IMG/VR virus record: IMGVR_UViG_3300036770_003738
Coordinates: 1 to 64,000 of that record
Strand: one strand, 5' to 3'
Source of the DNA: a virus
DNA length: 64,000 nt
Shown here: piece by piece, positions 1-64,000 of the stretch
How positions within the stretch are numbered: position 1 is the first letter of the stretch
Layout: the number at the start of each line of letters is the position of its first letter
Program-made: the position numbers and the translations under genes
Notes under the pieces: model-generated
Seen by the model: only the letters and a program-made list of their open reading frames with translations
The model's database searches: none
Told to the model about the DNA's origin: nothing

Positions 1-781
1 CCTGGCTTGGCTTAATGGAACCGTCGTTAATTTTAGTTCTAATGTCGTTGGGCTTCATGCCGCCTTGATATATCGGCATGCCTGGAGTACTCACTCCATA
101 TACTGAACTAGGGGTTTCTCTCTGGCTTGAGCTACGAATAGTTCCACGTTCAAGATCGTTAATAAGCCCTTGTTGAAACAAGGTGCCAGCTACGTAGCTG
201 TGCACAGGTTTAGTCTGATTAAAGAATAACGGATCATTAAATGCTGATTCGTTGTTGACGTTAATTTCTGTCACTGGCAAGCGAGCTGCATTAGCAAAAT
301 ACTCTTGTTGGTTTTTGTTATTGCCAACATCGTATCTGCTTGACGATGCTATACCAGGTAACATGCTTCCTAGACCTTGCTCAGGAACGGTTCCAATATA
401 ATATCCTTGGCTACGATCTCCATTGACAAATATGCAGATAACCTTGACTCCCAGGTCCGGTGGCGTGAACCACATGCCATAACTGTTTTGATTTCCAGGG
501 TAGGCGCCAACTTCTTGGTTAGTGCCCGACGCATTAGACGCCGGAGTATACCCACCAAACTGCTGCATATAACTTACCGTAGTCCATTTGGTATCATCAT
601 CTTCAGCTGACTCACCGCCGTCGGCAAATGCTTCAATGTAAACTTGCAGACGGCCAGATCGAGTTGGGTCTACGTTAGACTTTACAATGCCGGTAAACGG
701 CCCAAACTCCGCAGGTACGCCGCCACGATCCTGTTTGTAATTACTGGGACGGCCTCTACTGCGTTCTACGTTTTCTGCCAT
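1..781 (-). CDS. 5: gp5-like baseplate hub / tail lysozyme protein, N-terminal part (cut by window edge)
   Basis: Start ATG at 781 (minus), preceded by AAGGA; the reading frame is open to base 1, so the C-terminus is missing. About 260 residues are visible. Residues 25-135 look like the OB-fold domain of T4 gp5-type hub proteins: a FTGIVKSNVDPTRSGRLQVY strand, then WTTVSYM and GMWFTPPDLGVKVICIFVNG, the usual pattern of phage and VgrG-type spike bases. In T4, gp5 forms the central spike under gp27 and carries a lysozyme domain. No lysozyme motif is visible in the part present, so enzymatic activity cannot be judged. It is the fourth gene of a minus-strand baseplate operon, 9 bases after the 998-aa structural gene. 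Confidence 0.75.
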   Translation of the reverse strand, partial: MAENVERSRGRPSNYKQDRGGVPAEFGPFTGIVKSNVDPTRSGRLQVYIEAFADGGESAEDDDTKWTTVSYMQQFGGYTPASNASGTNQEVGAYPGNQNSYGMWFTPPDLGVKVICIFVNGDRSQGYYIGTVPEQGLGSMLPGIASSSRYDVGNNKNQQEYFANAARLPVTEINVNNESAFNDPLFFNQTKPVHSYVAGTLFQQGLINDLERGTIRSSSQRETPSSVYGVSTPGMPIYQGGMKPNDIRTKINDGSIKPSQ

Positions 782-790
782 GTTTTATCC

Positions 791-3787
791 TTAATAATCT
801 CTTGTGATTTTTTGCGGGTTGCGTTGGCTATTTGACAACTGTTCAATTTGCTGTGCAGTTAGTCTAGTGTTGGTACCAGCTGCCGGAGGACTTGATCCGA
901 AGTCAGTAGCTACTGCTAATCCATTACTACTTACTGGACTACCGCCAGCAGTGGCCGCAAAACTGGTTCTGGCCATCTGAAGGGCTGCGTCTGGCGTTTG
1001 TCCACTGCGTCTTGCAGTAATATATGCCTGACTAGATTGCAATTGGGCAAGTGTCGGATCTGGAAAACTAGTAGGTGGGTTCAATATTTGTTGAACACCT
1101 TGTGCCAAGCTGCTAGTAGGTTGGGCTCCAGTGACACTAGTGGTTGCATTACGAGCTCGTTCAGCTAACAACTGAAGCTGACCATTACCACGGCCGGCGC
1201 CTGCAGTTGAATTTAGATTAACACCTGTTCTTGCAGCAACACCTGCTGATATATTGGGATCTCTAACAGGCTGCAAGTTGGTTGCTGCTGCTGCAGAGGT
1301 TGCGTTTCCTGTAACCGAGTTGCTACCATCTGGCTTGGGAAAGAAATACAAACTGCCGTTAATAGTCTGCTCAAACTTACCTTGTCTAAATTCGCTAGTG
1401 ACTTTGGTTGCTTGGTAAACATTACTTTGCAAAGGCTTTCGTTCACCATATTTGGCCTGCGTCTTTGAGTAGGGATCTGCTAATCCTGTGGATAGTAAAT
1501 AATCTTCTGGTCGCTGCCACGCAATTTCAAATAGAACTTGGCTGCTATCAAAATCAATTGTGCCGTCAGGCAAGAATCCTGGGGTCGCATTGTTTCCAGT
1601 AAATGTTTCGTTTGTAATTGGTCTAAACAAACTACCTTGTTGTATCCAAGCAGGATCTCCAATAATTTTTAATTTAGCAGTGTGTAGATCTCCGGGGCTG
1701 TACAAATACTCTGCTGCATTGCTACCAACTTCGTTGCTTTTACCCGGGCCGCCAGCGCCACTCTCAGTACTACGAGCAGCATAGACATACTTGGGAATGT
1801 CTCTCATGCTAGAAGTGTATTTTTCTCTAATTTGTTGTGATGCACTGTCTTCAGGAGTACTTCCACTAACAGTTACGTTATACAAACTGTTAAATTGTGC
1901 TTGATAATCAAGTACTGAATTATTTTGCCCAGTGAACCAGTAGTTGTACTGTTTGTGTAATCCTGGAAATTGGGTTGTTGGAAAATACTTGCTGTCAAAA
2001 TTAGCAACACGATACGGAGTTACTGTGTATTTGATTTTATAAGCATAATCATTTCTCAAAGGATCTATCTTGTCACCTATCTGTGTGGCGCTCATGGTGA
2101 TTGTGAACCAGCGCATGGGTTTGTTTCTTGCTTCTGGATTGGGCACTTGACTGCCATCAGCATTGGTTATAATCAAACTTTGATTGTAAATGTAGCTAGA
2201 GTTTCTAACTGCCAATTCAATTGCTTGTATAATTTGTTGTCCAGCAGTAATTGCCATGCTACGCTGGGCATTATCTGTAAATTGTCTTCCAGGATCTAGT
2301 GCCTGGCCGCCAGCTACAGTAGCCGGAGGCGCTTGTGGTGTTCCTTTTTTGTCAACTTTTTTATTGTCACTAAGAACAATAGTAGCTTGCTCAATATCGA
2401 TTGCACGTTCACCTAATGAACCATTTGCAAACTCAAGTTCATATTCGTCGGCTATACTATAAATTCCACGACGCACCAAGTCTTGCTGGAATTCGTTCAT
2501 GGCCCCCATTAAACCACCAGTAATAGTTTTCTTGTCTGTTGGTGCAGCATTAGCTTTTTGCGGAGCCGGTGTATTATTAAATGCTGCACCACTAAGTGGT
2601 CCTGAGTTTGAAGTAGTTGTAGCAGCTCCTGGTGCAGCCGCAGAAGTTGTTGCGCCTGCTTTGGGATTACCTTTGAGGACTTTGCCTACAGTTGCTGCAG
2701 TTAATTCTATATCGTAAGGAATTGTTCCTCGAGCAGTTGAACTAGCAATCAATTGTCCCACTGGCGCACATTCAAAATCGTAACTAACTAATTTACTGCC
2801 CACGCCCCAGTTAATTTTTTTAATTAAAAACGGTATGAATTTTTCAACTACCGCCGATGGATTACTTGCACTTTCGCCGTTAGTTGATGTGCCTGGGGTA
2901 ATCAGGTTGCCTGCTTCGTCGTACCCAAAAAATCTTATCACCATAAGGTACGTAGCGGCACTATAATTCACTGCGCCTGTTGCATCCTTAGGTGCTATAT
3001 CTTTAACTGCGCTATACAATCTATCAATTAAACTGATACCCATTGGCTCAATTACTGTAAATTTAAGATTGGTGACCATGTGCGCTGCACCAGTTTGTTT
3101 GCCCGGTAATGCGTTTTCAATAGTGATAGTGTCAATATAAAAATCGTAGTCAAAAAATGGATTTCGTCCAGCATCGGCACCAGTTACTGGCCCTACTGAC
3201 GGAGTAGCAGCCGAAGCTCCTTGCACTCCTCCAACATTGTTTGCAGCGCCACCGCTTTGAAACAATAACTGATAACCATTAACAGTTTTTTTCTTGCTGT
3301 TAAGCAATTGTTCGTACTGAGTAGGAGACATCAAATACACAGACGCTTGATAAGTGTAACTGGAAAACTTATCTAGCACGTTGGCTTGCGGTTTAACTTT
3401 AACCGCAGAATTAAATTCTGCATTGACATTAGTTTGTGTTGCTGTTGTTGAATTGTCTGCTGCATCAGCGCTAGCAGCGCCAATTCCTGCAGTAAGTTGT
3501 GCCTTTCCTCCAGCGTTAACTATACTGCTGTCAATGGCTCCGGGAATTTTAATTGGTTGACCAGAAAGAATTTGCGGAGTAGTGGCCTGACTTTGTGATA
3601 TTGTTAGTACTGCTGGGTTGGTGTTTGTATCAGCATTAGTTTCTGTCGTAGCTGTTGGCTGGGCATTGGTAGGAGGTGTAACTGCTGGTACCACAATTAT
3701 TCTGCCATTAGGCCCAATCTCTTGCACCGGAGGTTTAGTAAGGCCCTGCGGGCCGTCTGCTTGAACAGTTTGACTGGCTGTTGCCAT
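791..3787 (-). CDS. large baseplate/tail structural protein (998 aa)
   Basis: ATG at 3787 is preceded by AGGATT and starts 1 base after the gp53-like gene stops. The first ~130 residues are Ala/Thr/Asn-rich and look disordered. Residues ~140-370 form a hub-like domain (SSYTYQASVYLMSPTQYEQL, later VIRFFGYDEAGN and a Gly-Ser strand before a SYDFECAPV strand), resembling hub/tube-type proteins of myoviruses. The C-terminal 170 residues are again low complexity. Sitting between gp53-like and gp5-like genes, it is most likely a baseplate component. It could correspond to a gp27-type hub or to the very large baseplate proteins of aquatic T4-like phages. I cannot decide between these from sequence alone. 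Confidence 0.6.
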   Translation of the reverse strand: MATASQTVQADGPQGLTKPPVQEIGPNGRIIVVPAVTPPTNAQPTATTETNADTNTNPAVLTISQSQATTPQILSGQPIKIPGAIDSSIVNAGGKAQLTAGIGAASADAADNSTTATQTNVNAEFNSAVKVKPQANVLDKFSSYTYQASVYLMSPTQYEQLLNSKKKTVNGYQLLFQSGGAANNVGGVQGASAATPSVGPVTGADAGRNPFFDYDFYIDTITIENALPGKQTGAAHMVTNLKFTVIEPMGISLIDRLYSAVKDIAPKDATGAVNYSAATYLMVIRFFGYDEAGNLITPGTSTNGESASNPSAVVEKFIPFLIKKINWGVGSKLVSYDFECAPVGQLIASSTARGTIPYDIELTAATVGKVLKGNPKAGATTSAAAPGAATTTSNSGPLSGAAFNNTPAPQKANAAPTDKKTITGGLMGAMNEFQQDLVRRGIYSIADEYELEFANGSLGERAIDIEQATIVLSDNKKVDKKGTPQAPPATVAGGQALDPGRQFTDNAQRSMAITAGQQIIQAIELAVRNSSYIYNQSLIITNADGSQVPNPEARNKPMRWFTITMSATQIGDKIDPLRNDYAYKIKYTVTPYRVANFDSKYFPTTQFPGLHKQYNYWFTGQNNSVLDYQAQFNSLYNVTVSGSTPEDSASQQIREKYTSSMRDIPKYVYAARSTESGAGGPGKSNEVGSNAAEYLYSPGDLHTAKLKIIGDPAWIQQGSLFRPITNETFTGNNATPGFLPDGTIDFDSSQVLFEIAWQRPEDYLLSTGLADPYSKTQAKYGERKPLQSNVYQATKVTSEFRQGKFEQTINGSLYFFPKPDGSNSVTGNATSAAAATNLQPVRDPNISAGVAARTGVNLNSTAGAGRGNGQLQLLAERARNATTSVTGAQPTSSLAQGVQQILNPPTSFPDPTLAQLQSSQAYITARRSGQTPDAALQMARTSFAATAGGSPVSSNGLAVATDFGSSPPAAGTNTRLTAQQIEQLSNSQRNPQKITRDY

Positions 3788-3788
3788 G

Positions 3789-4088
3789 TTAGAATCCTAG
3801 TGCTGATCGCAGCGTAGTAATTTTAGGCAAATAAATCGTAGTGTTGGCTACAAAATCCATTGGCGGTCTTGTTAGTGTATTAGGATTTCGTTGATAAAAT
3901 ACCCACCATAAACTACCTGTACCGTACAAGTCAAACGCCAAAAGGTCGGGTCTATTTTGATAAGTCAAATTGATAGTAAATTGCAAATCGTCATCTTCTT
4001 TGGGTATAGGTCGATTTACCATGCTATCTAAATAGAATTGGTTAAACGGGGTAGAGTAATACGGACTAGTTGCATCGTAAGAAGCCAT
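3789..4088 (-). CDS. 53: gp53-like / LysM-like baseplate wedge protein
   Basis: A 99-aa protein whose core NRPDLLAFDLYGTGSLWWVF, followed by RNPN and an aliphatic strand ending FVANTTIYLPK, matches the LysM-like fold of T4 gp53-type wedge proteins: a helix with a D-L-Y-G turn, then W-W-V, then a final strand with I-Y-L-P. T4 gp53 binds the wedge and helps dimerise neighbouring wedges; it is about twice as long, so this is a minimal version. The ATG at 4088 overlaps the last base of the preceding 388-aa gene (TAATG), implying translational coupling. Confidence 0.65.
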   Translation of the reverse strand: MASYDATSPYYSTPFNQFYLDSMVNRPIPKEDDDLQFTINLTYQNRPDLLAFDLYGTGSLWWVFYQRNPNTLTRPPMDFVANTTIYLPKITTLRSALGF

Positions 4089-5254
4089 TACCAGAATCCT
4101 CCTTGAATTAATTTGCCATTAGCAAAGTCTTTTAAGCTAAACTGTTTACTAATCTGATCACGAGTTTGCATCGGCAGTAACGTTACGTTGATTTCGATCT
4201 TGGTAGGCACATATGTAGCTCGGGCAGTGTTGGTTACACTATTAGTGATAGGCCCTGGCGTAGGTTTTTTTGTCAGAGCGCCAAATGGAACTCCTAGAGC
4301 TTCTAGTATGGCTTGTCGAGCAGTCTGACCGCTAAATGCTGTTGGCGAGCTGAGAGCAGCATCTCGTCTATTCAGTAGATCTGTACCGTAGTTATTAGGG
4401 TTGTTTGCTCGAATATAATCAACATCGCTTGGTAGACTGTAACTGAAATTAGTAATCACGCACGGATGGCCAGCAAATTGATAATCACCGTAGCCTGTCA
4501 GATACACAATCGGCGGCGGTGCGCCACGTTGATCATCTTTGCCATAAAACATTTTGGTCGCAGATCTAAAAAACTGAATTACTGCCAGCATGTATTCAGC
4601 TTCATTAGTATCTTGCGCAGTGAATGTGCCACGAATGTTGATGTCATTCACTGCACTATTTTTATAGTATGCTCCGCGATAGTTAGAATGTGTAAGATCG
4701 TATTTTTCGTAGTTGGCAACATAACTAGTTTCAATACTGGGTGTGTAAGGGAACACTACACCATCGGTTGCTTTTAGTCGGCCTAAAATTCCTGGGGCAG
4801 GATCATTGTACAAATATGTTGCACTAGCAGCAAGACTAATTCTCACTCGCCAGTCTTGATTGCCCGGTTGCTTGTATCTTGCTTGTAATGTTGCCTGCTG
4901 TGTTGTATTAAACTTAGCTGCTTTTTCTACAGCAGCAGCAGCCGCATCCGGATCTATTTCGTTGTATGCTGCCTCGGCTGCTGCACGAGACTCTTCTTCT
5001 AACGCTTTGACTGCAGGATCGTCGTCGATGTTAACTGGATCAGGACTATATGTGTTAGGTTCACTAAAATTGTAATCTACTACATTTCCGTCCACAGATA
5101 TTTGCTGTGCTTGTAGCTCAGCCTGTTGTTCACTTAATCCAGTTATCAGCACATTTCCTGAGTCAAGATCATACACTGCCCAGCTTTCAGTTTCTGGATC
5201 CCACTGTGCGATGACATTATCTGGTACTGCGCCCGGTCCGTAGGTTATTGCCAT
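4088..5254 (-). CDS. baseplate tail-tube-cap-like protein (gp48/gp54-type fold suspected)
   Basis: First gene of the minus-strand baseplate operon; ATG at 5254 has an upstream AGGAAC and a late promoter at 5275-5282. Residues 1-130 are acidic and Ala/Glu-rich. From residue ~135 a tube-like domain is seen (WRVRISLAASATYLY ... FTAQDTNEAEYMLAVIQFFR ... CVITNFSYSLPSDVDYIRA) ending with a long strand IEINVTLLPMQTRDQISKQF. The pattern 'rigid-body strand, large helix with FFRSATKMFYG, then I-T-N-F-S-Y-S-L-P' resembles tube proteins and the tube-cap/initiator proteins gp48 and gp54. The gp54-like paralogue is the gene at 57327. The exact T4 equivalent is not certain. Confidence 0.5.
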   Translation of the reverse strand: MAITYGPGAVPDNVIAQWDPETESWAVYDLDSGNVLITGLSEQQAELQAQQISVDGNVVDYNFSEPNTYSPDPVNIDDDPAVKALEEESRAAAEAAYNEIDPDAAAAAVEKAAKFNTTQQATLQARYKQPGNQDWRVRISLAASATYLYNDPAPGILGRLKATDGVVFPYTPSIETSYVANYEKYDLTHSNYRGAYYKNSAVNDINIRGTFTAQDTNEAEYMLAVIQFFRSATKMFYGKDDQRGAPPPIVYLTGYGDYQFAGHPCVITNFSYSLPSDVDYIRANNPNNYGTDLLNRRDAALSSPTAFSGQTARQAILEALGVPFGALTKKPTPGPITNSVTNTARATYVPTKIEINVTLLPMQTRDQISKQFSLKDFANGKLIQGGFW

Positions 5255-5274
5255 TTTTTATTGTTCCTATATCT

Positions 5275-5282
5275 TATTTACC
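5275..5282 (-). promoter_or_regulatory. late promoter GGTAAATA
   Basis: On the minus strand GGTAAATA lies 20 bases before the ATG of the 388-aa baseplate gene, leaving room for an AGGAAC ribosome-binding site. This is the T4 late core TAAATA with GG instead of TA in front. Confidence 0.6.
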
Positions 5283-5313
5283 CAAATTTTTAACGGCTAA
5301 GTTTAAGAAAAGG

Positions 5314-5341
5314 TTGACATCTGTAGTAAAAATGCTACAAT
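5314..5341 (+). promoter_or_regulatory. sigma70-type promoter for the gp55-gp47-gp46 operon
   Basis: TTGACA at 5314-5319 and TACAAT at 5336-5341, separated by 16 bases, with TGC directly before the -10 box (extended -10). The ATG of gp55 follows at 5370 after AGGAG. It fires away from the late promoter 31 bases to its left. Its consensus quality implies use by unmodified host RNA polymerase early in infection. Confidence 0.75.
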
Positions 5342-5369
5342 AAGTACATATTAGGAGACACAGTCACTT

Positions 5370-6290
5370 ATGACTTTAGCAACCAAACCTGCACCACGTG
5401 TAAACTATCTCAACAACAGAGATATTCTTAAAGAAATACATCTGAGCAAAAATACCTACTGCTGGTATCGTGATCGTGATCAAGATCATCAATATGATTT
5501 GATCTTACCGTCAGTGGACAAAATCAATCAGCGCACTATTGTAGAAGCACGTAAAAATCGTGCAGATCGTATCAAACGCGAAACAGGCGAAGTGATTGAT
5601 CAGAAAAAAATCCCTAACACAGATCTTGTGTTTCGTATCACTTGCTGGGACCATATTCCTATGGCGCCCAAAAAAATCACCAAGGCTGAAGCTAAGAAAC
5701 GCCGGCTTGAAGATATTTTGGACCTTGAGGATGTTACTGAAGATGATCCGCTAGCAGACTTAATCGAAGAGCCTGTATTAGATATGAACCATGTAAGGCT
5801 AAACTTCCCCCCGTTTGAACACTATCGAATCGACGACGAAAAACAACCGTTTATGGTGGGTCGCAGTCACTGGAAAGGCGACTTGGCTACAGGCGAGTTT
5901 TCCAGAGACCACGGCACAATGACTCGAAAACTAGCCATGATGTTTATGAAACTGTGCGAAAGATATGCCACAAGAAGCAACTGGCGTGGGTACACCTACA
6001 ACGAAGAAATGCGTGGACAAGCTCTACTACAGCTTAGTCAGATTGGTCTACAATTCGACGAGAGTAAGAGCCAAAACCCGTTTGCGTATTACACTGCTGC
6101 AATCACTAACAGCTTTACGCGGATTCTTAACATAGAAAAGAAAAATCAAAACATTCGAGATGACATTTTGGAGATCAACGGGCTCAATCCAAGTTGGACT
6201 CGGCAAAACTCCGGGAGCAAAAGCATGGCAGCCATGTCCGGTCCGGTTGTTAGCAGCCTCAACGATGTAGTACAATCACTAGATGAGTAA
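5370..6290 (+). CDS. 55: gp55-like late-transcription sigma factor
   Basis: Encodes 306 aa. The C-terminal half (residues ~185-260) carries the gp55 signature: CERYATRSNWRGYTYNEEMR, then a helix ending LSQIGLQFDESKSQNPFAYY, then ITNSFTRILNIEKKNQNIRD. This is the sigma region-2-like segment that recognises the T4 late -10 element TATAAATA together with core polymerase and the sliding clamp. T4 gp55 is about 185 aa; here an extra ~120 residues precede the sigma core, including an acidic/basic linker (LEDILDLEDVTEDDPLADLI) and an FPPFEHYRIDDEKQPF segment. The start is fixed by AGGAG 12 bases upstream. It overlaps gp47 by 8 bases. The many TAAATA late promoters in the window are its expected targets. 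Confidence 0.85.
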   Translation: MTLATKPAPRVNYLNNRDILKEIHLSKNTYCWYRDRDQDHQYDLILPSVDKINQRTIVEARKNRADRIKRETGEVIDQKKIPNTDLVFRITCWDHIPMAPKKITKAEAKKRRLEDILDLEDVTEDDPLADLIEEPVLDMNHVRLNFPPFEHYRIDDEKQPFMVGRSHWKGDLATGEFSRDHGTMTRKLAMMFMKLCERYATRSNWRGYTYNEEMRGQALLQLSQIGLQFDESKSQNPFAYYTAAITNSFTRILNIEKKNQNIRDDILEINGLNPSWTRQNSGSKSMAAMSGPVVSSLNDVVQSLDE

Positions 6291-7299
6291 TCTATTTCGA
6301 AAAGCAGCAATCTTCACTGACATTCACTTTGGACTCAAGTCAAACAGCCAACTTCACAACGAAGACTGTTTGGCTTTTGTAAAGTGGGCTACTGCCAAGG
6401 CCAAAGAAGAAGGCTGCGAAACTTGTTTGTTTTTGGGCGATTGGCACAACAACCGATCTACCCTGAACATCGTCACACTCAACTACAGCCTACAGGCCCT
6501 GGAGCATTTGAATGACAATTTTGAACGTGTGTATTTTATCCCTGGTAACCATGATTTATATTATCGCGATAAACGTGACATTCAAAGCGTGGAGTGGGCA
6601 AAGCACCTCCCTCGTATTCAAATCTGCAATGATTGGTTTAGCGACGGTAATGTCACTATTGCCCCTTGGCTATGTGGAGACGATCATAAGAAACTGGCCA
6701 AACTGAGTGGCCAGTACTTGTTTGGACACTTCGAATTGCCCGGATACCTGATGAACGCCATGGTGGAGATGCCCGATCATGGAGAAATTCAACGGGAAGA
6801 TTTAGCAGGATTTGAGCATGTATTCACCGGACACTTCCACAAGCGACAGACTAAAAAGAATATTACCTATATCGGTAATGCGTTCCCTCACAACTACGCA
6901 GACGCTGGTGACGACGAACGAGGTCTCACTGTGTTGGAATGGGGATCAGCGCCTGAGTTTCATGCTTGGCCTGCTCAACCAACGTACCGCGTCTTCGGGC
7001 TTGCAAATCTTATTGATAATGCACCATCTCTTCTCAAGCCCAAGATGCATGTTCGTGTAAATCTCGATATTGAAATCTCATACGAAGAAGCAGGGTTTAT
7101 CAAAGATAACTTTGTGGCTCAATATCAATTGAGAGAAATGGCTTTGATTCCCAACAAGACATCGGGGGTAAGTGAAGATCTTGCACCCGGAGATGTCAAG
7201 TTTGAGTCAGTAGATCAAATCGTGACAGACCAACTTACCAACATTGAGTCTGAGTTCTACGACAACAAACTCTTGCTAAAAATTTACCAAACTCTATGA
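6283..7299 (+). CDS. 47: gp47 recombination endonuclease subunit (SbcD/Mre11 type)
   Basis: 338 aa with all phosphoesterase motifs of the SbcD/Mre11 family in order: FTDIHFG (D-x-H) near residue 12, FLGDWHNN near 50, IPGNHD near 88, LFGHFE near 149 and FTGHFHKR near 178. Together these bind the two metal ions. In T4, gp47 with gp46 resects DNA ends for recombination-dependent replication. The start overlaps the gp55 stop by 8 bases and the stop overlaps the next ATG (ATGA), so the operon is translationally coupled. Length agrees with T4 gp47 (339 aa). Confidence 0.93.
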   Translation: MSNLFRKAAIFTDIHFGLKSNSQLHNEDCLAFVKWATAKAKEEGCETCLFLGDWHNNRSTLNIVTLNYSLQALEHLNDNFERVYFIPGNHDLYYRDKRDIQSVEWAKHLPRIQICNDWFSDGNVTIAPWLCGDDHKKLAKLSGQYLFGHFELPGYLMNAMVEMPDHGEIQREDLAGFEHVFTGHFHKRQTKKNITYIGNAFPHNYADAGDDERGLTVLEWGSAPEFHAWPAQPTYRVFGLANLIDNAPSLLKPKMHVRVNLDIEISYEEAGFIKDNFVAQYQLREMALIPNKTSGVSEDLAPGDVKFESVDQIVTDQLTNIESEFYDNKLLLKIYQTL

Positions 7300-8117
7300 T
7301 TTATTGTGTCTGGTATCCCAGCGGAGGATTTGGACACTTTGTTAATGCAATATTATCATTGTACGGAAATAATTTTGCAAGGCCTAACAAAGTATTGTCT
7401 TTTTCTAATACTGGAGATAGTCATGACCTAGATTTGGTGGTCCCTAAATATCTACATAATCAGTGGCCCATAAACTTCAATTTTTCCAGGTCTACAAATT
7501 ATTCTGTGTTGATTGACAACGGAATCAATGATGAGAGTATCAAATTCAAATCAGTGTTTCCCGAATCAACAGTTATTAAAATTTGCTACACAGATGTCAG
7601 TTGGCCAATTATTGCTCGTACCATGGTAGAAAAAGCAATGAGTAGCAAAATTGAAACTATATTAACTACCGACGCATGGCATGGCAACGAAGACTGGGTA
7701 CGAAGGGAAAAATATTTCTTGTATCTCAGAGATCATGAGTTAAGATCAGCGTGGCGCATTAATGATATCAGCGATCGTTCGATTTTTGTTGATCAAATGT
7801 GTCAGTACCAAACCATGTTTGATGCTGTTAATACTATCGCAGTTACTGAATCTTTTGAAAATGTCTGGAAACAGTGGAGAACTGCAAACGACGTGTATAT
7901 TTTGCCAGTAGAAATTGCTCAAAAAATTATCAGCTTTGTCAAAAACAAAACGTCTTTTGATCTAAGTCACATCACAGATGTATGGACACAATCAGTTGTG
8001 TATTATTTCATTCAACTGGAGTTTGGTATCGAAGTCCCACACAATGATTATTCAAACTGGTTTACAAATGTTGCTGATATTAATAAAATGTTAAGTAATC
8101 ACGGAGTTAGCACTTGA
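7296..8117 (+). CDS. unrecognised cargo protein inserted between gp47 and gp46 (possibly sulfotransferase-like)
   Basis: 273 aa of unknown function. The N-terminus MIYCVWYPSGGFGHFVNAIL shows a first strand followed by a glycine-rich P-loop-like turn and helix, distantly reminiscent of the 5'-phosphosulfate loop of sulfotransferases; a KYFLYLRDHELRSAWRIND segment follows. This is a hint, not an assignment. It is joined to gp47 by an ATGA overlap and to gp46 by a TTGA overlap, so it sits seamlessly inside an operon in which gp47 and gp46 are normally adjacent. Its codons look more A+T-rich than the flanking genes, consistent with later acquisition. Confidence 0.6.
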   Translation: MIYCVWYPSGGFGHFVNAILSLYGNNFARPNKVLSFSNTGDSHDLDLVVPKYLHNQWPINFNFSRSTNYSVLIDNGINDESIKFKSVFPESTVIKICYTDVSWPIIARTMVEKAMSSKIETILTTDAWHGNEDWVRREKYFLYLRDHELRSAWRINDISDRSIFVDQMCQYQTMFDAVNTIAVTESFENVWKQWRTANDVYILPVEIAQKIISFVKNKTSFDLSHITDVWTQSVVYYFIQLEFGIEVPHNDYSNWFTNVADINKMLSNHGVST

Positions 8118-10195
8118 TTCAATTTAAAAATTTAACAGTTAAAAACTTTATGAGTGTGGGCAATGCCACACAAGGCGTCAACTTCGATCGCAAGGATCTT
8201 ACACTTGTTCTAGGTGAAAATTTAGACTTAGGCGGCGACGGCAGTCGCAACGGTACAGGTAAAACTACAATCATCAATGCACTAAGTTATGCATTGTATG
8301 GCAATGCATTGAGTAACATTCGCAAGGACAACCTTGTGAACAAGACCAATGCCAAGCACATGCTGGTCAGTTTAGATTTTAGCGTTAATGGGCAAGAGTA
8401 TCGTATTGAACGCGGACGCAAGCCCAATGTGCTGCGCTTTTTTGTTAATAACGAAGACAAATCTGTTACCGATGATGCCCAAGGCGACAGTCGAGAAACA
8501 CAAGACGCTATTGAGCGTGTGATCGGTATGAGCCACGATATGTTCAAGCATGTGCTGGCTTTAAACACATATACCGAACCATTTTTAAGTTTAAAAGCCA
8601 ATGAACAGCGGGCTATTATTGAACAGTTGTTGGGCATCACGCTACTAAGCGAACGTGCTGATCGAATCAAAGAACTCAATCGACAGACTAAGGAAGCTAT
8701 TACGCAAGAAGAAATGCGCACCCGTGCTGTGCAGGAAGCCAACCGACGCATCGAAGAACAGATCGAAAGCCTACAACGCCGACAGAACATGTGGAAAACC
8801 AAGTACGACAGCGATCTGCTAGCATTGGTTACACAGTACGATGACCTGTCAAAGATCAACATTGATGTTGAGCTCGAAGCGCACCGTGCCTTAAGCACAT
8901 GGTCACAGCTTAAAAAAGCCAAAGAAACTCGTGATGCACTAGTTGCTCGTCAAACTGCTTGGCAACAAAAGCATGATACAGAAGTTGCGACTGCAGGCCG
9001 GGCATACTCAGACAAGAACCGCATTGATATCGAAACAGAGCTGAATGCGTGGGCTGCTGTAACAGCGTATAATCAAAAGTCTAGAGACATTGCTGAACTA
9101 GAAAAACTAATTGCCCGTTGTGTAGCAGACGATGCTAAAGAAACCAAACAGGTCAACAAGTTAAAAGCCGAAGTTGAAGAACTGAAAAATCACAAGTGCT
9201 ATGCTTGTGGTCAAGATTTCCACGATGCCAATCACGAATCAGTGTTGGCAGCAAAAGAAAAAGCTCTACAAGAAGCAGCATTACAAGCCTTAGCCACAAA
9301 CACACAGTGGATTGAGCATTCTAGCGCATTAGCTGCGCTAGGAGAGCTTGGGGTTAGGCCAGTGACACACTACGCTACTGAAGCAGAAGCCATTCGCCAT
9401 TCCGGCGAACTCAACAGTCTAAAGCAGGCATTGGATTTGAAACAGTCTGAGTCAAGTCCGTTTGCTGAACAGCTGGCCGAACTGGAAGATGTTACTGTAC
9501 CACCAATGCCTGTTACACATTATGACACTGAGGCCGAAGCAGTCAAGCACTCTAGTCAAGTTGGTAGCCTGCTAACACAGATCACCAACAAGCATGCTGA
9601 ACAGGATCCTTATGAGGAACAGATCAAGGACATGCAGGAGCAGGCCCTGCAAGTGGTCAGTTATGATGCTTTGAACGAACTGGTTCGAGTACAAGAGCAT
9701 CAGGACTTCTTGCTCAAACTGCTGACTTCAAAAGATAGTTTTGTTCGCAAGAAAATCATTGATCAGAACTTGAGTTACTTGAATCAACGACTCACACACT
9801 ATCTGGATCGCATTGGTTTGCCACACACTGTGAAGTTCCAAAACGACTTAACCGTGAGCATCGAAGAACTGGGCCGCGAGCTAGACTTTGACAACTTGAG
9901 TCGCGGTGAGCGCAACAGACTTATTCTAAGCATGAGCTGGGCCTTCAGAGATGTATGGGAAAGCCTGTACCATCCCATCAACTTGTTGTTTATTGACGAA
10001 CTGATTGACAACGGGCTAGACACCGCAGGTGTTGAAAATGCCTTGGGCTTGCTGAAGAAAATGAGTCGTGAGCGCCACAAGAGCGTTTGGTTAGTTAGTC
10101 ACCGTGACGAACTAGCTGGACGAGTTGAGAACATTCTCAAAGTGGTCAAAGAAAACGGCTTTACTAATTACAATACAGACGTAGAATTATCTTAA
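8114..10195 (+). CDS. 46: gp46 recombination endonuclease subunit (SbcC/Rad50 type)
   Basis: 693 aa. Walker A lies near residue 45 (GDGSRNGTGKTTIINALSYA). A long heptad-rich coiled coil follows, broken by the zinc hook CYAC at residues 362-365. The ABC signature LSRGERNRLILSMSWAF and Walker B LLFIDELIDNGLD lie near residues 595-640, with a downstream D-loop and VSHRDEL switch. With gp47 it forms the end-resection nuclease for recombination and replication. The start must be TTG at 8114 (TTG-ATT-CAA, protein IQFKNLTVKNFMSVG), overlapping the preceding TGA by 4 bases. No in-frame ATG is available before the conserved first strand, so expression probably depends on coupling to the upstream gene. 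Confidence 0.93.
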   Translation: MIQFKNLTVKNFMSVGNATQGVNFDRKDLTLVLGENLDLGGDGSRNGTGKTTIINALSYALYGNALSNIRKDNLVNKTNAKHMLVSLDFSVNGQEYRIERGRKPNVLRFFVNNEDKSVTDDAQGDSRETQDAIERVIGMSHDMFKHVLALNTYTEPFLSLKANEQRAIIEQLLGITLLSERADRIKELNRQTKEAITQEEMRTRAVQEANRRIEEQIESLQRRQNMWKTKYDSDLLALVTQYDDLSKINIDVELEAHRALSTWSQLKKAKETRDALVARQTAWQQKHDTEVATAGRAYSDKNRIDIETELNAWAAVTAYNQKSRDIAELEKLIARCVADDAKETKQVNKLKAEVEELKNHKCYACGQDFHDANHESVLAAKEKALQEAALQALATNTQWIEHSSALAALGELGVRPVTHYATEAEAIRHSGELNSLKQALDLKQSESSPFAEQLAELEDVTVPPMPVTHYDTEAEAVKHSSQVGSLLTQITNKHAEQDPYEEQIKDMQEQALQVVSYDALNELVRVQEHQDFLLKLLTSKDSFVRKKIIDQNLSYLNQRLTHYLDRIGLPHTVKFQNDLTVSIEELGRELDFDNLSRGERNRLILSMSWAFRDVWESLYHPINLLFIDELIDNGLDTAGVENALGLLKKMSRERHKSVWLVSHRDELAGRVENILKVVKENGFTNYNTDVELS

Positions 10196-10233
10196 AATAT
10201 TATAAACAGGCAGCAATGTGGTAACTACAATGC

Positions 10234-10662
10234 ATGACATGGATATACAACAATCAACCAGTAGAGGAACTACCCGAAGACTGCGTGGGCTTTGTGTATC
10301 TCATCGTCAACAATCTCAATCAACGCAAATACATAGGCAAAAAACTAGCAAAATTCTCCAGGACTACGCAACGTACAGTCAAATTAAAGAACGGCACCAA
10401 AAAAAAGAAAAAAATCCGCACTAAGGTTGACAGCGACTGGCGCGACTACTACGGTAGCAGCCCCGAGCTTTCCCGAGATGTGGAGCAGTTAGGCAAAGAA
10501 AACTTTACCAGAGAAATATTATTTTATTGTAAAAGCAAAGCCGAATGCAGTTACATCGAAGCTAGAGAACAATTCACCAACAAAGTATTAGAATCAAAGG
10601 ACTGGTACAACGGGCACATACAAGTGCGTGTACACGGCAGTCATATTATAGGCAAACTTTAA
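10234..10662 (+). CDS. GIY-YIG-like endonuclease
   Basis: 142 aa. GFVYLIVNNLNQRKYIGKK (residues ~20-38) matches a GIY-YIG core with the first motif degenerate (FVY) and the second YIG intact. A basic loop (KNGTKKKKKIRTK), DWRDYYGSSPEL and a helix with SYIEAREQF follow, giving candidate catalytic Arg and Glu. Such small stand-alone nucleases are common in T4-like phages, often as free-standing homing (Seg-type) enzymes. It is the last gene of the gp55-gp46 operon, 38 bases after gp46. No intron or split gene is visible nearby. A role in DNA processing rather than homing is equally possible. Confidence 0.65.
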   Translation: MTWIYNNQPVEELPEDCVGFVYLIVNNLNQRKYIGKKLAKFSRTTQRTVKLKNGTKKKKKIRTKVDSDWRDYYGSSPELSRDVEQLGKENFTREILFYCKSKAECSYIEAREQFTNKVLESKDWYNGHIQVRVHGSHIIGKL

Positions 10663-11118
10663 GCAGTTAAGACTCGCACAGGTCAATCCCGTGTGCCGAA
10701 CAGAAGAAACCTGGATCTAGGATCGCAGGGAACCGAAGCCTTGCCGCTGCTAGCAAGCACTCAATCACTATCCTTAACAGGACGAAGATCGCTAATTGCC
10801 GCGGTTTGATTGTTTGAACAGAATTTTAAAGGCTAAAAAGACGTACGATCGCTCGTACACTTTATACTACCCAGTTAGCGTTGGGGAGTATAAACGCCGT
10901 TGTTATAAGACGCAACTCGAGGTACCGGACAACCGCCTCTGTAATCGTTGTAACGCTAAGTGACTTGCCCGACTCGGATGAAGTTATTTTCTTTGCCCTG
11001 CGCGGGCAAAGTGTGACCATAAGATCTGGATGAATACTTAGATCGCTTCGCTCTTGTTAATCAGTTTGTTGTTGAGCGATAGCGAAAACAACAGATGTAC
11101 GAAGTACATCTTAAAGTG
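10663..11118. other. 456-base non-coding, structured convergent intergenic region
   Basis: No credible ORF. Several perfect inverted repeats are present: CTTGC/GCAAG at 10740-10757, GTACGA/TCGTAC at 10843-10858, TTAGCGTT (10875-10882) with AACGCTAA (10952-10959) closing a ~85-base domain that contains GAGG/CCTC (10919-10939), CTTTGCCC/GGGCAAAG at 10991-11011, TCGCTTCGCTC with GAGCGATAGCGA (one bulge) at 11043-11085, and AGATGTAC/GTACATCT at 11093-11111. The density exceeds what two back-to-back terminators need. It could encode one or more structured RNAs. I found no tRNA cloverleaf, group I intron core, or RNase P/tmRNA signature. Confidence 0.55.
11093..11111 (-). terminator. probable terminator of the minus-strand cargo operon
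   Basis: An 8-bp perfect stem AGATGTAC/GTACATCT with a 3-base loop lies 8 bases past the stop of the 111-aa gene as read on the minus strand, followed by GTTGTTTTC. The U-tract is interrupted, so efficiency is uncertain. Confidence 0.5.
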
Positions 11119-11454
11119 TTATAAGTTTTGATCTGGCCAATCTCTAAACAGTGCATGCTGAATGTCTCCAGCAACAAACTGATTAAATGACTTGTGTTTT
11201 GTCTCTAGCTCACCTTCTAGTGGTGCCACTCGTTTGAAAGCACTATCCATTTGCCCCATGTCTTTAAATTCCATAAGAATCATCCATTCGGGCATGTCTG
11301 CTATTGAACGAAATCCCATCTTGCATCGCGTGATGCGATAGCTTTCCATCTTGCCTTCTGAGATCAAGTGATCAAAAAAACTTTTCATGCCGTTGACCCA
11401 GTCAAGATCTGAAATGTCGCCAGATTTGTTGGCCCAGATTGTATAAATGTCCAT
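11119..11454 (-). CDS. small conserved protein, ferredoxin-like dimeric barrel suspected (DUF6614-like)
   Basis: 111 aa from ATG 11454; an upstream in-frame ATG at 11490 is rejected because AGGAGT lies directly before 11454 and the upstream extension would overlap the amidinotransferase gene. MDIYTIWANKSGDISDLDWV begins a pattern of strand, helix with FFDHLISEGKMESYRI, strand MILMEFKDMGQMD and helix, typical of small alpha/beta-barrel proteins. From memory it resembles the DUF6614 family of bacteria, function unknown. It is the last gene of the cargo operon, 1 base after the amidinotransferase-like gene, suggesting a joint role. Confidence 0.6.
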   Translation of the reverse strand: MDIYTIWANKSGDISDLDWVNGMKSFFDHLISEGKMESYRITRCKMGFRSIADMPEWMILMEFKDMGQMDSAFKRVAPLEGELETKHKSFNQFVAGDIQHALFRDWPDQNL

Positions 11455-11455
11455 A

Positions 11456-12598
11456 TTAACTCCTGTTTGGAAAAAAATCTTGTTGAACACCTTCGCGGTG
11501 TAAATCCGATGTTACACAATGAATGCCGCCGTCCCAAAAGTATCTATGTCTAAATGGGACAATGTGCGTGGTGATACCATAACGTTCTAGCGCATCAAAT
11601 ACTTGTTTATTATAGTTAAACACTATAACATTCTTGGGATCAATGATTAACATATTGACATCGAATACCGTTTCTTCAACATAACCAGTCCAATGGTCCA
11701 ACCATGTTTCAACAGTATCTACTACTGCTTGGTCGTACTCAAATCCAGGTATCCACCACTTGCCTCGATTTTTCTTTTTAAGATCTAGAAAAGGTACAAT
11801 TTTTTCCCAACTTTGGCCTGGTAGATAAATTACTTCCCAATCAGGAAAAGTGTCAGCATAAGTTGGTACATCTTGTAAACTTATAATTAATCCAGGAGTA
11901 ACAGGACAATATACAGCATCGCTGTGTCCGCCTGTATTGATAATATGATTCCTTGTTGTTGTAAATTCAGTGTTGATAAAAGATTCTAGTGGCCTGGTGT
12001 TGTAATTCTGACTTGGTGTTCCAAAATATAAATCTTTGCCAATTCGAGTCATGTTTGCACCGCCAATGACCTCGTATAAATTGCTAGGGGCTTGATTAAC
12101 AATATTTCCTTTGCTTTTTATTCTATTAATAATATCAGTGTAACACCCGTTGTCAATACATAACTTTCTCTGAAAGTTATGTATTGTTAAACATTCATCG
12201 ATGATTCTCTGTGGTAACTGATCAAATTCTTCTATGGTGTTGCACTCTGGCCACGATGGGTCTTTAACATTGCTGTAAAAATTTTTAAAAGGTATGTAAT
12301 GATTAAAATAACATTTATTATCTATCATTACACTAACGTCTCTGGGAGTCATCGGGGGTGCGACAAACTTTCCGTCAACAAATGTTTCTTTGGGTAAGTT
12401 AGGTCGTAATACTTCTACACCAAAACTTTCTAGTTTTTTAATAATTTCTTGATAATCTTCTTCTGTTTCAATGGCTATTCTTTCAAATAAAGATCTAACG
12501 TGTGGAACTTTAATCCACGAATAAAACTCTGGAGGATAACTACGTCCTACCACACATACTTTTAGTGGGTCCCAGTGCTGATGTACTGAAAATGTCAT
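11456..12598 (-). CDS. glycine-amidinotransferase-like enzyme (GATM family, guanidino-modifying superfamily)
   Basis: 380 aa, close to GATM length. Family features in order: an N-terminal DPLKVCVVGRSYPP strand; MTPRDVSVMIDNKCYF near residue 84 (family motif M-P-R-D); IGGANMTRIGKDLYFG near 178; GGHSDAVYCPVTPGL near 224 (H-x-D-x-x-F/Y, catalytic His); and DGGIHCVTSDLHREG near 357 with the nucleophilic Cys. GATM moves the amidino group of arginine to glycine or another amine. The acidic residues expected in the second motif (F-D-A-A-D in animal GATM, from memory) appear as G-G-A-N, so activity or substrate may be altered. The gene overlaps the GNAT gene by ATGA and precedes the 111-aa gene. Confidence 0.8.
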   Translation of the reverse strand: MTFSVHQHWDPLKVCVVGRSYPPEFYSWIKVPHVRSLFERIAIETEEDYQEIIKKLESFGVEVLRPNLPKETFVDGKFVAPPMTPRDVSVMIDNKCYFNHYIPFKNFYSNVKDPSWPECNTIEEFDQLPQRIIDECLTIHNFQRKLCIDNGCYTDIINRIKSKGNIVNQAPSNLYEVIGGANMTRIGKDLYFGTPSQNYNTRPLESFINTEFTTTRNHIINTGGHSDAVYCPVTPGLIISLQDVPTYADTFPDWEVIYLPGQSWEKIVPFLDLKKKNRGKWWIPGFEYDQAVVDTVETWLDHWTGYVEETVFDVNMLIIDPKNVIVFNYNKQVFDALERYGITTHIVPFRHRYFWDGGIHCVTSDLHREGVQQDFFPNRS

Positions 12599-13029
12599 TC
12601 TAGTGGTCCTAGTATTTCAAAGCCTGCCATGTCAGCTTTGTACAAGTGTGCTTGTTCAAGATACAGGTACTTAAATCCGCGAGCTTTGTAGATTGCACAC
12701 TCAGTTTGTAAACTTTCTATACCCAGTCGCATTTTGGGTCTGTGGTAGTTCCAAGCAAACTGATCGCATAATGCATTGTGATCGTCATAGCGTTTAATCA
12801 AACTGAACGCTACCAGTCGATCTTGATCGTAGTAGCCAATTACATCGGTCATTGGATCAGTGTAACGACTGTCAAACATAGGCATTACTGATGCAAAGTG
12901 TTTGTAGATGCAGTAGTCTCTGTAAATTTTATTAAGGGCAGTAATGTCAGGATCACGCAGATATTCCCACTTAACGCTGGCGCAATAATTGGTCTTGCTC
13001 AAATCAATTCTAGCAAACTGATAGCTCAT
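12595..13029 (-). CDS. GNAT-fold protein resembling arginyl-tRNA-protein transferase C-terminal domain
   Basis: 144 aa. DVIGYYDQDRLVAFSLIKRY forms paired strands, and the C-terminal half (MRLGIESLQTECAIYKARGF then KYLYLEQAHLYKADMAGFEI) matches the helix-strand arrangement of GNAT acyltransferases, especially the Ate1-type domain where a long helix precedes K-Y-L-Y-L. Ate1 enzymes transfer arginine from arginyl-tRNA to protein N-termini, while other GNATs acetylate, so the donor cannot be told. The start overlaps the upstream stop by ATGA, and its own stop overlaps the amidinotransferase start the same way. Coupling with an arginine-using enzyme makes an arginine-related role attractive but unproved. 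Confidence 0.6.
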   Translation of the reverse strand: MSYQFARIDLSKTNYCASVKWEYLRDPDITALNKIYRDYCIYKHFASVMPMFDSRYTDPMTDVIGYYDQDRLVAFSLIKRYDDHNALCDQFAWNYHRPKMRLGIESLQTECAIYKARGFKYLYLEQAHLYKADMAGFEILGPLE

Positions 13030-13529
13030 TGGCGTGGATCTTCCCTATGCTGAAACAATGCTTGCAGGTATTCTTCGGGCCAAGCATCGTAAAAGCCCTT
13101 ACGTGCCACCAACTTAGCCTTGGCATTCAAGTCACTTAGGCCTTGCACTAGCGCCATTGCATACTTGCCTTGATTCATAATAACACCGTTTACATCTTCT
13201 ACATCAGCAGGGTGATCTTCTAGTGCTAGTATATCGTTGCGCAGTAAAAATTCTTGATTGGCGCTATTGATGCTGGCAGCAAACAGTTCATGTGGCCATT
13301 CCGCAGGGTCGTAAACATAGATAACAACTTCACGATCGCCCATGCCCATACGTGCTCGGTTCTTGAGATCATAATAAGGATCTACACCCAAGAACACAGA
13401 ATAAGTGTGCTTTAGCCGTGCTGACCTAGCATAAGGACAAGGACTCCAGCCGCCTAGTGCAGGATGCGGCACCTCCAGGAAGTTGACCATCCAGGCTTCA
13501 ATATCTTTTTTAACTTGTTCAATGTCCAT
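13026..13529 (-). CDS. unrecognised conserved-looking protein (167 aa)
   Basis: No family recognised. Residues 17-37 (NFLEVPHPALGGWSPCPYAR) have a Pro/Cys-rich loop, followed by a strand YSVFLGVDPY and another strand EVVIYVYDPAEW, then helices. A single Cys in W-S-P-C-P-Y-A could be a functional residue. It starts on the last base of the preceding stop (TAATG) and ends in an ATGA overlap with the GNAT gene, so it belongs to the coupled cargo cluster between baseplate hub genes and the amidinotransferase. Confidence 0.6.
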   Translation of the reverse strand: MDIEQVKKDIEAWMVNFLEVPHPALGGWSPCPYARSARLKHTYSVFLGVDPYYDLKNRARMGMGDREVVIYVYDPAEWPHELFAASINSANQEFLLRNDILALEDHPADVEDVNGVIMNQGKYAMALVQGLSDLNAKAKLVARKGFYDAWPEEYLQALFQHREDPRQ

Positions 13530-13819
13530 TAGAAGAATGGTAGTTTTGACTTCTTGGTTGTGTCAAGATTATCTTTGATGATGTTGGAAATCATACTGCG
13601 CTCTTTGCTGCTCAATGCTAAAACTTGATCGTATGTAATACCGCCTCGCATGTACCAAGACATTTTTAAACTTTCTTGCCGAATGCTTTCGGCCTCCTTT
13701 TCCATACTGTCTACCAGTGCTGCAATTTGCTCAGCATCAGAGGTCAGGAGGCGGGTGCGAAAAAACTCGTCATGTCCAATGTCATTGGTTGATCGTATTG
13801 GTGATCGCATTCGATACAT
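13529..13819 (-). CDS. small baseplate-hub-associated protein in gp51 position
   Basis: Up to 96 aa. The C-terminal part (MSWYMRGGITYDQVLALSSK then a helix ending TTKKSKLPFF) is of the type found next to gp26 in T4-like phages, where gene 51 (hub assembly) follows. The start is ambiguous: ATG 13819 overlaps gp26 by 76 bases; ATG 13705 gives only 58 aa after a short gap. No Shine-Dalgarno favours either. The segment between (SDAEQIAALVDSMEKEAESI) reads as a plausible amphipathic helix, so the longer form, with two-frame coding, is kept but uncertain. Confidence 0.55.
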   Translation of the reverse strand: MYRMRSPIRSTNDIGHDEFFRTRLLTSDAEQIAALVDSMEKEAESIRQESLKMSWYMRGGITYDQVLALSSKERSMISNIIKDNLDTTKKSKLPFF

Positions 13820-14586
13820 TGAATTTTAAGCGGTTTAATTTCAGAGTCTAATCTTAGATTAATAACTTTGTCACGAATTTCGTTGAACAATGCCCTGTCG
13901 CAGTTCTTTAAGAAGTCTTCTATAAACTCAGGCTCACTTACTATAGCTTGCGGAGTACGAATACTTTGAATACTCCATTTAAGCGACTTGACTGTGAGCT
14001 CTGTGATTTTTTGCAGTACTTGATGCATGCGAGCTAGCTTTTCTTGTTCAGGTAAATCGCTAGCAGGCAAGAGCTGCATGACTTTTTGTTCTTCGAACTG
14101 TGCCTGGTTAGTTTCGTTTTGTGTTTTATAGGTAATCGGTTGAAATGTGATCGTAAGGTCACCGTGGCTAAGAGGCTCAGCAAAGCTAGGGCACTTCAAT
14201 TGATCTAGCACATTACGTAAATCAATGGTGTAATCAGACTCGGTGCCGCAGTTTGGGCACTTGCTACCAATTTCTAAATCGTGCCCGTAGCTAGCAATGC
14301 GAATAGCAGTAAGTATTGCATTGATATCAGGCCCGGGTGCCGCCCATGCATTTTTGATGTTCGGAATACAGCTTTGAATAACGTTAATCACAGCTTGTCC
14401 GTTAAACAGTGCATCGGGTGTTCGGTAAGTGATTTCGTCAATGGCAGTCATTGGCAGTACAGGCAACTCACCGTTTGCGGGCATGTCCAAGCTGCCAGCG
14501 GCCCAATGCGCACCGCCAGAAGGCAAACGCAAATATATTGCAGGTTGTCTAAAATATTGACGTAGCGGGTTAGCAATTTGGTTCAT
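13744..14586 (-). CDS. 26: gp26-like baseplate hub protein
   Basis: 280 aa. The N-terminal region PAIYLRLPSGGAHWAAGSLD, then LPVLPMTAIDEITYRTPDAL and a helix ending VIQSCIPNIKNAW, is the signature of the T4 gp26 baseplate family. Two Cys pairs (SKCPNCGTES near residue 108 and IQCIECDHQY near 257) suggest a zinc-binding site between the N- and C-terminal parts. ATG 14586 has AGGTG 5 bases upstream. It is divergent from the tape-measure gene, matching T4 where genes 26, 51 and 29 are neighbours. Confidence 0.75.
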   Translation of the reverse strand: MNQIANPLRQYFRQPAIYLRLPSGGAHWAAGSLDMPANGELPVLPMTAIDEITYRTPDALFNGQAVINVIQSCIPNIKNAWAAPGPDINAILTAIRIASYGHDLEIGSKCPNCGTESDYTIDLRNVLDQLKCPSFAEPLSHGDLTITFQPITYKTQNETNQAQFEEQKVMQLLPASDLPEQEKLARMHQVLQKITELTVKSLKWSIQSIRTPQAIVSEPEFIEDFLKNCDRALFNEIRDKVINLRLDSEIKPLKIQCIECDHQYDQPMTLDMTSFFAPAS

Positions 14587-14594
14587 GTGGCACC

Positions 14595-14602
14595 TATAAA
14601 TA
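14595..14602 (+). promoter_or_regulatory. late promoter, perfect TATAAATA
   Basis: Exact T4 late consensus, 25 bases before the ATG of the tape-measure gene, in the short divergent gap between gp26 (minus) and the tape measure (plus). Confidence 0.8.
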
Positions 14603-14627
14603 TAGTTCTACTTATGGGTAAAAATAC

Positions 14628-17321
14628 ATGGCTGACATAAATCGCGAATTAGAAGAACTTGCAGAACTCACGCAAAAAGTAAATGCTGAGATGCGTCTTT
14701 ATGGTCAGCTGACTAAAGAAACTGCTGAACAGAAAAAAGACGCCGAAATGAAAGCCAAGTACGGTATAGAAAACTTTACTAAAGGCACACAAAAAGGCGC
14801 AGATGCATTAGTTGCACTAGGCAAAGCCGGTAGCGAAGCTGCTAAAGCTATGTATGATGGCAAAAAAGGCGCAGCAGCATTTAACAGTAGTTTAGATGAA
14901 CTAACCAAAGCAGCACAGTTTGCATCAGTTGCGCTGGCATTATTAATACCTGGCGGACCCTTAATTAAAGGTCTAGTAGCTGGCTTCACTGCAGCAATCG
15001 GTGCTCTTGGCAGCTATACCAAAGCTGCCAACGAAATGAGCGATAAGCTCTATAAAGGATATCAAGGTTTAGCTGAATCTGGTGCAGCAGCTAGTGACGG
15101 TATGACTGGGCTATTTGAAGATGCTAAGAAGTTGGGTCTTAGCATGGACGAGCTGTCAGATTACACTGGTCTAATTGCTGCTAATTCTAAAGATCTTGCA
15201 TTGTTTGCTGGATCAGTATTTGAAGGACGTAAGAATTTTGCCAACATAGGCAAAAGCATGGAGCAGTATCGTCAGGGATTGATGAATGCTGGCTTAACAC
15301 AGCAACAAATTAACGACGGTCTAATAAGCTATCTGCGACTACAAAGCAGAGTAGGTCTAAGTCAAAACAAAACAACCACAGAGCTAGCAGATGGTGCTAG
15401 AAAATATCTATTAGAAATGGATGCTCTGGCCAAGGTCACAGGCGAAAGTCGCAAGGCCTTAGAAGATCAAATAGAGGCAGCTCGCAGCGAAGAACGTTTT
15501 GCAGCCAAGCTCCAGGAACTGAGATCGCAAGGTCGGGTCAAAGAAGCTAGTCAATTGGAAAAAACCAACTTGATTTTGGCTAGCCAAAGCAAGGAAGCAG
15601 CACAAGGTTTCCGTGATTTGTCCACGGGTATGATCACTACAGAAGCTGCACAAAAAGCCAATATATTAACACAAGGTGAAGCCATGCGCCAAGCTGACCG
15701 CTTGAGCAAAGGTTTAACCACAGCCGGTGATGCAGCTACTAAAATTGGAACAGCAGCAGGAAAAACTGCTAATGCACTAACACCTTTGGCCAAAGCTGGT
15801 GCAGCCGGTGATGTCATTGGCGATTATGCAGGCGCATTGAGACTTGGTGTTGCAGCTAGTAATAATTTTGCTGAGCAATTAGGTAAAGCCGAAGCAGAAC
15901 AAAAGAAACAGGGTGCTACGGGTGGCAAAGCTGCTGATGCAGCGGTACAAGCACAAACCGATCTTCGTATTGCTCAAATTAAAGCCAACGAAGTAACTGA
16001 ACGATTTGTTAAAGAAGGCATAGTTGCTGCAACTGAAGCGATGATAGCGCTGACCAAAGCTACTACAGCCGGTGCTGAAGGCCTCAACAAGTTGTTTGGC
16101 ATTGGTAAAACAGCAGCACCAGCTGTGACGCAAGGACCTGCACTTGAAAAAGCCAACAAAGAACTAGATGCATCAACAGAAAGAGCCAAACTGGCCAACG
16201 AACGAGCAGCAGCAGCAGAAAAAGATGCAAACTTATCTCGGGCAGAAAAAGACAGGATTAAAAAAGAAGCTCGGGAATCTGAAGCAGCAGTTTTACAAGA
16301 CATTTTTAAACAACGCGAAGCTTACTTGCGAGAGAAAAATGCTAGATCAGCAGCGCGACGAGCTGGGAAATCAGCCCCAGGCGCAGCCCCTGCTGTCACA
16401 CCCACTGGGCCAACAGGAGTAGAAGGTGGCGGTGCAGCCCCAACACCTAAGGCAGCAGAAGTTATATCTTTTGGTCCAGGTTCAGGCAGCGCAGAAAGTT
16501 TTGCTGGGTTAAACAATAATCTTGAAACTGCAGTGGTCAAAGCCGCAGAAGAATACAATGCAGCAACTGGTAATAAAATAAAACTCAACAGTGCTAAAAG
16601 AGATTCAGACAAACAAAAAGAATTATATGATAATTGGGTAGCAGGCGGCAAGCAAGGTATGCCAGTTGCACCACCTGGCACAAGCTTGCATGAAAAAGGC
16701 TTAGCAGTAGATATTCAAAACTACAACGATCCTGTTGCAGTTGCAGCTATGAACCGGCAAGGTTTACAACAAAAAGTAGCCGGCGATCCTGTGCATTTTA
16801 GTTTCGATGGTGGCGGCGTAATTAAAGGTCCCGAGAACGGCTACAAGCCCAATGTGACCATGCACGGTGAAGAAGCTGTTATTCCTCTCAAGGATGGCGC
16901 AGTACCAGTTAGCTTAAATCTCAAAGATGCACTTTCTGTTCCCACATTTGCTGGCTTTAATGAATATGCAGGATACAATTCGGGTCCAATGTCGACTGAC
17001 TTTAACGCAGTTAAGAGTATTACAGCTGCCGCAGAAGCAACTTTGGGAACAAAAATAATTGCAGGACTTGGAGATGAAATCTCAGATAGAATTAAAGAAA
17101 TCAACGAGCAATCTAATGTTTCTACAGAAGCTGCTATTAAACAAGTCGGCGATGAATTTAAAGCAGCTATAGCACAGATGAGTCAACAGCTAACCGAAAA
17201 AGCACTGGCTCAAAATGAAAATAGCACATCTGGCGGAATTTTAGAATTGCTGTCTGAATTGGTAAGTGCTACTAAAAACGGTGTAGATGTACAGCAAAAG
17301 ATCCTTGCAAGTAACTACTAA
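14628..17321 (+). CDS. 29: gp29-type tape-measure/hub protein with a C-terminal M15 peptidase domain
   Basis: 897 aa. Residues ~1-60 are helical. A hydrophobic Gly/Ala helix with VALALLIPGGPLIKGLVAGF lies near residues 100-125. Long alpha-helical Ala/Lys/Glu-rich stretches run to ~600, and the tail has more helices to the C-terminus: typical of a tape measure. Residues ~625-735 form an M15/VanY-like peptidase: SAKRDSDKQKELYDNW, then H688-x6-D695 in SLHEKGLAVD, then DPVHF with H723, which are the zinc ligands of this family. M15 enzymes cut peptidoglycan peptides, so the protein may both set tail length and open the cell wall on injection. Adjacent to gp26 and upstream of the portal. Confidence 0.75.
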   Translation: MADINRELEELAELTQKVNAEMRLYGQLTKETAEQKKDAEMKAKYGIENFTKGTQKGADALVALGKAGSEAAKAMYDGKKGAAAFNSSLDELTKAAQFASVALALLIPGGPLIKGLVAGFTAAIGALGSYTKAANEMSDKLYKGYQGLAESGAAASDGMTGLFEDAKKLGLSMDELSDYTGLIAANSKDLALFAGSVFEGRKNFANIGKSMEQYRQGLMNAGLTQQQINDGLISYLRLQSRVGLSQNKTTTELADGARKYLLEMDALAKVTGESRKALEDQIEAARSEERFAAKLQELRSQGRVKEASQLEKTNLILASQSKEAAQGFRDLSTGMITTEAAQKANILTQGEAMRQADRLSKGLTTAGDAATKIGTAAGKTANALTPLAKAGAAGDVIGDYAGALRLGVAASNNFAEQLGKAEAEQKKQGATGGKAADAAVQAQTDLRIAQIKANEVTERFVKEGIVAATEAMIALTKATTAGAEGLNKLFGIGKTAAPAVTQGPALEKANKELDASTERAKLANERAAAAEKDANLSRAEKDRIKKEARESEAAVLQDIFKQREAYLREKNARSAARRAGKSAPGAAPAVTPTGPTGVEGGGAAPTPKAAEVISFGPGSGSAESFAGLNNNLETAVVKAAEEYNAATGNKIKLNSAKRDSDKQKELYDNWVAGGKQGMPVAPPGTSLHEKGLAVDIQNYNDPVAVAAMNRQGLQQKVAGDPVHFSFDGGGVIKGPENGYKPNVTMHGEEAVIPLKDGAVPVSLNLKDALSVPTFAGFNEYAGYNSGPMSTDFNAVKSITAAAEATLGTKIIAGLGDEISDRIKEINEQSNVSTEAAIKQVGDEFKAAIAQMSQQLTEKALAQNENSTSGGILELLSELVSATKNGVDVQQKILASNY

Positions 17322-17324
17322 CAC

Positions 17325-17332
17325 GGTAAATA
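17325..17332 (+). promoter_or_regulatory. late promoter GGTAAATA before portal gene
   Basis: GGTAAATA ends 7 bases before the portal ATG; no Shine-Dalgarno fits in between, so a very short or absent leader is predicted from this promoter. Confidence 0.6.
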
Positions 17333-17339
17333 ACTCACT

Positions 17340-19112
17340 ATGGCAGAACAACAAGGTTGGAAAAAGTATTTCAAGGTGGCGGACACGTCTGGCCAGCTGA
17401 GTCCTATTTCGGGACGAAATCAGTTTGGGTTAGCAGGCTATCCCAAAAACGATGGCAACAATGCAGCAGTGCAAGCAGACTTTGTGTTTCGCAACTATGC
17501 AAGTCGTCTGCCAGAAGTGTATTCAGGACACCCTAATCGTATTGAGCGTTACAACCAATACGAAAACATGGATATGGACTCAGAAATCAATGCTTGCTTG
17601 GACATTATTGCTGAGTTTTCTACACAAACTAACCAGTCAAACGGCACACCGTTTGAAGTGGATTATAAAGACAAGCCCACTGATCACGAAGTGGATATTA
17701 TCCGCAAGCAGTTGCAGCAGTGGGTCAAGCTGAACAAATTAGATCAGCGTATTTTTAAACTGTTCCGTAACTGTATCAAATACGGCGATCAGATCTTTGT
17801 TCGTGACCCAGAAACATTTGAAATGATGTGGGTAGACATGAGCAAACTGGCCCGAGTGATTGTAAACGAATCAGAAGGCAAGCGTCCAGAACAGTATGTG
17901 ATTCGTGACATCAACCCTAACTTTCAAAATCTCAGTGTTGCTGCCAAAACTACAACTGACTACATGACCAACCCTGTGACAGGCAGTATCAGCGGCAATG
18001 CAAACTATACCATGCCCAATGGTGGCACAGGCGGCGGCACCACTAACAGTCGCTTTATGCAAGCCATGAACGAAGTGTGTATTGATGCCAAGCACGTGGT
18101 TCACATGAGTCTAAACGAAGGATTAGACGTGTTTTGGCCTTTTGGTCGTAGTGTGCTGGAACAGATTTTTATGGTGTTCAAGCAGAAACAACTGCTGGAA
18201 GACTCTATCTTGATCTATCGTGTGCAACGTGCTCCGGAGCGAAGAATTTTCAAGATTGACGTAGGCAACATGCCTAGTCACTTGGCCATGGCGTTTGTTG
18301 AGCGTGTGAAAAATGAAATGCATCAGCGTCGAATCCCCACTGTAACAGGTGGCGGACAAAATATGATGGATTCTAGCTACAACCCACTTAGTGTAGGCGA
18401 AGATTACTTTTTCCCACAAGGTCAAGATGGTCGCGGATCAAGTGTTGAAACACTACCTGGCGGCCAGAATCTGGGCGAAATCGACGACTTAAAGTATTTC
18501 AACAACAAAATGGCACGTGGTCTGCGTGTGCCTAGCAGTTATTTGCCCACAGGTCCGGACGATTCGGACCGTGCTACTAGCGACGGCAAAGTAGGAACAG
18601 CTTTAATTCAAGAGTATAGATTCAATCAATACTGCGAGCGACTGCAAGCCTTGATCTGCCAGAAACTAGATGACGAATTCAAGATGTTCTTGAAGTGGCG
18701 CGGATTCAACATTGACTCCAGCTTGTTCAGCTTGAAGTTTAATGCCCCGCAGAACTTTGCTAGCTATCGTCAAAGCGAACTGGACAACACACGTATTCAG
18801 GCTTTCCAGGGACTAGAGCCCTTGCCTTACATGAGCAAGAGATTCTTGCTGTCTCGCTTCTTGGGACTAACCGAAGAAGAGATCAAAGAAAACGAAGAAT
18901 TGTGGCGCGAAGAACGTGATCAACCTGAAATGCAAACACAGTCAGGTCAGGATTTACGTTCAGTTGGTATTACTCCGGGCGGCTTGGAGACTGACATTGC
19001 TGCCGGCGAAGAAATAGCTGGCATGACGCCAGCTGAACCGGGTACACCTGCACCTACTCCGGGCGCCCCGATGCCTGGAGCGCCAGCAGGCGCAGCAGCC
19101 CCAACAGTATAA
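17340..19112 (+). CDS. 20: gp20 portal vertex protein
   Basis: 590 aa, in the usual range for T4-type portals (T4: 524). Recognisable gp20 segments are YASRLPEVYSGHPNRIERYN, MDMDSEINACLDIIAEFSTQ, the LFRNCIKYGDQIFVRDPETF strand-helix, SLNEGLDVFWPFGRSVLEQI and RGLRVPSSYLPTGPDDSDRA. The portal forms the dodecameric DNA gate of the prohead and docks the terminase and neck. The last 60 residues are Gly/Pro/Ala-rich. It is the first gene of the head cassette gp20-core-gp21-gp22-gp23, the same order as in T4. Confidence 0.95.
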   Translation: MAEQQGWKKYFKVADTSGQLSPISGRNQFGLAGYPKNDGNNAAVQADFVFRNYASRLPEVYSGHPNRIERYNQYENMDMDSEINACLDIIAEFSTQTNQSNGTPFEVDYKDKPTDHEVDIIRKQLQQWVKLNKLDQRIFKLFRNCIKYGDQIFVRDPETFEMMWVDMSKLARVIVNESEGKRPEQYVIRDINPNFQNLSVAAKTTTDYMTNPVTGSISGNANYTMPNGGTGGGTTNSRFMQAMNEVCIDAKHVVHMSLNEGLDVFWPFGRSVLEQIFMVFKQKQLLEDSILIYRVQRAPERRIFKIDVGNMPSHLAMAFVERVKNEMHQRRIPTVTGGGQNMMDSSYNPLSVGEDYFFPQGQDGRGSSVETLPGGQNLGEIDDLKYFNNKMARGLRVPSSYLPTGPDDSDRATSDGKVGTALIQEYRFNQYCERLQALICQKLDDEFKMFLKWRGFNIDSSLFSLKFNAPQNFASYRQSELDNTRIQAFQGLEPLPYMSKRFLLSRFLGLTEEEIKENEELWREERDQPEMQTQSGQDLRSVGITPGGLETDIAAGEEIAGMTPAEPGTPAPTPGAPMPGAPAGAAAPTV

Positions 19113-19115
19113 ATA
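19108..19115 (+). promoter_or_regulatory. late promoter, perfect TATAAATA, overlapping gp20 stop
   Basis: TATAAATA contains the TAA stop of the portal gene and ends 5 bases before the next ATG (19121). With the usual T4 late start about six bases after the box, transcription would begin at or next to the ATG. Confidence 0.65.
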
Positions 19116-19120
19116 CCTGT

Positions 19121-19339
19121 ATGATACTACAAGAATTTTGGTCAAAAGAACCTGAAGCATATCAGGATTTGTCGCAAGACAACAGCCAACCTCAGCTGGG
19201 TGACCTACGCAAAACTCATTTGACTTTGCGCCAGCTCAATAAGCTGAGAAAAATGAACGACATTCGAGCAGTTGAATACAAAGAAAAACTTAAGCTGGTG
19301 CGGCAGCAATACGCTCCACCTCCAGCGCCAGTGGTCTGA
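19121..19339 (+). CDS. small head-cassette protein between portal and core genes
   Basis: 72 aa, basic and helical (DLRKTHLTLRQLNKLRKMND ... YKEKLKLVRQQYAPPPAPVV). It occupies the place of the small prohead-core genes (67/68) of T4. The proline-rich tail and L-R-x-L-N-K-L-R helix are of the type seen in small proteins following gp20 in aquatic T4-like phages. Function unknown; an assembly role is likely by position. No Shine-Dalgarno is present; the ATG lies 5 bases after a perfect late promoter. Confidence 0.65.
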   Translation: MILQEFWSKEPEAYQDLSQDNSQPQLGDLRKTHLTLRQLNKLRKMNDIRAVEYKEKLKLVRQQYAPPPAPVV

Positions 19340-19394
19340 TAATTTCAATTTATCGTCATTTTGACCACTTAAACCACAGCTTTTATCTCACCTG

Positions 19395-19402
19395 TGTAAA
19401 TA
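19395..19402 (+). promoter_or_regulatory. late promoter TGTAAATA
   Basis: TGTAAATA lies 30 bases before the ATG of the acidic core protein, with TAGGAG as ribosome-binding site in the leader. Confidence 0.6.
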
Positions 19403-19432
19403 ACAGCACACTTTACCAATAGGAGTTTCCTT

Positions 19433-20251
19433 ATGAATAGATTTGAACAATTGATCGAATACGTGATCAATGATGAAGAACAAAAAGCTCGTGAGCTTTT
19501 CCATGACATCGTAGTGGCCAAAAGCCGTGAAATCTACGAAAGCATGATGGACGAATCCGCTGAAGAAGAGTTGGACGAATCCGCTGAAGAAGAGTTGGAC
19601 GAAGGCGACATGGGCGGTGACGCTCAGAACGACCTAATCGACGACGTTGAAATGGACGAAGAAAGCGAACTCAGCATGGAAGCTGAGGAAGATGCTGAAA
19701 TCGGCGATGAAGAAGTTGAAGTTAGCAGCGACGAAGAGTTTGGTGGCGATGAAGCTGGTAGCGATGAAGCTGCGACCAAAGACGACATCATGAATCTTGA
19801 AGACAAGCTAGACCAGTTGATGGCCGAGTTTGAAGACATGATGGGCGGCGGTGCAGGCGACGACATGGGCAACGGCGATGATTTTGGTGCTGACGAAGGT
19901 GGCGATGCTATCGAAGTTGACGATACAGAAGAAATGATCCCAATGGCCGAAGCTCTAAGTCTAAAAGCTGCTCCAAAACCAGTTACTAGCGAAGAAGGCG
20001 GTGTAAACAAGAAGTCTACTGTTGCTGCTAACGCAGGAGCACGTGGTGCATTGGCCAAGCCAGTTCATACCGGCGCTAGCGAAGGTGGCCATCATGACTC
20101 TGCAGCTTATCGCAACACAACAAAAGAAGTTGGCGTAACTCCAACTCAAGACGCAGGCAAAGGCGCATTTAAAACTGCTGCCCCAAAACCAGTTACTAGC
20201 CAAGCTAGCGGCGTTAACAACAAGAGCCCATTGCCAGGCGGCAGAGGTTAA
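19433..20251 (+). CDS. acidic prohead core protein (gp67/gp68-like position)
   Basis: 272 aa. The N-terminal 40 residues are helical (MNRFEQLIEYVINDEEQKAR ELFHDIV). Residues ~42-170 are extremely rich in Asp/Glu with Gly and Met, and the C-terminus is a flexible Ala/Thr/Lys segment in which APKPVTS occurs twice. High acidity, position between gp20 and gp21, and the lack of a folded domain suggest an internal core/scaffold protein removed by the gp21 protease, like gp67/gp68 of T4. Starts with TAGGAG. A 24-base tandem duplication encodes repeated DESAEEEL. Confidence 0.65.
   Translation: MNRFEQLIEYVINDEEQKARELFHDIVVAKSREIYESMMDESAEEELDESAEEELDEGDMGGDAQNDLIDDVEMDEESELSMEAEEDAEIGDEEVEVSSDEEFGGDEAGSDEAATKDDIMNLEDKLDQLMAEFEDMMGGGAGDDMGNGDDFGADEGGDAIEVDDTEEMIPMAEALSLKAAPKPVTSEEGGVNKKSTVAANAGARGALAKPVHTGASEGGHHDSAAYRNTTKEVGVTPTQDAGKGAFKTAAPKPVTSQASGVNNKSPLPGGRG
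19550..19597 (+). repeat. 24-base tandem duplication in the acidic core gene
   Basis: GACGAATCCGCTGAAGAAGA plus GTTG occurs twice back to back with no mismatch (19550-19573, 19574-19597), followed by the first 6 bases of a third copy. It adds one DESAEEEL unit in frame. Confidence 0.9.
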
Positions 20252-20255
20252 TTAG

Positions 20256-20894
20256 ATGTCGTCAAAATACCTTAGAGAAGATCTTACATTCACCCAGGCC
20301 AATATTCAGGTACTGGAGGAAGCCGACATGAACGGCGGTAAGAATCTTTATCTCAAGGGCATTTGTATTGAAGGCGACAAGCGCAATGCAAATGAGCGCA
20401 TCTACCCACGCCACGAAATTATCAAAGCAGTTGAAACTATCAACGAACAGATCCGCAACGGCAACTCCGTATTAGGTGAAGTGGACCATCCAGATGATCT
20501 CAAGATCAACTTGGACCGCGTGTGTCACACAGTTGAGAACATGTGGATGGATGGACATGCTGGTTGTGGTAAACTGAAAATATTGCCTACTCCAATGGGC
20601 AACCTGATTAAAACTCTGTTGCAAAGCGGTGTTAAATTAGGCGTTTCAAGCCGTGGCTCTGGTAATGTAGACGACAGAACAGGACATGTAAGTGACTTCG
20701 AAATAGTCACTATAGATGTGGTTGCCCAACCCAGCGCACCCAATGCCTATCCTACAGCTATCTATGAAGGTTTGCTCAACATGAAGCATGGTCATAGAGT
20801 GTTGGAAATGGCTCGAGAGACTGGACAAAGCGACAAAGTGCAAAGATATCTGAAGGACGAAGTAAAACGTCTTATCAGAGATCTTAAAATCTAA
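20256..20894 (+). CDS. 21: gp21 prohead core protease
   Basis: 212 aa, the length of T4 gp21. Herpesvirus-assemblin-like serine protease features: GEVDHPDDLKIN with the catalytic His at residue 78, and LGVSSRGSG with the catalytic Ser at 131/132; RNANERIYPRHEI is the conserved N-terminal segment. It matures the prohead by cleaving core proteins and the capsid protein after short Glu-ending motifs. Starts 4 bases after the core gene with GAGGT upstream. Followed by the scaffold gene, as in T4. Confidence 0.93.
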   Translation: MSSKYLREDLTFTQANIQVLEEADMNGGKNLYLKGICIEGDKRNANERIYPRHEIIKAVETINEQIRNGNSVLGEVDHPDDLKINLDRVCHTVENMWMDGHAGCGKLKILPTPMGNLIKTLLQSGVKLGVSSRGSGNVDDRTGHVSDFEIVTIDVVAQPSAPNAYPTAIYEGLLNMKHGHRVLEMARETGQSDKVQRYLKDEVKRLIRDLKI

Positions 20895-20906
20895 GGAGAA
20901 CCAGGC

Positions 20907-21995
20907 ATGTTTGATGCTATTAAACCATTGCTAGATAGCGGCCTGATTAACGAAGACGTTAGCCGAGAACTCAACGAAGCTTGGGATCAAAAGTTAAACG
21001 AAGCTCGTGAATCAGTTCGTGCAGAACTACGTGAGGAGTTTGCACAACGCTATGAGCATGATAAGTCAGTCATGGTCGAAGCCCTAGATAAGATGGTAAC
21101 AGATGGTCTTGCAAGTGAGATTCAAGCTGTGGCTGCTGAAAAGCGTGCCTTGGCTGAAGATCGTGTTAAGTTCCAAAGCAAAATGAAAGAGTCAGCACAG
21201 AAGTTTAACGGCTTCCTAGTGACCAAGCTTGCTGAAGAAATTAGCGAACTGCGCAAAGATCGTAAAATGCACGCCGAAGGCCTCGAAAAGCTTGAGGGTT
21301 TCGTTGTGCATGCTCTAGCTAAAGAAATTCAAGAATTTGCTCAAGACAAGCGTGAAGTAGTTGAAACTAAGGTTAAATTAGTTCGCGAAGCACGTAGCAA
21401 GCTTGAAACTCTAAAAGCACGTTTCGTAAAAGAATCTGCAGAGAAAATGAGCAGAGCTGTTAGCCAACATCTAAAGGCAGAACTTACACAATTGCACGAA
21501 GACGTCAAGATTGCTCGTGAGAACAATTTTGGTCGTCGTATCTTTGAAGCATACGCAGCTGAATTTGGTGCAACTCATCTCAATGAGAAAGCCGAAGTCA
21601 AGAAGCTGTATAGTTTGCTAGATAACAAAGATCGTCAGTTGGCAGAAGCAATTGAACTCACTGAGAAGGCAAAAGTTCTCATTGAGAACAAAGAGCGCGA
21701 AATGCGTATGATCAAGGAATCCAATGCTCGTCAAACAGCTATGGATGAATTGCTTGCACCTCTAAACAAGGAAAAAGCAGAAGTCATGCGTAATTTGCTA
21801 GAAAGCGTCCAGACTCCTCGTCTGAAAAACGCATTTGAGAAATATCTACCAGCAGTGCTGGAAGATCGTTCAGCGAAAGCTACAAAAGTGATCGCAGAAT
21901 CGGTAACCGCAGTTACTGGAGATAAAACTGTTCCAAGTAGTCCACAGGAAGAACGCAGCAATGTGATCGACCTCAAGCGCCTGGCAGGGTTATAA
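20907..21995 (+). CDS. 22: gp22 prohead core scaffolding protein
   Basis: 362 aa, nearly all predicted helix/coiled coil: Glu/Lys/Ala heptads from residue ~20 to ~270 (for example EEISELRKDRKMHAEGLEKL). The C-terminal segment (APLNKEKAEVMRNLLESVQT and AFEKYLPAVLED) is the gp22 family signature that contacts the capsid protein. Position between protease gp21 and capsid gp23, with AAGGAG upstream, fits the major scaffold. It should be degraded by gp21 during maturation. Confidence 0.9.
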   Translation: MFDAIKPLLDSGLINEDVSRELNEAWDQKLNEARESVRAELREEFAQRYEHDKSVMVEALDKMVTDGLASEIQAVAAEKRALAEDRVKFQSKMKESAQKFNGFLVTKLAEEISELRKDRKMHAEGLEKLEGFVVHALAKEIQEFAQDKREVVETKVKLVREARSKLETLKARFVKESAEKMSRAVSQHLKAELTQLHEDVKIARENNFGRRIFEAYAAEFGATHLNEKAEVKKLYSLLDNKDRQLAEAIELTEKAKVLIENKEREMRMIKESNARQTAMDELLAPLNKEKAEVMRNLLESVQTPRLKNAFEKYLPAVLEDRSAKATKVIAESVTAVTGDKTVPSSPQEERSNVIDLKRLAGL

Positions 21996-22015
21996 AATTT
22001 TTATAGGAGACTTAA

Positions 22016-23212
22016 ATGTCACAAGAACTATTAGAAAGCCGCTGGGGCGAGACCAAAGAAGCTCTGCTTGAAGGTCTGAATGGCACCAAGCGCAACAGCA
22101 TGGGTGTTATCCTTGAAAACACTCGTAAGTACTTGAAGGAAAACGCTTCCGCAGGTAGCACAGCAGCTGGCAACATTGCCACTCTGAACCGTGTGATTCT
22201 GCCAGTTATCCGACGTGTAATGCCAACCGTTATTGCTAACGAGTTGGTTGGTGTTCAGCCAATGACTGGACCAGTTGGTCAAATCCACACTCTGCGTGTG
22301 CGTTATGCCCAAAACTTGACAGACTCTTCTGCTGCTGCAACTAGCGTTTCAGCTGGCGAAGAAGCTTTGAGCCCATTCAAGATTGCTACTGCTTATTCTA
22401 CAGTGCCTCAGGCAACTGCTACAGCTAGCAGCTATACTGGCGGTTCTACTGCTAGCATGGAAGGTACTGGCGGTAAGCAAATTTCCGTTCAGATCTTGAA
22501 GCAAGCTGTTGAAGCTAAGACTCGTAAGTTACAAGCTCGTTGGACTTTTGAATCTGCTCAAGACGCTCAAGCTATGCACGGTATTGACGTAGAAGCTGAA
22601 ATCATGGCCGCTCTGGCACAAGAAATTACAGCTGAAATTGACCAGGAGATTCTCCTGTCCCTACGTTCTTTAGCTGCTACTGAGTTCACATACAACCAAG
22701 CTACCGTTTCTGGTACTGCTACATTCGTTGGTGACGAACACGCTGCTCTAGCTGTTCTGATCAACCGTGTTGCTAACTTGATCGCCCAACGTACTCGTCG
22801 TGGCGCTGGTAACTACGCTGTTGTTTCTTCAGCTGCTTTGACTGTTCTACAGTCTGCAACTACTTCTGCTTTTGCTCGTACCACAGAAGGTACTTTCGAA
22901 GCTCCTACAAACACCAAGTTCGTTGGTACCCTAAACGGTTCTATGCGTGTGTTTGTTGACTCTTACGCCAGCGACACAACTCCTGTGTTGGTTGGTTATA
23001 AAGGTTCTAGCGAAGCTGACGCTCCAGCATTCTACTGCCCATACATCCCATTGATGAGCAGCGGTGTTGTTCTGGATCCGTCTACTTTCGAACCAGTCGT
23101 GAGCTTCATGACTCGTTATGGTTACATCGAATTGACCAACACTGCTAGCAGCTTCGGCAACGCTGGCGACTATGTTGGTGAGATCGCTGTGTCTAACCTG
23201 TCTTTCAGCTAA
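22016..23212 (+). CDS. 23: gp23 major capsid protein
   Basis: 398 aa, clearly shorter than T4 gp23 (521) and most cyanophage versions. N-terminal segment MSQELLESRWGETKEALLEG and core features NRVILPVIRRVMPTVIANEL, VGVQPMTGPVGQIHTLRVRY and IDQEILLSLRSLA are typical. LKE ending at residue 42 (KYLKE/NASAG) is a plausible gp21 cleavage site, giving a mature protein of ~356 aa. The C-terminal motif FYCPYIPLMSSGVVLDPSTF and the ending TRYGY match the family. Codon use is strongly biased, as expected for the most abundant virion protein. TAGGAG precedes the ATG and a strong terminator follows. Confidence 0.95.
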   Translation: MSQELLESRWGETKEALLEGLNGTKRNSMGVILENTRKYLKENASAGSTAAGNIATLNRVILPVIRRVMPTVIANELVGVQPMTGPVGQIHTLRVRYAQNLTDSSAAATSVSAGEEALSPFKIATAYSTVPQATATASSYTGGSTASMEGTGGKQISVQILKQAVEAKTRKLQARWTFESAQDAQAMHGIDVEAEIMAALAQEITAEIDQEILLSLRSLAATEFTYNQATVSGTATFVGDEHAALAVLINRVANLIAQRTRRGAGNYAVVSSAALTVLQSATTSAFARTTEGTFEAPTNTKFVGTLNGSMRVFVDSYASDTTPVLVGYKGSSEADAPAFYCPYIPLMSSGVVLDPSTFEPVVSFMTRYGYIELTNTASSFGNAGDYVGEIAVSNLSFS

Positions 23213-23236
23213 TCAACCAGCTGGATCACAAAATCC

Positions 23237-23260
23237 AAAAGGCCCTTCGGGGCCTTTTTT
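23237..23260 (+). terminator. intrinsic terminator after gp23
   Basis: AAAAGGCCC-TTCG-GGGCCTTTTTT: GC-rich stem, UUCG tetraloop and six T residues, 24 bases after the capsid stop. A textbook Rho-independent terminator. Confidence 0.95.
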
Positions 23261-23264
23261 ACTG

Positions 23265-23272
23265 GCTAAGTA
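23265..23272 (+). promoter_or_regulatory. putative variant late promoter GCTAAGTA
   Basis: TAAGTA instead of TAAATA, placed just after the gp23 terminator and 5 bases before the ATG at 23278; there is no Shine-Dalgarno. The same variant and spacing recur at 48396. Confidence 0.45.
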
Positions 23273-23277
23273 TTTTA

Positions 23278-24210
23278 ATGATAGAATTTTTAGATCCTAG
23301 TCGCTTTTATACTAACAGACAGTATCTGACACAGTGGTTTTCTGAAGATACATTGTGTATTACAGATAACGATTTTGAAAACATAGAGCACACAAAAACT
23401 CTGTTGAACAAACACGCTAACCCCAATCGCATACTTGACATCACACACAATCCGTGGGTAGATAGCAGAGTGCCATTGTCTATTACACCGGTGTTGACTA
23501 ACAACTATGAGTTCTTTTATCGGCCACAATCTGGGGTCCGTTTCTTTCCGCTATTCTTGTGGATGTACAGTTTGAGAAATTCCTTGTGGTGGAACACATT
23601 TTGCTTTGATCAATCTGCTGACAAAACACAAGGCCTCATGTGTTTGAACAACAGACCAAGACCACACAGAACTCAAGTATGGGCAGAGTTCAATCGCCGA
23701 GGTATCATTGATCAGTGTATATTCAGTTTTACTGAACCAGAGCATCATGAAAAAGATCAGTACTCATATCCTTATCCTTTGAATATTACTGGTGAACATT
23801 TTGATCCCACTAGAAACGACATAGGTGTCGGACACTCAGTTTATAGAGATTGTGCTGTGAACTTGACGACAGAAACAGCAACAGACTTGGCCTACATCAG
23901 TGAAAAAACCTGCAAGACATTTGTGGCCAGACAAATCCCTGTGTTGATTGGCAGTGCGGGAATCAACCAGTTCTTGTCTGATATAGGGCTTGACATGTTT
24001 TCTGATCTTGTGCCTTGGACCACTTGGGACAACGAAACTGATGATCGTGTTCGAGTGCTGAAGATTGTGGATTTTGTGGAGTCATGGTTGCGTTCAGGGA
24101 CCATGCTAGCAGACTATCGCCGTGTACTGCCCAGGGTGGAAGCTAACAAACGCTACTTTCACAGCGAAGCATTTAGAAATCGCATCATGACGCAGATGGA
24201 TTCAATCTAA
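23278..24210 (+). CDS. glycosyltransferase-like protein (fucosyltransferase/GT10-type C-terminal motif)
   Basis: 310 aa. The C-terminal half contains LAYISEKTCKTFVARQIPVL followed by a Gly and a short F-L-S-D-I-G-L-D-M-F segment. This resembles the conserved donor-binding part of alpha-1,3-fucosyltransferases (S-E-K-x-x-x ... P-V-x-G ... G). The N-terminal half is divergent. A distant relative is encoded at 49307 (TFSEKTFRSLVTPSPW). Substrate unknown: it could glycosylate virion proteins or host surface glycans. Preceded by its own putative late promoter after the gp23 terminator, so it is an insertion in the late region. The codons look more A+T-rich than in gp23. Confidence 0.6.
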   Translation: MIEFLDPSRFYTNRQYLTQWFSEDTLCITDNDFENIEHTKTLLNKHANPNRILDITHNPWVDSRVPLSITPVLTNNYEFFYRPQSGVRFFPLFLWMYSLRNSLWWNTFCFDQSADKTQGLMCLNNRPRPHRTQVWAEFNRRGIIDQCIFSFTEPEHHEKDQYSYPYPLNITGEHFDPTRNDIGVGHSVYRDCAVNLTTETATDLAYISEKTCKTFVARQIPVLIGSAGINQFLSDIGLDMFSDLVPWTTWDNETDDRVRVLKIVDFVESWLRSGTMLADYRRVLPRVEANKRYFHSEAFRNRIMTQMDSI

Positions 24211-24221
24211 GTCAGATGAAA

Positions 24222-24329
24222 GCCCTAACATCCAGGCAGGTCAGTCCAGGAGTAGTTAGGGCCAATAATATAGTTTAACGACCTTGCTAATATAGTATCT
24301 TATATTGGATACATAGTTATTATAGCAAG
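24222..24329. other. hairpin-rich convergent gap
   Basis: Between two convergent cargo genes. GCCCTAAC (24222-24229) pairs perfectly with GTTAGGGC (24255-24262), and CTTGCTA (24283-24289) pairs with TAGCAAG (24323-24329) enclosing GTATC/GATAC. No U-tract follows the first hairpin. Probably transcript ends for both strands. Confidence 0.5.
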
Positions 24330-25478
24330 TTATACCTTGTACCACGAGAGATATTGGGTGATTTTTTCAGTCACACTTGTCCAGTCTCCTCTAACAGGTT
24401 GTCTGAACAATCGTGCGCTCACATACCAAGGGCTAGAATCCCGACCCAACAACCAGCGCCAGTCTGTAGCATAGGCATTGAGCATGAGCCAAGCAGGACG
24501 GCCTAGCGCACCTGCGAGATGCGTAATAGCAGTGTCCACGCTGATCACCACATCTAGGTTCATCATGAGTGCAGCAGTGTCAGCAAAGCTTTGCACAGCA
24601 CCAGGATAACGACTTACACCGGCGTCAGCTAGTGCTTGTTCTTCTTCAGGCTCGGCATCTATTTGTAGGTTGATCCACTCGTATTGCGGATTCTTCCGGA
24701 TCATGTCTAGCATGGTTTTAAAAGGCACACTCTTGTGTTGATTCAACCATGAATCACGACGCCCGCTCCAGCTAAAGCCTACACGCATGCGAGTTTTTGG
24801 GCCTAGCTTTTGTTGCCATACCCGTACTTGATTAGCATCTGCGTTCAAATAGCTTTGTACCTGAGGCAAGTTTTCTACGGTAACACCTAGTATGCCCGGG
24901 ATGCTCATAATAGGAACCCAGGTATCAAACTCCCCAGGATCGTCTAAGTAAGTGCCAGTCCAGGCAATTATATCACTACGTCCTAGCAACGGTACTAGCC
25001 CGTCTGTGACTTGTAGTTTGATACGAGCACCCATCTGATGCAAGTTGTAGATGAATCTTGAAAACTGAATGTTGTCTCCATGACCTTGTTCACCTACAAC
25101 CAAGATTGTTTGGCCTTGCAAGCTTTCTCCGCGCCAACGAGGTTGCGAGTGCCGAGGTTCAGTACCAGCTAAGTGTTCGTACTCCCAACGAGTTTCGTAA
25201 GCTGGCCACCCTTGTTTGTAATCTCCTAACAACAAATGACACACAGCTAGATTGAAACGTGCAGTGATGTTTTTTGGATCTAGTACAGCAGCATGTTGCA
25301 AAAACGGAACGGCTCTGTTTGGATAGCCTAGTTCGCGCATGACATTGCCGTAGTTGTTGAATGCTGCAGCCGAATCGGGATCTTGCACAAATGCCATTGC
25401 ATAGCATTGCAGTGCCTTTTCGGGTTGTTGTGCAGCACGAAGCTGATTGCCTTGTTCGATTAGTTCGTTGGAATTCAT
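24330..25478 (-). CDS. TPR protein with glycosyltransferase (GT9/GT41-like) domain
   Basis: 382 aa from ATG 25478. Residues ~1-110 hold three tetratricopeptide-like repeats (e.g. AAFNNYGNVMRELGYPNRAV, ITARFNLAVCHLLLGDYKQG). From ~120 a Rossmann-type transferase follows: GQTILVVGEQGHGDNIQFSR near 123 and the C-terminal sugar-nucleotide site DVVISVDTAITHLAGALGRP near 310, as in ADP-heptose-type and O-GlcNAc-transferase-like enzymes of bacteria. It probably adds a sugar to a protein or glycan. An upstream ATG (25538) is rejected because a late-promoter sequence CTTAAATA ends 4 bases before 25478. Convergent with the fucosyltransferase-like gene. Confidence 0.75.
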   Translation of the reverse strand: MNSNELIEQGNQLRAAQQPEKALQCYAMAFVQDPDSAAAFNNYGNVMRELGYPNRAVPFLQHAAVLDPKNITARFNLAVCHLLLGDYKQGWPAYETRWEYEHLAGTEPRHSQPRWRGESLQGQTILVVGEQGHGDNIQFSRFIYNLHQMGARIKLQVTDGLVPLLGRSDIIAWTGTYLDDPGEFDTWVPIMSIPGILGVTVENLPQVQSYLNADANQVRVWQQKLGPKTRMRVGFSWSGRRDSWLNQHKSVPFKTMLDMIRKNPQYEWINLQIDAEPEEEQALADAGVSRYPGAVQSFADTAALMMNLDVVISVDTAITHLAGALGRPAWLMLNAYATDWRWLLGRDSSPWYVSARLFRQPVRGDWTSVTEKITQYLSWYKV

Positions 25479-25482
25479 CAAG

Positions 25483-25490
25483 TATTTAAG
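25483..25490 (-). promoter_or_regulatory. late promoter CTTAAATA, 4 bases before ATG
   Basis: On the minus strand CTTAAATA-CTTG-ATG. No Shine-Dalgarno. Same geometry as at 53257, 59269 and 63426. Confidence 0.6.
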
Positions 25491-25518
25491 GGGTGCAAAA
25501 CACAGTCTAGACATTTTT

Positions 25519-25526
25519 GCTAAATA
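25519..25526 (+). promoter_or_regulatory. late promoter GCTAAATA
   Basis: Lies 89 bases upstream of the ATG at 25616, giving a long leader that ends with a normal AAGGAA ribosome-binding site. Divergent from the promoter at 25483. Confidence 0.5.
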
Positions 25527-25615
25527 TCTAGTCCGCAATACTGCGGCTTATGCTGAGATTAATACCCACAGCGTAGCGACTAGAACTCGCAGACTTATTA
25601 CAAGGAAACAAACAA

Positions 25616-26320
25616 ATGGGTCGTCCTCTAAAAATCAAAAAATCTACTACCAGTGACATTGGTTTCAATCCGTTTAGCGCATTAACTAACCCGGTGTATC
25701 CATCTGATCCTACTGTGTTCGATGGTACAGAATATCTTGGCGTGGTTGGCGGTGCAAATGCCAACGTAGCGTCTGCTGCGTATCCAGTGGTCAAGTGTCG
25801 TGCTTTTATCACCGGTACAGGGGCAGAAGATGATGCTTACATCATTACACAAAAAGGTACTATTAAGTATCAAGTGGCTACAGTGACCGCAGTGGCTGAC
25901 GAAGATCTTGTAGCAGGCCAAGCTTATCGAATTTTAACAGTAGGCACAACCGACTGGGTAGCGTGTGGTGCAAGCGATTCCAACGCTGCAATCGGTGATA
26001 TCTTTACTGCAACAGCAGCAGGTTCAGGCACAGGTACTGCTCAAGCAGTCGGCACATGCATTTTGGCCAATGAAGCTGATTCTGCACTAACCGAAGGCAA
26101 CATGAACATTACTTTCAGCACTGGCGACAGTACTGCTCAGTTGATCAGCCGTCTGACCAACAAGTTTGCACTAGACTACAGCACACCGCCAGTTCGCTAT
26201 GCTGTAAACTTCTTCAGTGACGAAGGTTACGAAATCAAGAGCGGAACCACTGGTGCAACCAACGTTTCGGGACAGCAAAACCAAGTCAGCTTGGCGATTG
26301 TAGAGAACTTTACATCGTAA
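25616..26320 (+). CDS. small virion/tail structural protein (234 aa)
   Basis: Starts MGRPLKIKKST after AAGGAA. The middle (DLVAGQAYRILTVGTTDWVA ... GDIFTATAAGSGTGTAQ) is a common beta-rich insert of phage structural proteins, of the kind found in fibres and decoration proteins. The C-terminal half includes VRYAVNFFSDEGYEIKSGTT. No enzymatic motif. Being just upstream of the fibre genes and having its own late promoter and terminator, it is likely a separately expressed virion component. Exact role unknown. Confidence 0.6.
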   Translation: MGRPLKIKKSTTSDIGFNPFSALTNPVYPSDPTVFDGTEYLGVVGGANANVASAAYPVVKCRAFITGTGAEDDAYIITQKGTIKYQVATVTAVADEDLVAGQAYRILTVGTTDWVACGASDSNAAIGDIFTATAAGSGTGTAQAVGTCILANEADSALTEGNMNITFSTGDSTAQLISRLTNKFALDYSTPPVRYAVNFFSDEGYEIKSGTTGATNVSGQQNQVSLAIVENFTS

Positions 26321-26334
26321 TATCTCAAACCCTC

Positions 26335-26369
26335 AAATCCTCTCAGCTACATACTGGGAGGATTTTTTT
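26335..26369 (+). terminator. terminator whose 3' arm is the ribosome-binding site of the next gene
   Basis: AAATCCTCTCAG (26335-26346) pairs with CTGGGAGGATTT (26354-26365) with one G-U pair and a 7-base loop; a run of seven T follows (26363-26369). The next ATG begins at 26370, and its only Shine-Dalgarno (GGAGGA) is inside the 3' arm. Confidence 0.8.
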
Positions 26370-26957
26370 ATGAGCAGAGCATTTGTATTGGGCAACGGAA
26401 TCAGCCGTCAAGGTCTGGACTTAGAACTACTAAAACAGTTAGGGCAAGTTTACGGTTGCAACGCAATCTGTAGAGAGTTTGTGCCAAATGTGTTGGTCAG
26501 CACAGACACTCCGATTAGCAAAAGCATACAAGAATCAGGGTATTCTCAGCAGCACATGATGTATACTAGAAAACCATTGCCTGCATTGGGTGCTCGCAGA
26601 ATACCACAAGAATATTATGGGTATAGTTCGGGACCTGCAGCAGTTGGGATAGCAGCAATTGACCGTAATGCTGCAATATATCTAATAGGTTTTGATATGG
26701 GCCCAACTACTACTGGTAAATTTAATAACGTCTATGCGGACTCGGAGTTTTATAAAGCTAGTTCAGCTCCTCCTACCTTTACAGGCAATTGGGCTACTCA
26801 AATAGTAAAAATTTGTCGAGATTTTCCCAAAATAAAATTCATTAGGGTCGTAGGGAAAACTACTGCAGAAATTGCTGCACTAACTAACATACCCAATTTG
26901 TATCATATGCCAATTGAAGACTTCCTAAACAGAATAAATAACACAAAGGAACTCTAA
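26370..26957 (+). CDS. Rossmann-like cargo protein of unknown function (195 aa)
   Basis: AFVLGNGISRQGLDLELLKQ begins a nucleotide-binding-like strand-Gly-helix unit, followed by YGCNAIC, a strand NVLVSTDTPI and, near residue 105, AAIYLIGFDMG. The order resembles MptE/DUF115-type and sialyltransferase-like proteins that start with 'lvGnG', but no catalytic residues can be assigned. It starts directly behind the U-tract of a terminator and ends 1 base before the fibre gene at 26958, so it may modify or accompany fibres. The codon composition looks A+T-rich. Confidence 0.5.
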   Translation: MSRAFVLGNGISRQGLDLELLKQLGQVYGCNAICREFVPNVLVSTDTPISKSIQESGYSQQHMMYTRKPLPALGARRIPQEYYGYSSGPAAVGIAAIDRNAAIYLIGFDMGPTTTGKFNNVYADSEFYKASSAPPTFTGNWATQIVKICRDFPKIKFIRVVGKTTAEIAALTNIPNLYHMPIEDFLNRINNTKEL

Positions 26958-29924
26958 ATGTCTATCTATAAGCGTGTCAGTGGGAATCTTGTTGTTCAAA
27001 CCATAGGTAATACAGATTCAATCACTTTTCAAGGCGCAAGCGCCAACACTGCCACGGTGGTTATCGATGGCAACTTAACCGTAACTGGCAATGCATCGCT
27101 GACAGGCAACATTGCAGGCGACAAAATCTTTAACGGCACTACTAGTATTGAAATACCTACGTCAAATGGCAACGCAAATATTAGCGTAGGTGGTGTGTCT
27201 AATGTCTTTGTAACTACTTCAACAGGTGTTGAAGTAGCCGGTACTGCAAGTGCAACCGGCAACGTTACAGGTGGCAATATTGTCACATCAGGACAAGTTA
27301 CAGCAACTGATACAGTCACTGGCGGCAACATTACTACGCCGGGTAACATTAATCTAATTAGAGCTTCGACCGCTACAACAACTCCAATCCTTCGATTTAC
27401 AGATTCTAATACTGCAGTTACTAGTTTAGGTTCAAACATTGGTGCAGTCGAATGGTATGTATCTGACCCAACTGGTGCAGGTGCCCGCGTTACTGCTGCC
27501 GTTAAAGCAGTGTACGCCGATGGCTCAGGCAATGCAAATATTCTAATACAAACTGCTAGTGGTGCTAGTCTAACTAATCGAATAGTAGTATTAGGAGACA
27601 CCGGCAACGTTGGTGTTGCTAACAGTGCTCCTTTGCATGGGTTTGCAGTGTCAGGGACTATGTATGGATCTAGTACACTTGACGTAGTAGGCAACGTAGC
27701 AGGCGGTAATATATCTACAGCTGGTCTAGTAACTGCTGGCGGCAATGTAACTGGCGCCAACGTGTTCACTGCAGGGGTGGTTAGTGCAGGTGGCAATATT
27801 ACTGGCGCTAACATTAGCGTAGCTGGCGGCGTAATAGGTGGCGCTGGCGGAGTAAGTGTAACTGGTAACGTCACCGGCGGTAACTTAATCATTAACGGCA
27901 CTATGAGTGCGTCAGGTAACTTAGCCACAACAGATATCACTGCAACCACCCTGAATGCTACTGGCAATATCACCGGCGGAAATATAAAAACACTAGGCAT
28001 TAGCAATGTTGGTACTAGCATCGTTACAGGAACACAAACAGTAATTGGTAATATCACTGGTGCAAACGTTAACGCTGGCATTGTATCAGCCACGGGCAAC
28101 GTTGACAGCTTGAACGTTAATACCGGTCTAGTATCAGCAACAGGTAACATTATATCTGCACCTGGCGGCTACTTTGTTGGCGACGGCGGCTACCTAAGCA
28201 ACATCACGGTAGTATCAAACGTGTCTGTAACACAGTTGGCCAGCGGAACCACAAACTGGACCATTCGCGGTTCAGGCGGCAATATTACTGCAGATATTGG
28301 CGGCGCATCAAACACAGTTGTGTTTTACGGTGGCGGCGTTGACATTACTGGTGCGTTTAGTGCAGTAGGCAACGTCACAGGCGGAAACATCAACACAGGT
28401 GGGTTAGTATCAGCAACCGGAAACATTATAGGCGGCAATATTAGCGGCGCAACTGGTACCTTTACTACAGTTATTGGTGCAGCAAACGCTACTAATTTAA
28501 CGTCTGGCATTGTACCAAGTGATCGATTAATCGGCCAATATACTATTGATATTAATGGTAACTCAGTGATTGCTAATACTGTGGCTACAGCAGCACAGCC
28601 CAACATCACTAGCGTTGGTATATTAACAAGTTTGAGCGTTTCAGGAAACGTAGTTGGCGGAAACATCAACACCGCCGGTTTGGTTAGTGCAACCGGTAAC
28701 GTACGAGGTGGAAACATTACTACCGCTGGTGCAGTTAGTGCAACTGGTGCAATTACCGGCGCTGCAATTTCTGGTACAACCATCTCTGGTTCAGGCAATG
28801 TAACAGGCGCCAATATCAATACAGCTGGATTGGTGTCGGCTACCGGCAACGTCAATGGTGGTAATGTTAATACTACAGCACTAAGTTTGAGCGGCAACGT
28901 TATTTCGGCGCTAAATGCATCGAGTTCGATAACAGCTGGAACAACTGTAAGTGCCATTGGTAACGTCAGAGGCGGAAACGTTACTACTGGTGGCCAAATG
29001 TCAGCAACTGGCAATATTACAGGTAGTTACTTTATTGGTAACGGTAGTCAATTGTCAGGGATTGACGCTACAAGTATTCAAAACGGAACAAGCAATGTTC
29101 GTGTTGTAAGCTCTGGCGGCAATGTAGCAGTTGGAATCGGCGGAACATCCAATGTGGCTGTTTATGCAACCACCGGTCAATATGTTACAGGATTGATTTC
29201 TGCAAGCGGCAACGTTACAGGTGCATATATCATTGGTAATGGTAGTCTGTTGTCAAGTATTACTGGTGCCAACGTTACAGGTACAGTAAGTAGTGCTACT
29301 ACCGCAACCAGTGCAACATCAGCAACCACAGCAGGTACAGTAACCACAGCGGCACAGGGTAACATTACTAGTGTTGGCACCTTAACTAGTCTAGCAGTAT
29401 CTGGTAATACCACTAGCGGTAATCTTAGTGTAAGCACTGGTACAGTTACTGTTGGCAATATTGTTAATGCAAACGGCAACGGAGTTGGTAACGTTGGTAG
29501 TTCAACTACATATTTTAACACAGTATTTGCTAAAGCAACCAGCGCACAATATGCTGACTTGGCTGAAAAATTCCTAGCAGACCAGCCTTATCAGCCTGGT
29601 ACAGTTCTAATATTTGGTGGCGAGTTAGAAGTTACAGAGTCAATGACCTATGCTGACCACAGAGTTGCTGGTGTAGTTTCTACAGATCCTAGTTACTTGA
29701 TGAACGCCGGATTAGAAGGACAATACGCTGTGGAGCTAGCTTTGCAAGGTCGTGTGCCTTGTGCAGTCGAAGGCCCTGTAGAAAAAGGCGACTTACTAGT
29801 ATCTGCACCAAATGGTCGAGCAAGAGCAGCAAAATCTGCACAAGCTGGTACAATCATTGGTAAGAGTTTAGAAAACTTCAACGGTGCAGTTGGTACAATT
29901 GAAATCGTTGTAGGCCGCGATTAA
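26958..29924 (+). CDS. repeat-rich tail fibre protein with conserved C-terminal domain (988 aa)
   Basis: Starts after AAAGGA. Nearly the whole protein consists of short Gly/Asn/Thr/Val repeats of the type ATGNVTGGNINTAGLVS, which should fold into a trimeric beta-helical shaft. The last ~125 residues (from KATSAQYADLAEKFLADQPY to IIGKSLENFNGAVGTIEIVV) form a compact domain shared with the fibre at 36317; in aquatic T4-like phages this kind of domain ends fibre proteins and may be a receptor-binding tip or folding domain. A 140-base stretch near 29040 is almost identical to part of that other fibre gene. Confidence 0.75.
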   Translation: MSIYKRVSGNLVVQTIGNTDSITFQGASANTATVVIDGNLTVTGNASLTGNIAGDKIFNGTTSIEIPTSNGNANISVGGVSNVFVTTSTGVEVAGTASATGNVTGGNIVTSGQVTATDTVTGGNITTPGNINLIRASTATTTPILRFTDSNTAVTSLGSNIGAVEWYVSDPTGAGARVTAAVKAVYADGSGNANILIQTASGASLTNRIVVLGDTGNVGVANSAPLHGFAVSGTMYGSSTLDVVGNVAGGNISTAGLVTAGGNVTGANVFTAGVVSAGGNITGANISVAGGVIGGAGGVSVTGNVTGGNLIINGTMSASGNLATTDITATTLNATGNITGGNIKTLGISNVGTSIVTGTQTVIGNITGANVNAGIVSATGNVDSLNVNTGLVSATGNIISAPGGYFVGDGGYLSNITVVSNVSVTQLASGTTNWTIRGSGGNITADIGGASNTVVFYGGGVDITGAFSAVGNVTGGNINTGGLVSATGNIIGGNISGATGTFTTVIGAANATNLTSGIVPSDRLIGQYTIDINGNSVIANTVATAAQPNITSVGILTSLSVSGNVVGGNINTAGLVSATGNVRGGNITTAGAVSATGAITGAAISGTTISGSGNVTGANINTAGLVSATGNVNGGNVNTTALSLSGNVISALNASSSITAGTTVSAIGNVRGGNVTTGGQMSATGNITGSYFIGNGSQLSGIDATSIQNGTSNVRVVSSGGNVAVGIGGTSNVAVYATTGQYVTGLISASGNVTGAYIIGNGSLLSSITGANVTGTVSSATTATSATSATTAGTVTTAAQGNITSVGTLTSLAVSGNTTSGNLSVSTGTVTVGNIVNANGNGVGNVGSSTTYFNTVFAKATSAQYADLAEKFLADQPYQPGTVLIFGGELEVTESMTYADHRVAGVVSTDPSYLMNAGLEGQYAVELALQGRVPCAVEGPVEKGDLLVSAPNGRARAAKSAQAGTIIGKSLENFNGAVGTIEIVVGRD
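29040..29180 (+). repeat. dispersed repeat shared with 37742-37882
   Basis: About 140 bases encoding GIDATSIQNGTSNVRVVSSG and the following ~30 residues to YATTG are almost identical to the segment at 37742-37882 in another fibre gene; most differences are synonymous third-base changes. Confidence 0.8.
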
Positions 29925-29933
29925 TAGCTAAAA

Positions 29934-29941
29934 CCTAAATA
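29934..29941 (+). promoter_or_regulatory. late promoter CCTAAATA
   Basis: First of two TAAATA boxes in the 57-base gap before the 1999-aa fibre gene; it lies 40 bases before the ATG. Confidence 0.4.
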
Positions 29942-29951
29942 GGCAACTCCT

Positions 29952-29959
29952 GGTAAATA
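29952..29959 (+). promoter_or_regulatory. late promoter GGTAAATA
   Basis: Second box, 22 bases before the ATG at 29982, followed by AGGA. TCCTGGT and ACCAGGA (29948-29975) can pair around it. Confidence 0.55.
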
Positions 29960-29981
29960 CACTAGATGACCAGGATTACCT

Positions 29982-32900
29982 ATGACACAACAGATAATTG
30001 ACACCGGAGCCCAAGCCAACGATGGAACTGGTGAACCGTTACGCGATGCTTTTACCGCTGTAAACGAAAACTTTACAGAAATATATACTGCTGGCCCTGT
30101 GGGCAGCAATGTTGTAATCAGCGGCAATACTATTGCAGTTACTGGTGTAAACAACAATCTAGTTCTCAAAGCCAACGGCATTGGCAATATTCAAGCTAAC
30201 AGCAGCATTGTGCCCAGTATTGATTCTGCATACAATATTGGTAGCCCAGCTTCTAAATTTGATACTGTATATGCTGGTTATTTTTCAGGTAACGGTAGTC
30301 AGTTAACAGGAGTTGTTTCTTCTGCTGGTTCTTTTATTGCTAACGGTATTAGTAATGTTTCTATTGCTGATGCTAGCGGTCCTGTTACTGTTAAGATTGG
30401 CGCAACTTCAAATCTTGCTGTATTCAGTAGCACTGGGGTAACAGTTGCAGGTAACGTTAGTGGAACTTATATTCTTGGTAACGGTGCATTACTAACCGGC
30501 ATCACTACTTCATATGGCAATTCTAATGTTGCTGCTTACTTACCGACTTATTCAGGAAACCTAAATCCAGACATTATTAGTGCGGCCGGAAACATAACCG
30601 GTGCAAACATTAACACAAACGGAAATGTTCGCGCACAATACTATATCGGTGACGGTGGTTTTCTAAGTAACATTACAGTAAGCTCTAACGTTGCTGCTAC
30701 TCAGTTAGCAAACGGTTCTACTGTTTTAAGTATTGATGGCGCTGATGGTAATATTGTTGCAACTGTTAATGGCACAAGCAATATAGCAGTAATAAGTGAT
30801 CAGGCGTTGACATTAAGTGCAAACTTATTACCAGCAGCAAACGCAACATATAATCTTGGCAGTCCAGCAGCAGCATTTAACGATTTATATCTATCCAACA
30901 GCACAATTTATCTCGGCAATGCAACAATCAGTGCTAATTCTACTGCGGTTATCTTAACAAACGAAAGTGGTCAACAAACAGTCATCGAAGGTGCTGGTAC
31001 GATTGAACCATATGGCGATTCTAATGTGTCTGCTTATCTTGCTAGCGGGACTGATGCTGCTAATATTATTACAATTGGTAATATTAGCGGCGGCAACTTT
31101 ATAGGCTCAGGCTCGGCACTTACTTCAATCACTGGTGCCAATGTTACAGGTACAGTAGCTAACGCTACGTATGCTGCAACTGCTGGATTAGCAACCTCTG
31201 CTAGTACTGTAACCACCGCAGCGCAGCCTAACATTACATCGGTTGGTACACTAACTGCACTAAGCATAACTGGTAACGTTACTGCAGACACATACTTCAT
31301 TGGTAACGGTGCGTTACTGACTGGCCTGCCTGCTAGTTACGGGGATTCAAACGTAGTCACATTATTGGATGCGTTTGGATCCAATACTATTGTTACAACC
31401 GGCAATATCAATGGTGGCGCGTTTAATGGACGAGGGTTGTTTAATGGTACCAGCAGTGTAGAAATACCCACTGTTAATAGTAGCATTTTGGTCGGTGTCA
31501 ATGGCGTCGGAAGTGTAGAATTCACAGAAGGTGGTATCAATGCTCTGGGCATCACGGCACTAAGCAATATCACTGGTGGAAACCTAACAACACAAGGCAC
31601 TATAAGTGCATTGGGCAACGTTGTTACAGATGGGTATTTTGTTGGTAACTTTGCTGGTAACATCTCTGGTAACTTAACAGTTCCGGGATCAAACACACAG
31701 GTGCTGTTCAACGTTAACGGCAGCGCTGGCGCAGTAGCAGGTTTCACTTATAACACAGATTCCAACACTATGGCTGTATTGGGTGTTATGTCTGCTCAAG
31801 GCAACGTAATTGCTGCCAATGCTGTGATATCTGGCCTTGCTACCGTAACCGGTAATGTAATTGGTGGCAATCTTGTCACTGCTGGACAAGTTAGCGCATT
31901 TGGCAATATTATTGGTGACTATGTTATTGGTAACGGTGCTTTTTTAACTGGACTACCGGCAACATATGGAAATACCGAAGTTGCTGCTTACTTGCCAACC
32001 TATACTGGTGCATTAGCCGCGCTTGCTGGCGACGTTGTAACTACTGCAAACGTTCAAGGTGCATACATATTAGGAAATGGGTCAGGATTAAGTGCTATTA
32101 CTGGCGCTAATGTAACCGGTACCGTGGCCAATGCCACATATGCCGATACTGCCGGTTCTGCAACTAGTGCTACTTCGGCTACAACTGCTGGAACAGTTAC
32201 AACTGCCTCTCAACCGAATATTACATCAGTTGGTACTTTAAGTAGTCTAGAAGTAACCGGCAACACAACATCAGGTAATTTATATTCAAACGGTAGTTTG
32301 ACTGCGGTAACCTTTGCTTACCTTAATACAATTGTTCCTCGAACAAATAGCACAGTTCTTATTGCAGCAGGCAATATTGCGTTAACTGGCGAGATTAATC
32401 ATACTGGTGCCAATTTAAACACAACTGTTATTGTAGCAAGTGGTAATATTAATGGCGGTAACTTAGTTACAGGCGGAGTAGTTGATGCTGAATCAGTTGA
32501 CGCTAACTCAGCAATCATTGGGGGCAACTTAACTGTAAATGGAAATGTTACTTCTACTACTAATCTAACATTACGTCCAGGAATTGGCAGTAACATTAAC
32601 TTCCCTGTACTCGGTGGTAACATTACTTTTGAATCTGCAACCGGTAATGCTGGATTTCCTGGCGCAGTCTACACCGGAGACCAAGTTGTCACTGGTAACA
32701 TTGGTGCAACAGGATTTGTTAGTGTAGGCGGTAATGTAACTGCAGGCACAGGTAGTTTCTTCATTGGTGACGGTGGACTATTAAGCAATATTAGTGTAGC
32801 TGCCGGATCAACAATTCTTAACGGTAATAGCAACGTTAGTGTTGCAGCAGCAGGCAACGTTACAGTATCAGTTGGTGGAGTTAATAGTGTACTAACCGTT

Positions 32901-35900
32901 ACTGAAACTGGTGCAAACATTGCTGGAACAATTAGTGCCAGTGGTAACATTGATGGTAGCAACATCAATGGCAATGGCTCAGGACTGAGTTCTATAACTG
33001 GTGCCAATGTCACAGGTACTGTGGCCAATGCCACATATGCAGACACTGCTGGATCAGCAACAACTGCTGGCACAGTGACCACTGCAGCTCAACCCAATAT
33101 CACAAGTGTTGGCACTTTGAGTTCGGTGACAGTAACAGGCAACATCGATGGCGCAAACATCAACGGTAATGGTTCTGGATTAACCAGTATCACTGGTGCT
33201 AATGTCATAGGTATTGTGGCCAATGCCACATATGCTGATAGCGCAGGATCAGCAACAACAGCTACCACAGCTACCACAGCAGGTACAGTGACCACTGCAG
33301 CACAACCAAATATTACTTCAGTTGGTACCTTGAGTTCGGTGACAGTAACTGGCAATATCTCAGGTGGTAATCTTGACACCACTGGAATTATTAATGCAGC
33401 ATCATTGAGTACCAGCGGCAACGCAGTAATCGGTGGCGACCTAGTAGTGAACGGTAACCTTGCGTACCTCAATATCAACGCACTTAGCGTTGAAGATCCG
33501 ATTATCAGTATTGGTAGAGGTCCAAACAATGCTCCATTGATTGCCAACGATGGCAAAGATCGTGGCGAACTACTGTACTATTATTCAGGTTCTGAAAAAT
33601 CTGCATTTATTGGTTTTGATGACACTACTAATAAATTGTTTGCTGCCTCTGATGTTAGCGTTGCTAACGAGATTGTGTCTGTAAACAGCTACGGCACATT
33701 TGTAGTTGGTGCACTTGAAGGTACTAGTGTAAGCGTAACAGGTAACATTGATGGTGGCAACATCAATGGCAATGGCTCAGGACTGAGTTCTATAACTGGT
33801 GCCAATGTCACAGGTACTGTGGCCAATGCCACATATGCAACCAGTGCTGGATCAGCAACAACAGCTACCACAGCTACCACAGCAACCACAGCAGGTACAG
33901 TGACCACTGCAGCACAACCTAATATTACCTCAGTTGGCACACTAACATCTGTTACTGTAACAGGTAACATTGATGGTGGCAACATCAATGGCAATGGCTC
34001 AGGACTGAGTTCTATAACTGGTGCCAATGTCACAGGTACTGTGGCCAATGCCACATATGCAACCAGTGCTGGATCAGCCACTTCGGCAACTACAGCTACT
34101 TCAGCAACAACCGCTGGCACTGTAACTACAGCAGCACAACCCAATATCACAAGTGTTGGCACACTAACATCTGTTACTGTAACAGGTAACATTGATGGTG
34201 GCAACATCAATGGCAATGGCTCAGGACTGAGTTCTATAACTGGTGCCAATGTCACAGGTACTGTGGCCAATGCCACATATGCAACCAGTGCTGGATCAGC
34301 AACCACAGCAGGTACAGTGACCACTGCAGCACAACCCAATATCACAAGTGTTGGCACACTAACATCTGTTACTGTAACAGGTAACATTGATGGTGGCAAC
34401 TTGACCACAGGCGGACAAGTTAGCGCTGCAGGTAACATCACTGGTGGTAATGTTAATACAGCCGGATTAGTACAAAGTGCGTTGTTGTCAGCAACTGGCA
34501 ACGTTATTGGTGGTAACATCGTCAGTCAAGATCAAATACAAGGTGTATCACTAAATGCTAGCAGTAACATAACTGGCGGCAATCTTGTTACCAGTGGTTT
34601 GATTACTGCTACAGGTAGCATTGCTACTAGCAGCAGTTTAACAGTAGCAACAACTGTATCTGCTACCGGTAACATAACTGGCGGCAACATTAACACCAGC
34701 GGTTCTATCACTGCCACAGGCGGTATAAACGTTGCTAATGTGGTAACGGGCGGGCTGATCACTGCAACTGGTAACGTAAACGGCGGCAATATCAACACCG
34801 GAGGTTTAGTAAGCTCAACTGGTGACGTAATTGGTGGCAACTTAGTCACCGCTGGCCTGGTTGTAGCAACAGGTAACGTGAGTGGTGCTAATATTTTTGC
34901 CACAGGCACAGTTAGTGCCACTGGCAACTTAGATGCAACTGGCAACGTCAATGCCACAAACTTTGTAGGTACGCTAGTAGGTGACATTGCGCTAACAGGG
35001 AGCAACAGTCAGGTATTGTTTAACCTTGACGGAGTGATTGGCAGCGATACTGGATTTGTTTACGACTATGCGGCAAATGCTTTAACAGTTGGTGGTAACA
35101 TTGCTACTGCTAACGGTGGTAGTTTGGTAGTATCAGGCATTGTTACTGCAACCGGAAACATCATTAGCGTAGCCAACATAGCAGGCGGCAATATCAGTTC
35201 AAGCGGTCAGATTTCTGCTGCTGGTAACGTTACTGGCGGCAACATTATTACTTCTGCCTTAGTACAAGGTGCCATAGTTAGCGCAACTGGTAACGTAACT
35301 GGCGGAAACATTACTACTGCTGGTCTTGCAACAGTAACCGGTAACGTATCTGGCGGCAACATTAACACTGGCGGTTTGGTTAGTGCAACTGGTAATGTAA
35401 TTGGTGGTAATATTGTCACTGCTGGCTCAATTAGTGCAGCAGGCAACATCGATGGCGGCAATATCAATACTGCAGGCCTGATTAGTGTAACTGGTGATGT
35501 CACTGGTGCTAACGTAGTATCAGCTACTACATTTAGCGGAACCACAGTAACCGTGACTGGTAACGTCACAGGCGGTAATATCAACACCGGTGGATTGATA
35601 AGTTCAACTGGTAATGTAATTGGTGGTAACATCAACACTGCTGGTTTAGTAAGCTCGTCTGGTAACGTAATTGGTGGTAATATTGTCACTGCAGCCCTAG
35701 TACAAGGTGCTACTGTTAGTGCAACTGGTAACGTAATTGGCGGTAATGTTAACACAGCTGGTTTGGTTAGTGCAACTGGCAATATAAATGGCGGCAACGT
35801 TAACGCAGCAGGATTGAGCTTGAGCGGCAACGTGCTGAGCGTGATCAACTCTACTTCAAACATTAATACTACTGGCAACATAACTGCCAATAATATCGTC

Positions 35901-35981
35901 GGCACAACCAGCATAAGTATTAACGGACAGACATTGGCCACAGTGGATGACGCAACAGCTTTAGCAATAGCATTAGGATAA
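29982..35981 (+). CDS. giant repeat-rich tail fibre protein (1999 aa)
   Basis: The N-terminus (QIIDTGAQANDGTGEPLRDA, then FTAVNENFTEIYTAG) is a typical fibre attachment segment of aquatic T4-like phages. The rest is low-complexity beta repeats (GNVTGGNINT, ANGSGLSSITGANVTGTVAN, AGTVTTAAQPNITSVGTLTS), including long near-identical tandem units at 33735-34373. A short non-repeat island near residues 1155-1245 (SVEDPIISIGRGPNNAPLIA, GELLYYYSGSEKSAFIGF) may be a knob. No C-terminal tip domain like the neighbouring fibres; it ends TLATVDDATALAIALG. Probably a long fibre shaft whose tip is another protein. Confidence 0.75.
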   Translation: MTQQIIDTGAQANDGTGEPLRDAFTAVNENFTEIYTAGPVGSNVVISGNTIAVTGVNNNLVLKANGIGNIQANSSIVPSIDSAYNIGSPASKFDTVYAGYFSGNGSQLTGVVSSAGSFIANGISNVSIADASGPVTVKIGATSNLAVFSSTGVTVAGNVSGTYILGNGALLTGITTSYGNSNVAAYLPTYSGNLNPDIISAAGNITGANINTNGNVRAQYYIGDGGFLSNITVSSNVAATQLANGSTVLSIDGADGNIVATVNGTSNIAVISDQALTLSANLLPAANATYNLGSPAAAFNDLYLSNSTIYLGNATISANSTAVILTNESGQQTVIEGAGTIEPYGDSNVSAYLASGTDAANIITIGNISGGNFIGSGSALTSITGANVTGTVANATYAATAGLATSASTVTTAAQPNITSVGTLTALSITGNVTADTYFIGNGALLTGLPASYGDSNVVTLLDAFGSNTIVTTGNINGGAFNGRGLFNGTSSVEIPTVNSSILVGVNGVGSVEFTEGGINALGITALSNITGGNLTTQGTISALGNVVTDGYFVGNFAGNISGNLTVPGSNTQVLFNVNGSAGAVAGFTYNTDSNTMAVLGVMSAQGNVIAANAVISGLATVTGNVIGGNLVTAGQVSAFGNIIGDYVIGNGAFLTGLPATYGNTEVAAYLPTYTGALAALAGDVVTTANVQGAYILGNGSGLSAITGANVTGTVANATYADTAGSATSATSATTAGTVTTASQPNITSVGTLSSLEVTGNTTSGNLYSNGSLTAVTFAYLNTIVPRTNSTVLIAAGNIALTGEINHTGANLNTTVIVASGNINGGNLVTGGVVDAESVDANSAIIGGNLTVNGNVTSTTNLTLRPGIGSNINFPVLGGNITFESATGNAGFPGAVYTGDQVVTGNIGATGFVSVGGNVTAGTGSFFIGDGGLLSNISVAAGSTILNGNSNVSVAAAGNVTVSVGGVNSVLTVTETGANIAGTISASGNIDGSNINGNGSGLSSITGANVTGTVANATYADTAGSATTAGTVTTAAQPNITSVGTLSSVTVTGNIDGANINGNGSGLTSITGANVIGIVANATYADSAGSATTATTATTAGTVTTAAQPNITSVGTLSSVTVTGNISGGNLDTTGIINAASLSTSGNAVIGGDLVVNGNLAYLNINALSVEDPIISIGRGPNNAPLIANDGKDRGELLYYYSGSEKSAFIGFDDTTNKLFAASDVSVANEIVSVNSYGTFVVGALEGTSVSVTGNIDGGNINGNGSGLSSITGANVTGTVANATYATSAGSATTATTATTATTAGTVTTAAQPNITSVGTLTSVTVTGNIDGGNINGNGSGLSSITGANVTGTVANATYATSAGSATSATTATSATTAGTVTTAAQPNITSVGTLTSVTVTGNIDGGNINGNGSGLSSITGANVTGTVANATYATSAGSATTAGTVTTAAQPNITSVGTLTSVTVTGNIDGGNLTTGGQVSAAGNITGGNVNTAGLVQSALLSATGNVIGGNIVSQDQIQGVSLNASSNITGGNLVTSGLITATGSIATSSSLTVATTVSATGNITGGNINTSGSITATGGINVANVVTGGLITATGNVNGGNINTGGLVSSTGDVIGGNLVTAGLVVATGNVSGANIFATGTVSATGNLDATGNVNATNFVGTLVGDIALTGSNSQVLFNLDGVIGSDTGFVYDYAANALTVGGNIATANGGSLVVSGIVTATGNIISVANIAGGNISSSGQISAAGNVTGGNIITSALVQGAIVSATGNVTGGNITTAGLATVTGNVSGGNINTGGLVSATGNVIGGNIVTAGSISAAGNIDGGNINTAGLISVTGDVTGANVVSATTFSGTTVTVTGNVTGGNINTGGLISSTGNVIGGNINTAGLVSSSGNVIGGNIVTAALVQGATVSATGNVIGGNVNTAGLVSATGNINGGNVNAAGLSLSGNVLSVINSTSNINTTGNITANNIVGTTSISINGQTLATVDDATALAIALG
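33735..34373 (+). repeat. three near-identical tandem units in the giant fibre gene
   Basis: Units begin at 33735, 33957 and 34179 (222, 222 and 195 bases; 74, 74 and 65 codons), and a partial fourth starts at 34374. The first ~130 bases of each unit, encoding VTGNIDGGNINGNGSGLSSI and onward, look identical; the length change is in the Ala/Thr/Ser-rich linker. Confidence 0.9.
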
Positions 35982-35984
35982 AAA

Positions 35985-36317
35985 ATGGCAAATACATTTA
36001 CAAGAAAACTCAGCAGAGGGGTTGGAACCACAGCAGCAGCAATAGGTAGCTATACTGTGGCTGCTAACACAACTGTTGTGATTGTTGGACTTACTGTGAC
36101 CAATACTAGTGGCAGTGCAATTACTGCTAACGTATTCATCAATGACGGTGCTGCTAACACTTCTGTTGTGACTAACGCCCCTATTAGTTCAGGAGCAAGT
36201 TTGATCCCAGTAGGCGGAGATCAAAAGATAGTACTTTTAACAGGAGATTCAGTTTACGTTCAGAGCAGCGCAGCTTCAAGTGTTGATGCAATTCTCAGCA
36301 TAATGGAAATCACCTAA
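35985..36317 (+). CDS. small fibre-region structural protein (110 aa)
   Basis: ATG 3 bases after the giant fibre gene with AGGATAAAAA upstream. All-beta pattern: SYTVAANTTVVIVGLTVTNT, ITANVFINDGAANTSVV, SAASSVDAILSIMEIT. This looks like a small jelly-roll or Ig-like protein, probably a fibre-associated or capping component. Its stop overlaps the next ATG by one base, so it is coupled to the following fibre gene. No specific family recognised. Confidence 0.6.
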   Translation: MANTFTRKLSRGVGTTAAAIGSYTVAANTTVVIVGLTVTNTSGSAITANVFINDGAANTSVVTNAPISSGASLIPVGGDQKIVLLTGDSVYVQSSAASSVDAILSIMEIT

Positions 36318-39300
36318 TGAGCTATATTGGTATTAACCCTAATACCCCGTTATTGAACACTAGTTCTCAGAACTTTAGTGGCGACGGGGCAACCACGCAG
36401 TTTACTCTGTCTAGAGCAGTTGCTTCGGCCTCAGATTTGGACGTAATTGTCAGCAATTCTGCACAACGCCCGGGTGTTGATTTTACAGCACAAAATACTA
36501 CATTATTGTTTACTAGTGCTCCGGCTTCAGGTACCAACAATATCACTGTAACCTATCGCGGTGGTGCTCTAAATACCCTAGATCTTACTGCTACAGTATT
36601 CAATGCTGGTGCCGTTGGCGACCCAAGCGTAGTCAGTTTAGCAGCAGACAACACAGGTATCTACTGGCCTGATGCTAGCACAATGGCAGTTACGGTAGCA
36701 GGTGCCAATCGTGCGTTGTTCAATGCTACAGCAACTTCAACTAGTTCTACTACAGGTGCTATAACTACACCCGGTGGTGTCGGCGTCGGTGGCAACATTT
36801 TTACAGGTGGCCGAGTTAGCATTGGTAGTACTACAGAAAGTTCAAACATCGGCACAGGTGCTCTTACTGTAGCAGGCGGTGCAGGCATTGTTGGTAACTT
36901 GAACATTGGCGGTGACATCACTTGCGTAGGTGACTTTACTGTTAACGGAACATTTACTACAACAGGCACAGACAGCCTGGATGTAAACGATCCGTTTATT
37001 TTCTTAGCCAATGCTAACCCAGGAGACACCTATGATTCAGGTGTGGTTACTGAATATTACGACGGGGCAACCACAAGATATTCTGGTTACTTCCGTGACG
37101 TAACAGATGGCAAGTACAAACTGTTTGGTAACTTAACTGTTAAACCTAGCACCACAGTTGATACCTCTGATGCTAGCTTTGCTTACAATGATCTAATTTT
37201 AGCCAATATTTCAGCTACTGGCAACGTAACAGGCACATATATTCTTGGTAATGGATCTTTGCTGACCGGTATTTCTACCGATCAAAGTCAGATTTACAGC
37301 GGTAACAGCAAAGTAGGCTTTGCTGGGATCAACGGCAACGTTGTAGCCAACGTAAACAACGTGACTATTGCTGTGGTATCAAGCACTGGTGTTGCAGTAA
37401 CCGGACAGGTGTCCGGAACCACAGTCAGTGCTAGTGGTAACATCACTGGCGGCAACTTGATCAGCAACGGATCGTTGAGCACAGTTGGCAACATCAACAG
37501 TACCGCCGGTAACCTCAGCATGGGCAACTTGATCACTGCTGGACTTGTTACTGCTATAGGTACAGTTACTGGTGGCAACCTAGCCACCAGCGGAACTGCT
37601 AGTGCAGGCGGAAACGTCACGGGTGCTAATGTTGTCACAGGCGGTGTAGTTACTGCAACAGGGAACGTCACAGGTGGTAATATCAATACCGCAGGTCAAG
37701 TAAGTGCTGCAGGCAACGTTACCGGCAGTTACTTTTTGGGCAACGGTAGTCAACTAACTGGTATTGATGCAACAAGTATTCAAAATGGAACAAGCAATGT
37801 TCGTGTTGTAAGTTCTGGTGGTAATGTAGCAGTTGGAATTGGTGGAACATCCAATGTGGCTGTTTATGCAACCACTGGCGAGTATATAACTGGATTAATC
37901 AGTGCTACTGGTAACGTTACTGGCGGCAACGTTAACACTGCTGGTTTGGTATCAGCTACTGGCGCAGTAAATGCAGGAAGTGTTGTAGCAGGCACTACAA
38001 TCAGTGCTGCTGGCAACGTTACTGGCGGAAATATTAGAACAGCAGGTCAAGTAAGTGCTACAGGAGCAATTACTGGTGCTGCTATTACTGGAACAACAAT
38101 TTCAGGTTCTGGCAACGTTACTGGTGCCAATATTAACACTGGGGGCTTGATATTAGCTACAGGTTCTATTACTGGTGCTGCTATTACTGGCACAACAGTT
38201 TCGGGCTCAGGCAACGTTACTGGTGCTAACTTTATTACTAGCGGATTGTTAACTGCCACTGGTAACATTACTGGCGGTAACTTGATTACCGCCAGTGCAA
38301 CAATAGGCGCAGACGGAACGATATCTGGCACAGGCACAATCACTGGTGGCAACCTTGTAACTAACGGATACATCACCGCAGGACAATATGTGTCTGCTAC
38401 CGGCAACGTAACTGGTGGTAACATCAACACTGCTGGCCTGGTATCAGCTACAGGCAATATCACAAACGGTATTGCTAACGTGCTTACTGGAAATGCTATT
38501 GTTACTACCTTGGTCCAAGGTACAACGGTTAGTGCTACTGGCAATGTTAACGCCACTGGCAATATTTCGGGTGGTAACATTGCAGTTACAGGCAATGCAT
38601 CTGCAGCTACTGCTGCAGCAGATTCTAATACTACGCAATTAGCAACCACAGCTTATGTGGTAGGACAAGCAAGCTCGACTACACCTATAGCAATTGGTAC
38701 TGGTGCAGTAGGCACTAGTGTAAAATATGCTAGAGCAGATCACACTCACACTGGTGTAACTAGTGTAAACGGATCATCTGGTGCTGTCACAGGCATTGCT
38801 ACTACAGCAGGCAACTTGGCACAGTTTGCTAGCACTACAAGTTCACAACTAGCTGGGGTAATATTTGATGAAACTGGTTCAGGTAGTTTGGTATTTGCTA
38901 ATACTCCAACCCTGGTTACTCCAATACTTGGTGCAGCAACTGGCACAAGCATAAGTGTTAGCGGTAACGTTACTGCTTCGTATGTAATCGGTAATGGTAG
39001 TCTGTTGTCGAGCATTACTGGTGCCAATATCACAGGTACCGTGGCCAATGCTACATATGCTACATCAGCTGGATCAGCAACAACTGCTACTTCAGCAACC
39101 AGCGCGACCAGTGCAACGTCGGCTACCAATGCAACTAACGCAAGTTATGCATATGTTGAACAAGATCTAACAACCGCTGCAGCTAGATATCTAACATTTG
39201 TTGATTCTACTACTGCTGGTAATCAACGTTTAAATCTTGACAATACACTTAGCTATAACCCAAGTACTGGCACTTTATCTGCAACAATCTTTAGCGGTAT

Positions 39301-39691
39301 TGCAACATCAGCCCGATATGCTGACTTGGCAGAAAATTATGCTGCTGATGCAGAATATTCTCCGGGTACTGTTTTGATTTTTGGTGGCACAAACGAAGTT
39401 ACGTTAGCAACACAACCTGGCGATCAACGTATAGCAGGTGTGATTACTACCAATCCTGCTCACCTGATGAATTCTGCTATTGATTGCGAATATCCAGCGG
39501 CAATTGCGTTGCAAGGTCGTGTACCAACTTTTGTAGTAGGACCGGTGCGCAAAGGTGACATGATGGTGTCAGCTGGCAACGGTCGCGCTCAGGCATGCTC
39601 AACTCCTGCTATCGGCAGTGTGATTGGCAAAGCACTGGAAAACTTTGATGGCGAGCAAGGCGTTATCGAAATTGTTGTAGGAAGATTGTAA
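36317..39691 (+). CDS. tail fibre protein with conserved C-terminal domain (1124 aa)
   Basis: The N-terminal part SYIGINPNTPLLNTSSQNFS with a QFTLSRAVASASDLDVIVSN fold is an attachment domain. A short segment DSLDVNDPFIFLANANPGDT resembles the non-repeat island in the giant fibre. Repeats of the GNVTGGNINTAG type follow. Near residue 770 TTQLATTAYVVGQ and YARADHTHTGVTSVNG are motifs common to many tail fibres. The last ~125 residues are homologous to the C-terminal domain of the 26958 fibre (ADLAENYAADAEYSPGTVLI ... VVGRL). Coupled by overlap to genes on both sides. Confidence 0.75.
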   Translation: MSYIGINPNTPLLNTSSQNFSGDGATTQFTLSRAVASASDLDVIVSNSAQRPGVDFTAQNTTLLFTSAPASGTNNITVTYRGGALNTLDLTATVFNAGAVGDPSVVSLAADNTGIYWPDASTMAVTVAGANRALFNATATSTSSTTGAITTPGGVGVGGNIFTGGRVSIGSTTESSNIGTGALTVAGGAGIVGNLNIGGDITCVGDFTVNGTFTTTGTDSLDVNDPFIFLANANPGDTYDSGVVTEYYDGATTRYSGYFRDVTDGKYKLFGNLTVKPSTTVDTSDASFAYNDLILANISATGNVTGTYILGNGSLLTGISTDQSQIYSGNSKVGFAGINGNVVANVNNVTIAVVSSTGVAVTGQVSGTTVSASGNITGGNLISNGSLSTVGNINSTAGNLSMGNLITAGLVTAIGTVTGGNLATSGTASAGGNVTGANVVTGGVVTATGNVTGGNINTAGQVSAAGNVTGSYFLGNGSQLTGIDATSIQNGTSNVRVVSSGGNVAVGIGGTSNVAVYATTGEYITGLISATGNVTGGNVNTAGLVSATGAVNAGSVVAGTTISAAGNVTGGNIRTAGQVSATGAITGAAITGTTISGSGNVTGANINTGGLILATGSITGAAITGTTVSGSGNVTGANFITSGLLTATGNITGGNLITASATIGADGTISGTGTITGGNLVTNGYITAGQYVSATGNVTGGNINTAGLVSATGNITNGIANVLTGNAIVTTLVQGTTVSATGNVNATGNISGGNIAVTGNASAATAAADSNTTQLATTAYVVGQASSTTPIAIGTGAVGTSVKYARADHTHTGVTSVNGSSGAVTGIATTAGNLAQFASTTSSQLAGVIFDETGSGSLVFANTPTLVTPILGAATGTSISVSGNVTASYVIGNGSLLSSITGANITGTVANATYATSAGSATTATSATSATSATSATNATNASYAYVEQDLTTAAARYLTFVDSTTAGNQRLNLDNTLSYNPSTGTLSATIFSGIATSARYADLAENYAADAEYSPGTVLIFGGTNEVTLATQPGDQRIAGVITTNPAHLMNSAIDCEYPAAIALQGRVPTFVVGPVRKGDMMVSAGNGRAQACSTPAIGSVIGKALENFDGEQGVIEIVVGRL
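37742..37882 (+). repeat. dispersed repeat shared with 29040-29180
   Basis: Second copy of the shared fibre segment; encodes the same ~45 residues with T for S and E for Q replacements at the edges. Confidence 0.8.
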
Positions 39692-40083
39692 TGGCATATT
39701 TAGGTAATACCCCTCAAACAGGACAGTATCGTAAAATGGACTCGTTGAGTTTTGACGGGACAACTAACACATTCAATATCACCGTTGACGGCGTGGCTTT
39801 TACACCACCCACAGCTTATGCTATGATGATAAGTTTGAACAATGTGATATTAAATCCTGACATAGGGTTCAGTGTTAGTGGTAGCACTATCAGTTTTGCA
39901 ACCCCTCCGGCTGCACTAACTCCATTTTTTGGATTGATATTTGGAGATACACTATATACTGGCACACCTAGTGATGCAACAGTTATTGACAGCAAAATTG
40001 CAGTAGGAACAATCAGTTATAACAAGTTCTCTACAAACACGCAAGCGACCCTGACAGCAAATCAAATTATATTTGGAGTTTAA
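39691..40083 (+). CDS. small fibre-associated structural protein (130 aa)
   Basis: MAYLGNTPQTGQYRKMDSLS then FNITVDGVAFTPPTAYAMMI and SLNNVILNPDIGFSVSGSTI. This resembles the N-terminal domain of the 36317 fibre (both start with a short 'YxGxxP' segment followed by a beta domain that ends in a strand with I-S-F-A), so it may be a stand-alone copy of the fibre attachment domain. It starts on the last base of the preceding stop. Function otherwise unknown. Confidence 0.6.
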   Translation: MAYLGNTPQTGQYRKMDSLSFDGTTNTFNITVDGVAFTPPTAYAMMISLNNVILNPDIGFSVSGSTISFATPPAALTPFFGLIFGDTLYTGTPSDATVIDSKIAVGTISYNKFSTNTQATLTANQIIFGV

Positions 40084-40086
40084 GAG

Positions 40087-43000
40087 ATGGCACGACAAAG
40101 AGTTTACAAATACGTTTTTACGCCTGGTACATCAGGAGTGGGTACGATACAGGTGCAAGGGCGCTATAATCTTGCTGATTTCCTAGCAATCTATAACACA
40201 ACGGACAACATCAGCATCTACAATTTTGGTGATCCAGCACAAGGCGGTACAGTGTCATGGAGTTCTAGCACTATTAGCGGCTTGCCCACATCATATGATG
40301 GTGTTACTACACTCACACTAGATGCTGACACTAGCAGCATGTCTGCTAGCGACAAGTTGTCAATATTTGTTGAGGAACAAGCGTTGGAAGTGCAGCCCTG
40401 GGCCTTTGGAATGGATGCCATTGGTCGTAACCGAGTTAGCAATCCCGAAGCCTTAATTGACGCTGACTTCGAATATGGTTTGCAAAACACAAAATGGCAA
40501 AACGTCAGCGTCAACAACAATATTCCTGGTTTCTACGAAGACTTTGGCGCAGACCTGTTGGTCCAAACCAATGGATACATCAGTTTGCTAGCAGGCGACG
40601 ACCTTATTACTAGCAATGTTGACACATCAGTTCGATTGAGTAATCCTGGCACACCTGCTTGGGTAGCTAACGACTATGCGCTATTAATAAGCCAGACACA
40701 AGGCAATACTACAGCGTTTACATCAACCTATACCACAGCCAATGTCAACAGCTCTGCTGAACGACTAGTAACAGTGTCGTCGACTAGCAGTTTTGCAGAA
40801 GACGACAATGTGTTGATTATTGGTCGCCCTACATCAGGTGGTACAACTATTTCAACCAGTATTACAAGTACAGCTACTACAACTGTTGTAGTAGCTAATG
40901 CTTCTGCAGCAGGCATTGTTGACGGCTGCTACATCATTGTGTTGACAGACACTGCTGGTGTGTACGAAGTCATGGCGGTCACAAACGTTAGTACCAACAC
41001 ACTCACAGTGGTACGACAGTCCAATCGAACCAACGCTGGTGGCGCAAACATTACTACCGGCAATGCAGTTTATGTTGTGGCCAGTCTAGAAGTTTCTCAA
41101 ATTGACGAAGTCACAGACGGAACCACACTGCAACTGCAACGTGGCTGGTACAACATTCCTGCACTCAACAGTTTTGCTTCAGGATCTATTGTTCAAAAGT
41201 TGTCCAGCAACGTTGAACTAGTTGAACACACAGCAGTTAGTACCGCTGTGAACGGTGCCCAAACAATCAGCCGTGGTGCTTACAGTACCACAGCACTGAG
41301 CGCAGCAGGTGTAGGATCACCTATGATCCGCATGACCGGTGCGTTCAATGCCACTGGCAATGCCAACATTCCTGAAGTTGCAGTCAACGCTCCAGATCAC
41401 GGTTTAACCGCTGGTAATTATGTGAGTGCGTTGAACATGAGCAACAGCAACGCTGAAGGTGTGGATATTGTGGCATCGGCCAACACCAACAACTTTGGTT
41501 ACTATCCTCGCAGAACAACTGGCCTAGCAGTTGGTTATCCGCTGAACCAAACTGATACTGCCCTACGTCAAGCTTTCCCCTACACTGGTGCTGACCTAGA
41601 CGTGGTCAGCATTGTGAGCGATGCTGGGACTCCTAGTACCATCACAGTGACTACAACATATGCTCACGGTCTAGTACCTGGAACTCCAATCTTGGTCAAC
41701 TTGACTGCTGGTACTAACACTGCCTACGGCGAAGGCAGCTTTATTGTGATCAGCGTACCAAGCACAACCACATTTACATACACTGCCAAATCTGGTGCCG
41801 CAGTAAGTGGCAGCTTGGAAGGTATCATCAACGTTCGCAGCAACGCAACATTCTTGCCAAGACCATTTGATGGTGGTGTTATCTTAGGCCCTGGTACACC
41901 CACTCATGGCGCTAGCGCAATTCGTCAGACCAAGAAGTACTTCCGTTATCAATCTGGTAAGGGCATTTTGTTTACATCTGGTACCATGCTCAAACCAACA
42001 TTTGATATTTCAGTGTTGAGCGCTGACGGGACCGCAGTTAACAGCATCATTACAGTCACCACAGATATTGAGCACGGACTAAACATTGGTGCAATCATTG
42101 CAATCCAGGGTGTTGACACTACTGGTTATACCAACACTGGATATGTGGTCACATCCATTGTGAGCGATGTTAGTTTCACAGTACAAGCACAAGCTGAACT
42201 AGGCAGTACCAATCCTGATCTGGCTCCTCAACCACGAGTCAATGTCACAGGTTGGCACGGTGCTAGTATCCGTGCTGGTATTTTTGATGATCAAAACGGC
42301 ATGTTCTGGGAGTGCGATGGACAGAGTGTCAACGCAGTTCAGCGTTCAAGCACATTCCAGGTTGCTGGTTTGGTCAGTGTTGGAGTAGGATCCAACTTGG
42401 TCACTGGTGACGGTGTTTGTCGATTCCAAGAGCAGTTAAACAACGGCGACGTTGTGGTTATTCGTGGTATGACACATACTGTGACTAGTATCCTTGACGA
42501 AGCACGTATGACAGTAGTACCTACATTCCGTGGTGTTACTAACCAAAATCGTGTGAAAATGTGCTTGCGCCAAGAGATTCGTGTACGTCAAGCAGATTTC
42601 AACATTGATCCACTGGATGGAACAGGTCCGAGCGGTTACACACTGGATGCTAACAAAATGCAGATGTTAGGTGTTGAATACTCTTGGTACGGCGCAGGTT
42701 ATGTACAGTGGATGATTCGTGGACAAAACGGCAACTTTGTTATGGCACATCGTCGTCCTAACAACAACGCCAACAACGAAGCTTACATGCGTTCGGGTAA
42801 CTTGCCTGCCCGCTATGAAGCAGTAAACGAAACACCTATTAGCGAGCTTAACGGCGCAATTGATGCTAGCCAAACAACAATTACTTTATTGGATGCAACC
42901 TACTATCCAGCAGCCAGCGTCACATACCCAGTGTATGTGATGATTGACAGTGAAATCATCAAGTACTCCGGTAAGAGTGGCAACGATCTTACCGGTTGCA

Positions 43001-44043
43001 CACGAGGTGCAACATTTACACAATGGATCGAAGGCGCAAGCCGCAGCTTTACATCTAGTGCTGCTGCAAGTCACGACAGTTCAACCGGTGTAATATTGAT
43101 TTCTAACACCTGTACTCCATTAGTTAACCACTGGGGTAGTTCAGTAATCATGGATGGCAGCTTCGATGGCGACGAAGGCTATCAGTTCACATTCAACCGA
43201 ACTAACTATGGTTTACCAGGAACAATTGGCCAGAAGCAAACTGCTTTCTGTATGCGTCTTGCACCGAGTGTAAGTAACGGTATCATTGGAAATCTTGGCC
43301 AACGAGATTTGATCAATCGAGCACAGCTCACACTCAGCAACATGATTGTGAACATCACAGCAGGTCGTTACTTGGTTGAAGGTATTCTAAACCCTAGCAA
43401 CATTGATTCGGCTAACACTGTGTGGTCAGGACTCAACAATGCAGGTGGTGGCTACCAACCTAGCTTTACTGAGTTTTCAGTAGCGCCAATCTACACCGAT
43501 GATACCACAGGTGGTGTAACCGGTTCTTTATATGGATCCACAGGCGGTTTTGTTAAGAGTGGCACCAAGCAAACTTTTAGTAGTAATAGAACCTATCCTA
43601 ACTTAGCACCTATTAACGTTTCTAGTTCGGGCTCAGGATCTAACGTCACTGTGCAATTGACTAGGACTGGCACAACTTATACTAACAGTACAGTACAAAT
43701 TACTGTGCAAAACCCTGGTTCAGGTTATGCAATCGGCGACACACTAAAGATTCTAGGTAACGCTCTTGGCGGATCAACTCCATCCAACGACTTAGCACTT
43801 ACCGTAGCAGCTATTACAACTGAAATCTCAGGTGGTGAGCGCTTGTTTGCTGTACCAATTTCAACAACTAACTCAGGTACATTGGATTTGCGCTCAGTTA
43901 AACAGATTGGTACTAGTGCTATTCCTGGTACAGGAACTTTCCCCAACGGGCCAGAAATTCTAGCTGTGCAAATTACAGCACTAGCTACTGCAACAAACCC
44001 AACAGGTGAGATACAGTTACAGTTCCAGGAAAGTCAAGCTTAA
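40087..44043 (+). CDS. very large virion protein, probably fibre or tail-associated (1318 aa)
   Basis: Start at 40087 after a weak TTAAGAG. An N-terminal beta domain includes KYVFTPGTSGVGTIQVQGRY. The protein is rich in Thr, Asn, Ser, Gly and Val, but unlike its neighbours it has few short repeats. Blocks such as ITVTTTYAHGLVPGTPILVN and ITVTTDIEHGLNIGAIIAIQ are two copies of an 'H-G-L' beta module; VYVMIDSEIIKYSGKSGNDL T-G-C-T-R-G is a motif seen in baseplate and fibre proteins. The C-terminal LQFQESQA ends at a terminator. Presumably the last subunit of the fibre cluster. Confidence 0.65.
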   Translation: MARQRVYKYVFTPGTSGVGTIQVQGRYNLADFLAIYNTTDNISIYNFGDPAQGGTVSWSSSTISGLPTSYDGVTTLTLDADTSSMSASDKLSIFVEEQALEVQPWAFGMDAIGRNRVSNPEALIDADFEYGLQNTKWQNVSVNNNIPGFYEDFGADLLVQTNGYISLLAGDDLITSNVDTSVRLSNPGTPAWVANDYALLISQTQGNTTAFTSTYTTANVNSSAERLVTVSSTSSFAEDDNVLIIGRPTSGGTTISTSITSTATTTVVVANASAAGIVDGCYIIVLTDTAGVYEVMAVTNVSTNTLTVVRQSNRTNAGGANITTGNAVYVVASLEVSQIDEVTDGTTLQLQRGWYNIPALNSFASGSIVQKLSSNVELVEHTAVSTAVNGAQTISRGAYSTTALSAAGVGSPMIRMTGAFNATGNANIPEVAVNAPDHGLTAGNYVSALNMSNSNAEGVDIVASANTNNFGYYPRRTTGLAVGYPLNQTDTALRQAFPYTGADLDVVSIVSDAGTPSTITVTTTYAHGLVPGTPILVNLTAGTNTAYGEGSFIVISVPSTTTFTYTAKSGAAVSGSLEGIINVRSNATFLPRPFDGGVILGPGTPTHGASAIRQTKKYFRYQSGKGILFTSGTMLKPTFDISVLSADGTAVNSIITVTTDIEHGLNIGAIIAIQGVDTTGYTNTGYVVTSIVSDVSFTVQAQAELGSTNPDLAPQPRVNVTGWHGASIRAGIFDDQNGMFWECDGQSVNAVQRSSTFQVAGLVSVGVGSNLVTGDGVCRFQEQLNNGDVVVIRGMTHTVTSILDEARMTVVPTFRGVTNQNRVKMCLRQEIRVRQADFNIDPLDGTGPSGYTLDANKMQMLGVEYSWYGAGYVQWMIRGQNGNFVMAHRRPNNNANNEAYMRSGNLPARYEAVNETPISELNGAIDASQTTITLLDATYYPAASVTYPVYVMIDSEIIKYSGKSGNDLTGCTRGATFTQWIEGASRSFTSSAAASHDSSTGVILISNTCTPLVNHWGSSVIMDGSFDGDEGYQFTFNRTNYGLPGTIGQKQTAFCMRLAPSVSNGIIGNLGQRDLINRAQLTLSNMIVNITAGRYLVEGILNPSNIDSANTVWSGLNNAGGGYQPSFTEFSVAPIYTDDTTGGVTGSLYGSTGGFVKSGTKQTFSSNRTYPNLAPINVSSSGSGSNVTVQLTRTGTTYTNSTVQITVQNPGSGYAIGDTLKILGNALGGSTPSNDLALTVAAITTEISGGERLFAVPISTTNSGTLDLRSVKQIGTSAIPGTGTFPNGPEILAVQITALATATNPTGEIQLQFQESQA

Positions 44044-44477
44044 CGCGATACAAAATCCTGCTCAAGTAGCAGGATTTTGCTTTGTACAGCTTCGATATTG
44101 ACTGTGCTCCACAATCCGGGATGCATAGGACGCGGCCAAGTACCAGCATCGATCCAGGCCCACCCTAGGTGCTCGTGATTGAGCACAGGAGTAAACTCAT
44201 TAGCGACCACACATACCCAGGTGTGGTATTCGAATGCGCCATCAGCTGAAGTAAATTTTTCTAACGGTATTAGACGTTCGTATATAGGAAAGTTGCCTAG
44301 CTCTTCAATGCATTCGCGCTCCATGCTACCTAGCAAGGTTTCGCCAGCTTCTACCTTGCCACCAGGTAAACCCCAGACGCTGGGATTTTTGCTGTCATTG
44401 CGCAACAGGTACAGGTAACGTCCTGTGCTTTTTGAACGAAACCAAACACCGACTGCCTTCAAAGCACAATGCTCCAC
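44040..44477 (-). CDS. Nudix hydrolase
   Basis: 145 aa with a complete Nudix box: G-G-K-V-E-A-G-E, seven residues, then R-E-C-I-E-E-L-G (residues ~39-60), the Mg-binding loop-helix. WGLPGGKVEAG is characteristic of NTP-cleaning MutT-like enzymes, though substrates vary. The listed start is GTG, overlapping the gp15 stop by 19 bases; TTG at 44462 is an alternative with 14 bases less overlap. The last codons overlap convergently with the 1318-aa virion gene: both stop codons lie in the same TTAA. Its 3' end also encodes a perfect inverted repeat (44051-44079). Confidence 0.85.
   Translation of the reverse strand: MEHCALKAVGVWFRSKSTGRYLYLLRNDSKNPSVWGLPGGKVEAGETLLGSMERECIEELGNFPIYERLIPLEKFTSADGAFEYHTWVCVVANEFTPVLNHEHLGWAWIDAGTWPRPMHPGLWSTVNIEAVQSKILLLEQDFVSR
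44051..44083 (+). terminator. terminator of the fibre operon embedded in the Nudix coding region
   Basis: CAAAATCCTGCT (44051-44062) and AGCAGGATTTTG (44068-44079) form a perfect 12-bp stem with a 5-base loop, followed by CTTTG. It starts 8 bases after the stop of the 1318-aa gene and lies wholly inside the convergent Nudix ORF. Confidence 0.75.
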
Positions 44478-45856
44478 TCACCACCAGGGTAGATGCCTTG
44501 ATAGCTCTTGATCCACATTTCTCCAGTCCAGTAGTATTGAAGTCCTGTGGTTATATTAGTAACATACTGTCCACCAGGAATAGTATCAGCATTAAATACC
44601 ACGTGCCAGTAGTTGTTGGAGTATTCAATAATGTCGTTGGCTTCGGCTACAAGCGGCCGCCCATTTGCGCCAACCCAAGCAGTGGCATTGTATTGATTGC
44701 TGAGGCTACCAGTTGCTTCAGTTAGCAAATAACGTTGTCCTTCGATTGCACTATCGAGCCCGTCTTGAGGAGCACTGGTCTGTGGATTGATCACAGCGTC
44801 GATGGCTGCTAGTGTGTTCTGTGGCACAGTGTCAGTGTCGGCATCGAACAACATAAAGCGTTCGTCGTTAGGATCCAGTGTAATGGTACCAATAACTTCG
44901 GTGCCATCAGGCTGCTCTAGTCTGATTTGGCTAATACCTGGGCGCAGCACACCATAAACACTGACCACAGCGGGCCATTGTAAGTTGCTGTTTTCAACCA
45001 AGTCAGGAGCAATTAAACTGGAGTTAGGTTGGTCTACAATAGTAGGACCTTGTAAACACTGTAGCTTGTTGCCAATCAAAACTACTTTGTAGTTGTAAGG
45101 TGTGACTTTGACTCGGGTGCCTAACAACAGATCATTGTTGGTCACAGCATCTTGCAGGTCGCCTTGTGCATCATACATGCTGGCAATTACTCGCTCAATC
45201 ACACCCAGCTTCTTGACCTTGGCAGGTGAGCTGATCCAAATTGGCAAGCTGAACTTGAGAGTTGCAATATCGATAGGGTTTTCTGTTCCCATTGGAATAG
45301 TTCTTGAAGTCCATTGGACTGAGTCTAATTCTACTATACTCAAGCTGGTCCAGTCAATATAGTTGTCAGTCGATTGCACTTCCAGGCTGGGGTTGAACAG
45401 TGTCAGCATCTGTTCCAGCAACTGCATTTTTTGATTAGTGTTGCTAGTCCAGATATCCAAGGTGATACCCAACTTGTAAGGCACAGGCATTAGTCGTTCG
45501 ATGGTAAACGCATTGCCTTGGGTGGTCTCGTAAGTTTCAGAATCTTGATCGTAGGTACGTTGACGCACATTGACCTTGCTCACAAAGTACGGCTCTTGCA
45601 TGCGCGGACGATCGTAGTCCAGGCTAGACACATAAAATGTCATTAGCGGAGTGCTAGGCATGCTTGATGCTGAGTTTTCCTGAATAATAGTTTGTGCGTT
45701 GCGACTAGCATCGCCGTAACGAACCGGAACACGCAGTAGTGCAGCCTGATCAGTGCCTTCTTCTCTACCGTATTCGATCTGGAAGTTGCTGCAAATCCTG
45801 GTAAACTGAAGCAGGAATCGACGAATTTGAGCGTCGTAAAAGAATTGTTGTGCCAT
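44459..45856 (-). CDS. 15: gp15 tail sheath stabiliser / completion protein
   Basis: 465 aa. The N-terminal ~240 residues align well with T4 gp15: FFYDAQIRRFLLQFTRICSN FQIEY, RVPVRYGDASRNAQTI, RLMPVPYKLGITLDIWTSNT NQKMQLLEQML and TLKFSLPIWISSPAKVKKLG. gp15 caps the tail tube and sheath and binds the neck. T4 gp15 is 272 aa; here an extra ~200-residue C-terminal region follows, with a GGQYVTNITTGLQYYW segment of a type often found in virion proteins. It lies 5 bases after the gp14 gene in the same minus-strand operon. Confidence 0.85.
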   Translation of the reverse strand: MAQQFFYDAQIRRFLLQFTRICSNFQIEYGREEGTDQAALLRVPVRYGDASRNAQTIIQENSASSMPSTPLMTFYVSSLDYDRPRMQEPYFVSKVNVRQRTYDQDSETYETTQGNAFTIERLMPVPYKLGITLDIWTSNTNQKMQLLEQMLTLFNPSLEVQSTDNYIDWTSLSIVELDSVQWTSRTIPMGTENPIDIATLKFSLPIWISSPAKVKKLGVIERVIASMYDAQGDLQDAVTNNDLLLGTRVKVTPYNYKVVLIGNKLQCLQGPTIVDQPNSSLIAPDLVENSNLQWPAVVSVYGVLRPGISQIRLEQPDGTEVIGTITLDPNDERFMLFDADTDTVPQNTLAAIDAVINPQTSAPQDGLDSAIEGQRYLLTEATGSLSNQYNATAWVGANGRPLVAEANDIIEYSNNYWHVVFNADTIPGGQYVTNITTGLQYYWTGEMWIKSYQGIYPGGEWSIVL

Positions 45857-45861
45857 AATGA

Positions 45862-47184
45862 TTAACCGCCGTTGTCGGCTCTGGGTTTAAGCAACTCACT
45901 GAGACTCTGACGACTTGGAATGGCGCCGCGGTCTGTGGTGTTGACAGTTGCTGTGTTGTTGACAAAGCTAGAACGCAGTGTCTTGTTGTCTGGACCGTTG
46001 TTAAGATCAGTCCGAACACTGTCTTCAATCTTGACCCAACGAACACCGTCATATCGGAACAAACGATTGGGTCTATAATCCAGTCGCAACACATATTGAC
46101 CAGCTACAGGATTGGGAGGAAAAGCCACTCCTTGAGTAACCGGAAGACCGTTAGGAGCAATCTCGTCGCTGCCAGTGAGATAGCCCATGGTATAACCTTC
46201 GGCACGTGGGGTAGTACCTTGTCCACCTTGGGTACCGTCTACAGTAGTTGAACTATCTGTGGTCATACCTACTTCTTCAGCTAGTGCAGGCTGATCGTTT
46301 AGCAGAGTTGGAACAATATAAAACTTAGTGGTGTCGTAGCCACTGAGAGGAACTTCGATGTCTGCTTGTGTGAGAATAGCGTCGTTGATTTCGGTGTCTT
46401 TGGTTCTAGTACCTTGAACATCAGCAACAGTAGGCGGTGTGTACTCTTGCCAATATGTTGTATTAGAAATATCAATGTCGGCCGGAGTATTGATCTGAGC
46501 TTGATAATAGGTATCGCCGTAGTTTACAATACTTCCAGCAGGGTAATAATTGCCATTGTCCCAGATTTGCTCACTGACAAAAGGTTTGTTAGTAATAGAG
46601 TTGTATTCCTGTGCGTCAGTGAGAGGCGTTGCCTTCACACGCCATAAGTGAGGTAACCAAGTTACAGAAAAGCCTTCGCTAGCATAAGCAGCATCTTGTA
46701 TCACATAGTACTTAGGCAGTGCAGCAGGCAGTGTTGAATTTAATGGGTTGTAGTCTTTGAGATTTGGAACTTCGATCACGTCACCACTCATGAGCTTCCG
46801 TCCAAAAGTGTCAATCATGTCGTTGTAGTGGAAGGTGATAAACAAAGTATCATTGTTCAAAAACAAACCAAACTGTGTCAAGTCAAAGTCCACGTCTTGA
46901 GTATTGTAAACCCCCCGCATGACGTAAATGTCAGGATCGTACACTCGGTCTCTGTTTTCTAGCAACAGCAGATCTTGAATGTTGAGTGGGCTCAGTGTTT
47001 CGTAAACTGGTTGAGTTGCGTCAGCATTGCCACTAAGTGCAGAATCTTCCCCTCCGGTTTGCGGACCCATGTACTTGTGGACATAAAGGTCTAAACCGCC
47101 AACAGTGTACATTTCACTGATTGTGCGGTCCAAAAATTGATAATCTCTGGTGCGATTGGGACGATATAGACTTAAACGTGGCAT
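45862..47184 (-). CDS. 14: gp14 neck protein
   Basis: 440 aa from ATG 47184; the open frame extends further upstream but the segment before MPRLSLYRPNRTRDYQFLDR is outside the promoter and is not protein-like. gp14 features: the N-terminal helix with EMYTVGG, YVMRGVYNTQDVDFDLTQFG LFLNND, then SGDVIEVPNLKDYNPLN and KYYVIQDAAYASEGFSVTWL PHLWRVK. T4 gp14 is 256 aa, so an extra C-terminal half is present. With gp13 it forms the neck between portal and tail. A late promoter CATAAATA ends 8 bases upstream, with no Shine-Dalgarno. Confidence 0.8.
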   Translation of the reverse strand: MPRLSLYRPNRTRDYQFLDRTISEMYTVGGLDLYVHKYMGPQTGGEDSALSGNADATQPVYETLSPLNIQDLLLLENRDRVYDPDIYVMRGVYNTQDVDFDLTQFGLFLNNDTLFITFHYNDMIDTFGRKLMSGDVIEVPNLKDYNPLNSTLPAALPKYYVIQDAAYASEGFSVTWLPHLWRVKATPLTDAQEYNSITNKPFVSEQIWDNGNYYPAGSIVNYGDTYYQAQINTPADIDISNTTYWQEYTPPTVADVQGTRTKDTEINDAILTQADIEVPLSGYDTTKFYIVPTLLNDQPALAEEVGMTTDSSTTVDGTQGGQGTTPRAEGYTMGYLTGSDEIAPNGLPVTQGVAFPPNPVAGQYVLRLDYRPNRLFRYDGVRWVKIEDSVRTDLNNGPDNKTLRSSFVNNTATVNTTDRGAIPSRQSLSELLKPRADNGG

Positions 47185-47192
47185 AGTAATAC

Positions 47193-47200
47193 TATTTATG
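47193..47200 (-). promoter_or_regulatory. late promoter CATAAATA for gp14-gp15
   Basis: Minus-strand CATAAATA, 8 bases before the gp14 ATG. It is back to back with a sigma70 promoter whose -35 box starts 6 bases away on the other side. Confidence 0.65.
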
Positions 47201-47206
47201 TACCGG

Positions 47207-47235
47207 TTGACCACAAATTGAGCAAGTGCTATAAT
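47207..47235 (+). promoter_or_regulatory. sigma70-type promoter of the 379-aa gene
   Basis: TTGACC at 47207-47212, 17-base spacer, TATAAT at 47230-47235 with TGC in front. The ATG follows at 47261 after AAGGAG. It is the strongest host-type promoter in the window. Confidence 0.85.
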
Positions 47236-47260
47236 TACAGCATACAAACAAGGAGCCCAA

Positions 47261-48400
47261 ATGGTTGCTGTAGCAAAAAGTATTAAACCTTTGAATCCCC
47301 GTAGTCCTGACACCAAATACGTTGGGGACGAACCCCTGTGGCGCAGCCAACCCACAGAAAACCGTTTTGCTGAACTTACACGAGCATTTAACTGGTACAA
47401 CTACTTCTATGGCAAAAAAGAAGCCAAAGACTTTGTAGTTGCTTATCTTGAAACTCAAAACAAGGCCAAAGAAGCCAAACAAATTCGCAGTCTTAGCGAT
47501 AGTCAAATGCGTCTAACTACAGGTTGGTTGTGCCGTATGACCCTTATGGGACTGCAACTTGACGAGCACGAGCAAATCAAACTGGATAACTTGATTGCCG
47601 ATCTGCTGTCTATCAAAGCAGAAGCAAAAAAAGAAGCAGAAACCGCAGAAGACACTCAACCCAAAGTTACGATCCAGGATCGCCTGCGTGAAAAAGTAAG
47701 CGAGTGCGCCGGGGAGCTGGACGGTTTGTTTGATGACTTTGTGGTCGCTGGCGCCAAAATGTCTGCAGACTGGAAGCCTATTGCTACTATCCGCGGTATG
47801 AACGTAGCACCACAAATGGTGTCTACTATTGCTAGTATCTGGCAACAAAAACTTGACGAGTTTACAGCCGTACAAGAAGGCAAGGATGCCCAATTGGTCG
47901 AAGCATACAGCAACTACAACAAGATTCAACTGCGTAACATCATCAAGTTTTGCGAGCAAGTTATTGCAGACTGCGGTTCTTACGTGCAGATTAAAAAGGT
48001 TGAACGCAAGCCACGCAAAGTCAAGGCAGTGCCGCCGGAGAAAAAGGCTGCTAAGTTTAAGATTTGTGCTGAATTTGCTGAACTCAAACTCAAGAGTCTC
48101 CCGGCTGCACAACTAGTGGACAAGAGCGAAGCCTGGTTGTATGACACCAAAAAGCGCAAGTTGATCCACGTGGTAGCCGACGAGTATGCCAAGGTGTTTA
48201 CGGTTAAAAACAATGCCGTGATCGGGTTTAGCACCGTGGAAACACAGCAAAAGACTCTGCGCAAGCCAGCAGAGCAACTTAAACCCATACTAACAGCAGG
48301 CAAGCCAGCAGCACGTAAAGCCTACAAGGACATCAAGGCCACTGAAACTGCCTGGAACGGGCGCGGCAGTGAGAACCTTGTGGTCATCAGAGCTTGGTAA
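47261..48400 (+). CDS. unrecognised early-expressed protein (379 aa)
   Basis: No family recognised. Charged, Lys/Glu-rich and largely helical. FAELTRAFNWYNYFYGKKEA KDFV near residue 37, LSDSQMRLTTGWLCRMTLMG near 78, a helical middle with IRGMNVAPQMVSTIASIWQQ, then a basic region VERKPRKVKAVPPEKKAAKF, and a C-terminal beta/helix part ending KATETAWNGRGSENLVVIRA W. The basic linker would suit nucleic-acid binding, but this is a guess. A strong sigma70 promoter and AAGGAG imply high early expression, unlike its late neighbours. It lies between neck genes in opposite orientation and a radical SAM gene. Confidence 0.6.
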   Translation: MVAVAKSIKPLNPRSPDTKYVGDEPLWRSQPTENRFAELTRAFNWYNYFYGKKEAKDFVVAYLETQNKAKEAKQIRSLSDSQMRLTTGWLCRMTLMGLQLDEHEQIKLDNLIADLLSIKAEAKKEAETAEDTQPKVTIQDRLREKVSECAGELDGLFDDFVVAGAKMSADWKPIATIRGMNVAPQMVSTIASIWQQKLDEFTAVQEGKDAQLVEAYSNYNKIQLRNIIKFCEQVIADCGSYVQIKKVERKPRKVKAVPPEKKAAKFKICAEFAELKLKSLPAAQLVDKSEAWLYDTKKRKLIHVVADEYAKVFTVKNNAVIGFSTVETQQKTLRKPAEQLKPILTAGKPAARKAYKDIKATETAWNGRGSENLVVIRAW

Positions 48401-48403
48401 GTA
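48396..48403 (+). promoter_or_regulatory. putative variant late promoter GGTAAGTA
   Basis: GGTAAGTA-ACTG-ATG: same geometry as the late promoters with 4-base spacing, but TAAGTA. It overlaps the stop of the 379-aa gene. Confidence 0.4.
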
Positions 48404-48407
48404 ACTG

Positions 48408-49307
48408 ATGCATGAGATTACAAACAAAGTTGATTTTTATATTACTAATGTTTGTAATCTCACCTGCGAAGGGTGCAACAGGTTCAACAATCACGATTTT
48501 CGAGGATGGCAACGCTGGAGTGATTATCGAGCACAGTACGAACAATGGGGTGAGTTGGTTCGATTAAAATCTGCAACTATCATGGGAGGCGAGCCTTTTT
48601 TGAATCCGACATTAGTGGATTGGATACAAGGAATCAATCGTATATTCGGCATTGACGTTCAAGTTCTCACTAACGGTACTAGGTTCAGACAGTCACAGCA
48701 CTTGTACGATGCAATGTTGTATCGTTCAACACGCACAAGAGCAATGAACCACATTGGAGTAAGTCTTCATAATCTTGCAGATCAAGAAGAAATACTTGAT
48801 AGTATTCGATCATTCTTTCCTGGCTCATTTAATGAGTACCCTAAAGGACATCTAGCAAACCGTTGGGGGTCAGACTGGTATTTTGTTGACAATAACGGAG
48901 TAATGGTCAATGTGTATGTTGTTAACAAATTTGTTAATTCGTCGGTGATCCCACAATGGCAAGTCAACGGCGGAATTAAAAAACAATACACACTACATAA
49001 TAGCGATCCAGTAGAGGCGCACCAGGCTTGCGCTTTTGCAAAATTTAAATCATATCATTTCATTCGTGGAAAATTGTACAAATGCGGTCCAGTAGCTCTC
49101 TTGCCCGAGTTTGATCAACAACATCAGCTTACAATAACTGATGCTGATAGAAATTTAATGAGTTCATATCAACCATTGTCAACTGACAACTTTGATCATT
49201 ACCACAAAGAATTTTTTGATCACATAGATAAGCCTATTTCACAATGTAAATTTTGCCCTACTGAGCCTAAATTCAGAATAATTGCACCGATTCGCAAAGG
49301 GCTGTAA
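48408..49307 (+). CDS. radical SAM protein with C-terminal cysteine cluster
   Basis: 299 aa. The CX3CX2C motif CNLTCEGC (C16, C20, C23) ligates the [4Fe-4S] cluster that cleaves S-adenosylmethionine. MGGEPFLNPTL near residue 60 is the GGEP motif that binds the SAM amino group. The C-terminal part has further Cys (QACAFAKF, LYKCGPV, QCKFCPTEP), a SPASM/twitch-like auxiliary-cluster arrangement typical of enzymes that modify peptides, such as sactipeptide and epimerase maturases. The substrate is unknown. Its stop overlaps the following glycosyltransferase-like gene (TAATG), so the two are probably a functional pair. No Shine-Dalgarno. Confidence 0.85.
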   Translation: MHEITNKVDFYITNVCNLTCEGCNRFNNHDFRGWQRWSDYRAQYEQWGELVRLKSATIMGGEPFLNPTLVDWIQGINRIFGIDVQVLTNGTRFRQSQHLYDAMLYRSTRTRAMNHIGVSLHNLADQEEILDSIRSFFPGSFNEYPKGHLANRWGSDWYFVDNNGVMVNVYVVNKFVNSSVIPQWQVNGGIKKQYTLHNSDPVEAHQACAFAKFKSYHFIRGKLYKCGPVALLPEFDQQHQLTITDADRNLMSSYQPLSTDNFDHYHKEFFDHIDKPISQCKFCPTEPKFRIIAPIRKGL

Positions 49308-50377
49308 TGTTTCAAGATCAATTTTATCAAATACATCAAAGCGAAGCATTTAAAATTAGTCAGTGCATGCAACACGAACATGCCCTGGCTAACTTTTTTT
49401 CGAGCCTGCTAACCAACCTAGGTTATAGCACTGTTGATCCTGTTAGAAGAATTTGGAAACGTGCTAACAAAACTGTGATCGTTTGTTTAGCAGATGACTT
49501 CAATATCTGTGGAGCAGACCTTTCAAAATCAGCTGATCAGTGGTTTGATGTTGACACCACGATAATAACAGATAACTTTATAACTGCCCCCACGCAATAT
49601 CGAGTTCTGCAATTACCAACTAGTTATTTTGGAATATTTGGCTACACACCCCATCAGCAACATTACGACCCGCAAAAAAGATTTCACTTTTCTGTAAATC
49701 GTCTCGACACTCAACGACAACTGATCTTGTTTGAATTACTAGGTCAAAGCGGTGGACTTGATCAAGTACTTGACCAAGACTACATAAATTTCAACGCTAT
49801 GAATCCTGGAAGCATCAACGATACTGTTGAAGATATTCAGACCAATTTTAAAAAATCTTGGGAGCCGGTAGCAAACTTTTATAGTGATACTTACAATCAA
49901 GACATGTCAGCAGTAGTCAGATTGCTGCCTGTACGCAATCACACACTATCTATTGAGCAAGCTAACGTCGGTGCCTATTTAAATTTAGTAGTTGAAACAT
50001 ATGCTGGAAATACCACAGTTACATTCAGCGAAAAAACATTTAGGTCCTTGGTAACACCGAGTCCGTGGACTTTGTTTGCTGCTCGCGGTGCAGTTGAATA
50101 CATCAAAAATTTAGGATTTGATGTTATGCTGGATCTAATAGATCATAGTTATGACAGTGACATGCACGACCATTGGCCTGGTAATTCTAGAATAAAAAAA
50201 TATATTTCATCTAGCATACAGCAATATCAACATTTAACCACCTTGTCCAAGGAACATATTGCAAACAGAGCCACGATTGCTGCCAAACATAATCAGCAAC
50301 TTTTACAAAAAATGAAGATAAATTGGCCTCGTGACTTTGCTGCTTGGCTCCCTGAAGTGATAGCTCAGCTTGAATAA
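49307..50377 (+). CDS. glycosyltransferase-like protein paired with radical SAM gene
   Basis: 356 aa. The C-terminal region VETYAGNTTVTFSEKTFRSL then VTPSPWTLFAARGAVEYIKN LGF parallels the fucosyltransferase-like motif of the 23278 gene (SEK-x-x ... P ... G ... L-G-F/L-D). The N-terminal half (NKTVIVCLADDFNICGADLS) is divergent. This family is seen as cargo in aquatic phages and is probably sugar-transferring, but catalytic residues cannot be pinned down. It starts on the last base of the radical SAM stop codon and precedes the gp13 gene with its own late promoter. Codon use looks A+T-rich, like the radical SAM gene. Confidence 0.5.
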   Translation: MFQDQFYQIHQSEAFKISQCMQHEHALANFFSSLLTNLGYSTVDPVRRIWKRANKTVIVCLADDFNICGADLSKSADQWFDVDTTIITDNFITAPTQYRVLQLPTSYFGIFGYTPHQQHYDPQKRFHFSVNRLDTQRQLILFELLGQSGGLDQVLDQDYINFNAMNPGSINDTVEDIQTNFKKSWEPVANFYSDTYNQDMSAVVRLLPVRNHTLSIEQANVGAYLNLVVETYAGNTTVTFSEKTFRSLVTPSPWTLFAARGAVEYIKNLGFDVMLDLIDHSYDSDMHDHWPGNSRIKKYISSSIQQYQHLTTLSKEHIANRATIAAKHNQQLLQKMKINWPRDFAAWLPEVIAQLE

Positions 50378-50380
50378 ATA
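50373..50380 (+). promoter_or_regulatory. late promoter AATAAATA
   Basis: Overlaps the stop of the 356-aa gene and lies 18 bases before the gp13 ATG, with CGGAG as ribosome-binding site. Confidence 0.6.
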
Positions 50381-50398
50381 TAAGCAACGGAGTCCCTT

Positions 50399-51160
50399 AT
50401 GGCTGAAAATACACTACCTCAACTCAAGCAAGATCTCATTGATTATGTGGGCTTGATGTTGGGAAACCAAATTGTTGACATTGAACTTGACCCTGCGCAC
50501 TTTGAAGCTGCTTATCAAAAAACAATAGGCACCTTCCGTCAACGAAGCAATGCTGCTTATGAAGAAGCGTATATTTTTATGGAGTTGATGACAGACATCA
50601 ACATCTATACTTTGCCCCAAGAAGTTACCAGTGTACGCCAAATTTTCCGTAGAACTTTTGGTGATGCCACTGGACCTTTTGCTAGTAACTTTGATCCGTT
50701 TGCACAAGCTAGTATCAACGTTTATCTCATGAACTTCAACGTAGCAGGCGGACTTGCGACCTATGACTTTTACAGTCAATATGTGGAATTGGCAGCCAAG
50801 ATGTTTGGTGGATTCATGAACTACACATGGAATCCGGTTACTAAGAAGTTGCAGTTGATCCGAGATCCAAAAAACACAGGCGAAAATGTATTATTGTGGG
50901 TGTGGCAACTCAAGCCTGAGATTCAACTGCTGAGCGACTATCAATCAGGTCAATGGATACGTGATTACATGGTTGCTTCTAGCAAAATGATCATTGGCGA
51001 AGCTCGAGAAAAGTTTGGAACCATTGCTGGACCGCAGGGCGGCGGCAGTTTGAATGGTGCTGCTATGAAAGCCGAAGCTCAAACACAAATGGATGCGCTA
51101 ATCGAACAACTCAAAATGTACGTGGACGGGAGTCAGCCTCTGACTTGGGTAATTGGCTAA
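50399..51160 (+). CDS. 13: gp13-like neck protein
   Basis: 253 aa. LPQLKQDLIDYVGLMLGNQI VDIELDPAHFEAAYQKTIGT FRQRSNAAYEEAY is the helix-turn region typical of T4-type neck/adaptor proteins, and GQWIRDYMVASSKMIIGEAR EKFG the conserved second helix. ENVLLWVWQLKPE is a strand before it. gp13 binds the portal and with gp14 completes the head for tail joining. Shorter than T4 gp13 (309 aa). Separate late promoter. gp14 and gp15 are on the opposite strand 3.2 kb away, so the neck module is split. Confidence 0.7.
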   Translation: MAENTLPQLKQDLIDYVGLMLGNQIVDIELDPAHFEAAYQKTIGTFRQRSNAAYEEAYIFMELMTDINIYTLPQEVTSVRQIFRRTFGDATGPFASNFDPFAQASINVYLMNFNVAGGLATYDFYSQYVELAAKMFGGFMNYTWNPVTKKLQLIRDPKNTGENVLLWVWQLKPEIQLLSDYQSGQWIRDYMVASSKMIIGEAREKFGTIAGPQGGGSLNGAAMKAEAQTQMDALIEQLKMYVDGSQPLTWVIG

Positions 51161-51173
51161 AGGACAGACTCTA

Positions 51174-51881
51174 ATGGTTGGTTGCAGTTTTATGTCAAGA
51201 CTGCAGACTAGACACCCAGGCGACATGGGAATAAATGCTGCAAAGTATCATGTGTTGGCCAGCCCAGGTTCAGGCAACCAGGCTATTGCTGCAAGAACAC
51301 AATACCAACTGGCACAAGAGCATTACGATCATGTGGTGGTGTTATGGTCCGGCATCAACAGAATTGATTTCCCAGTTAGTGAAGAACTGCAACGCACACA
51401 ACATAACAATCCCGAAGGCGATTGGGTAGCCAGTTGCAATATTGGACAAGCAGCTTGGTATCATTCCGGTGGCTTTTTGGGCACAGGAGTATTTGGTGCA
51501 GTGCCAGAACCTGTGCAAATCTTCATGCGAGCACAGTACCTGGGCTCAGAACCCAACAGCAAATATCTAAGCGAACTCACGCTGTCTAGCATAGTGAGCT
51601 TGCAGAGTCTCCTGCAAGCTCGAGGTATCACTTACCAAATGGCGTTTATATACAATACCCAACATGGTGATGTGGGACGCCAACAAGAGCATGCTCACGG
51701 CAAATTAAATCACGATTCTCCACTAGATCGATTGGTAGATTGGGACAAATTCAATATGAGCAGCAATCCTTATGAGTGGGCCATGCGTCGAGATCAGCTA
51801 GAAGGAGACCAATATCACCCTACCAGAAACGCCATGATTGAATGGTTCCGTGAGCAAATGCACATTGACATGACCCAGTAA
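51174..51881 (+). CDS. SGNH/GDSL-hydrolase-like protein
   Basis: 235 aa from ATG 51174, placed 9 bases after AGGA; a TTG at 51153 overlapping gp13 is possible but lacks a site. MVGCSFMSRL gives a G-x-S nucleophile block, VVLWSGINRIDF a G-x-N-like block and DQYHPTRNAMIEWF the D-x-x-H block, in the order of SGNH esterases. Such enzymes remove acyl groups from sugars or lipids. In a phage it could deacetylate host surface polysaccharide or modify a virion glycan. It is directly downstream of gp13, and a sigma70 promoter for the next gene lies inside its 3' end. Confidence 0.6.
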   Translation: MVGCSFMSRLQTRHPGDMGINAAKYHVLASPGSGNQAIAARTQYQLAQEHYDHVVVLWSGINRIDFPVSEELQRTQHNNPEGDWVASCNIGQAAWYHSGGFLGTGVFGAVPEPVQIFMRAQYLGSEPNSKYLSELTLSSIVSLQSLLQARGITYQMAFIYNTQHGDVGRQQEHAHGKLNHDSPLDRLVDWDKFNMSSNPYEWAMRRDQLEGDQYHPTRNAMIEWFREQMHIDMTQ

Positions 51882-51893
51882 ATCTGCTATACT
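51865..51893 (+). promoter_or_regulatory. sigma70-type promoter of exonuclease-kinase pair
   Basis: TTGACA at 51865-51870, 17-base spacer, TATACT at 51888-51893. The ATG of the exonuclease is only 6 bases further, where transcription itself should start. Confidence 0.75.
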
Positions 51894-51899
51894 TGCTGC

Positions 51900-52424
51900 A
51901 TGGCTGATTTAATGATTGACTTAGAAGGACTAGCAACTGGTCCTGATACCTGTATTCTTACTATTGCTGCTCAGAGCTTTGATCCTTTTGGGCGAGGCTA
52001 TTATGAGCAATCATACTATGCTCGAGTCACACTAGAGAGCCAAGAAAATCGTGCCATTGATCAAGGTACTATTGACTGGTGGGCCACCCAACCAGCAGTT
52101 GTTCGGGAAGAAGCCTTTGCTGAGGAAGACCGCATACCGCTAGATCAAGCACTGGATGAACTAGGTCGACTGATCTGGCACTCTAACAGAGTCTGGGCAC
52201 AAGGACCTACATACGATATGAACATTCTAGAGCATGCTTATAAAAGCTACCACAAACCCTTGCCCTGGAAATACTACATGGTGAGAGACAGCCGCACAGT
52301 ATTCAGTCTTTGGCCAGACCAACCTATTCCTCCTACTAGCCATCATGCTCTCGAAGACTGTCGCAGACAGATTGGCATGCTACAACACACACTCAGACAT
52401 CTCAACGTAACTGCACTCAAATGA
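51900..52424 (+). CDS. DEDDh 3'-5' exonuclease (DexA/RNase T type)
   Basis: 174 aa. MIDLEGLATGPDTCIL carries the first Asp and Glu of the DEDD site. AIDQGTIDWWATQPAVVREE resembles the W-W segment of T4 DexA; TYDMNILEHAYK has the middle Asp and SHHALEDCRRQ the H-x4-D of the DEDDh class. It degrades DNA (or RNA) ends; T4 DexA is a 3' exonuclease. Expressed from a sigma70 promoter whose start point coincides with the ATG, so the transcript may be leaderless. It overlaps the following kinase gene by 4 bases (ATGA). Confidence 0.85.
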   Translation: MADLMIDLEGLATGPDTCILTIAAQSFDPFGRGYYEQSYYARVTLESQENRAIDQGTIDWWATQPAVVREEAFAEEDRIPLDQALDELGRLIWHSNRVWAQGPTYDMNILEHAYKSYHKPLPWKYYMVRDSRTVFSLWPDQPIPPTSHHALEDCRRQIGMLQHTLRHLNVTALK

Positions 52425-52990
52425 CCTTACCAAAACTGCTTATTATTGGCAATGCTCGTCACGGCAAAGACACAGTATGCGACATTCTCAAACAAGAATT
52501 TGGCTACAACTTTAGATCTAGCTCAGACTTTTGTGCTGAAAAGTTTATCTATGCAGCGCTCAAAGATCGGTATGGCTATGCCACTTATGAGCAGTGTTTT
52601 GAGGACAGACACAATCACCGCGCTGAATGGTATGACATGATTCATGATTACTGCCGAGATGACTATGCTAGATTGGGACGAGAAATCTTTGCCGAAAATG
52701 AAATCTATTGTGGCCTGCGCAACAAATCAGAGTTCCATGCCATGAAGAACACAGGTGTTTTTGATCATGCTATTTGGGTAGATCGTAGTGATCACTTGCC
52801 TCAAGAAGACAAGAGCAGCATGAGCCTAGAAATTTGGATGGCCGACTATGTGATTGACAACAACGGAACGCTAGCTGATTTGCAACGCAACACTAGAGAG
52901 CTGGTTACACGTCTGGTTGCAAATCACCAGGCCGCCATACAGAATCAGACTTTGATAAATCGACTTCGCAGTTACGGCACACAGTTTTGA
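52421..52990 (+). CDS. P-loop nucleotide kinase (dNMP kinase-like)
   Basis: 189 aa. Walker A GNARHGKDT (residues ~10-18), with Asp-Thr after the Lys as in phage deoxynucleoside monophosphate kinases (T4 gp1) and dephospho-CoA kinase. FDHAIWVDRSDHL is the strand before the lid, and YVIDNNGTLADLQRNTREL is the typical C-terminal segment of this group. It would raise dNTP precursors for phage DNA. Coupled to the exonuclease by ATGA, forming a small early nucleotide-metabolism operon inside the late region. Its last 86 bases overlap the opposite zinc-ribbon gene. Confidence 0.75.
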   Translation: MTLPKLLIIGNARHGKDTVCDILKQEFGYNFRSSSDFCAEKFIYAALKDRYGYATYEQCFEDRHNHRAEWYDMIHDYCRDDYARLGREIFAENEIYCGLRNKSEFHAMKNTGVFDHAIWVDRSDHLPQEDKSSMSLEIWMADYVIDNNGTLADLQRNTRELVTRLVANHQAAIQNQTLINRLRSYGTQF

Positions 52991-53252
52991 GATTTTTAGA
53001 CTCGCAATGAGCTAGATTTCCGTCTGCATGATACACCAGCATCTGTGCTGAATAGCGGGCCCTGAACCCGCAGCGATCACAGATCATCTTCTTTTTGTAC
53101 CCAGCTGATTCCCAGCTGGGTTTTCTTTTGGGCAGTTTTTTTGCCTTGCGAATACAGTTTTCACATCTGCTACGATAGTGTACCACATCATCACGGCGAT
53201 AGTTTACAGCACAAGGACGTTGGTTACATACAGGACAAGTGGGTCTATTCAT
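52905..53252 (-). CDS. zinc-ribbon protein, possibly HNH-related
   Basis: 115 aa from ATG 53252. Two metal sites: CPVCNQRPC ... CENC and MICDRCGFRARY ... VYHADGN ... C-x8-C-R-N-C. SKSDSVWRPGDLQPDV is a C-terminal motif ('W-R-x-G-D-L') that I recall from small zinc-finger proteins of T4-like phages, so the overlapped C-terminus is judged genuine. Possibly a nucleic-acid-binding or HNH-derived protein; no clear HNH catalytic His-Asn pair is visible. An upstream ATG (53345) is rejected because a late promoter AATAAATA ends 4 bases before 53252. The 3' end overlaps the kinase gene by 86 bases. Confidence 0.65.
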   Translation of the reverse strand: MNRPTCPVCNQRPCAVNYRRDDVVHYRSRCENCIRKAKKLPKRKPSWESAGYKKKMICDRCGFRARYSAQMLVYHADGNLAHCESKNLKTVCRNCEVDLSKSDSVWRPGDLQPDV

Positions 53253-53256
53253 GGGG

Positions 53257-53264
53257 TATTTATT
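53257..53264 (-). promoter_or_regulatory. late promoter AATAAATA, 4 bases before ATG
   Basis: Minus strand AATAAATA-CCCC-ATG. No Shine-Dalgarno. Divergent from the gp18 promoter at 53314. Confidence 0.6.
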
Positions 53265-53313
53265 GGTGGACCTTTGCAAAGGGCAGCGTAGAACCGCCTT
53301 TTTTGAATATACC

Positions 53314-53321
53314 CATAAATA
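53314..53321 (+). promoter_or_regulatory. late promoter CATAAATA before tail sheath gene
   Basis: 27 bases before the ATG at 53349, with AAAGGAAACC as ribosome-binding site in the leader. Confidence 0.7.
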
Positions 53322-53348
53322 TCTACAACTTGAAAAGGAAACCACAAG

Positions 53349-56300
53349 ATGGCTCTAATCTCTCCAGGCGTAGAAGTAACAGTAATTGATGAAAGTCAAT
53401 ACATCCCTTCGGCAGTCAACACAGTACCTTACTTTGTTATTGCAACAGCACAAAACAAAGTTTCTAGCGACGGTATAACCGTTGCTGCAGGCACTACTGC
53501 TGCAAACGCCAACAAAACTTATCTCATCACCAGTCAACGTGAACTGGCAGCTACTTATGGCGTGCCATTCTTCTACAATACCACAACTGGTACACCAATC
53601 AACGGTTACGAACTCAACGAATATGGTTTGCTTGCTGCTTACTCAGCTTTGGGTGTTACCAATCGTGCTTATGTACAACGTGTTGACATTGATCTTACTG
53701 AGCTTACAGCCAGTTTGACTCGCCCTGTTGGTGCTGCTGCTGACGGTACCTACTGGTTAGACACTGCAAACAGCACTTGGGGCATATTTGAATGGAACCA
53801 AACTACCGCAGCTTTTACTGCCGTAACTCCAATTGTGGTCACTAGCACAGCTGACGTCGAAGATGCAGTTGGCGGCGATTATACACCATTGAGCACCATT
53901 GGTAATATTGGTGACTATGCAGTGGTGCCAATCAGCAACTTTGTTACCGGTTACTACAAAAACAGTTCCAACGTTTGGGTACAGGTAGGTTCAGAAGCCT
54001 GGCAAACAGCTTGGCCGACCCTAACCGGTACAAACGCCCCATCTAGTTTAACAGCTGGCAACAACATGTACATCAACGGTAACTTGGTTACTGTGGGCGC
54101 TACTAACACAGTGGCTGGTTTTGCTGCTGTGATCAACGCAGCATCTATCGCTGGTGTTACTGCTGCTGCTGTGTCAGGCAAGCTGACCATTTATGCTGAC
54201 GCTAATGCTACCAATGACGGTTCTACTGCTACCAACGGTGTTGTGTCTATTGAACCTGGTCCAAGTTCAGGTTCAGCATTGCTCACAGCATTGGGTATCA
54301 CTGCTGATGAATATCTAGCCCCGGTATACTTCCCTGGCTACAGCTACCAAAGCCCACGTTGGAGAAGCACAGACACTTCACCACGTCCTACAGGCAGTGT
54401 ATGGAACAACGTCAGTGCCGCCAACAATGGCCTGAGCTTGTCACTGAAAAAGTACAGTACAGCGTTAGGCTTGTGGGTAGCACAGTCTGTTCCTGCTTTT
54501 GCTAATGATGCTTATGCGTTCGGTACACTTGATCCCACAGGCGGCGGCAAAAACATCCCTGTAGGAACAACTTATGTTCAATATGATGCTCAACAGTATC
54601 TAACAGACCCAAATAGCTCGTTTGACTTCTTGATTCTTGAGCGTACAACTTTGGGTCAAGCAATTTATACAGGTACAACTACACCAACAGGCACAGCTTT
54701 TGGTGTTGGTAACAGTTTCTCACTGTCTGCTACTACACAAAACAACCCGCAGCCGCTAAACACAGCAACTGTGACTATTGGCGGCACAGGTACTGTGAGT
54801 GATTTTATTGCTGCTGTAAGCGCAGCTAATGTTCCACACGTTACTGCTAGTGTTAATTCAGCTGGTAATATTGTGTTGACTCATGCGCTAGGTGGATCTA
54901 TCACTGTGAGTAACACCAGTGGGACCCCACTAACTGTAGCTGGATTTACGCTAAGTACACCAAACGGTCGCGAATCTAGTACAGTTGCTAACACCATTGT
55001 GTTTAGTAACTTTGCCACCGATCCTGAATTCACATATACTGCTAGCGATACCGAACCTGATCAAGACCCAGCAGATGGCCGCTTGTGGTTCTACAGCACC
55101 GTTAGCGATGTGGATATCATGATCCAGGACAACGGTACCTGGCAAGGATATCAAAACGTGGCCAATGACGTTCGCGGCTTCGACTTGACATTAACCAATG
55201 CATCAGGACCTATTGTTGCTGCTACCGCTCCAACTACACAAAACGATGCCAATGAAAGTCCTCTGCAATACGGCGACTTGTGGATCGACAGTTCAGATCT
55301 TGAAAACTACCCTAAGATCTATCGTTGGGAACCTGTAAGTGGAGTAGATCAGTGGGTAGCCATTGACACCACAGATCAAGTGACAGACAACGGTGTGTTG
55401 TTTGCTGATGCTCGTTGGGCACCAAACGGTACTACAGATCCTGTAGCAGATGCTTTCCCAACTATCGAAAGTTTGTTGGTTAGTAACTATACTGATCTAG
55501 ATGCTCCGGACTCCACACTATACCCACAAGGTATGTTGTTGTGGAACACACGTCGTTCAGGCTACAACGTCAAGAGCTTCCAAAGCAACTACTTTAATTC
55601 AACTACATTCCCGGATGACACATTGCCTACCGTGACCAGCACCTGGCTCACGGCCAGCGGTAACAAAACTGACGGAAGCATGTATTCTGGCCGCCAAGCA
55701 CAGCGCAAGATGGTTGTAGCTGCAATGAAAGCAGGTATTGATACTAGCACAGCAGCACGTGAAGAACAAAATCAGTTTAATATTATTGCTAGCCCTGCTT
55801 ATCCAGAACTGACTCCAAACATGATTGCACTCAGTAACGAGCGCAACAATACATTGTTTGTGGTAGCAGATACACCAATGCGTCTTGGTGCAACTGGTAC
55901 TGAACTTGTAGCCTGGGCAACCAACAACAACGGCGAAGGTCTACCAACAGAAGATGGTAACTCGGCAACTAGCAACTATGCTGGTGCTTTCTACCCCAGC
56001 TGTTTGACCACAGACCTAGGCGGCAACACAGTTGTTGCTCCTCCAAGTCACATGATGGTACGCACTATCTTGCGCAGCGATGCTGTAAGCTATCCATGGT
56101 TAGCACCTGCTGGTACACGTCGTGGTGTAGTTGACAATGCTACTGCGATCGGTTACATTGATGCAGCTACAGGTGAGTTCCAACAGATTGGTGTAAGCCA
56201 AGGTGTTCGTGATATTCTTTATGAACGCAATATTAACCCAATCACATTCATCCCCGGGGTTGGTATCACTAACTTTGGTAACAAGACCACAACTACAACT

Positions 56301-56630
56301 ACTACAGCGTTGGATCGTATCAACGTTGCGCGATTGGTTGCGTTCTTACGTGGACGTCTTGAAGAAATTGGTAAACTGTTCTTGTTTGAACCTAACGATG
56401 AGATCACACGTAACGAAGTCACTAACTTGTGCAATAGTTTAATGATTGACTTGATTGCTAAACGAGCAATTTACGACTACCTGGTTGTTTGTGACTTGAG
56501 CAACAACACACCAGCACGTATCGACCGCAACGAATTGTGGGTCGACATTGCAATTGAACCAGTGAAGGCTGTGGAGTTTATCTACATCCCATTGCGTATC
56601 AAGAACACTGGCGAGATCGCAGCGGGCTGA
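53349..56630 (+). CDS. 18: gp18 tail sheath protein
   Basis: 1093 aa, much longer than T4 gp18 (659). The N-terminus MALISPGVEVTVIDESQYIP and the C-terminal domain with RRGVVDNATAIGYIDAATGE, LYERNINPITFIPGVGITNF GNKT, LDRINVARLVAFLRGRLEEI and WVDIAIEPVKAVEFIYIPLR are conserved sheath features. The sheath polymer contracts to drive the tube through the envelope. The middle has large beta-rich insertions (residues ~230-330 and ~450-560) that probably decorate the sheath surface. Followed by a hairpin and the tail tube gene, as in T4. Confidence 0.93.
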   Translation: MALISPGVEVTVIDESQYIPSAVNTVPYFVIATAQNKVSSDGITVAAGTTAANANKTYLITSQRELAATYGVPFFYNTTTGTPINGYELNEYGLLAAYSALGVTNRAYVQRVDIDLTELTASLTRPVGAAADGTYWLDTANSTWGIFEWNQTTAAFTAVTPIVVTSTADVEDAVGGDYTPLSTIGNIGDYAVVPISNFVTGYYKNSSNVWVQVGSEAWQTAWPTLTGTNAPSSLTAGNNMYINGNLVTVGATNTVAGFAAVINAASIAGVTAAAVSGKLTIYADANATNDGSTATNGVVSIEPGPSSGSALLTALGITADEYLAPVYFPGYSYQSPRWRSTDTSPRPTGSVWNNVSAANNGLSLSLKKYSTALGLWVAQSVPAFANDAYAFGTLDPTGGGKNIPVGTTYVQYDAQQYLTDPNSSFDFLILERTTLGQAIYTGTTTPTGTAFGVGNSFSLSATTQNNPQPLNTATVTIGGTGTVSDFIAAVSAANVPHVTASVNSAGNIVLTHALGGSITVSNTSGTPLTVAGFTLSTPNGRESSTVANTIVFSNFATDPEFTYTASDTEPDQDPADGRLWFYSTVSDVDIMIQDNGTWQGYQNVANDVRGFDLTLTNASGPIVAATAPTTQNDANESPLQYGDLWIDSSDLENYPKIYRWEPVSGVDQWVAIDTTDQVTDNGVLFADARWAPNGTTDPVADAFPTIESLLVSNYTDLDAPDSTLYPQGMLLWNTRRSGYNVKSFQSNYFNSTTFPDDTLPTVTSTWLTASGNKTDGSMYSGRQAQRKMVVAAMKAGIDTSTAAREEQNQFNIIASPAYPELTPNMIALSNERNNTLFVVADTPMRLGATGTELVAWATNNNGEGLPTEDGNSATSNYAGAFYPSCLTTDLGGNTVVAPPSHMMVRTILRSDAVSYPWLAPAGTRRGVVDNATAIGYIDAATGEFQQIGVSQGVRDILYERNINPITFIPGVGITNFGNKTTTTTTTALDRINVARLVAFLRGRLEEIGKLFLFEPNDEITRNEVTNLCNSLMIDLIAKRAIYDYLVVCDLSNNTPARIDRNELWVDIAIEPVKAVEFIYIPLRIKNTGEIAAG

Positions 56631-56641
56631 TGATGAAAAAT

Positions 56642-56663
56642 GGTGGGTGATTTTTCACCCACC
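56642..56663. terminator. hairpin between sheath and tube genes
   Basis: GGTGGGTGA-TTTT-TCACCCACC, a perfect 9-bp stem 11 bases after the gp18 stop. On the plus strand no U-tract follows; five A residues precede it, so the minus-strand reading is terminator-like. It may be a partial terminator or an mRNA 3'-end stabiliser. Confidence 0.55.
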
Positions 56664-56670
56664 TGATTCA

Positions 56671-56678
56671 GGTAAATA
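56671..56678 (+). promoter_or_regulatory. late promoter GGTAAATA before tail tube gene
   Basis: 19 bases before the ATG, with ATAGGAG as ribosome-binding site. Separate initiation for the abundant tube protein. Confidence 0.65.
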
Positions 56679-56697
56679 AACACATAGGAGATAACAA

Positions 56698-57321
56698 ATG
56701 GCAGTTTCATCATTACAACGCATGACAGTTCCATTGGCGAGCGATCAAAGTTCGTCAACACAGGGCTTGTTGATGCCCAAACTCAAATATCGCTTTAGAG
56801 TGATGTTTGAAAACTTTGGTGTGTCAAAACCCACCACTGAATTGACCAAACAGGTTATGAGCTTTAGTCGCCCCAACCTGAGCTTTGAGGAAATCACTTT
56901 GCCTATCTACAACTCAACTTTGAAGTTGGCAGGCAAGCACACATGGGCAGATGCCACATGCGAAATTCGTGATGATGCAGGCGGCTCAGTGAGCAAGTTG
57001 ATTGGCGAACAGTTACAGAAGCAAATGGACTTCTTAGAAATGGCTTCGGCAGCTTCGGGTATTGACTACAAGTTTACTACTGTGGTAGAAGTACTCGACG
57101 GTGGCAACGGTGCATCAACACCAGTGGTTCTTGAAACATGGAATCTGTACGGATGCTACTTGAAGTCAGCTGACTACGGCGCACTCAACTACGGTGAAAG
57201 CGCACCTGTTACAGTAAACATGACTATTGCTTATGATAACGCCAACCAAGGCGAAGGTCAAGGCGTTGGTACATTGGTTGGTAGAACTATTGGCGACGTG
57301 GTAACTGGCGCTGGAGCTTAA
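56698..57321 (+). CDS. 19: gp19 tail tube protein
   Basis: 207 aa; T4 gp19 is 163. LKYRFRVMFENFGVSKPTTE L-T-K-Q-V, then FEEITLPIYNSTLKLAGKHT WADATCEIRDDAGGSVSKLI GEQLQKQMDF and ETWNLYGCYLKSADYGALNY are the tube-protein beta sandwich with the central helix. It polymerises into the inner tube that passes DNA. Order sheath-tube-gp54-like matches the T4 tail module. TAGGAG upstream. Confidence 0.93.
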   Translation: MAVSSLQRMTVPLASDQSSSTQGLLMPKLKYRFRVMFENFGVSKPTTELTKQVMSFSRPNLSFEEITLPIYNSTLKLAGKHTWADATCEIRDDAGGSVSKLIGEQLQKQMDFLEMASAASGIDYKFTTVVEVLDGGNGASTPVVLETWNLYGCYLKSADYGALNYGESAPVTVNMTIAYDNANQGEGQGVGTLVGRTIGDVVTGAGA

Positions 57322-57326
57322 ACTCC

Positions 57327-58472
57327 ATGGGCAGTTTTGGCCAAGACTTCGCTAAAGGTTTTTTTGGCACCGACAGCTTGCGTGATTATACTCACGCAAG
57401 CCGGGTGTTTACCACCAATGCTTACGAACTTAAACCCAGGTTCAAGTTCCTTTTTCACGTGAGCTTCACAGTCAATTATCAGCAGATTCCTGCACTCAAA
57501 GGTGCTATGGACATTGATGATTTGACCAATATCAGCTACACAGTCAAAACAGTAGACCTTCCCAAGTACAATATCAGCCACGAGTACATGAATCAGTACA
57601 ATCGTAAAAGATTAGTACAGACCAAGATCAATTACGATCCAATAACTCTCACATTTCACGATGACGGCAGCGATACAGTGCGCAACATGTGGTACAACTA
57701 CTACAGTTACTACTACAAAGATGCCAGCCAAAAATACGGCAGTACTCCTAATGCTAATGGCAGCATAGGCGCCAGTCAAAACCAGCAGAATGGCTTTGGT
57801 GGCTGGGAACGAGACATTTATTCAGACAATCGTCAGGTAAACGACTGGGGCTATATCGGTGAAGCCATGAACGATGGCACTAATAGCAGTTTGTCAGGAA
57901 CCAGCGGTAAGCCTCCATTTTTTAGAGACATTAGAATTTATGGATTTGATACCAACCACAAATACGCTGAGTATGTGCTGATCAATCCTATCATTACCAA
58001 CTGGGCCCACGACCAGTACGACTACAGTGCTAGCAATGGCATCATGCAAAACTCCATGACTATTGCTTACGAAAGTATCAAGTACTATACTGGTGCTCCT
58101 AACAAGAGTGCAGTAGGCTTTGGCAAACCTGAACATTATGATACCACTCGCAGTCCTATCGCACGAGCAGGATCAACTAATAGCATATTTGGTCAAGGAG
58201 GTCTACTTGATGTAATTGGCGGAGTAAGCGAAGACTTGCAGTCAGGGTCAGTGCTAGGCGTGATCGGCGCTGTGCAAAAAGCAGGTACATTCTACAACAC
58301 CAACAAACAAAACGGTGGCCTAAAAACTCTAGTGGCCAGTGAAGCTGCGGCCCTAGGCAAAGACGTTATCAAAGGTGCGCTGCCCACTGCTACTCGAGCA
58401 GCAGCCAACCGCGCTGACGGCTGGATATTCCCTACACCGCAGGCCACACGATCAACTAATACAGGCAATTAA
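57327..58472 (+). CDS. 54: gp54-like baseplate tail-tube initiator
   Basis: 381 aa. The N-terminal half shares the tube fold with gp19: ELKPRFKFLFHVSFTVNYQQ, then NISYTVKTVDLPKYNISHEY MNQYNRKRLVQTKINYDPIT LTFHDD. The second strand block VLINPIITNWAHDQYDYSAS and MTIAYESIKYYTGA closes the sandwich. The C-terminus is longer and partly helical. In T4, gp48 and gp54 are tube-fold proteins that start tube assembly on the baseplate; this gene directly after gp19 is the best candidate. ATG 57327 is 5 bases after the gp19 stop. Confidence 0.7.
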   Translation: MGSFGQDFAKGFFGTDSLRDYTHASRVFTTNAYELKPRFKFLFHVSFTVNYQQIPALKGAMDIDDLTNISYTVKTVDLPKYNISHEYMNQYNRKRLVQTKINYDPITLTFHDDGSDTVRNMWYNYYSYYYKDASQKYGSTPNANGSIGASQNQQNGFGGWERDIYSDNRQVNDWGYIGEAMNDGTNSSLSGTSGKPPFFRDIRIYGFDTNHKYAEYVLINPIITNWAHDQYDYSASNGIMQNSMTIAYESIKYYTGAPNKSAVGFGKPEHYDTTRSPIARAGSTNSIFGQGGLLDVIGGVSEDLQSGSVLGVIGAVQKAGTFYNTNKQNGGLKTLVASEAAALGKDVIKGALPTATRAAANRADGWIFPTPQATRSTNTGN

Positions 58473-58474
58473 TA

Positions 58475-58837
58475 ATGAGCACAGTGAATGAAGTTAACAC
58501 AAACCTTGGACAAACTGTGCGGGTGTTTGATTCTTTTTATGCATTTGACGTAAATGTTCCAGCAGCAGAATATGATGTGGTGTTTAGTTTCTTTCAGAAA
58601 GAAATGACCACTCGCAAAGCTGCTGGCAACTTCACTGTGAGCCTGTTTAGAGTAGCACAAGAAACTGGAATCCCTCCACTGACGCTGCTGAGCCAGTTCC
58701 AAGGAACAGGGGCGGGCGTGTCCATGGATGTGCAGTTGGCCTACTACTTGAATCAGATTCGCAACCGTGCTACCTTGTTGGGTGTAGGAGTAGCTGTACA
58801 GCCCAACTATTATCCAGCTAGAGCAGTACTAGAATGA
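58475..58837 (+). CDS. conserved small virion protein (120 aa)
   Basis: VRVFDSFYAFDVNVPAAEYD VVFSFF then NFTVSLFRVAQETGIPPLTL LSQFQG and a C-terminal YYLNQIRNRATLLGVGVAVQ PNYYPARAVLE. The pattern is that of a small conserved protein which, in aquatic T4-like phages, lies between tail and head-completion genes. I recall it only as a hypothetical structural protein. The start is 2 bases after the preceding stop and the stop overlaps gp4 by ATGA. A head-tail role is likely by position. Confidence 0.65.
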   Translation: MSTVNEVNTNLGQTVRVFDSFYAFDVNVPAAEYDVVFSFFQKEMTTRKAAGNFTVSLFRVAQETGIPPLTLLSQFQGTGAGVSMDVQLAYYLNQIRNRATLLGVGVAVQPNYYPARAVLE

Positions 58838-59265
58838 GTCACTGGGCACAAGGCAACTACGACATTGTTAACCGTGCCAAGTATGTGGGCAAAGGCACGC
58901 CCAGATATCGTTCAGGCTGGGAACTTAGCTTCATGCGCTTTTGTGACACCAACGACAACATCCTGCAATGGGCCAGCGAAAGCATTGCTATTCCCTACAA
59001 GCACCCACTCACAGGCAAGATGACTCAGTACATTCCTGACTTCTTGATCACATATCGCACCAGAAACAACACTGTGCGAGCCGAGCTGATTGAGATCAAG
59101 CCCAAGAAACAAAGTGTGATTGAATCAAAAATGAGCAGCCGAGATCGGGCTGTGGTTGCAATCAACTATGCCAAATGGGACGCTGCAACCAAATGGGCTC
59201 AACGCAACGGCTTGAGCTTTAGAGTGATCACCGAAGATCAAATGTTCCACAACGGTCGAGGCTAA
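58834..59265 (+). CDS. 4: gp4 head completion protein
   Basis: 143 aa, close to T4 gp4 (150). YRSGWELSFMRFCDTNDNIL QWASESIAIPY, then TQYIPDFLITY and ELIEIKPKKQS are the gp4 family signature. The D and E-x-K residues in PDF ... IEIKP match a restriction-endonuclease-like core. gp4 acts after DNA packaging to stabilise the full head. Coupled by ATGA to the preceding gene. Confidence 0.9.
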   Translation: MSHWAQGNYDIVNRAKYVGKGTPRYRSGWELSFMRFCDTNDNILQWASESIAIPYKHPLTGKMTQYIPDFLITYRTRNNTVRAELIEIKPKKQSVIESKMSSRDRAVVAINYAKWDAATKWAQRNGLSFRVITEDQMFHNGRG

Positions 59266-59268
59266 GCC

Positions 59269-59276
59269 ACTAAATA
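59269..59276 (+). promoter_or_regulatory. late promoter ACTAAATA, 4 bases before ATG
   Basis: ACTAAATA-TGGC-ATG. No Shine-Dalgarno between the box and the gp16 ATG. Confidence 0.6.
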
Positions 59277-59280
59277 TGGC

Positions 59281-59781
59281 ATGACACGCAAACTCGAAGA
59301 GCTTTTTGACCTCCCTCCAACCACAGAAGAAGTAGACGCTTCCTTACCTGAACTACCTGCCAATCGTGAAACTCTTGCAGCACTAGACGCTGCTATAGAC
59401 AAGATTGACGAAGCGCTGCCTGCTGTTCGTGGCCTGGAATCAACCGACACCGAAATGGATGAACTGGCGGGACTAGCAACTGGCAGCTACAAAGATCTCA
59501 TGGATCTGGGCATGCAGGTTGACAGTCGTTTTGCTAGTGAAATCTTTTCAGTAGCATCAAACATGCTGGGCCATGCTATCACAGCAAAAACCGCCAAACT
59601 GGACAAAAAACTCAAGATGATTGATCTACAGTTGAAGAAAATGCGCCTGGATCAAACAGCCAAACCCGAAGGCGAAGACGGCACAGGCCCCATGCAAACA
59701 GCACAAGGCGTGGTTTTAAGCCGCAACGATTTGTTGGATAGAATCGTGGGTCGTAAAGATCAAAACGATCAAAAAGAATAA
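59281..59781 (+). CDS. 16: gp16 small terminase subunit
   Basis: 166 aa, as T4 gp16 (164). RKLEELFDLPPTTEEVD at the N-terminus, a middle helical pair (IDKIDEALPAVRGLESTDTE MDELAGLATGSYKDLMDLGM) and a C-terminal helix NMLGHAITAKTAKLDKKLKM IDLQLKKMRLD are typical of small terminases of T4-like phages. Its ring regulates the large terminase during headful packaging. The gp17 gene is not in the window; it may lie beyond the right end. The ATG follows the late promoter by four bases. Confidence 0.82.
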   Translation: MTRKLEELFDLPPTTEEVDASLPELPANRETLAALDAAIDKIDEALPAVRGLESTDTEMDELAGLATGSYKDLMDLGMQVDSRFASEIFSVASNMLGHAITAKTAKLDKKLKMIDLQLKKMRLDQTAKPEGEDGTGPMQTAQGVVLSRNDLLDRIVGRKDQNDQKE

Positions 59782-59784
59782 ATA
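59777..59784 (+). promoter_or_regulatory. late promoter AATAAATA
   Basis: Overlaps the gp16 stop codon and lies 17 bases before the next ATG, which has AGGATA as ribosome-binding site. Confidence 0.6.
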
Positions 59785-59801
59785 TAGCATAGGATACTGA
59801 C

Positions 59802-60410
59802 ATGAAACCATTTGCAAAATACCTAGCCGAAAGCGAACGCACATACAACTATCGAATCAAGATGGTTGGAGATGTTCCTGCTGGCTTTATCAAAGACCTA
59901 GAAGGCAAGCTGGCACAGTTTGACGTTGTAACAATGAGCAAACCTAAGACTAGTCCAGTGCGTAAAGAAATCCCAGACTTTCCTGCGTTCCCAAATCAAA
60001 GTATGACCATTGTGGATGTGGAGTTCAAGTACCCTGCTATTGAACCACAGATCAAGCAGTTGGCACAGCTCTTAGGCTTTGACCCTAACCGTATTGTAAT
60101 GAATACCACTCCTTACGAAGAAAGTCTCAATAGAGAAAGTGCTAAAATTGGCGAACAAAATCAGGACCTGTTAACCAACACAGACTATCCTGCTGACGAC
60201 GCCGAGCAACGTGCTTTGATCAAAGATTATAGTGCAGAACCGCATGATCACGTGGTACTGAAAAATGCTTATCGCAGTGATTTCACTGTAGCTGGTGGCA
60301 AGACCGCCCCAGCAAAAACCACAAATGATTTGCCAATGGGTGACAAAAGTCCAATCAGCAACATCAAGCGTCCACCAAAACCAGCTACTGGTGCCCAACC
60401 CCGAGGATAA
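59802..60410 (+). CDS. conserved head-region protein (202 aa)
   Basis: MKPFAKYLAESERTYNYRIK MVGDVP starts a ferredoxin-like alpha/beta domain: strand, helix AGFIKDLEGKLAQFDVVTMS, strand with MTIVDVEFKYPAIEPQIKQL and helix. The C-terminal third is polar, with SPISNIKRPPKPATG. Proteins beginning with an 'AESxxTYxY' segment occur in head regions of aquatic T4-like phages; I know no function. It has its own late promoter overlapping the gp16 stop, and AGGATA. Confidence 0.6.
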   Translation: MKPFAKYLAESERTYNYRIKMVGDVPAGFIKDLEGKLAQFDVVTMSKPKTSPVRKEIPDFPAFPNQSMTIVDVEFKYPAIEPQIKQLAQLLGFDPNRIVMNTTPYEESLNRESAKIGEQNQDLLTNTDYPADDAEQRALIKDYSAEPHDHVVLKNAYRSDFTVAGGKTAPAKTTNDLPMGDKSPISNIKRPPKPATGAQPRG

Positions 60411-60414
60411 TAAA

Positions 60415-62151
60415 ATGACATTTTTCTACGATATCAATAAAAAACTGCAACAAGTTTTAGAAACACCCAAGAGTGTACATCAGAATCTTAACGAAGGCAA
60501 TCTTAAATCAGCATCAACTGCTGCACTAAAAGCTGCTGCTAGTAAAGACGCAGAAGCCGATAAAAAATCAGGAGTATCTGCGCAATATTCAACTAAGCAA
60601 GTTAAGGATGAACTTAAAAAGCGTGATGTCGAAGAAGGCATCGGCGACGTAGTTCGCAAAGGTGTTGATATTGCCAAGAAAGTTGGCAGCAAAGCTCTTG
60701 ACACATTAGGCCATGGCAGCGACGAAGACATGCTACGTGACTTGCAAAAGAAAGCTGGTGTACCGCAAACTGGTAAGAAGCCCGAGCAAGCCAAAGAAGG
60801 TGTTGACAAAGAAGCATTTGCTGCTCTAGCTGAACCTAAAGACAAAATCACTTTTGCTGACAAGATTGCTGGCGCCAAGAAAGAAGTTGACGAAATGTTA
60901 GGTGACGTTGCTGCTGAAGCAATGAAATCTGCTGTAGCTAATCGTAAAATTGCTGGTAAACGTTATGGCGGCGCTGCACAGTCCGATGACGAGCCGCAAG
61001 CTAAACCTGAAGCACCACGCGGTCGTGGCCGCCCTAAGAAGCCCACTGACACTGAGCAAGGCGCTGATCTCAAGCCAGACTGGTCTGCCTTTGGTATTAA
61101 GAAAGTTAAGTTGCCAGCACACAAAGGTGCTGTAACCAAGCATACACTAAGTGATAAAGAACCAGGCGAAAAAGTTAAAGAAGCCGACGATAGTCAAATC
61201 AAAGCTGCTATCAAAATGCTGAAGAAAGCCGGTTACTCAGTCGAGAAAGCCGAAGAACTAGAAGAAAAAGCAGTAAGCAAGAAGCAACAAAAGTTCATGG
61301 GCATGGTCCACGCTGCACAAAAGGGTGAAAAGCCTGGCAGCAAGGAAGTTGCCAAAGTAGCCAAGAGCATGGGCAAGAAAGATGCAGAAGATTTTGCTGC
61401 TACCAAGCACAAAGGCCTGCCAGAAAAAGCTCCTAAGAAAAAAGACGAAGCCGCTGACAAGTCTGCAGAGAAGCCAAAGAAGGCCAAGAAAGAAAAGACT
61501 GAAGAAGCCGGCGGTACTGGTACTCCTACTGCAAGCAGCGGATTCGGATTTGGTCAAGGCATCTACGACAGCCTGAATCGTGAAGTCGAAACAATGATTT
61601 CTGAAAGCATGAACATTAGCATGAACATGACAAATGATTCAAATGGTGGCCCACAACAAAGTCTAACAGTAACTGCTACTGAGGATGATGCGATTAAGCT
61701 GGCTTCTCTCTTAAAAATGGCCGGCGTTGGTCAAAGCAAGTTGGCCCCAGAATATGGCGAAGTTGAAGTAGTTGACGAGAATAGCCCAGACTGGCCAACA
61801 GACACAGAAACTAGTGACGATGCTTTGCAGTACGCAGGCGGTCTAAACAAGCCAAAATCAACTGGTCAAACTACTACTCCTATCATTCACACCAGTGATG
61901 AAGAGCGCCAATACACTTATGCTGAAGCAGAAGAAGATGCTATCAAGCGCATGATGGAAATGGCTGGCATTGCTGAAGCTAAAAAAGTTGAAGAAGATGA
62001 CGTTGAAGAAGGTAATAAGTTCACCGGCAACTTAGCTAAAGCTCGTGCTGCTGGTAAAAAAGAAGCTGATCTCGATGGCGATGGTGACATGGAAAAAGTG
62101 CAAGAAAGCATTTTTTCTTTAACCAACTTGTGGAAAGCATACAAAGGCTAA
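60415..62151 (+). CDS. Lys/Glu-rich scaffold-like protein with DUF3008-like segment
   Basis: 578 aa from ATG 60415 with GAGG upstream; the open frame further left runs inside the preceding gene. Very rich in Lys, Glu, Ala and Asp; much is likely disordered. A RGRGRPKK AT-hook-like motif lies near residue 205. Residues ~285-345 (KKQQKFMGMVHAAQKGEKPG, then KEVAKVAKSMGKKDAEDFAA TKHKGLP) match, from memory, the small bacterial family DUF3008. It could be an internal head protein that binds DNA and is packaged. The C-terminus is acidic. Confidence 0.6.
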   Translation: MTFFYDINKKLQQVLETPKSVHQNLNEGNLKSASTAALKAAASKDAEADKKSGVSAQYSTKQVKDELKKRDVEEGIGDVVRKGVDIAKKVGSKALDTLGHGSDEDMLRDLQKKAGVPQTGKKPEQAKEGVDKEAFAALAEPKDKITFADKIAGAKKEVDEMLGDVAAEAMKSAVANRKIAGKRYGGAAQSDDEPQAKPEAPRGRGRPKKPTDTEQGADLKPDWSAFGIKKVKLPAHKGAVTKHTLSDKEPGEKVKEADDSQIKAAIKMLKKAGYSVEKAEELEEKAVSKKQQKFMGMVHAAQKGEKPGSKEVAKVAKSMGKKDAEDFAATKHKGLPEKAPKKKDEAADKSAEKPKKAKKEKTEEAGGTGTPTASSGFGFGQGIYDSLNREVETMISESMNISMNMTNDSNGGPQQSLTVTATEDDAIKLASLLKMAGVGQSKLAPEYGEVEVVDENSPDWPTDTETSDDALQYAGGLNKPKSTGQTTTPIIHTSDEERQYTYAEAEEDAIKRMMEMAGIAEAKKVEEDDVEEGNKFTGNLAKARAAGKKEADLDGDGDMEKVQESIFSLTNLWKAYKG

Positions 62152-62153
62152 TC

Positions 62154-62321
62154 ATGACATACAAGCCGTACAATGAAAATCTAACAACACCTACTCAGCA
62201 GAACCCACACAGTCCTGCTACCGGTGGGTTCAAGCAACAACCAGTTGAGATTCCTGGCGTACTACATCAGACACGTCAGTTGTTTCAACCAGTGGTTGCT
62301 CAGCCCAAGGATAACAAATAA
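62154..62321 (+). CDS. small hypothetical protein (55 aa)
   Basis: MTYKPYNENLTTPTQQNPHS then FKQQPVEIPGVLHQTRQLFQ. The ATG is 2 bases after the preceding stop and its own stop overlaps the next ATG by one base (TAATG). Gln/Pro-rich and unstructured-looking; possibly a linker or minor virion peptide. The frame is kept because of the coupled arrangement. Function unknown. Confidence 0.5.
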   Translation: MTYKPYNENLTTPTQQNPHSPATGGFKQQPVEIPGVLHQTRQLFQPVVAQPKDNK

Positions 62322-62611
62322 TGGCTAACGTTTATACCTCACTAGCTAACGCAACAGTTTACACAGATAAACTGAGCATTGCCACAGGCAACACTGCAGT
62401 AACTTACAACGTGTATGCTGTGGCCCTAGGCACCGCTGATCCAGTAGGTAACCTGTACAGTGCTGCAGTTCAGATTCCTGCCAATAATGTACGAGAAGTT
62501 TATACTGGAGCTGGCAACAAGGTTACAGTGACTGGATCAAACTGGACAGCTACTGAACTTGGTACTGCAAGTTCTGCTACAGCCAGCATCTACAACGCCG
62601 CGGGCAACTGA
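62321..62611 (+). CDS. small beta-rich virion protein (96 aa)
   Basis: YTSLANATVYTDKLSIATGN, VTYNVYAVALGTADPVGNLY, VREVYTGAGNKVTVTGSNW and ATELGTA: an all-beta Thr/Ala/Asn-rich protein resembling a decoration or small fibre domain. Coupled by TAATG to the 55-aa gene and followed after 2 bases by the next gene. No family assignment. Confidence 0.55.
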   Translation: MANVYTSLANATVYTDKLSIATGNTAVTYNVYAVALGTADPVGNLYSAAVQIPANNVREVYTGAGNKVTVTGSNWTATELGTASSATASIYNAAGN

Positions 62612-62613
62612 GC

Positions 62614-62985
62614 ATGAGATCAAGAGAGTTTGTATCAGAGCAAAAAGTTGGCGACATTGGCAAACGCAAAAGTGTAGCCACAGTGGGTCTCAACAAGTTT
62701 AGAGATCAACAGTTTGCTGACCGTGTGTACGAACTCAATCGTGTGATGATGGCAGTAGCCACAACTGACGGAACTAATCCAGCAACTATTGACAGCGAGT
62801 CATGGGCAGGACGCAACAATATTGCTGCTCCGTATACCAAAGTTGAACAAGACATGCTGAAAAAAGCTTTTCAGGCAGTAGGTAGTCACCATGTGGATAT
62901 CAACAACGGTGACCTTGACTCAGAAGAACTACCGAGCACTAATACACAAAGTCCTGTAAAAGCATTCAAAGGTTATCCAAGATGA
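62614..62985 (+). CDS. hypothetical protein in head region (123 aa)
   Basis: MRSREFVSEQKVGDIGKRKS then FRDQQFADRVYELNRVMMAV ATTDG and ... SWAGRNNIAAPYTKVEQDML KKAFQAVGSHH. Starts with charged residues like several neighbouring proteins, whose N-termini (MKPFAKYLAES, MRSREFVSEQ) resemble the 'xxFxSE/ES' starts of packaged or scaffold proteins. Overlaps the nuclease gene by 4 bases (ATGA). Function unknown. Confidence 0.55.
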   Translation: MRSREFVSEQKVGDIGKRKSVATVGLNKFRDQQFADRVYELNRVMMAVATTDGTNPATIDSESWAGRNNIAAPYTKVEQDMLKKAFQAVGSHHVDINNGDLDSEELPSTNTQSPVKAFKGYPR

Positions 62986-63419
62986 AAAAACTTCTAGCAC
63001 TGTTGTTGCTGGCACCTGTCCTAGTCCTAGCACAACCTAAACAAAAACCTGGCGTGACTTATGACGCTGTGATCACACGAGTAATTGATGGTGACACAGT
63101 AGGTATCCAAGCCGCGTGGTTGCCGGCACCTCTCAAACCAGAACTCAGCATTCGTGTATTTGGTGTAGATACTCCTGAAAAAGGACACCGTGCACAGTGC
63201 GCCAGCGAAGATCAGCGCGGACAAGCAGCCACAGCGTTTACTAAACAAGCCGTTGCCAGCAGCCAAAAGCGACAGATCGTGCTCATGTCCTGGGACAAGT
63301 ATGGCGGCCGAGTATTGGGAGACGTGATTCTAGACGGCAAGAGCCTGCGCCAAGGACTGATTGCCAACGGGTTTGCTCGTGAATATTACGGCGAAGCCAA
63401 AACATCTTGGTGCCAATAA
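62982..63419 (+). CDS. secreted staphylococcal-nuclease-like (thermonuclease) protein
   Basis: 145 aa. A signal peptide (KK, then LLALLLLAPVLVLAQ) precedes the OB-fold nuclease. VIDGDTV near residue 35, RVFGVDTPEKG near 61 with the metal Asp, and DKYGGRVLGDV near 103 with the catalytic Arg match SNase motifs (R-x-D/G-D-T, D-x-P-E, K-Y-G-R). It would cut nucleic acids in the periplasm or outside the cell. Phage use could be degradation of competing DNA or nucleotide salvage. Overlaps the upstream gene by ATGA, so it is part of the late operon. Confidence 0.85.
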   Translation: MKKLLALLLLAPVLVLAQPKQKPGVTYDAVITRVIDGDTVGIQAAWLPAPLKPELSIRVFGVDTPEKGHRAQCASEDQRGQAATAFTKQAVASSQKRQIVLMSWDKYGGRVLGDVILDGKSLRQGLIANGFAREYYGEAKTSWCQ

Positions 63420-63425
63420 CTCGCC

Positions 63426-63433
63426 CGTAAATA
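63426..63433 (+). promoter_or_regulatory. late promoter CGTAAATA inside a small palindrome
   Basis: CCCGT-AAAT-ACGGG (63424-63437) contains CGTAAATA; the ATG follows immediately at 63438, 4 bases after the box. No Shine-Dalgarno. Confidence 0.6.
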
Positions 63434-63437
63434 CGGG

Positions 63438-64000
63438 ATGAGCAATTTTTATTGTGCGGCCCCTTGGCGCGGTCTGCATATCAATCCCCAAGGAAGTATT
63501 AAGACTTGCTGTGCTGGCAATCCGCACATGCTTGGAAACCTCAACGACCTTGATATCGAACAAGCACTTAACAGCGAAAAAGCACAAGAAATACGTGCAA
63601 GCTTGTCTCAAGGTAAACCGCACGAGTATTGTAGTAATTGTGTTAAGGCTGAGAGGTTTGGCGCCGAAAGCGAACGTCACTGGCACAACAGAGTAAATCC
63701 TGACTTTGACCGTGCTTCAGCTGGCTCCGATTATCATTATCCTGTAATTGTGGATGTGCGATGGAACACCACATGCAATCTCAGTTGTAATTACTGTGAC
63801 CCAGCCAACAGCTCAAAATGGGCAAGTCTAAGACATATACCTTTTAAAAGTCAGAGCCGCCCATATTATGAACAAGTGTGTGACTTCCTAGAGCAACATA
63901 ACAATCACATACACGAAGTTGCACTAGTTGGTGGCGAACCATTGTTGTTACCTGAAAATGAACGACTGCTAGATGTTATACCTAATGATTGTATTGTGAC
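63438..64000 (+). CDS. radical SAM protein with N-terminal auxiliary cysteine domain (cut by window edge)
   Basis: 187 residues visible; the frame is open to the right end. The N-terminal domain (FYCAAPWRGLHINPQGSIKT CCAG, C6/C24/C25, then EYCSNCVKAERFGAES with C65/C68) is a SPASM/twitch-like cluster domain placed before the core. CNLSCNYC (C113, C117, C120) is the CX3CX2C SAM-cluster motif and VALVGGEPLLLP the GGEP motif. Enzymes of this layout modify peptides or other large substrates. The 48408 protein is a different, shorter architecture. The start is fixed by the late promoter directly upstream. Confidence 0.85.
   Translation, partial: MSNFYCAAPWRGLHINPQGSIKTCCAGNPHMLGNLNDLDIEQALNSEKAQEIRASLSQGKPHEYCSNCVKAERFGAESERHWHNRVNPDFDRASAGSDYHYPVIVDVRWNTTCNLSCNYCDPANSSKWASLRHIPFKSQSRPYYEQVCDFLEQHNNHIHEVALVGGEPLLLPENERLLDVIPNDCIV

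Follow-up and report, generated by a model that had tools for sequence, protein, structure and literature searches.

Leaderless mRNAs occur in bacteria and archaea, and lambda cI is an example of a single phage gene with such an mRNA; leaderless translation has usually been studied in bacteria or in single phage genes of this kind. In enterobacteria such mRNAs are rare, in some other bacteria they are common, and an excess of fMet-tRNA favours them (PMC9031893). The late boxes of phage T4 are 8 bp long, with the first base, A(-13)/T(-13), about one helical turn before the transcription start (PMC2988020), so that the box spans -13 to -6 and +1 is approximately the 6th base after it. An ATAAATA late box has been reported for the jumbo phages CBB and GAP32 (PMC5259590), and the 5′ UTRs of AR9, another jumbo phage, are 26-491 nt long (PMC5312081). 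No account of a leaderless class among the late genes of T4-type phages turned up in the literature searched, which left out most subscription journals.

The window, which is the whole stretch of 64,000 nt analysed here, is the first 64 kb of the 84,592-bp IMG/VR record IMGVR_UViG_3300036770_003738. The record contains markers of a T4-superfamily jumbo phage, namely a T4 gp20-like portal, a gp23 capsid, gp55, and a T4-type sheath and tube, and its capsid protein shares 62-67% identity with those of the jumbo phages 121Q, GAP32, PA5oct, Vibrio 2.275.O and Phosso. A host search via bS21 gave weak matches only. A box resembling the T4 late box, in the -10 position and with the core TAAATA or TAAGTA and two loose leading bases, is found upstream of virion and other genes. 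Spacing is defined as the number of bases between the end of the late box and the ATG, and genes with a spacing of 4-8 constitute the short class. Judged from the sequence and its relatives, the late genes very probably follow two architectures, the second of which would yield leaderless or 3-nt-leader mRNAs from a T4-type box. The relevant features of the window are as follows.

5370-6290, + strand: gp55-like sigma factor for late transcription (phrog_12791, E=2e-76)
17327-17332, + strand: late box TAAATA, 7 nt before the portal (gp20) ATG at 17340; predicted 3-nt leader ACT
19108-19115, + strand: late box TATAAATA, with TAAATA at 19110-19115, 5 nt before the ATG at 19121
19121-19339, + strand: 72-aa gene (phrog_13986), predicted leaderless
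23267-23272, + strand: variant box TAAGTA, 5 nt before the ATG at 23278, immediately 3′ of a terminator-like hairpin and T run
23278-24210, + strand: 310-aa gene, function not assigned, predicted leaderless
25483-25488, - strand: late box TAAATA, 4 nt before the ATG at 25478, divergent from the + strand gene at 25616
24330-25478, - strand: TPR and glycosyltransferase family 9 gene, predicted leaderless
47193-47198, - strand: late box TAAATA, 8 nt before the ATG at 47184; leader ACT
45862-47184, - strand: virion structural protein (phrog_11591), predicted 0- or 3-nt leader
48398-48403, + strand: variant box TAAGTA, 4 nt before the ATG at 48408
48408-49307, + strand: radical SAM gene, predicted leaderless
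53257-53262, - strand: late box TAAATA, 4 nt before the ATG at 53252, divergent from the sheath gene with its own box at 53316
52905-53252, - strand: 115-aa HNH-nuclease-like gene, predicted leaderless
59271-59276, + strand: late box TAAATA, 4 nt before the ATG at 59281
59281-59781, + strand: 166-aa gene (phrog_16202) 3′ of head closure, predicted leaderless
63428-63433, + strand: late box TAAATA, 4 nt before the ATG at 63438
63438-64000, + strand: SPASM/radical SAM gene, continuing to 64580 of the record, predicted leaderless
53316-53321, + strand: late box for contrast, 27 nt before the tail sheath ATG at 53349, with a Shine-Dalgarno (SD) sequence
56673-56678, + strand: late box for contrast, 19 nt before the tail tube ATG at 56698, with SD
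19397-19402, + strand: late box for contrast, 30 nt before a virion-protein ATG at 19433, with SD

When all TAAATA and TAAGTA boxes of the record are listed, they fall into two classes, one with a spacing of 4-8 nt and no SD and the other with a spacing of at least 17 nt and mostly with SD, and the gap between them is nearly empty. There are 12 short and 13 long boxed genes (12/25 short). The initial annotation had placed TAAATA 4 or 5 bases upstream of the ATGs at 19121, 25478 (-), 53252 (-), 59281 and 63438, and TAAGTA with the same geometry at 23267-23272/23278 and 48398-48403/48408; all of these positions are exact, and SD is indeed absent at all seven. It understated the class, as the record holds five more short-class genes, at 17340 (portal, spacing 7), 47184 (-, spacing 8), 68611 (spacing 7), 75272 (spacing 5) and 80073 (-, spacing 6), the last three of them outside the window and 68611 encoding a virion protein. 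A division into short-spacing cargo or regulatory genes and leadered virion genes was also proposed; it holds for capsid, sheath and tube, the virion proteins of highest abundance, which have SD leaders, but breaks down at the portal, 47184 (-) and 68611. Two product names given there need to be replaced or dropped: the protein called a zinc ribbon at 53252 resembles phage HNH nucleases, and PHROGs and Pfam offer no support for gp16 at 59281.

The TAA at 19110-19112 in the late box is also the stop codon of the portal gene, and the TAA at 48398-48400 in the TAAGTA box that of the preceding gene. Three radical SAM genes are located in the late region (48408-49307 and 63438-64000 of the window, and 65098-66258 of the record). 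The short-class gene at 75272-76036 of the record (L003:12272-13036) predicts a cytidylyltransferase-like domain fused to a mannose-6-phosphate isomerase/cupin domain.

TAAATA is depleted in the window, with 25 occurrences against 39 expected, and 100/100 shuffles reach 25; this looks like selection against the box away from promoters. TAAATA-N4-ATG occurs 4 times in the window against 0.71 expected (0/100 shuffles reach 4), and TAAATA-N5-ATG by itself is not enriched there (1 against 0.87 expected). In the whole 84.6-kb record, TAAATA is found no more than 44 nt upstream of 20 genes, of which 6 have it at 4-5, 10 at 4-8 and none at 9-14. The excess at spacing 4-5 over control hexamers, from which ATAAAT was excluded in the final test because it overlaps the box, has P values of about 8e-4 in the record and 8e-11 and 1e-5 in two long contigs of relatives, G001 (331,654 bp) and G003 (212,614 bp). 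This is a statistical excess, and chance can account for single sites. It is the comparison with relatives that settles the question of chance.

The sample of relatives consists of 160 loci (1.85 Mb) around portal and sheath relatives, and in this set, in which many genes are orthologues of each other, TAAATA lies at spacing 4 in 80 cases, 5 in 87, 6 in 3, 7 in 75 and 8 in 2, with none at 0-3, 10 at 9-14 and 253 at 15-44. Non-overlapping control hexamers of the same composition show no such peak in the 160 loci, and TAAATA-N10-11-ATG, used as a spacing control, occurs in the same records without excess over the reversed pattern. TAAATA precedes the ATG by 4-8 in 33 of the 70 boxed genes of G001 and 23 of the 55 of G003, almost none lie at 9-14, and the remaining boxed genes have long leaders, mostly with SD. 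Spacing 6 is rare in the late-region loci and found 4 times in each of the whole contigs, and a strict ban on 1-2-nt leaders is therefore not claimed. The count of TAAATA-N4-5-ATG across the genome and its relatives, suggested in the initial annotation, thus left its claim standing, with strong enrichment in the relatives.

After clustering, gene families in the 160 loci are almost purely short or purely long, and over the record, G001 and G003 together 36 families are short only, 54 long only and 6 mixed. Orthologues were also collected starting from the proteins, with no box required, and counted as distinct upstream sequences. The box is at 4, 5 or 7 in 57/57 portal orthologues, at 5-8 in 64/64 orthologues of 19121, at 4-5 in 51/54 of 53252 (-), at 4, 5 or 7 in 31/31 of 59281, at 4-7 in 24/25 of 47184 (-), at 4-5 in 12/12 of 25478 (-) and at 5-6 in 5/5 of 23278. 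In the SD families (19433, sheath, tube, 50399 and 59802), the box is mostly at 16-33 and SD nearly always present. If the start of an orthologue differs by a few codons, the box is shifted along with the ATG (e.g. L137 for 59281). The box geometry is conserved and specific to each gene. Loss of the box at this spacing in relatives that retain the ATG, named in the initial annotation as the outcome that would speak against it, is not the pattern seen, box and spacing being kept in 51/54 to 64/64 orthologue upstream sequences.

An SD sequence within -20 to -5 is found in 1/76 short-class genes versus 55/90 long ones, and in none of the short-class genes of sister lineages (0/38, 0/16 and 0/12). 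At spacing 4-5, the start codon is ATG in 49 genes and GTG or TTG in 3. The last base before the ATG is a pyrimidine in 98% of genes at spacing 5, and 99% of genes at spacing 7 have an A five bases after the box, a set that is dominated by portal orthologues, with the same A in other families. Most spacing-7 genes, including the portal gene of the window with 17333-17339 between box and ATG, read ACT-ATG, consistent with a 3-nt leader, and some genes with spacing 6 or 8 have this ACT as well. In SD genes, with families weighted equally, the purine preference at the same position is only modest. These preferences at spacings 5 and 7 fit T4-type initiation 5-6 bases after the box; strict T4 spacing, with the start on the 6th base, would fit spacing 5, and spacing 4 would need a one-base shift to reach the A. 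The first 40 nt are less structured than internal sequence in short-class and SD genes alike, and 5′ folding energy was discarded as a mark of the short class for lack of contrast.

No -35 element was detected, the best TTGACA matches at the boxes being equal to those at random positions. PF02916 and phrog_223 gave no gp45 match in four contigs of relatives, these models being silent in controls as well, and the related phage CBB is likewise without recognisable gp33/gp45 (PMC5259590). The box can be regarded as a promoter since it also serves SD genes, at a distance of 15-35 nt. In the proposed mechanism, TAAATA, or its variant TAAGTA, would be a T4-type late promoter core read by host RNA polymerase with the gp55-like sigma factor, and transcription would start at a purine 5 or 6 bases after it. 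In the first late architecture the box would precede an SD site and ATG by 15-35 nt. In the second, a box 4-5 nt upstream would make the A of the AUG the +1 position and the mRNA leaderless, and a box 7-8 nt upstream would leave a leader of 3 nt, often ACU. Both forms of the second architecture would be translated independently of SD at a 5′-terminal AUG, in a 70S- or fMet-tRNA-dependent manner. We infer the exact start site, the translation of leaderless mRNA and the reading of the box by gp55. The leaderless reading of the initial annotation is thereby supported as a strong prediction, not a demonstration, by the absence of SD, the promoter-like box, the encoded gp55 and the fitting initiation geometry; it suits spacing 4-5, but genes at spacing 7 or 8 look like 3-nt leaders and are not strictly leaderless.

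Another reading accepts the boxes as late promoters and has the proteins made mainly from longer upstream transcripts through coupling or reinitiation, with the close promoter incidental or minor. Co-directional upstream neighbours at 53/76 short-class genes would permit this, and in 10 of these 53 the TAA of the box is the neighbour's stop codon, as at 19110 and 48398. It is nonetheless unlikely: the neighbour is divergent at the other 23, including 25478 (-) and 53252 (-), which precludes readthrough or coupling from that neighbour, 23278 sits 3′ of a terminator-like hairpin, and a fixed spacing of 4, 5 or 7 is not predicted. Reinitiation could add to expression where the box overlaps the previous stop codon (19110 and 48398).

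SD-independent starts are known in bacteria, and TAAATA occupies the position of an SD, so that it could be an A/U-rich translation signal on leadered mRNAs and not a promoter. This seems highly improbable given that the same hexamer is 15-35 nt upstream of SD genes with the SD in between, an arrangement that fits only a promoter, that it matches the T4 late box in phages encoding gp55 as well as the box proposed for CBB and GAP32, and that other A/T hexamers produce no peak. A wrongly annotated ATG, with the true start at a downstream codon with SD, is a very remote prospect; a coincidence of box and ATG over a few nt might mislead a gene caller in a single genome, and no tool result favours it. 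Across nine families, no orthologue offers an in-frame start with a 5-nt SD in the 30 codons downstream of the ATG, no possible start codon comes before the ATG in 208/264 orthologues (64/64 for 19121), and the same ATGs are used in the deposited annotation of HTVC008M. Chance in A/T-rich intergenic DNA, for which the unenriched spacing 5 in the 64-kb window could be cited, has negligible probability and is already refuted by the comparative counts, with P values of 1e-5 to 1e-20 in relatives, conservation gene by gene, and absence of the class from more A/T-rich phages such as PA5oct, GAP32 and T4.

With two late architectures as the preferred reading, their distribution among phages can be traced. 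In T4, GAP32, Vibrio 2.275.O and Phosso the portal gene has an SD leader, and that of PA5oct has no box nearby; a Vibrio portal used as a query found no relatives. Environmental portals at least 67% identical to that of the record are near-leaderless except L222, and those below 54% are leadered. The near-leaderless portals form one clade (support 99/99) with one reversal. L222, the sole leadered portal in this clade, has its box 26 nt upstream together with AAGGA, and its next gene keeps spacing 6; its leadered portal is possibly a reversal. Confinement of the leaderless class to the clade of the window was considered and rejected, as the sister lineages G013 and G015 have it and only the portal switch is clade-bound. 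In G013 and G015, whose portals are leadered, and in the deeper lineage G017, 38, 16 and 12 genes elsewhere are short-class and have no SD, and unbiased whole-record counts of the short pattern against the reversed pattern are 41 vs 5, 31 vs 15 and 13 vs 0, respectively.

The class was also detected in two cultured phages. In the whole genome of HTVC008M (Pelagibacter) the pattern count is 16 vs 7 reversed, and 13/36 boxed genes (36%) are short, 10 of them at spacing 5. Among its short-class genes are those for the tape measure, tube cap, DNA-end protector, head closure and a baseplate protein. In this phage, 26 bp separate the DNA-end protector gene (-, ATG 18916) from the head-closure gene (+, ATG 18943), and this interval is taken up by two boxes in opposite orientation, each with a spacing of 5 to its own ATG. 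XacN1 (Xanthomonas) has 12 vs 3 reversed, 2 of the 12 being repeat-end duplicates, and 16/50 short boxed genes (32%), a proportion inflated by the choice of stretches for matches. The short class was not seen in T4, GAP32, PA5oct, Vibrio 2.275.O, 121Q, Syn9, S-PM2, P-SSM2, KVP40, phiM9 or Phosso, on the basis of gene-by-gene inspection of late regions only or, for P-SSM2, KVP40, phiM9 and 121Q, of the pattern count only.

Genes for bS21 were found in relatives (G001 85226-85381, G002 211357-211512 and G003 111101-111259); leadered relatives have them too, as do PA5oct, Vibrio 2.275.O and Phosso. A published study of bS21-encoding phages with 331-kb genomes concerns different, A/T-rich Bacteroidetes phages and makes no link to leaderless genes (PMC9723584). 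G001 also carries an initiator-like tRNA-Met(CAT) at 222236-222310 (L181:2236-2310) within a 24-tRNA island, with a C1xA72 mismatch, a CGCGGGG acceptor and 2/3 of the initiator G:C anticodon-stem pairs; similar sequences are present in G004, G013 and G015. Neither bS21 nor this tRNA marks the trait, because both occur in relatives with a leadered portal, and they were set aside as its cause, bS21 being found moreover in isolates without the short class. Host tolerance alone was likewise set aside, the Sinorhizobium phages phiM9 and Phosso being without the class.

It is possible, though doubtful, that several T4-superfamily lineages run a two-channel late programme from the same gp55 promoter, the bulk virion proteins being made from SD-leadered mRNAs and the remaining products from leaderless ones, and that the state of the ribosome (initiator tRNA, bS21, free 70S) could tune the channels separately during infection. 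If the two-architecture reading is correct, a third to half of boxed late genes in freshwater jumbo phages and a cultured pelagiphage would share a regular and conserved leaderless architecture, gained or lost at traceable points such as the portal switch in one clade. Promoter position alone could then set late-gene output, and phage gene finders trained on SD may misplace starts. HTVC008M and XacN1 were isolated on known hosts, so the prediction is open to test in culture.

The T4 late promoters (gp55/gp33/gp45, TATAAATA) resemble those described here in the core box, the lack of a -35 element, the gp55-like sigma factor and SD genes with the box 17-35 nt upstream. However, T4 boxes lie well upstream with an SD leader, and 0/15 boxed genes of its late region are at 4-8, whereas about half are 4-8 nt from the ATG here; the core here often lacks the leading TA, reading TAAATA, or is TAAGTA, and gp45 is not recognised. 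The Rak2-like jumbo phages (CBB, GAP32, 121Q and PA5oct) have a related capsid, portal, gp55 and gene order, but the short-spacing class is absent from GAP32, 121Q and PA5oct. HTVC008M (147 kb) and XacN1 (385 kb), cultured members of the T4 superfamily, share the enrichment of TAAATA-N5-ATG, mostly without SD, and are distant from the phage of the record. With the leaderless mRNAs of bacteria, archaea and lambda cI, the genes described here share a predicted 5′-terminal AUG, the absence of SD and a preference for AUG over GUG or UUG; they differ in that leaderlessness is predicted as a regular second architecture, in which one class of late promoter would serve dozens of lytic-phage genes, virion genes included.
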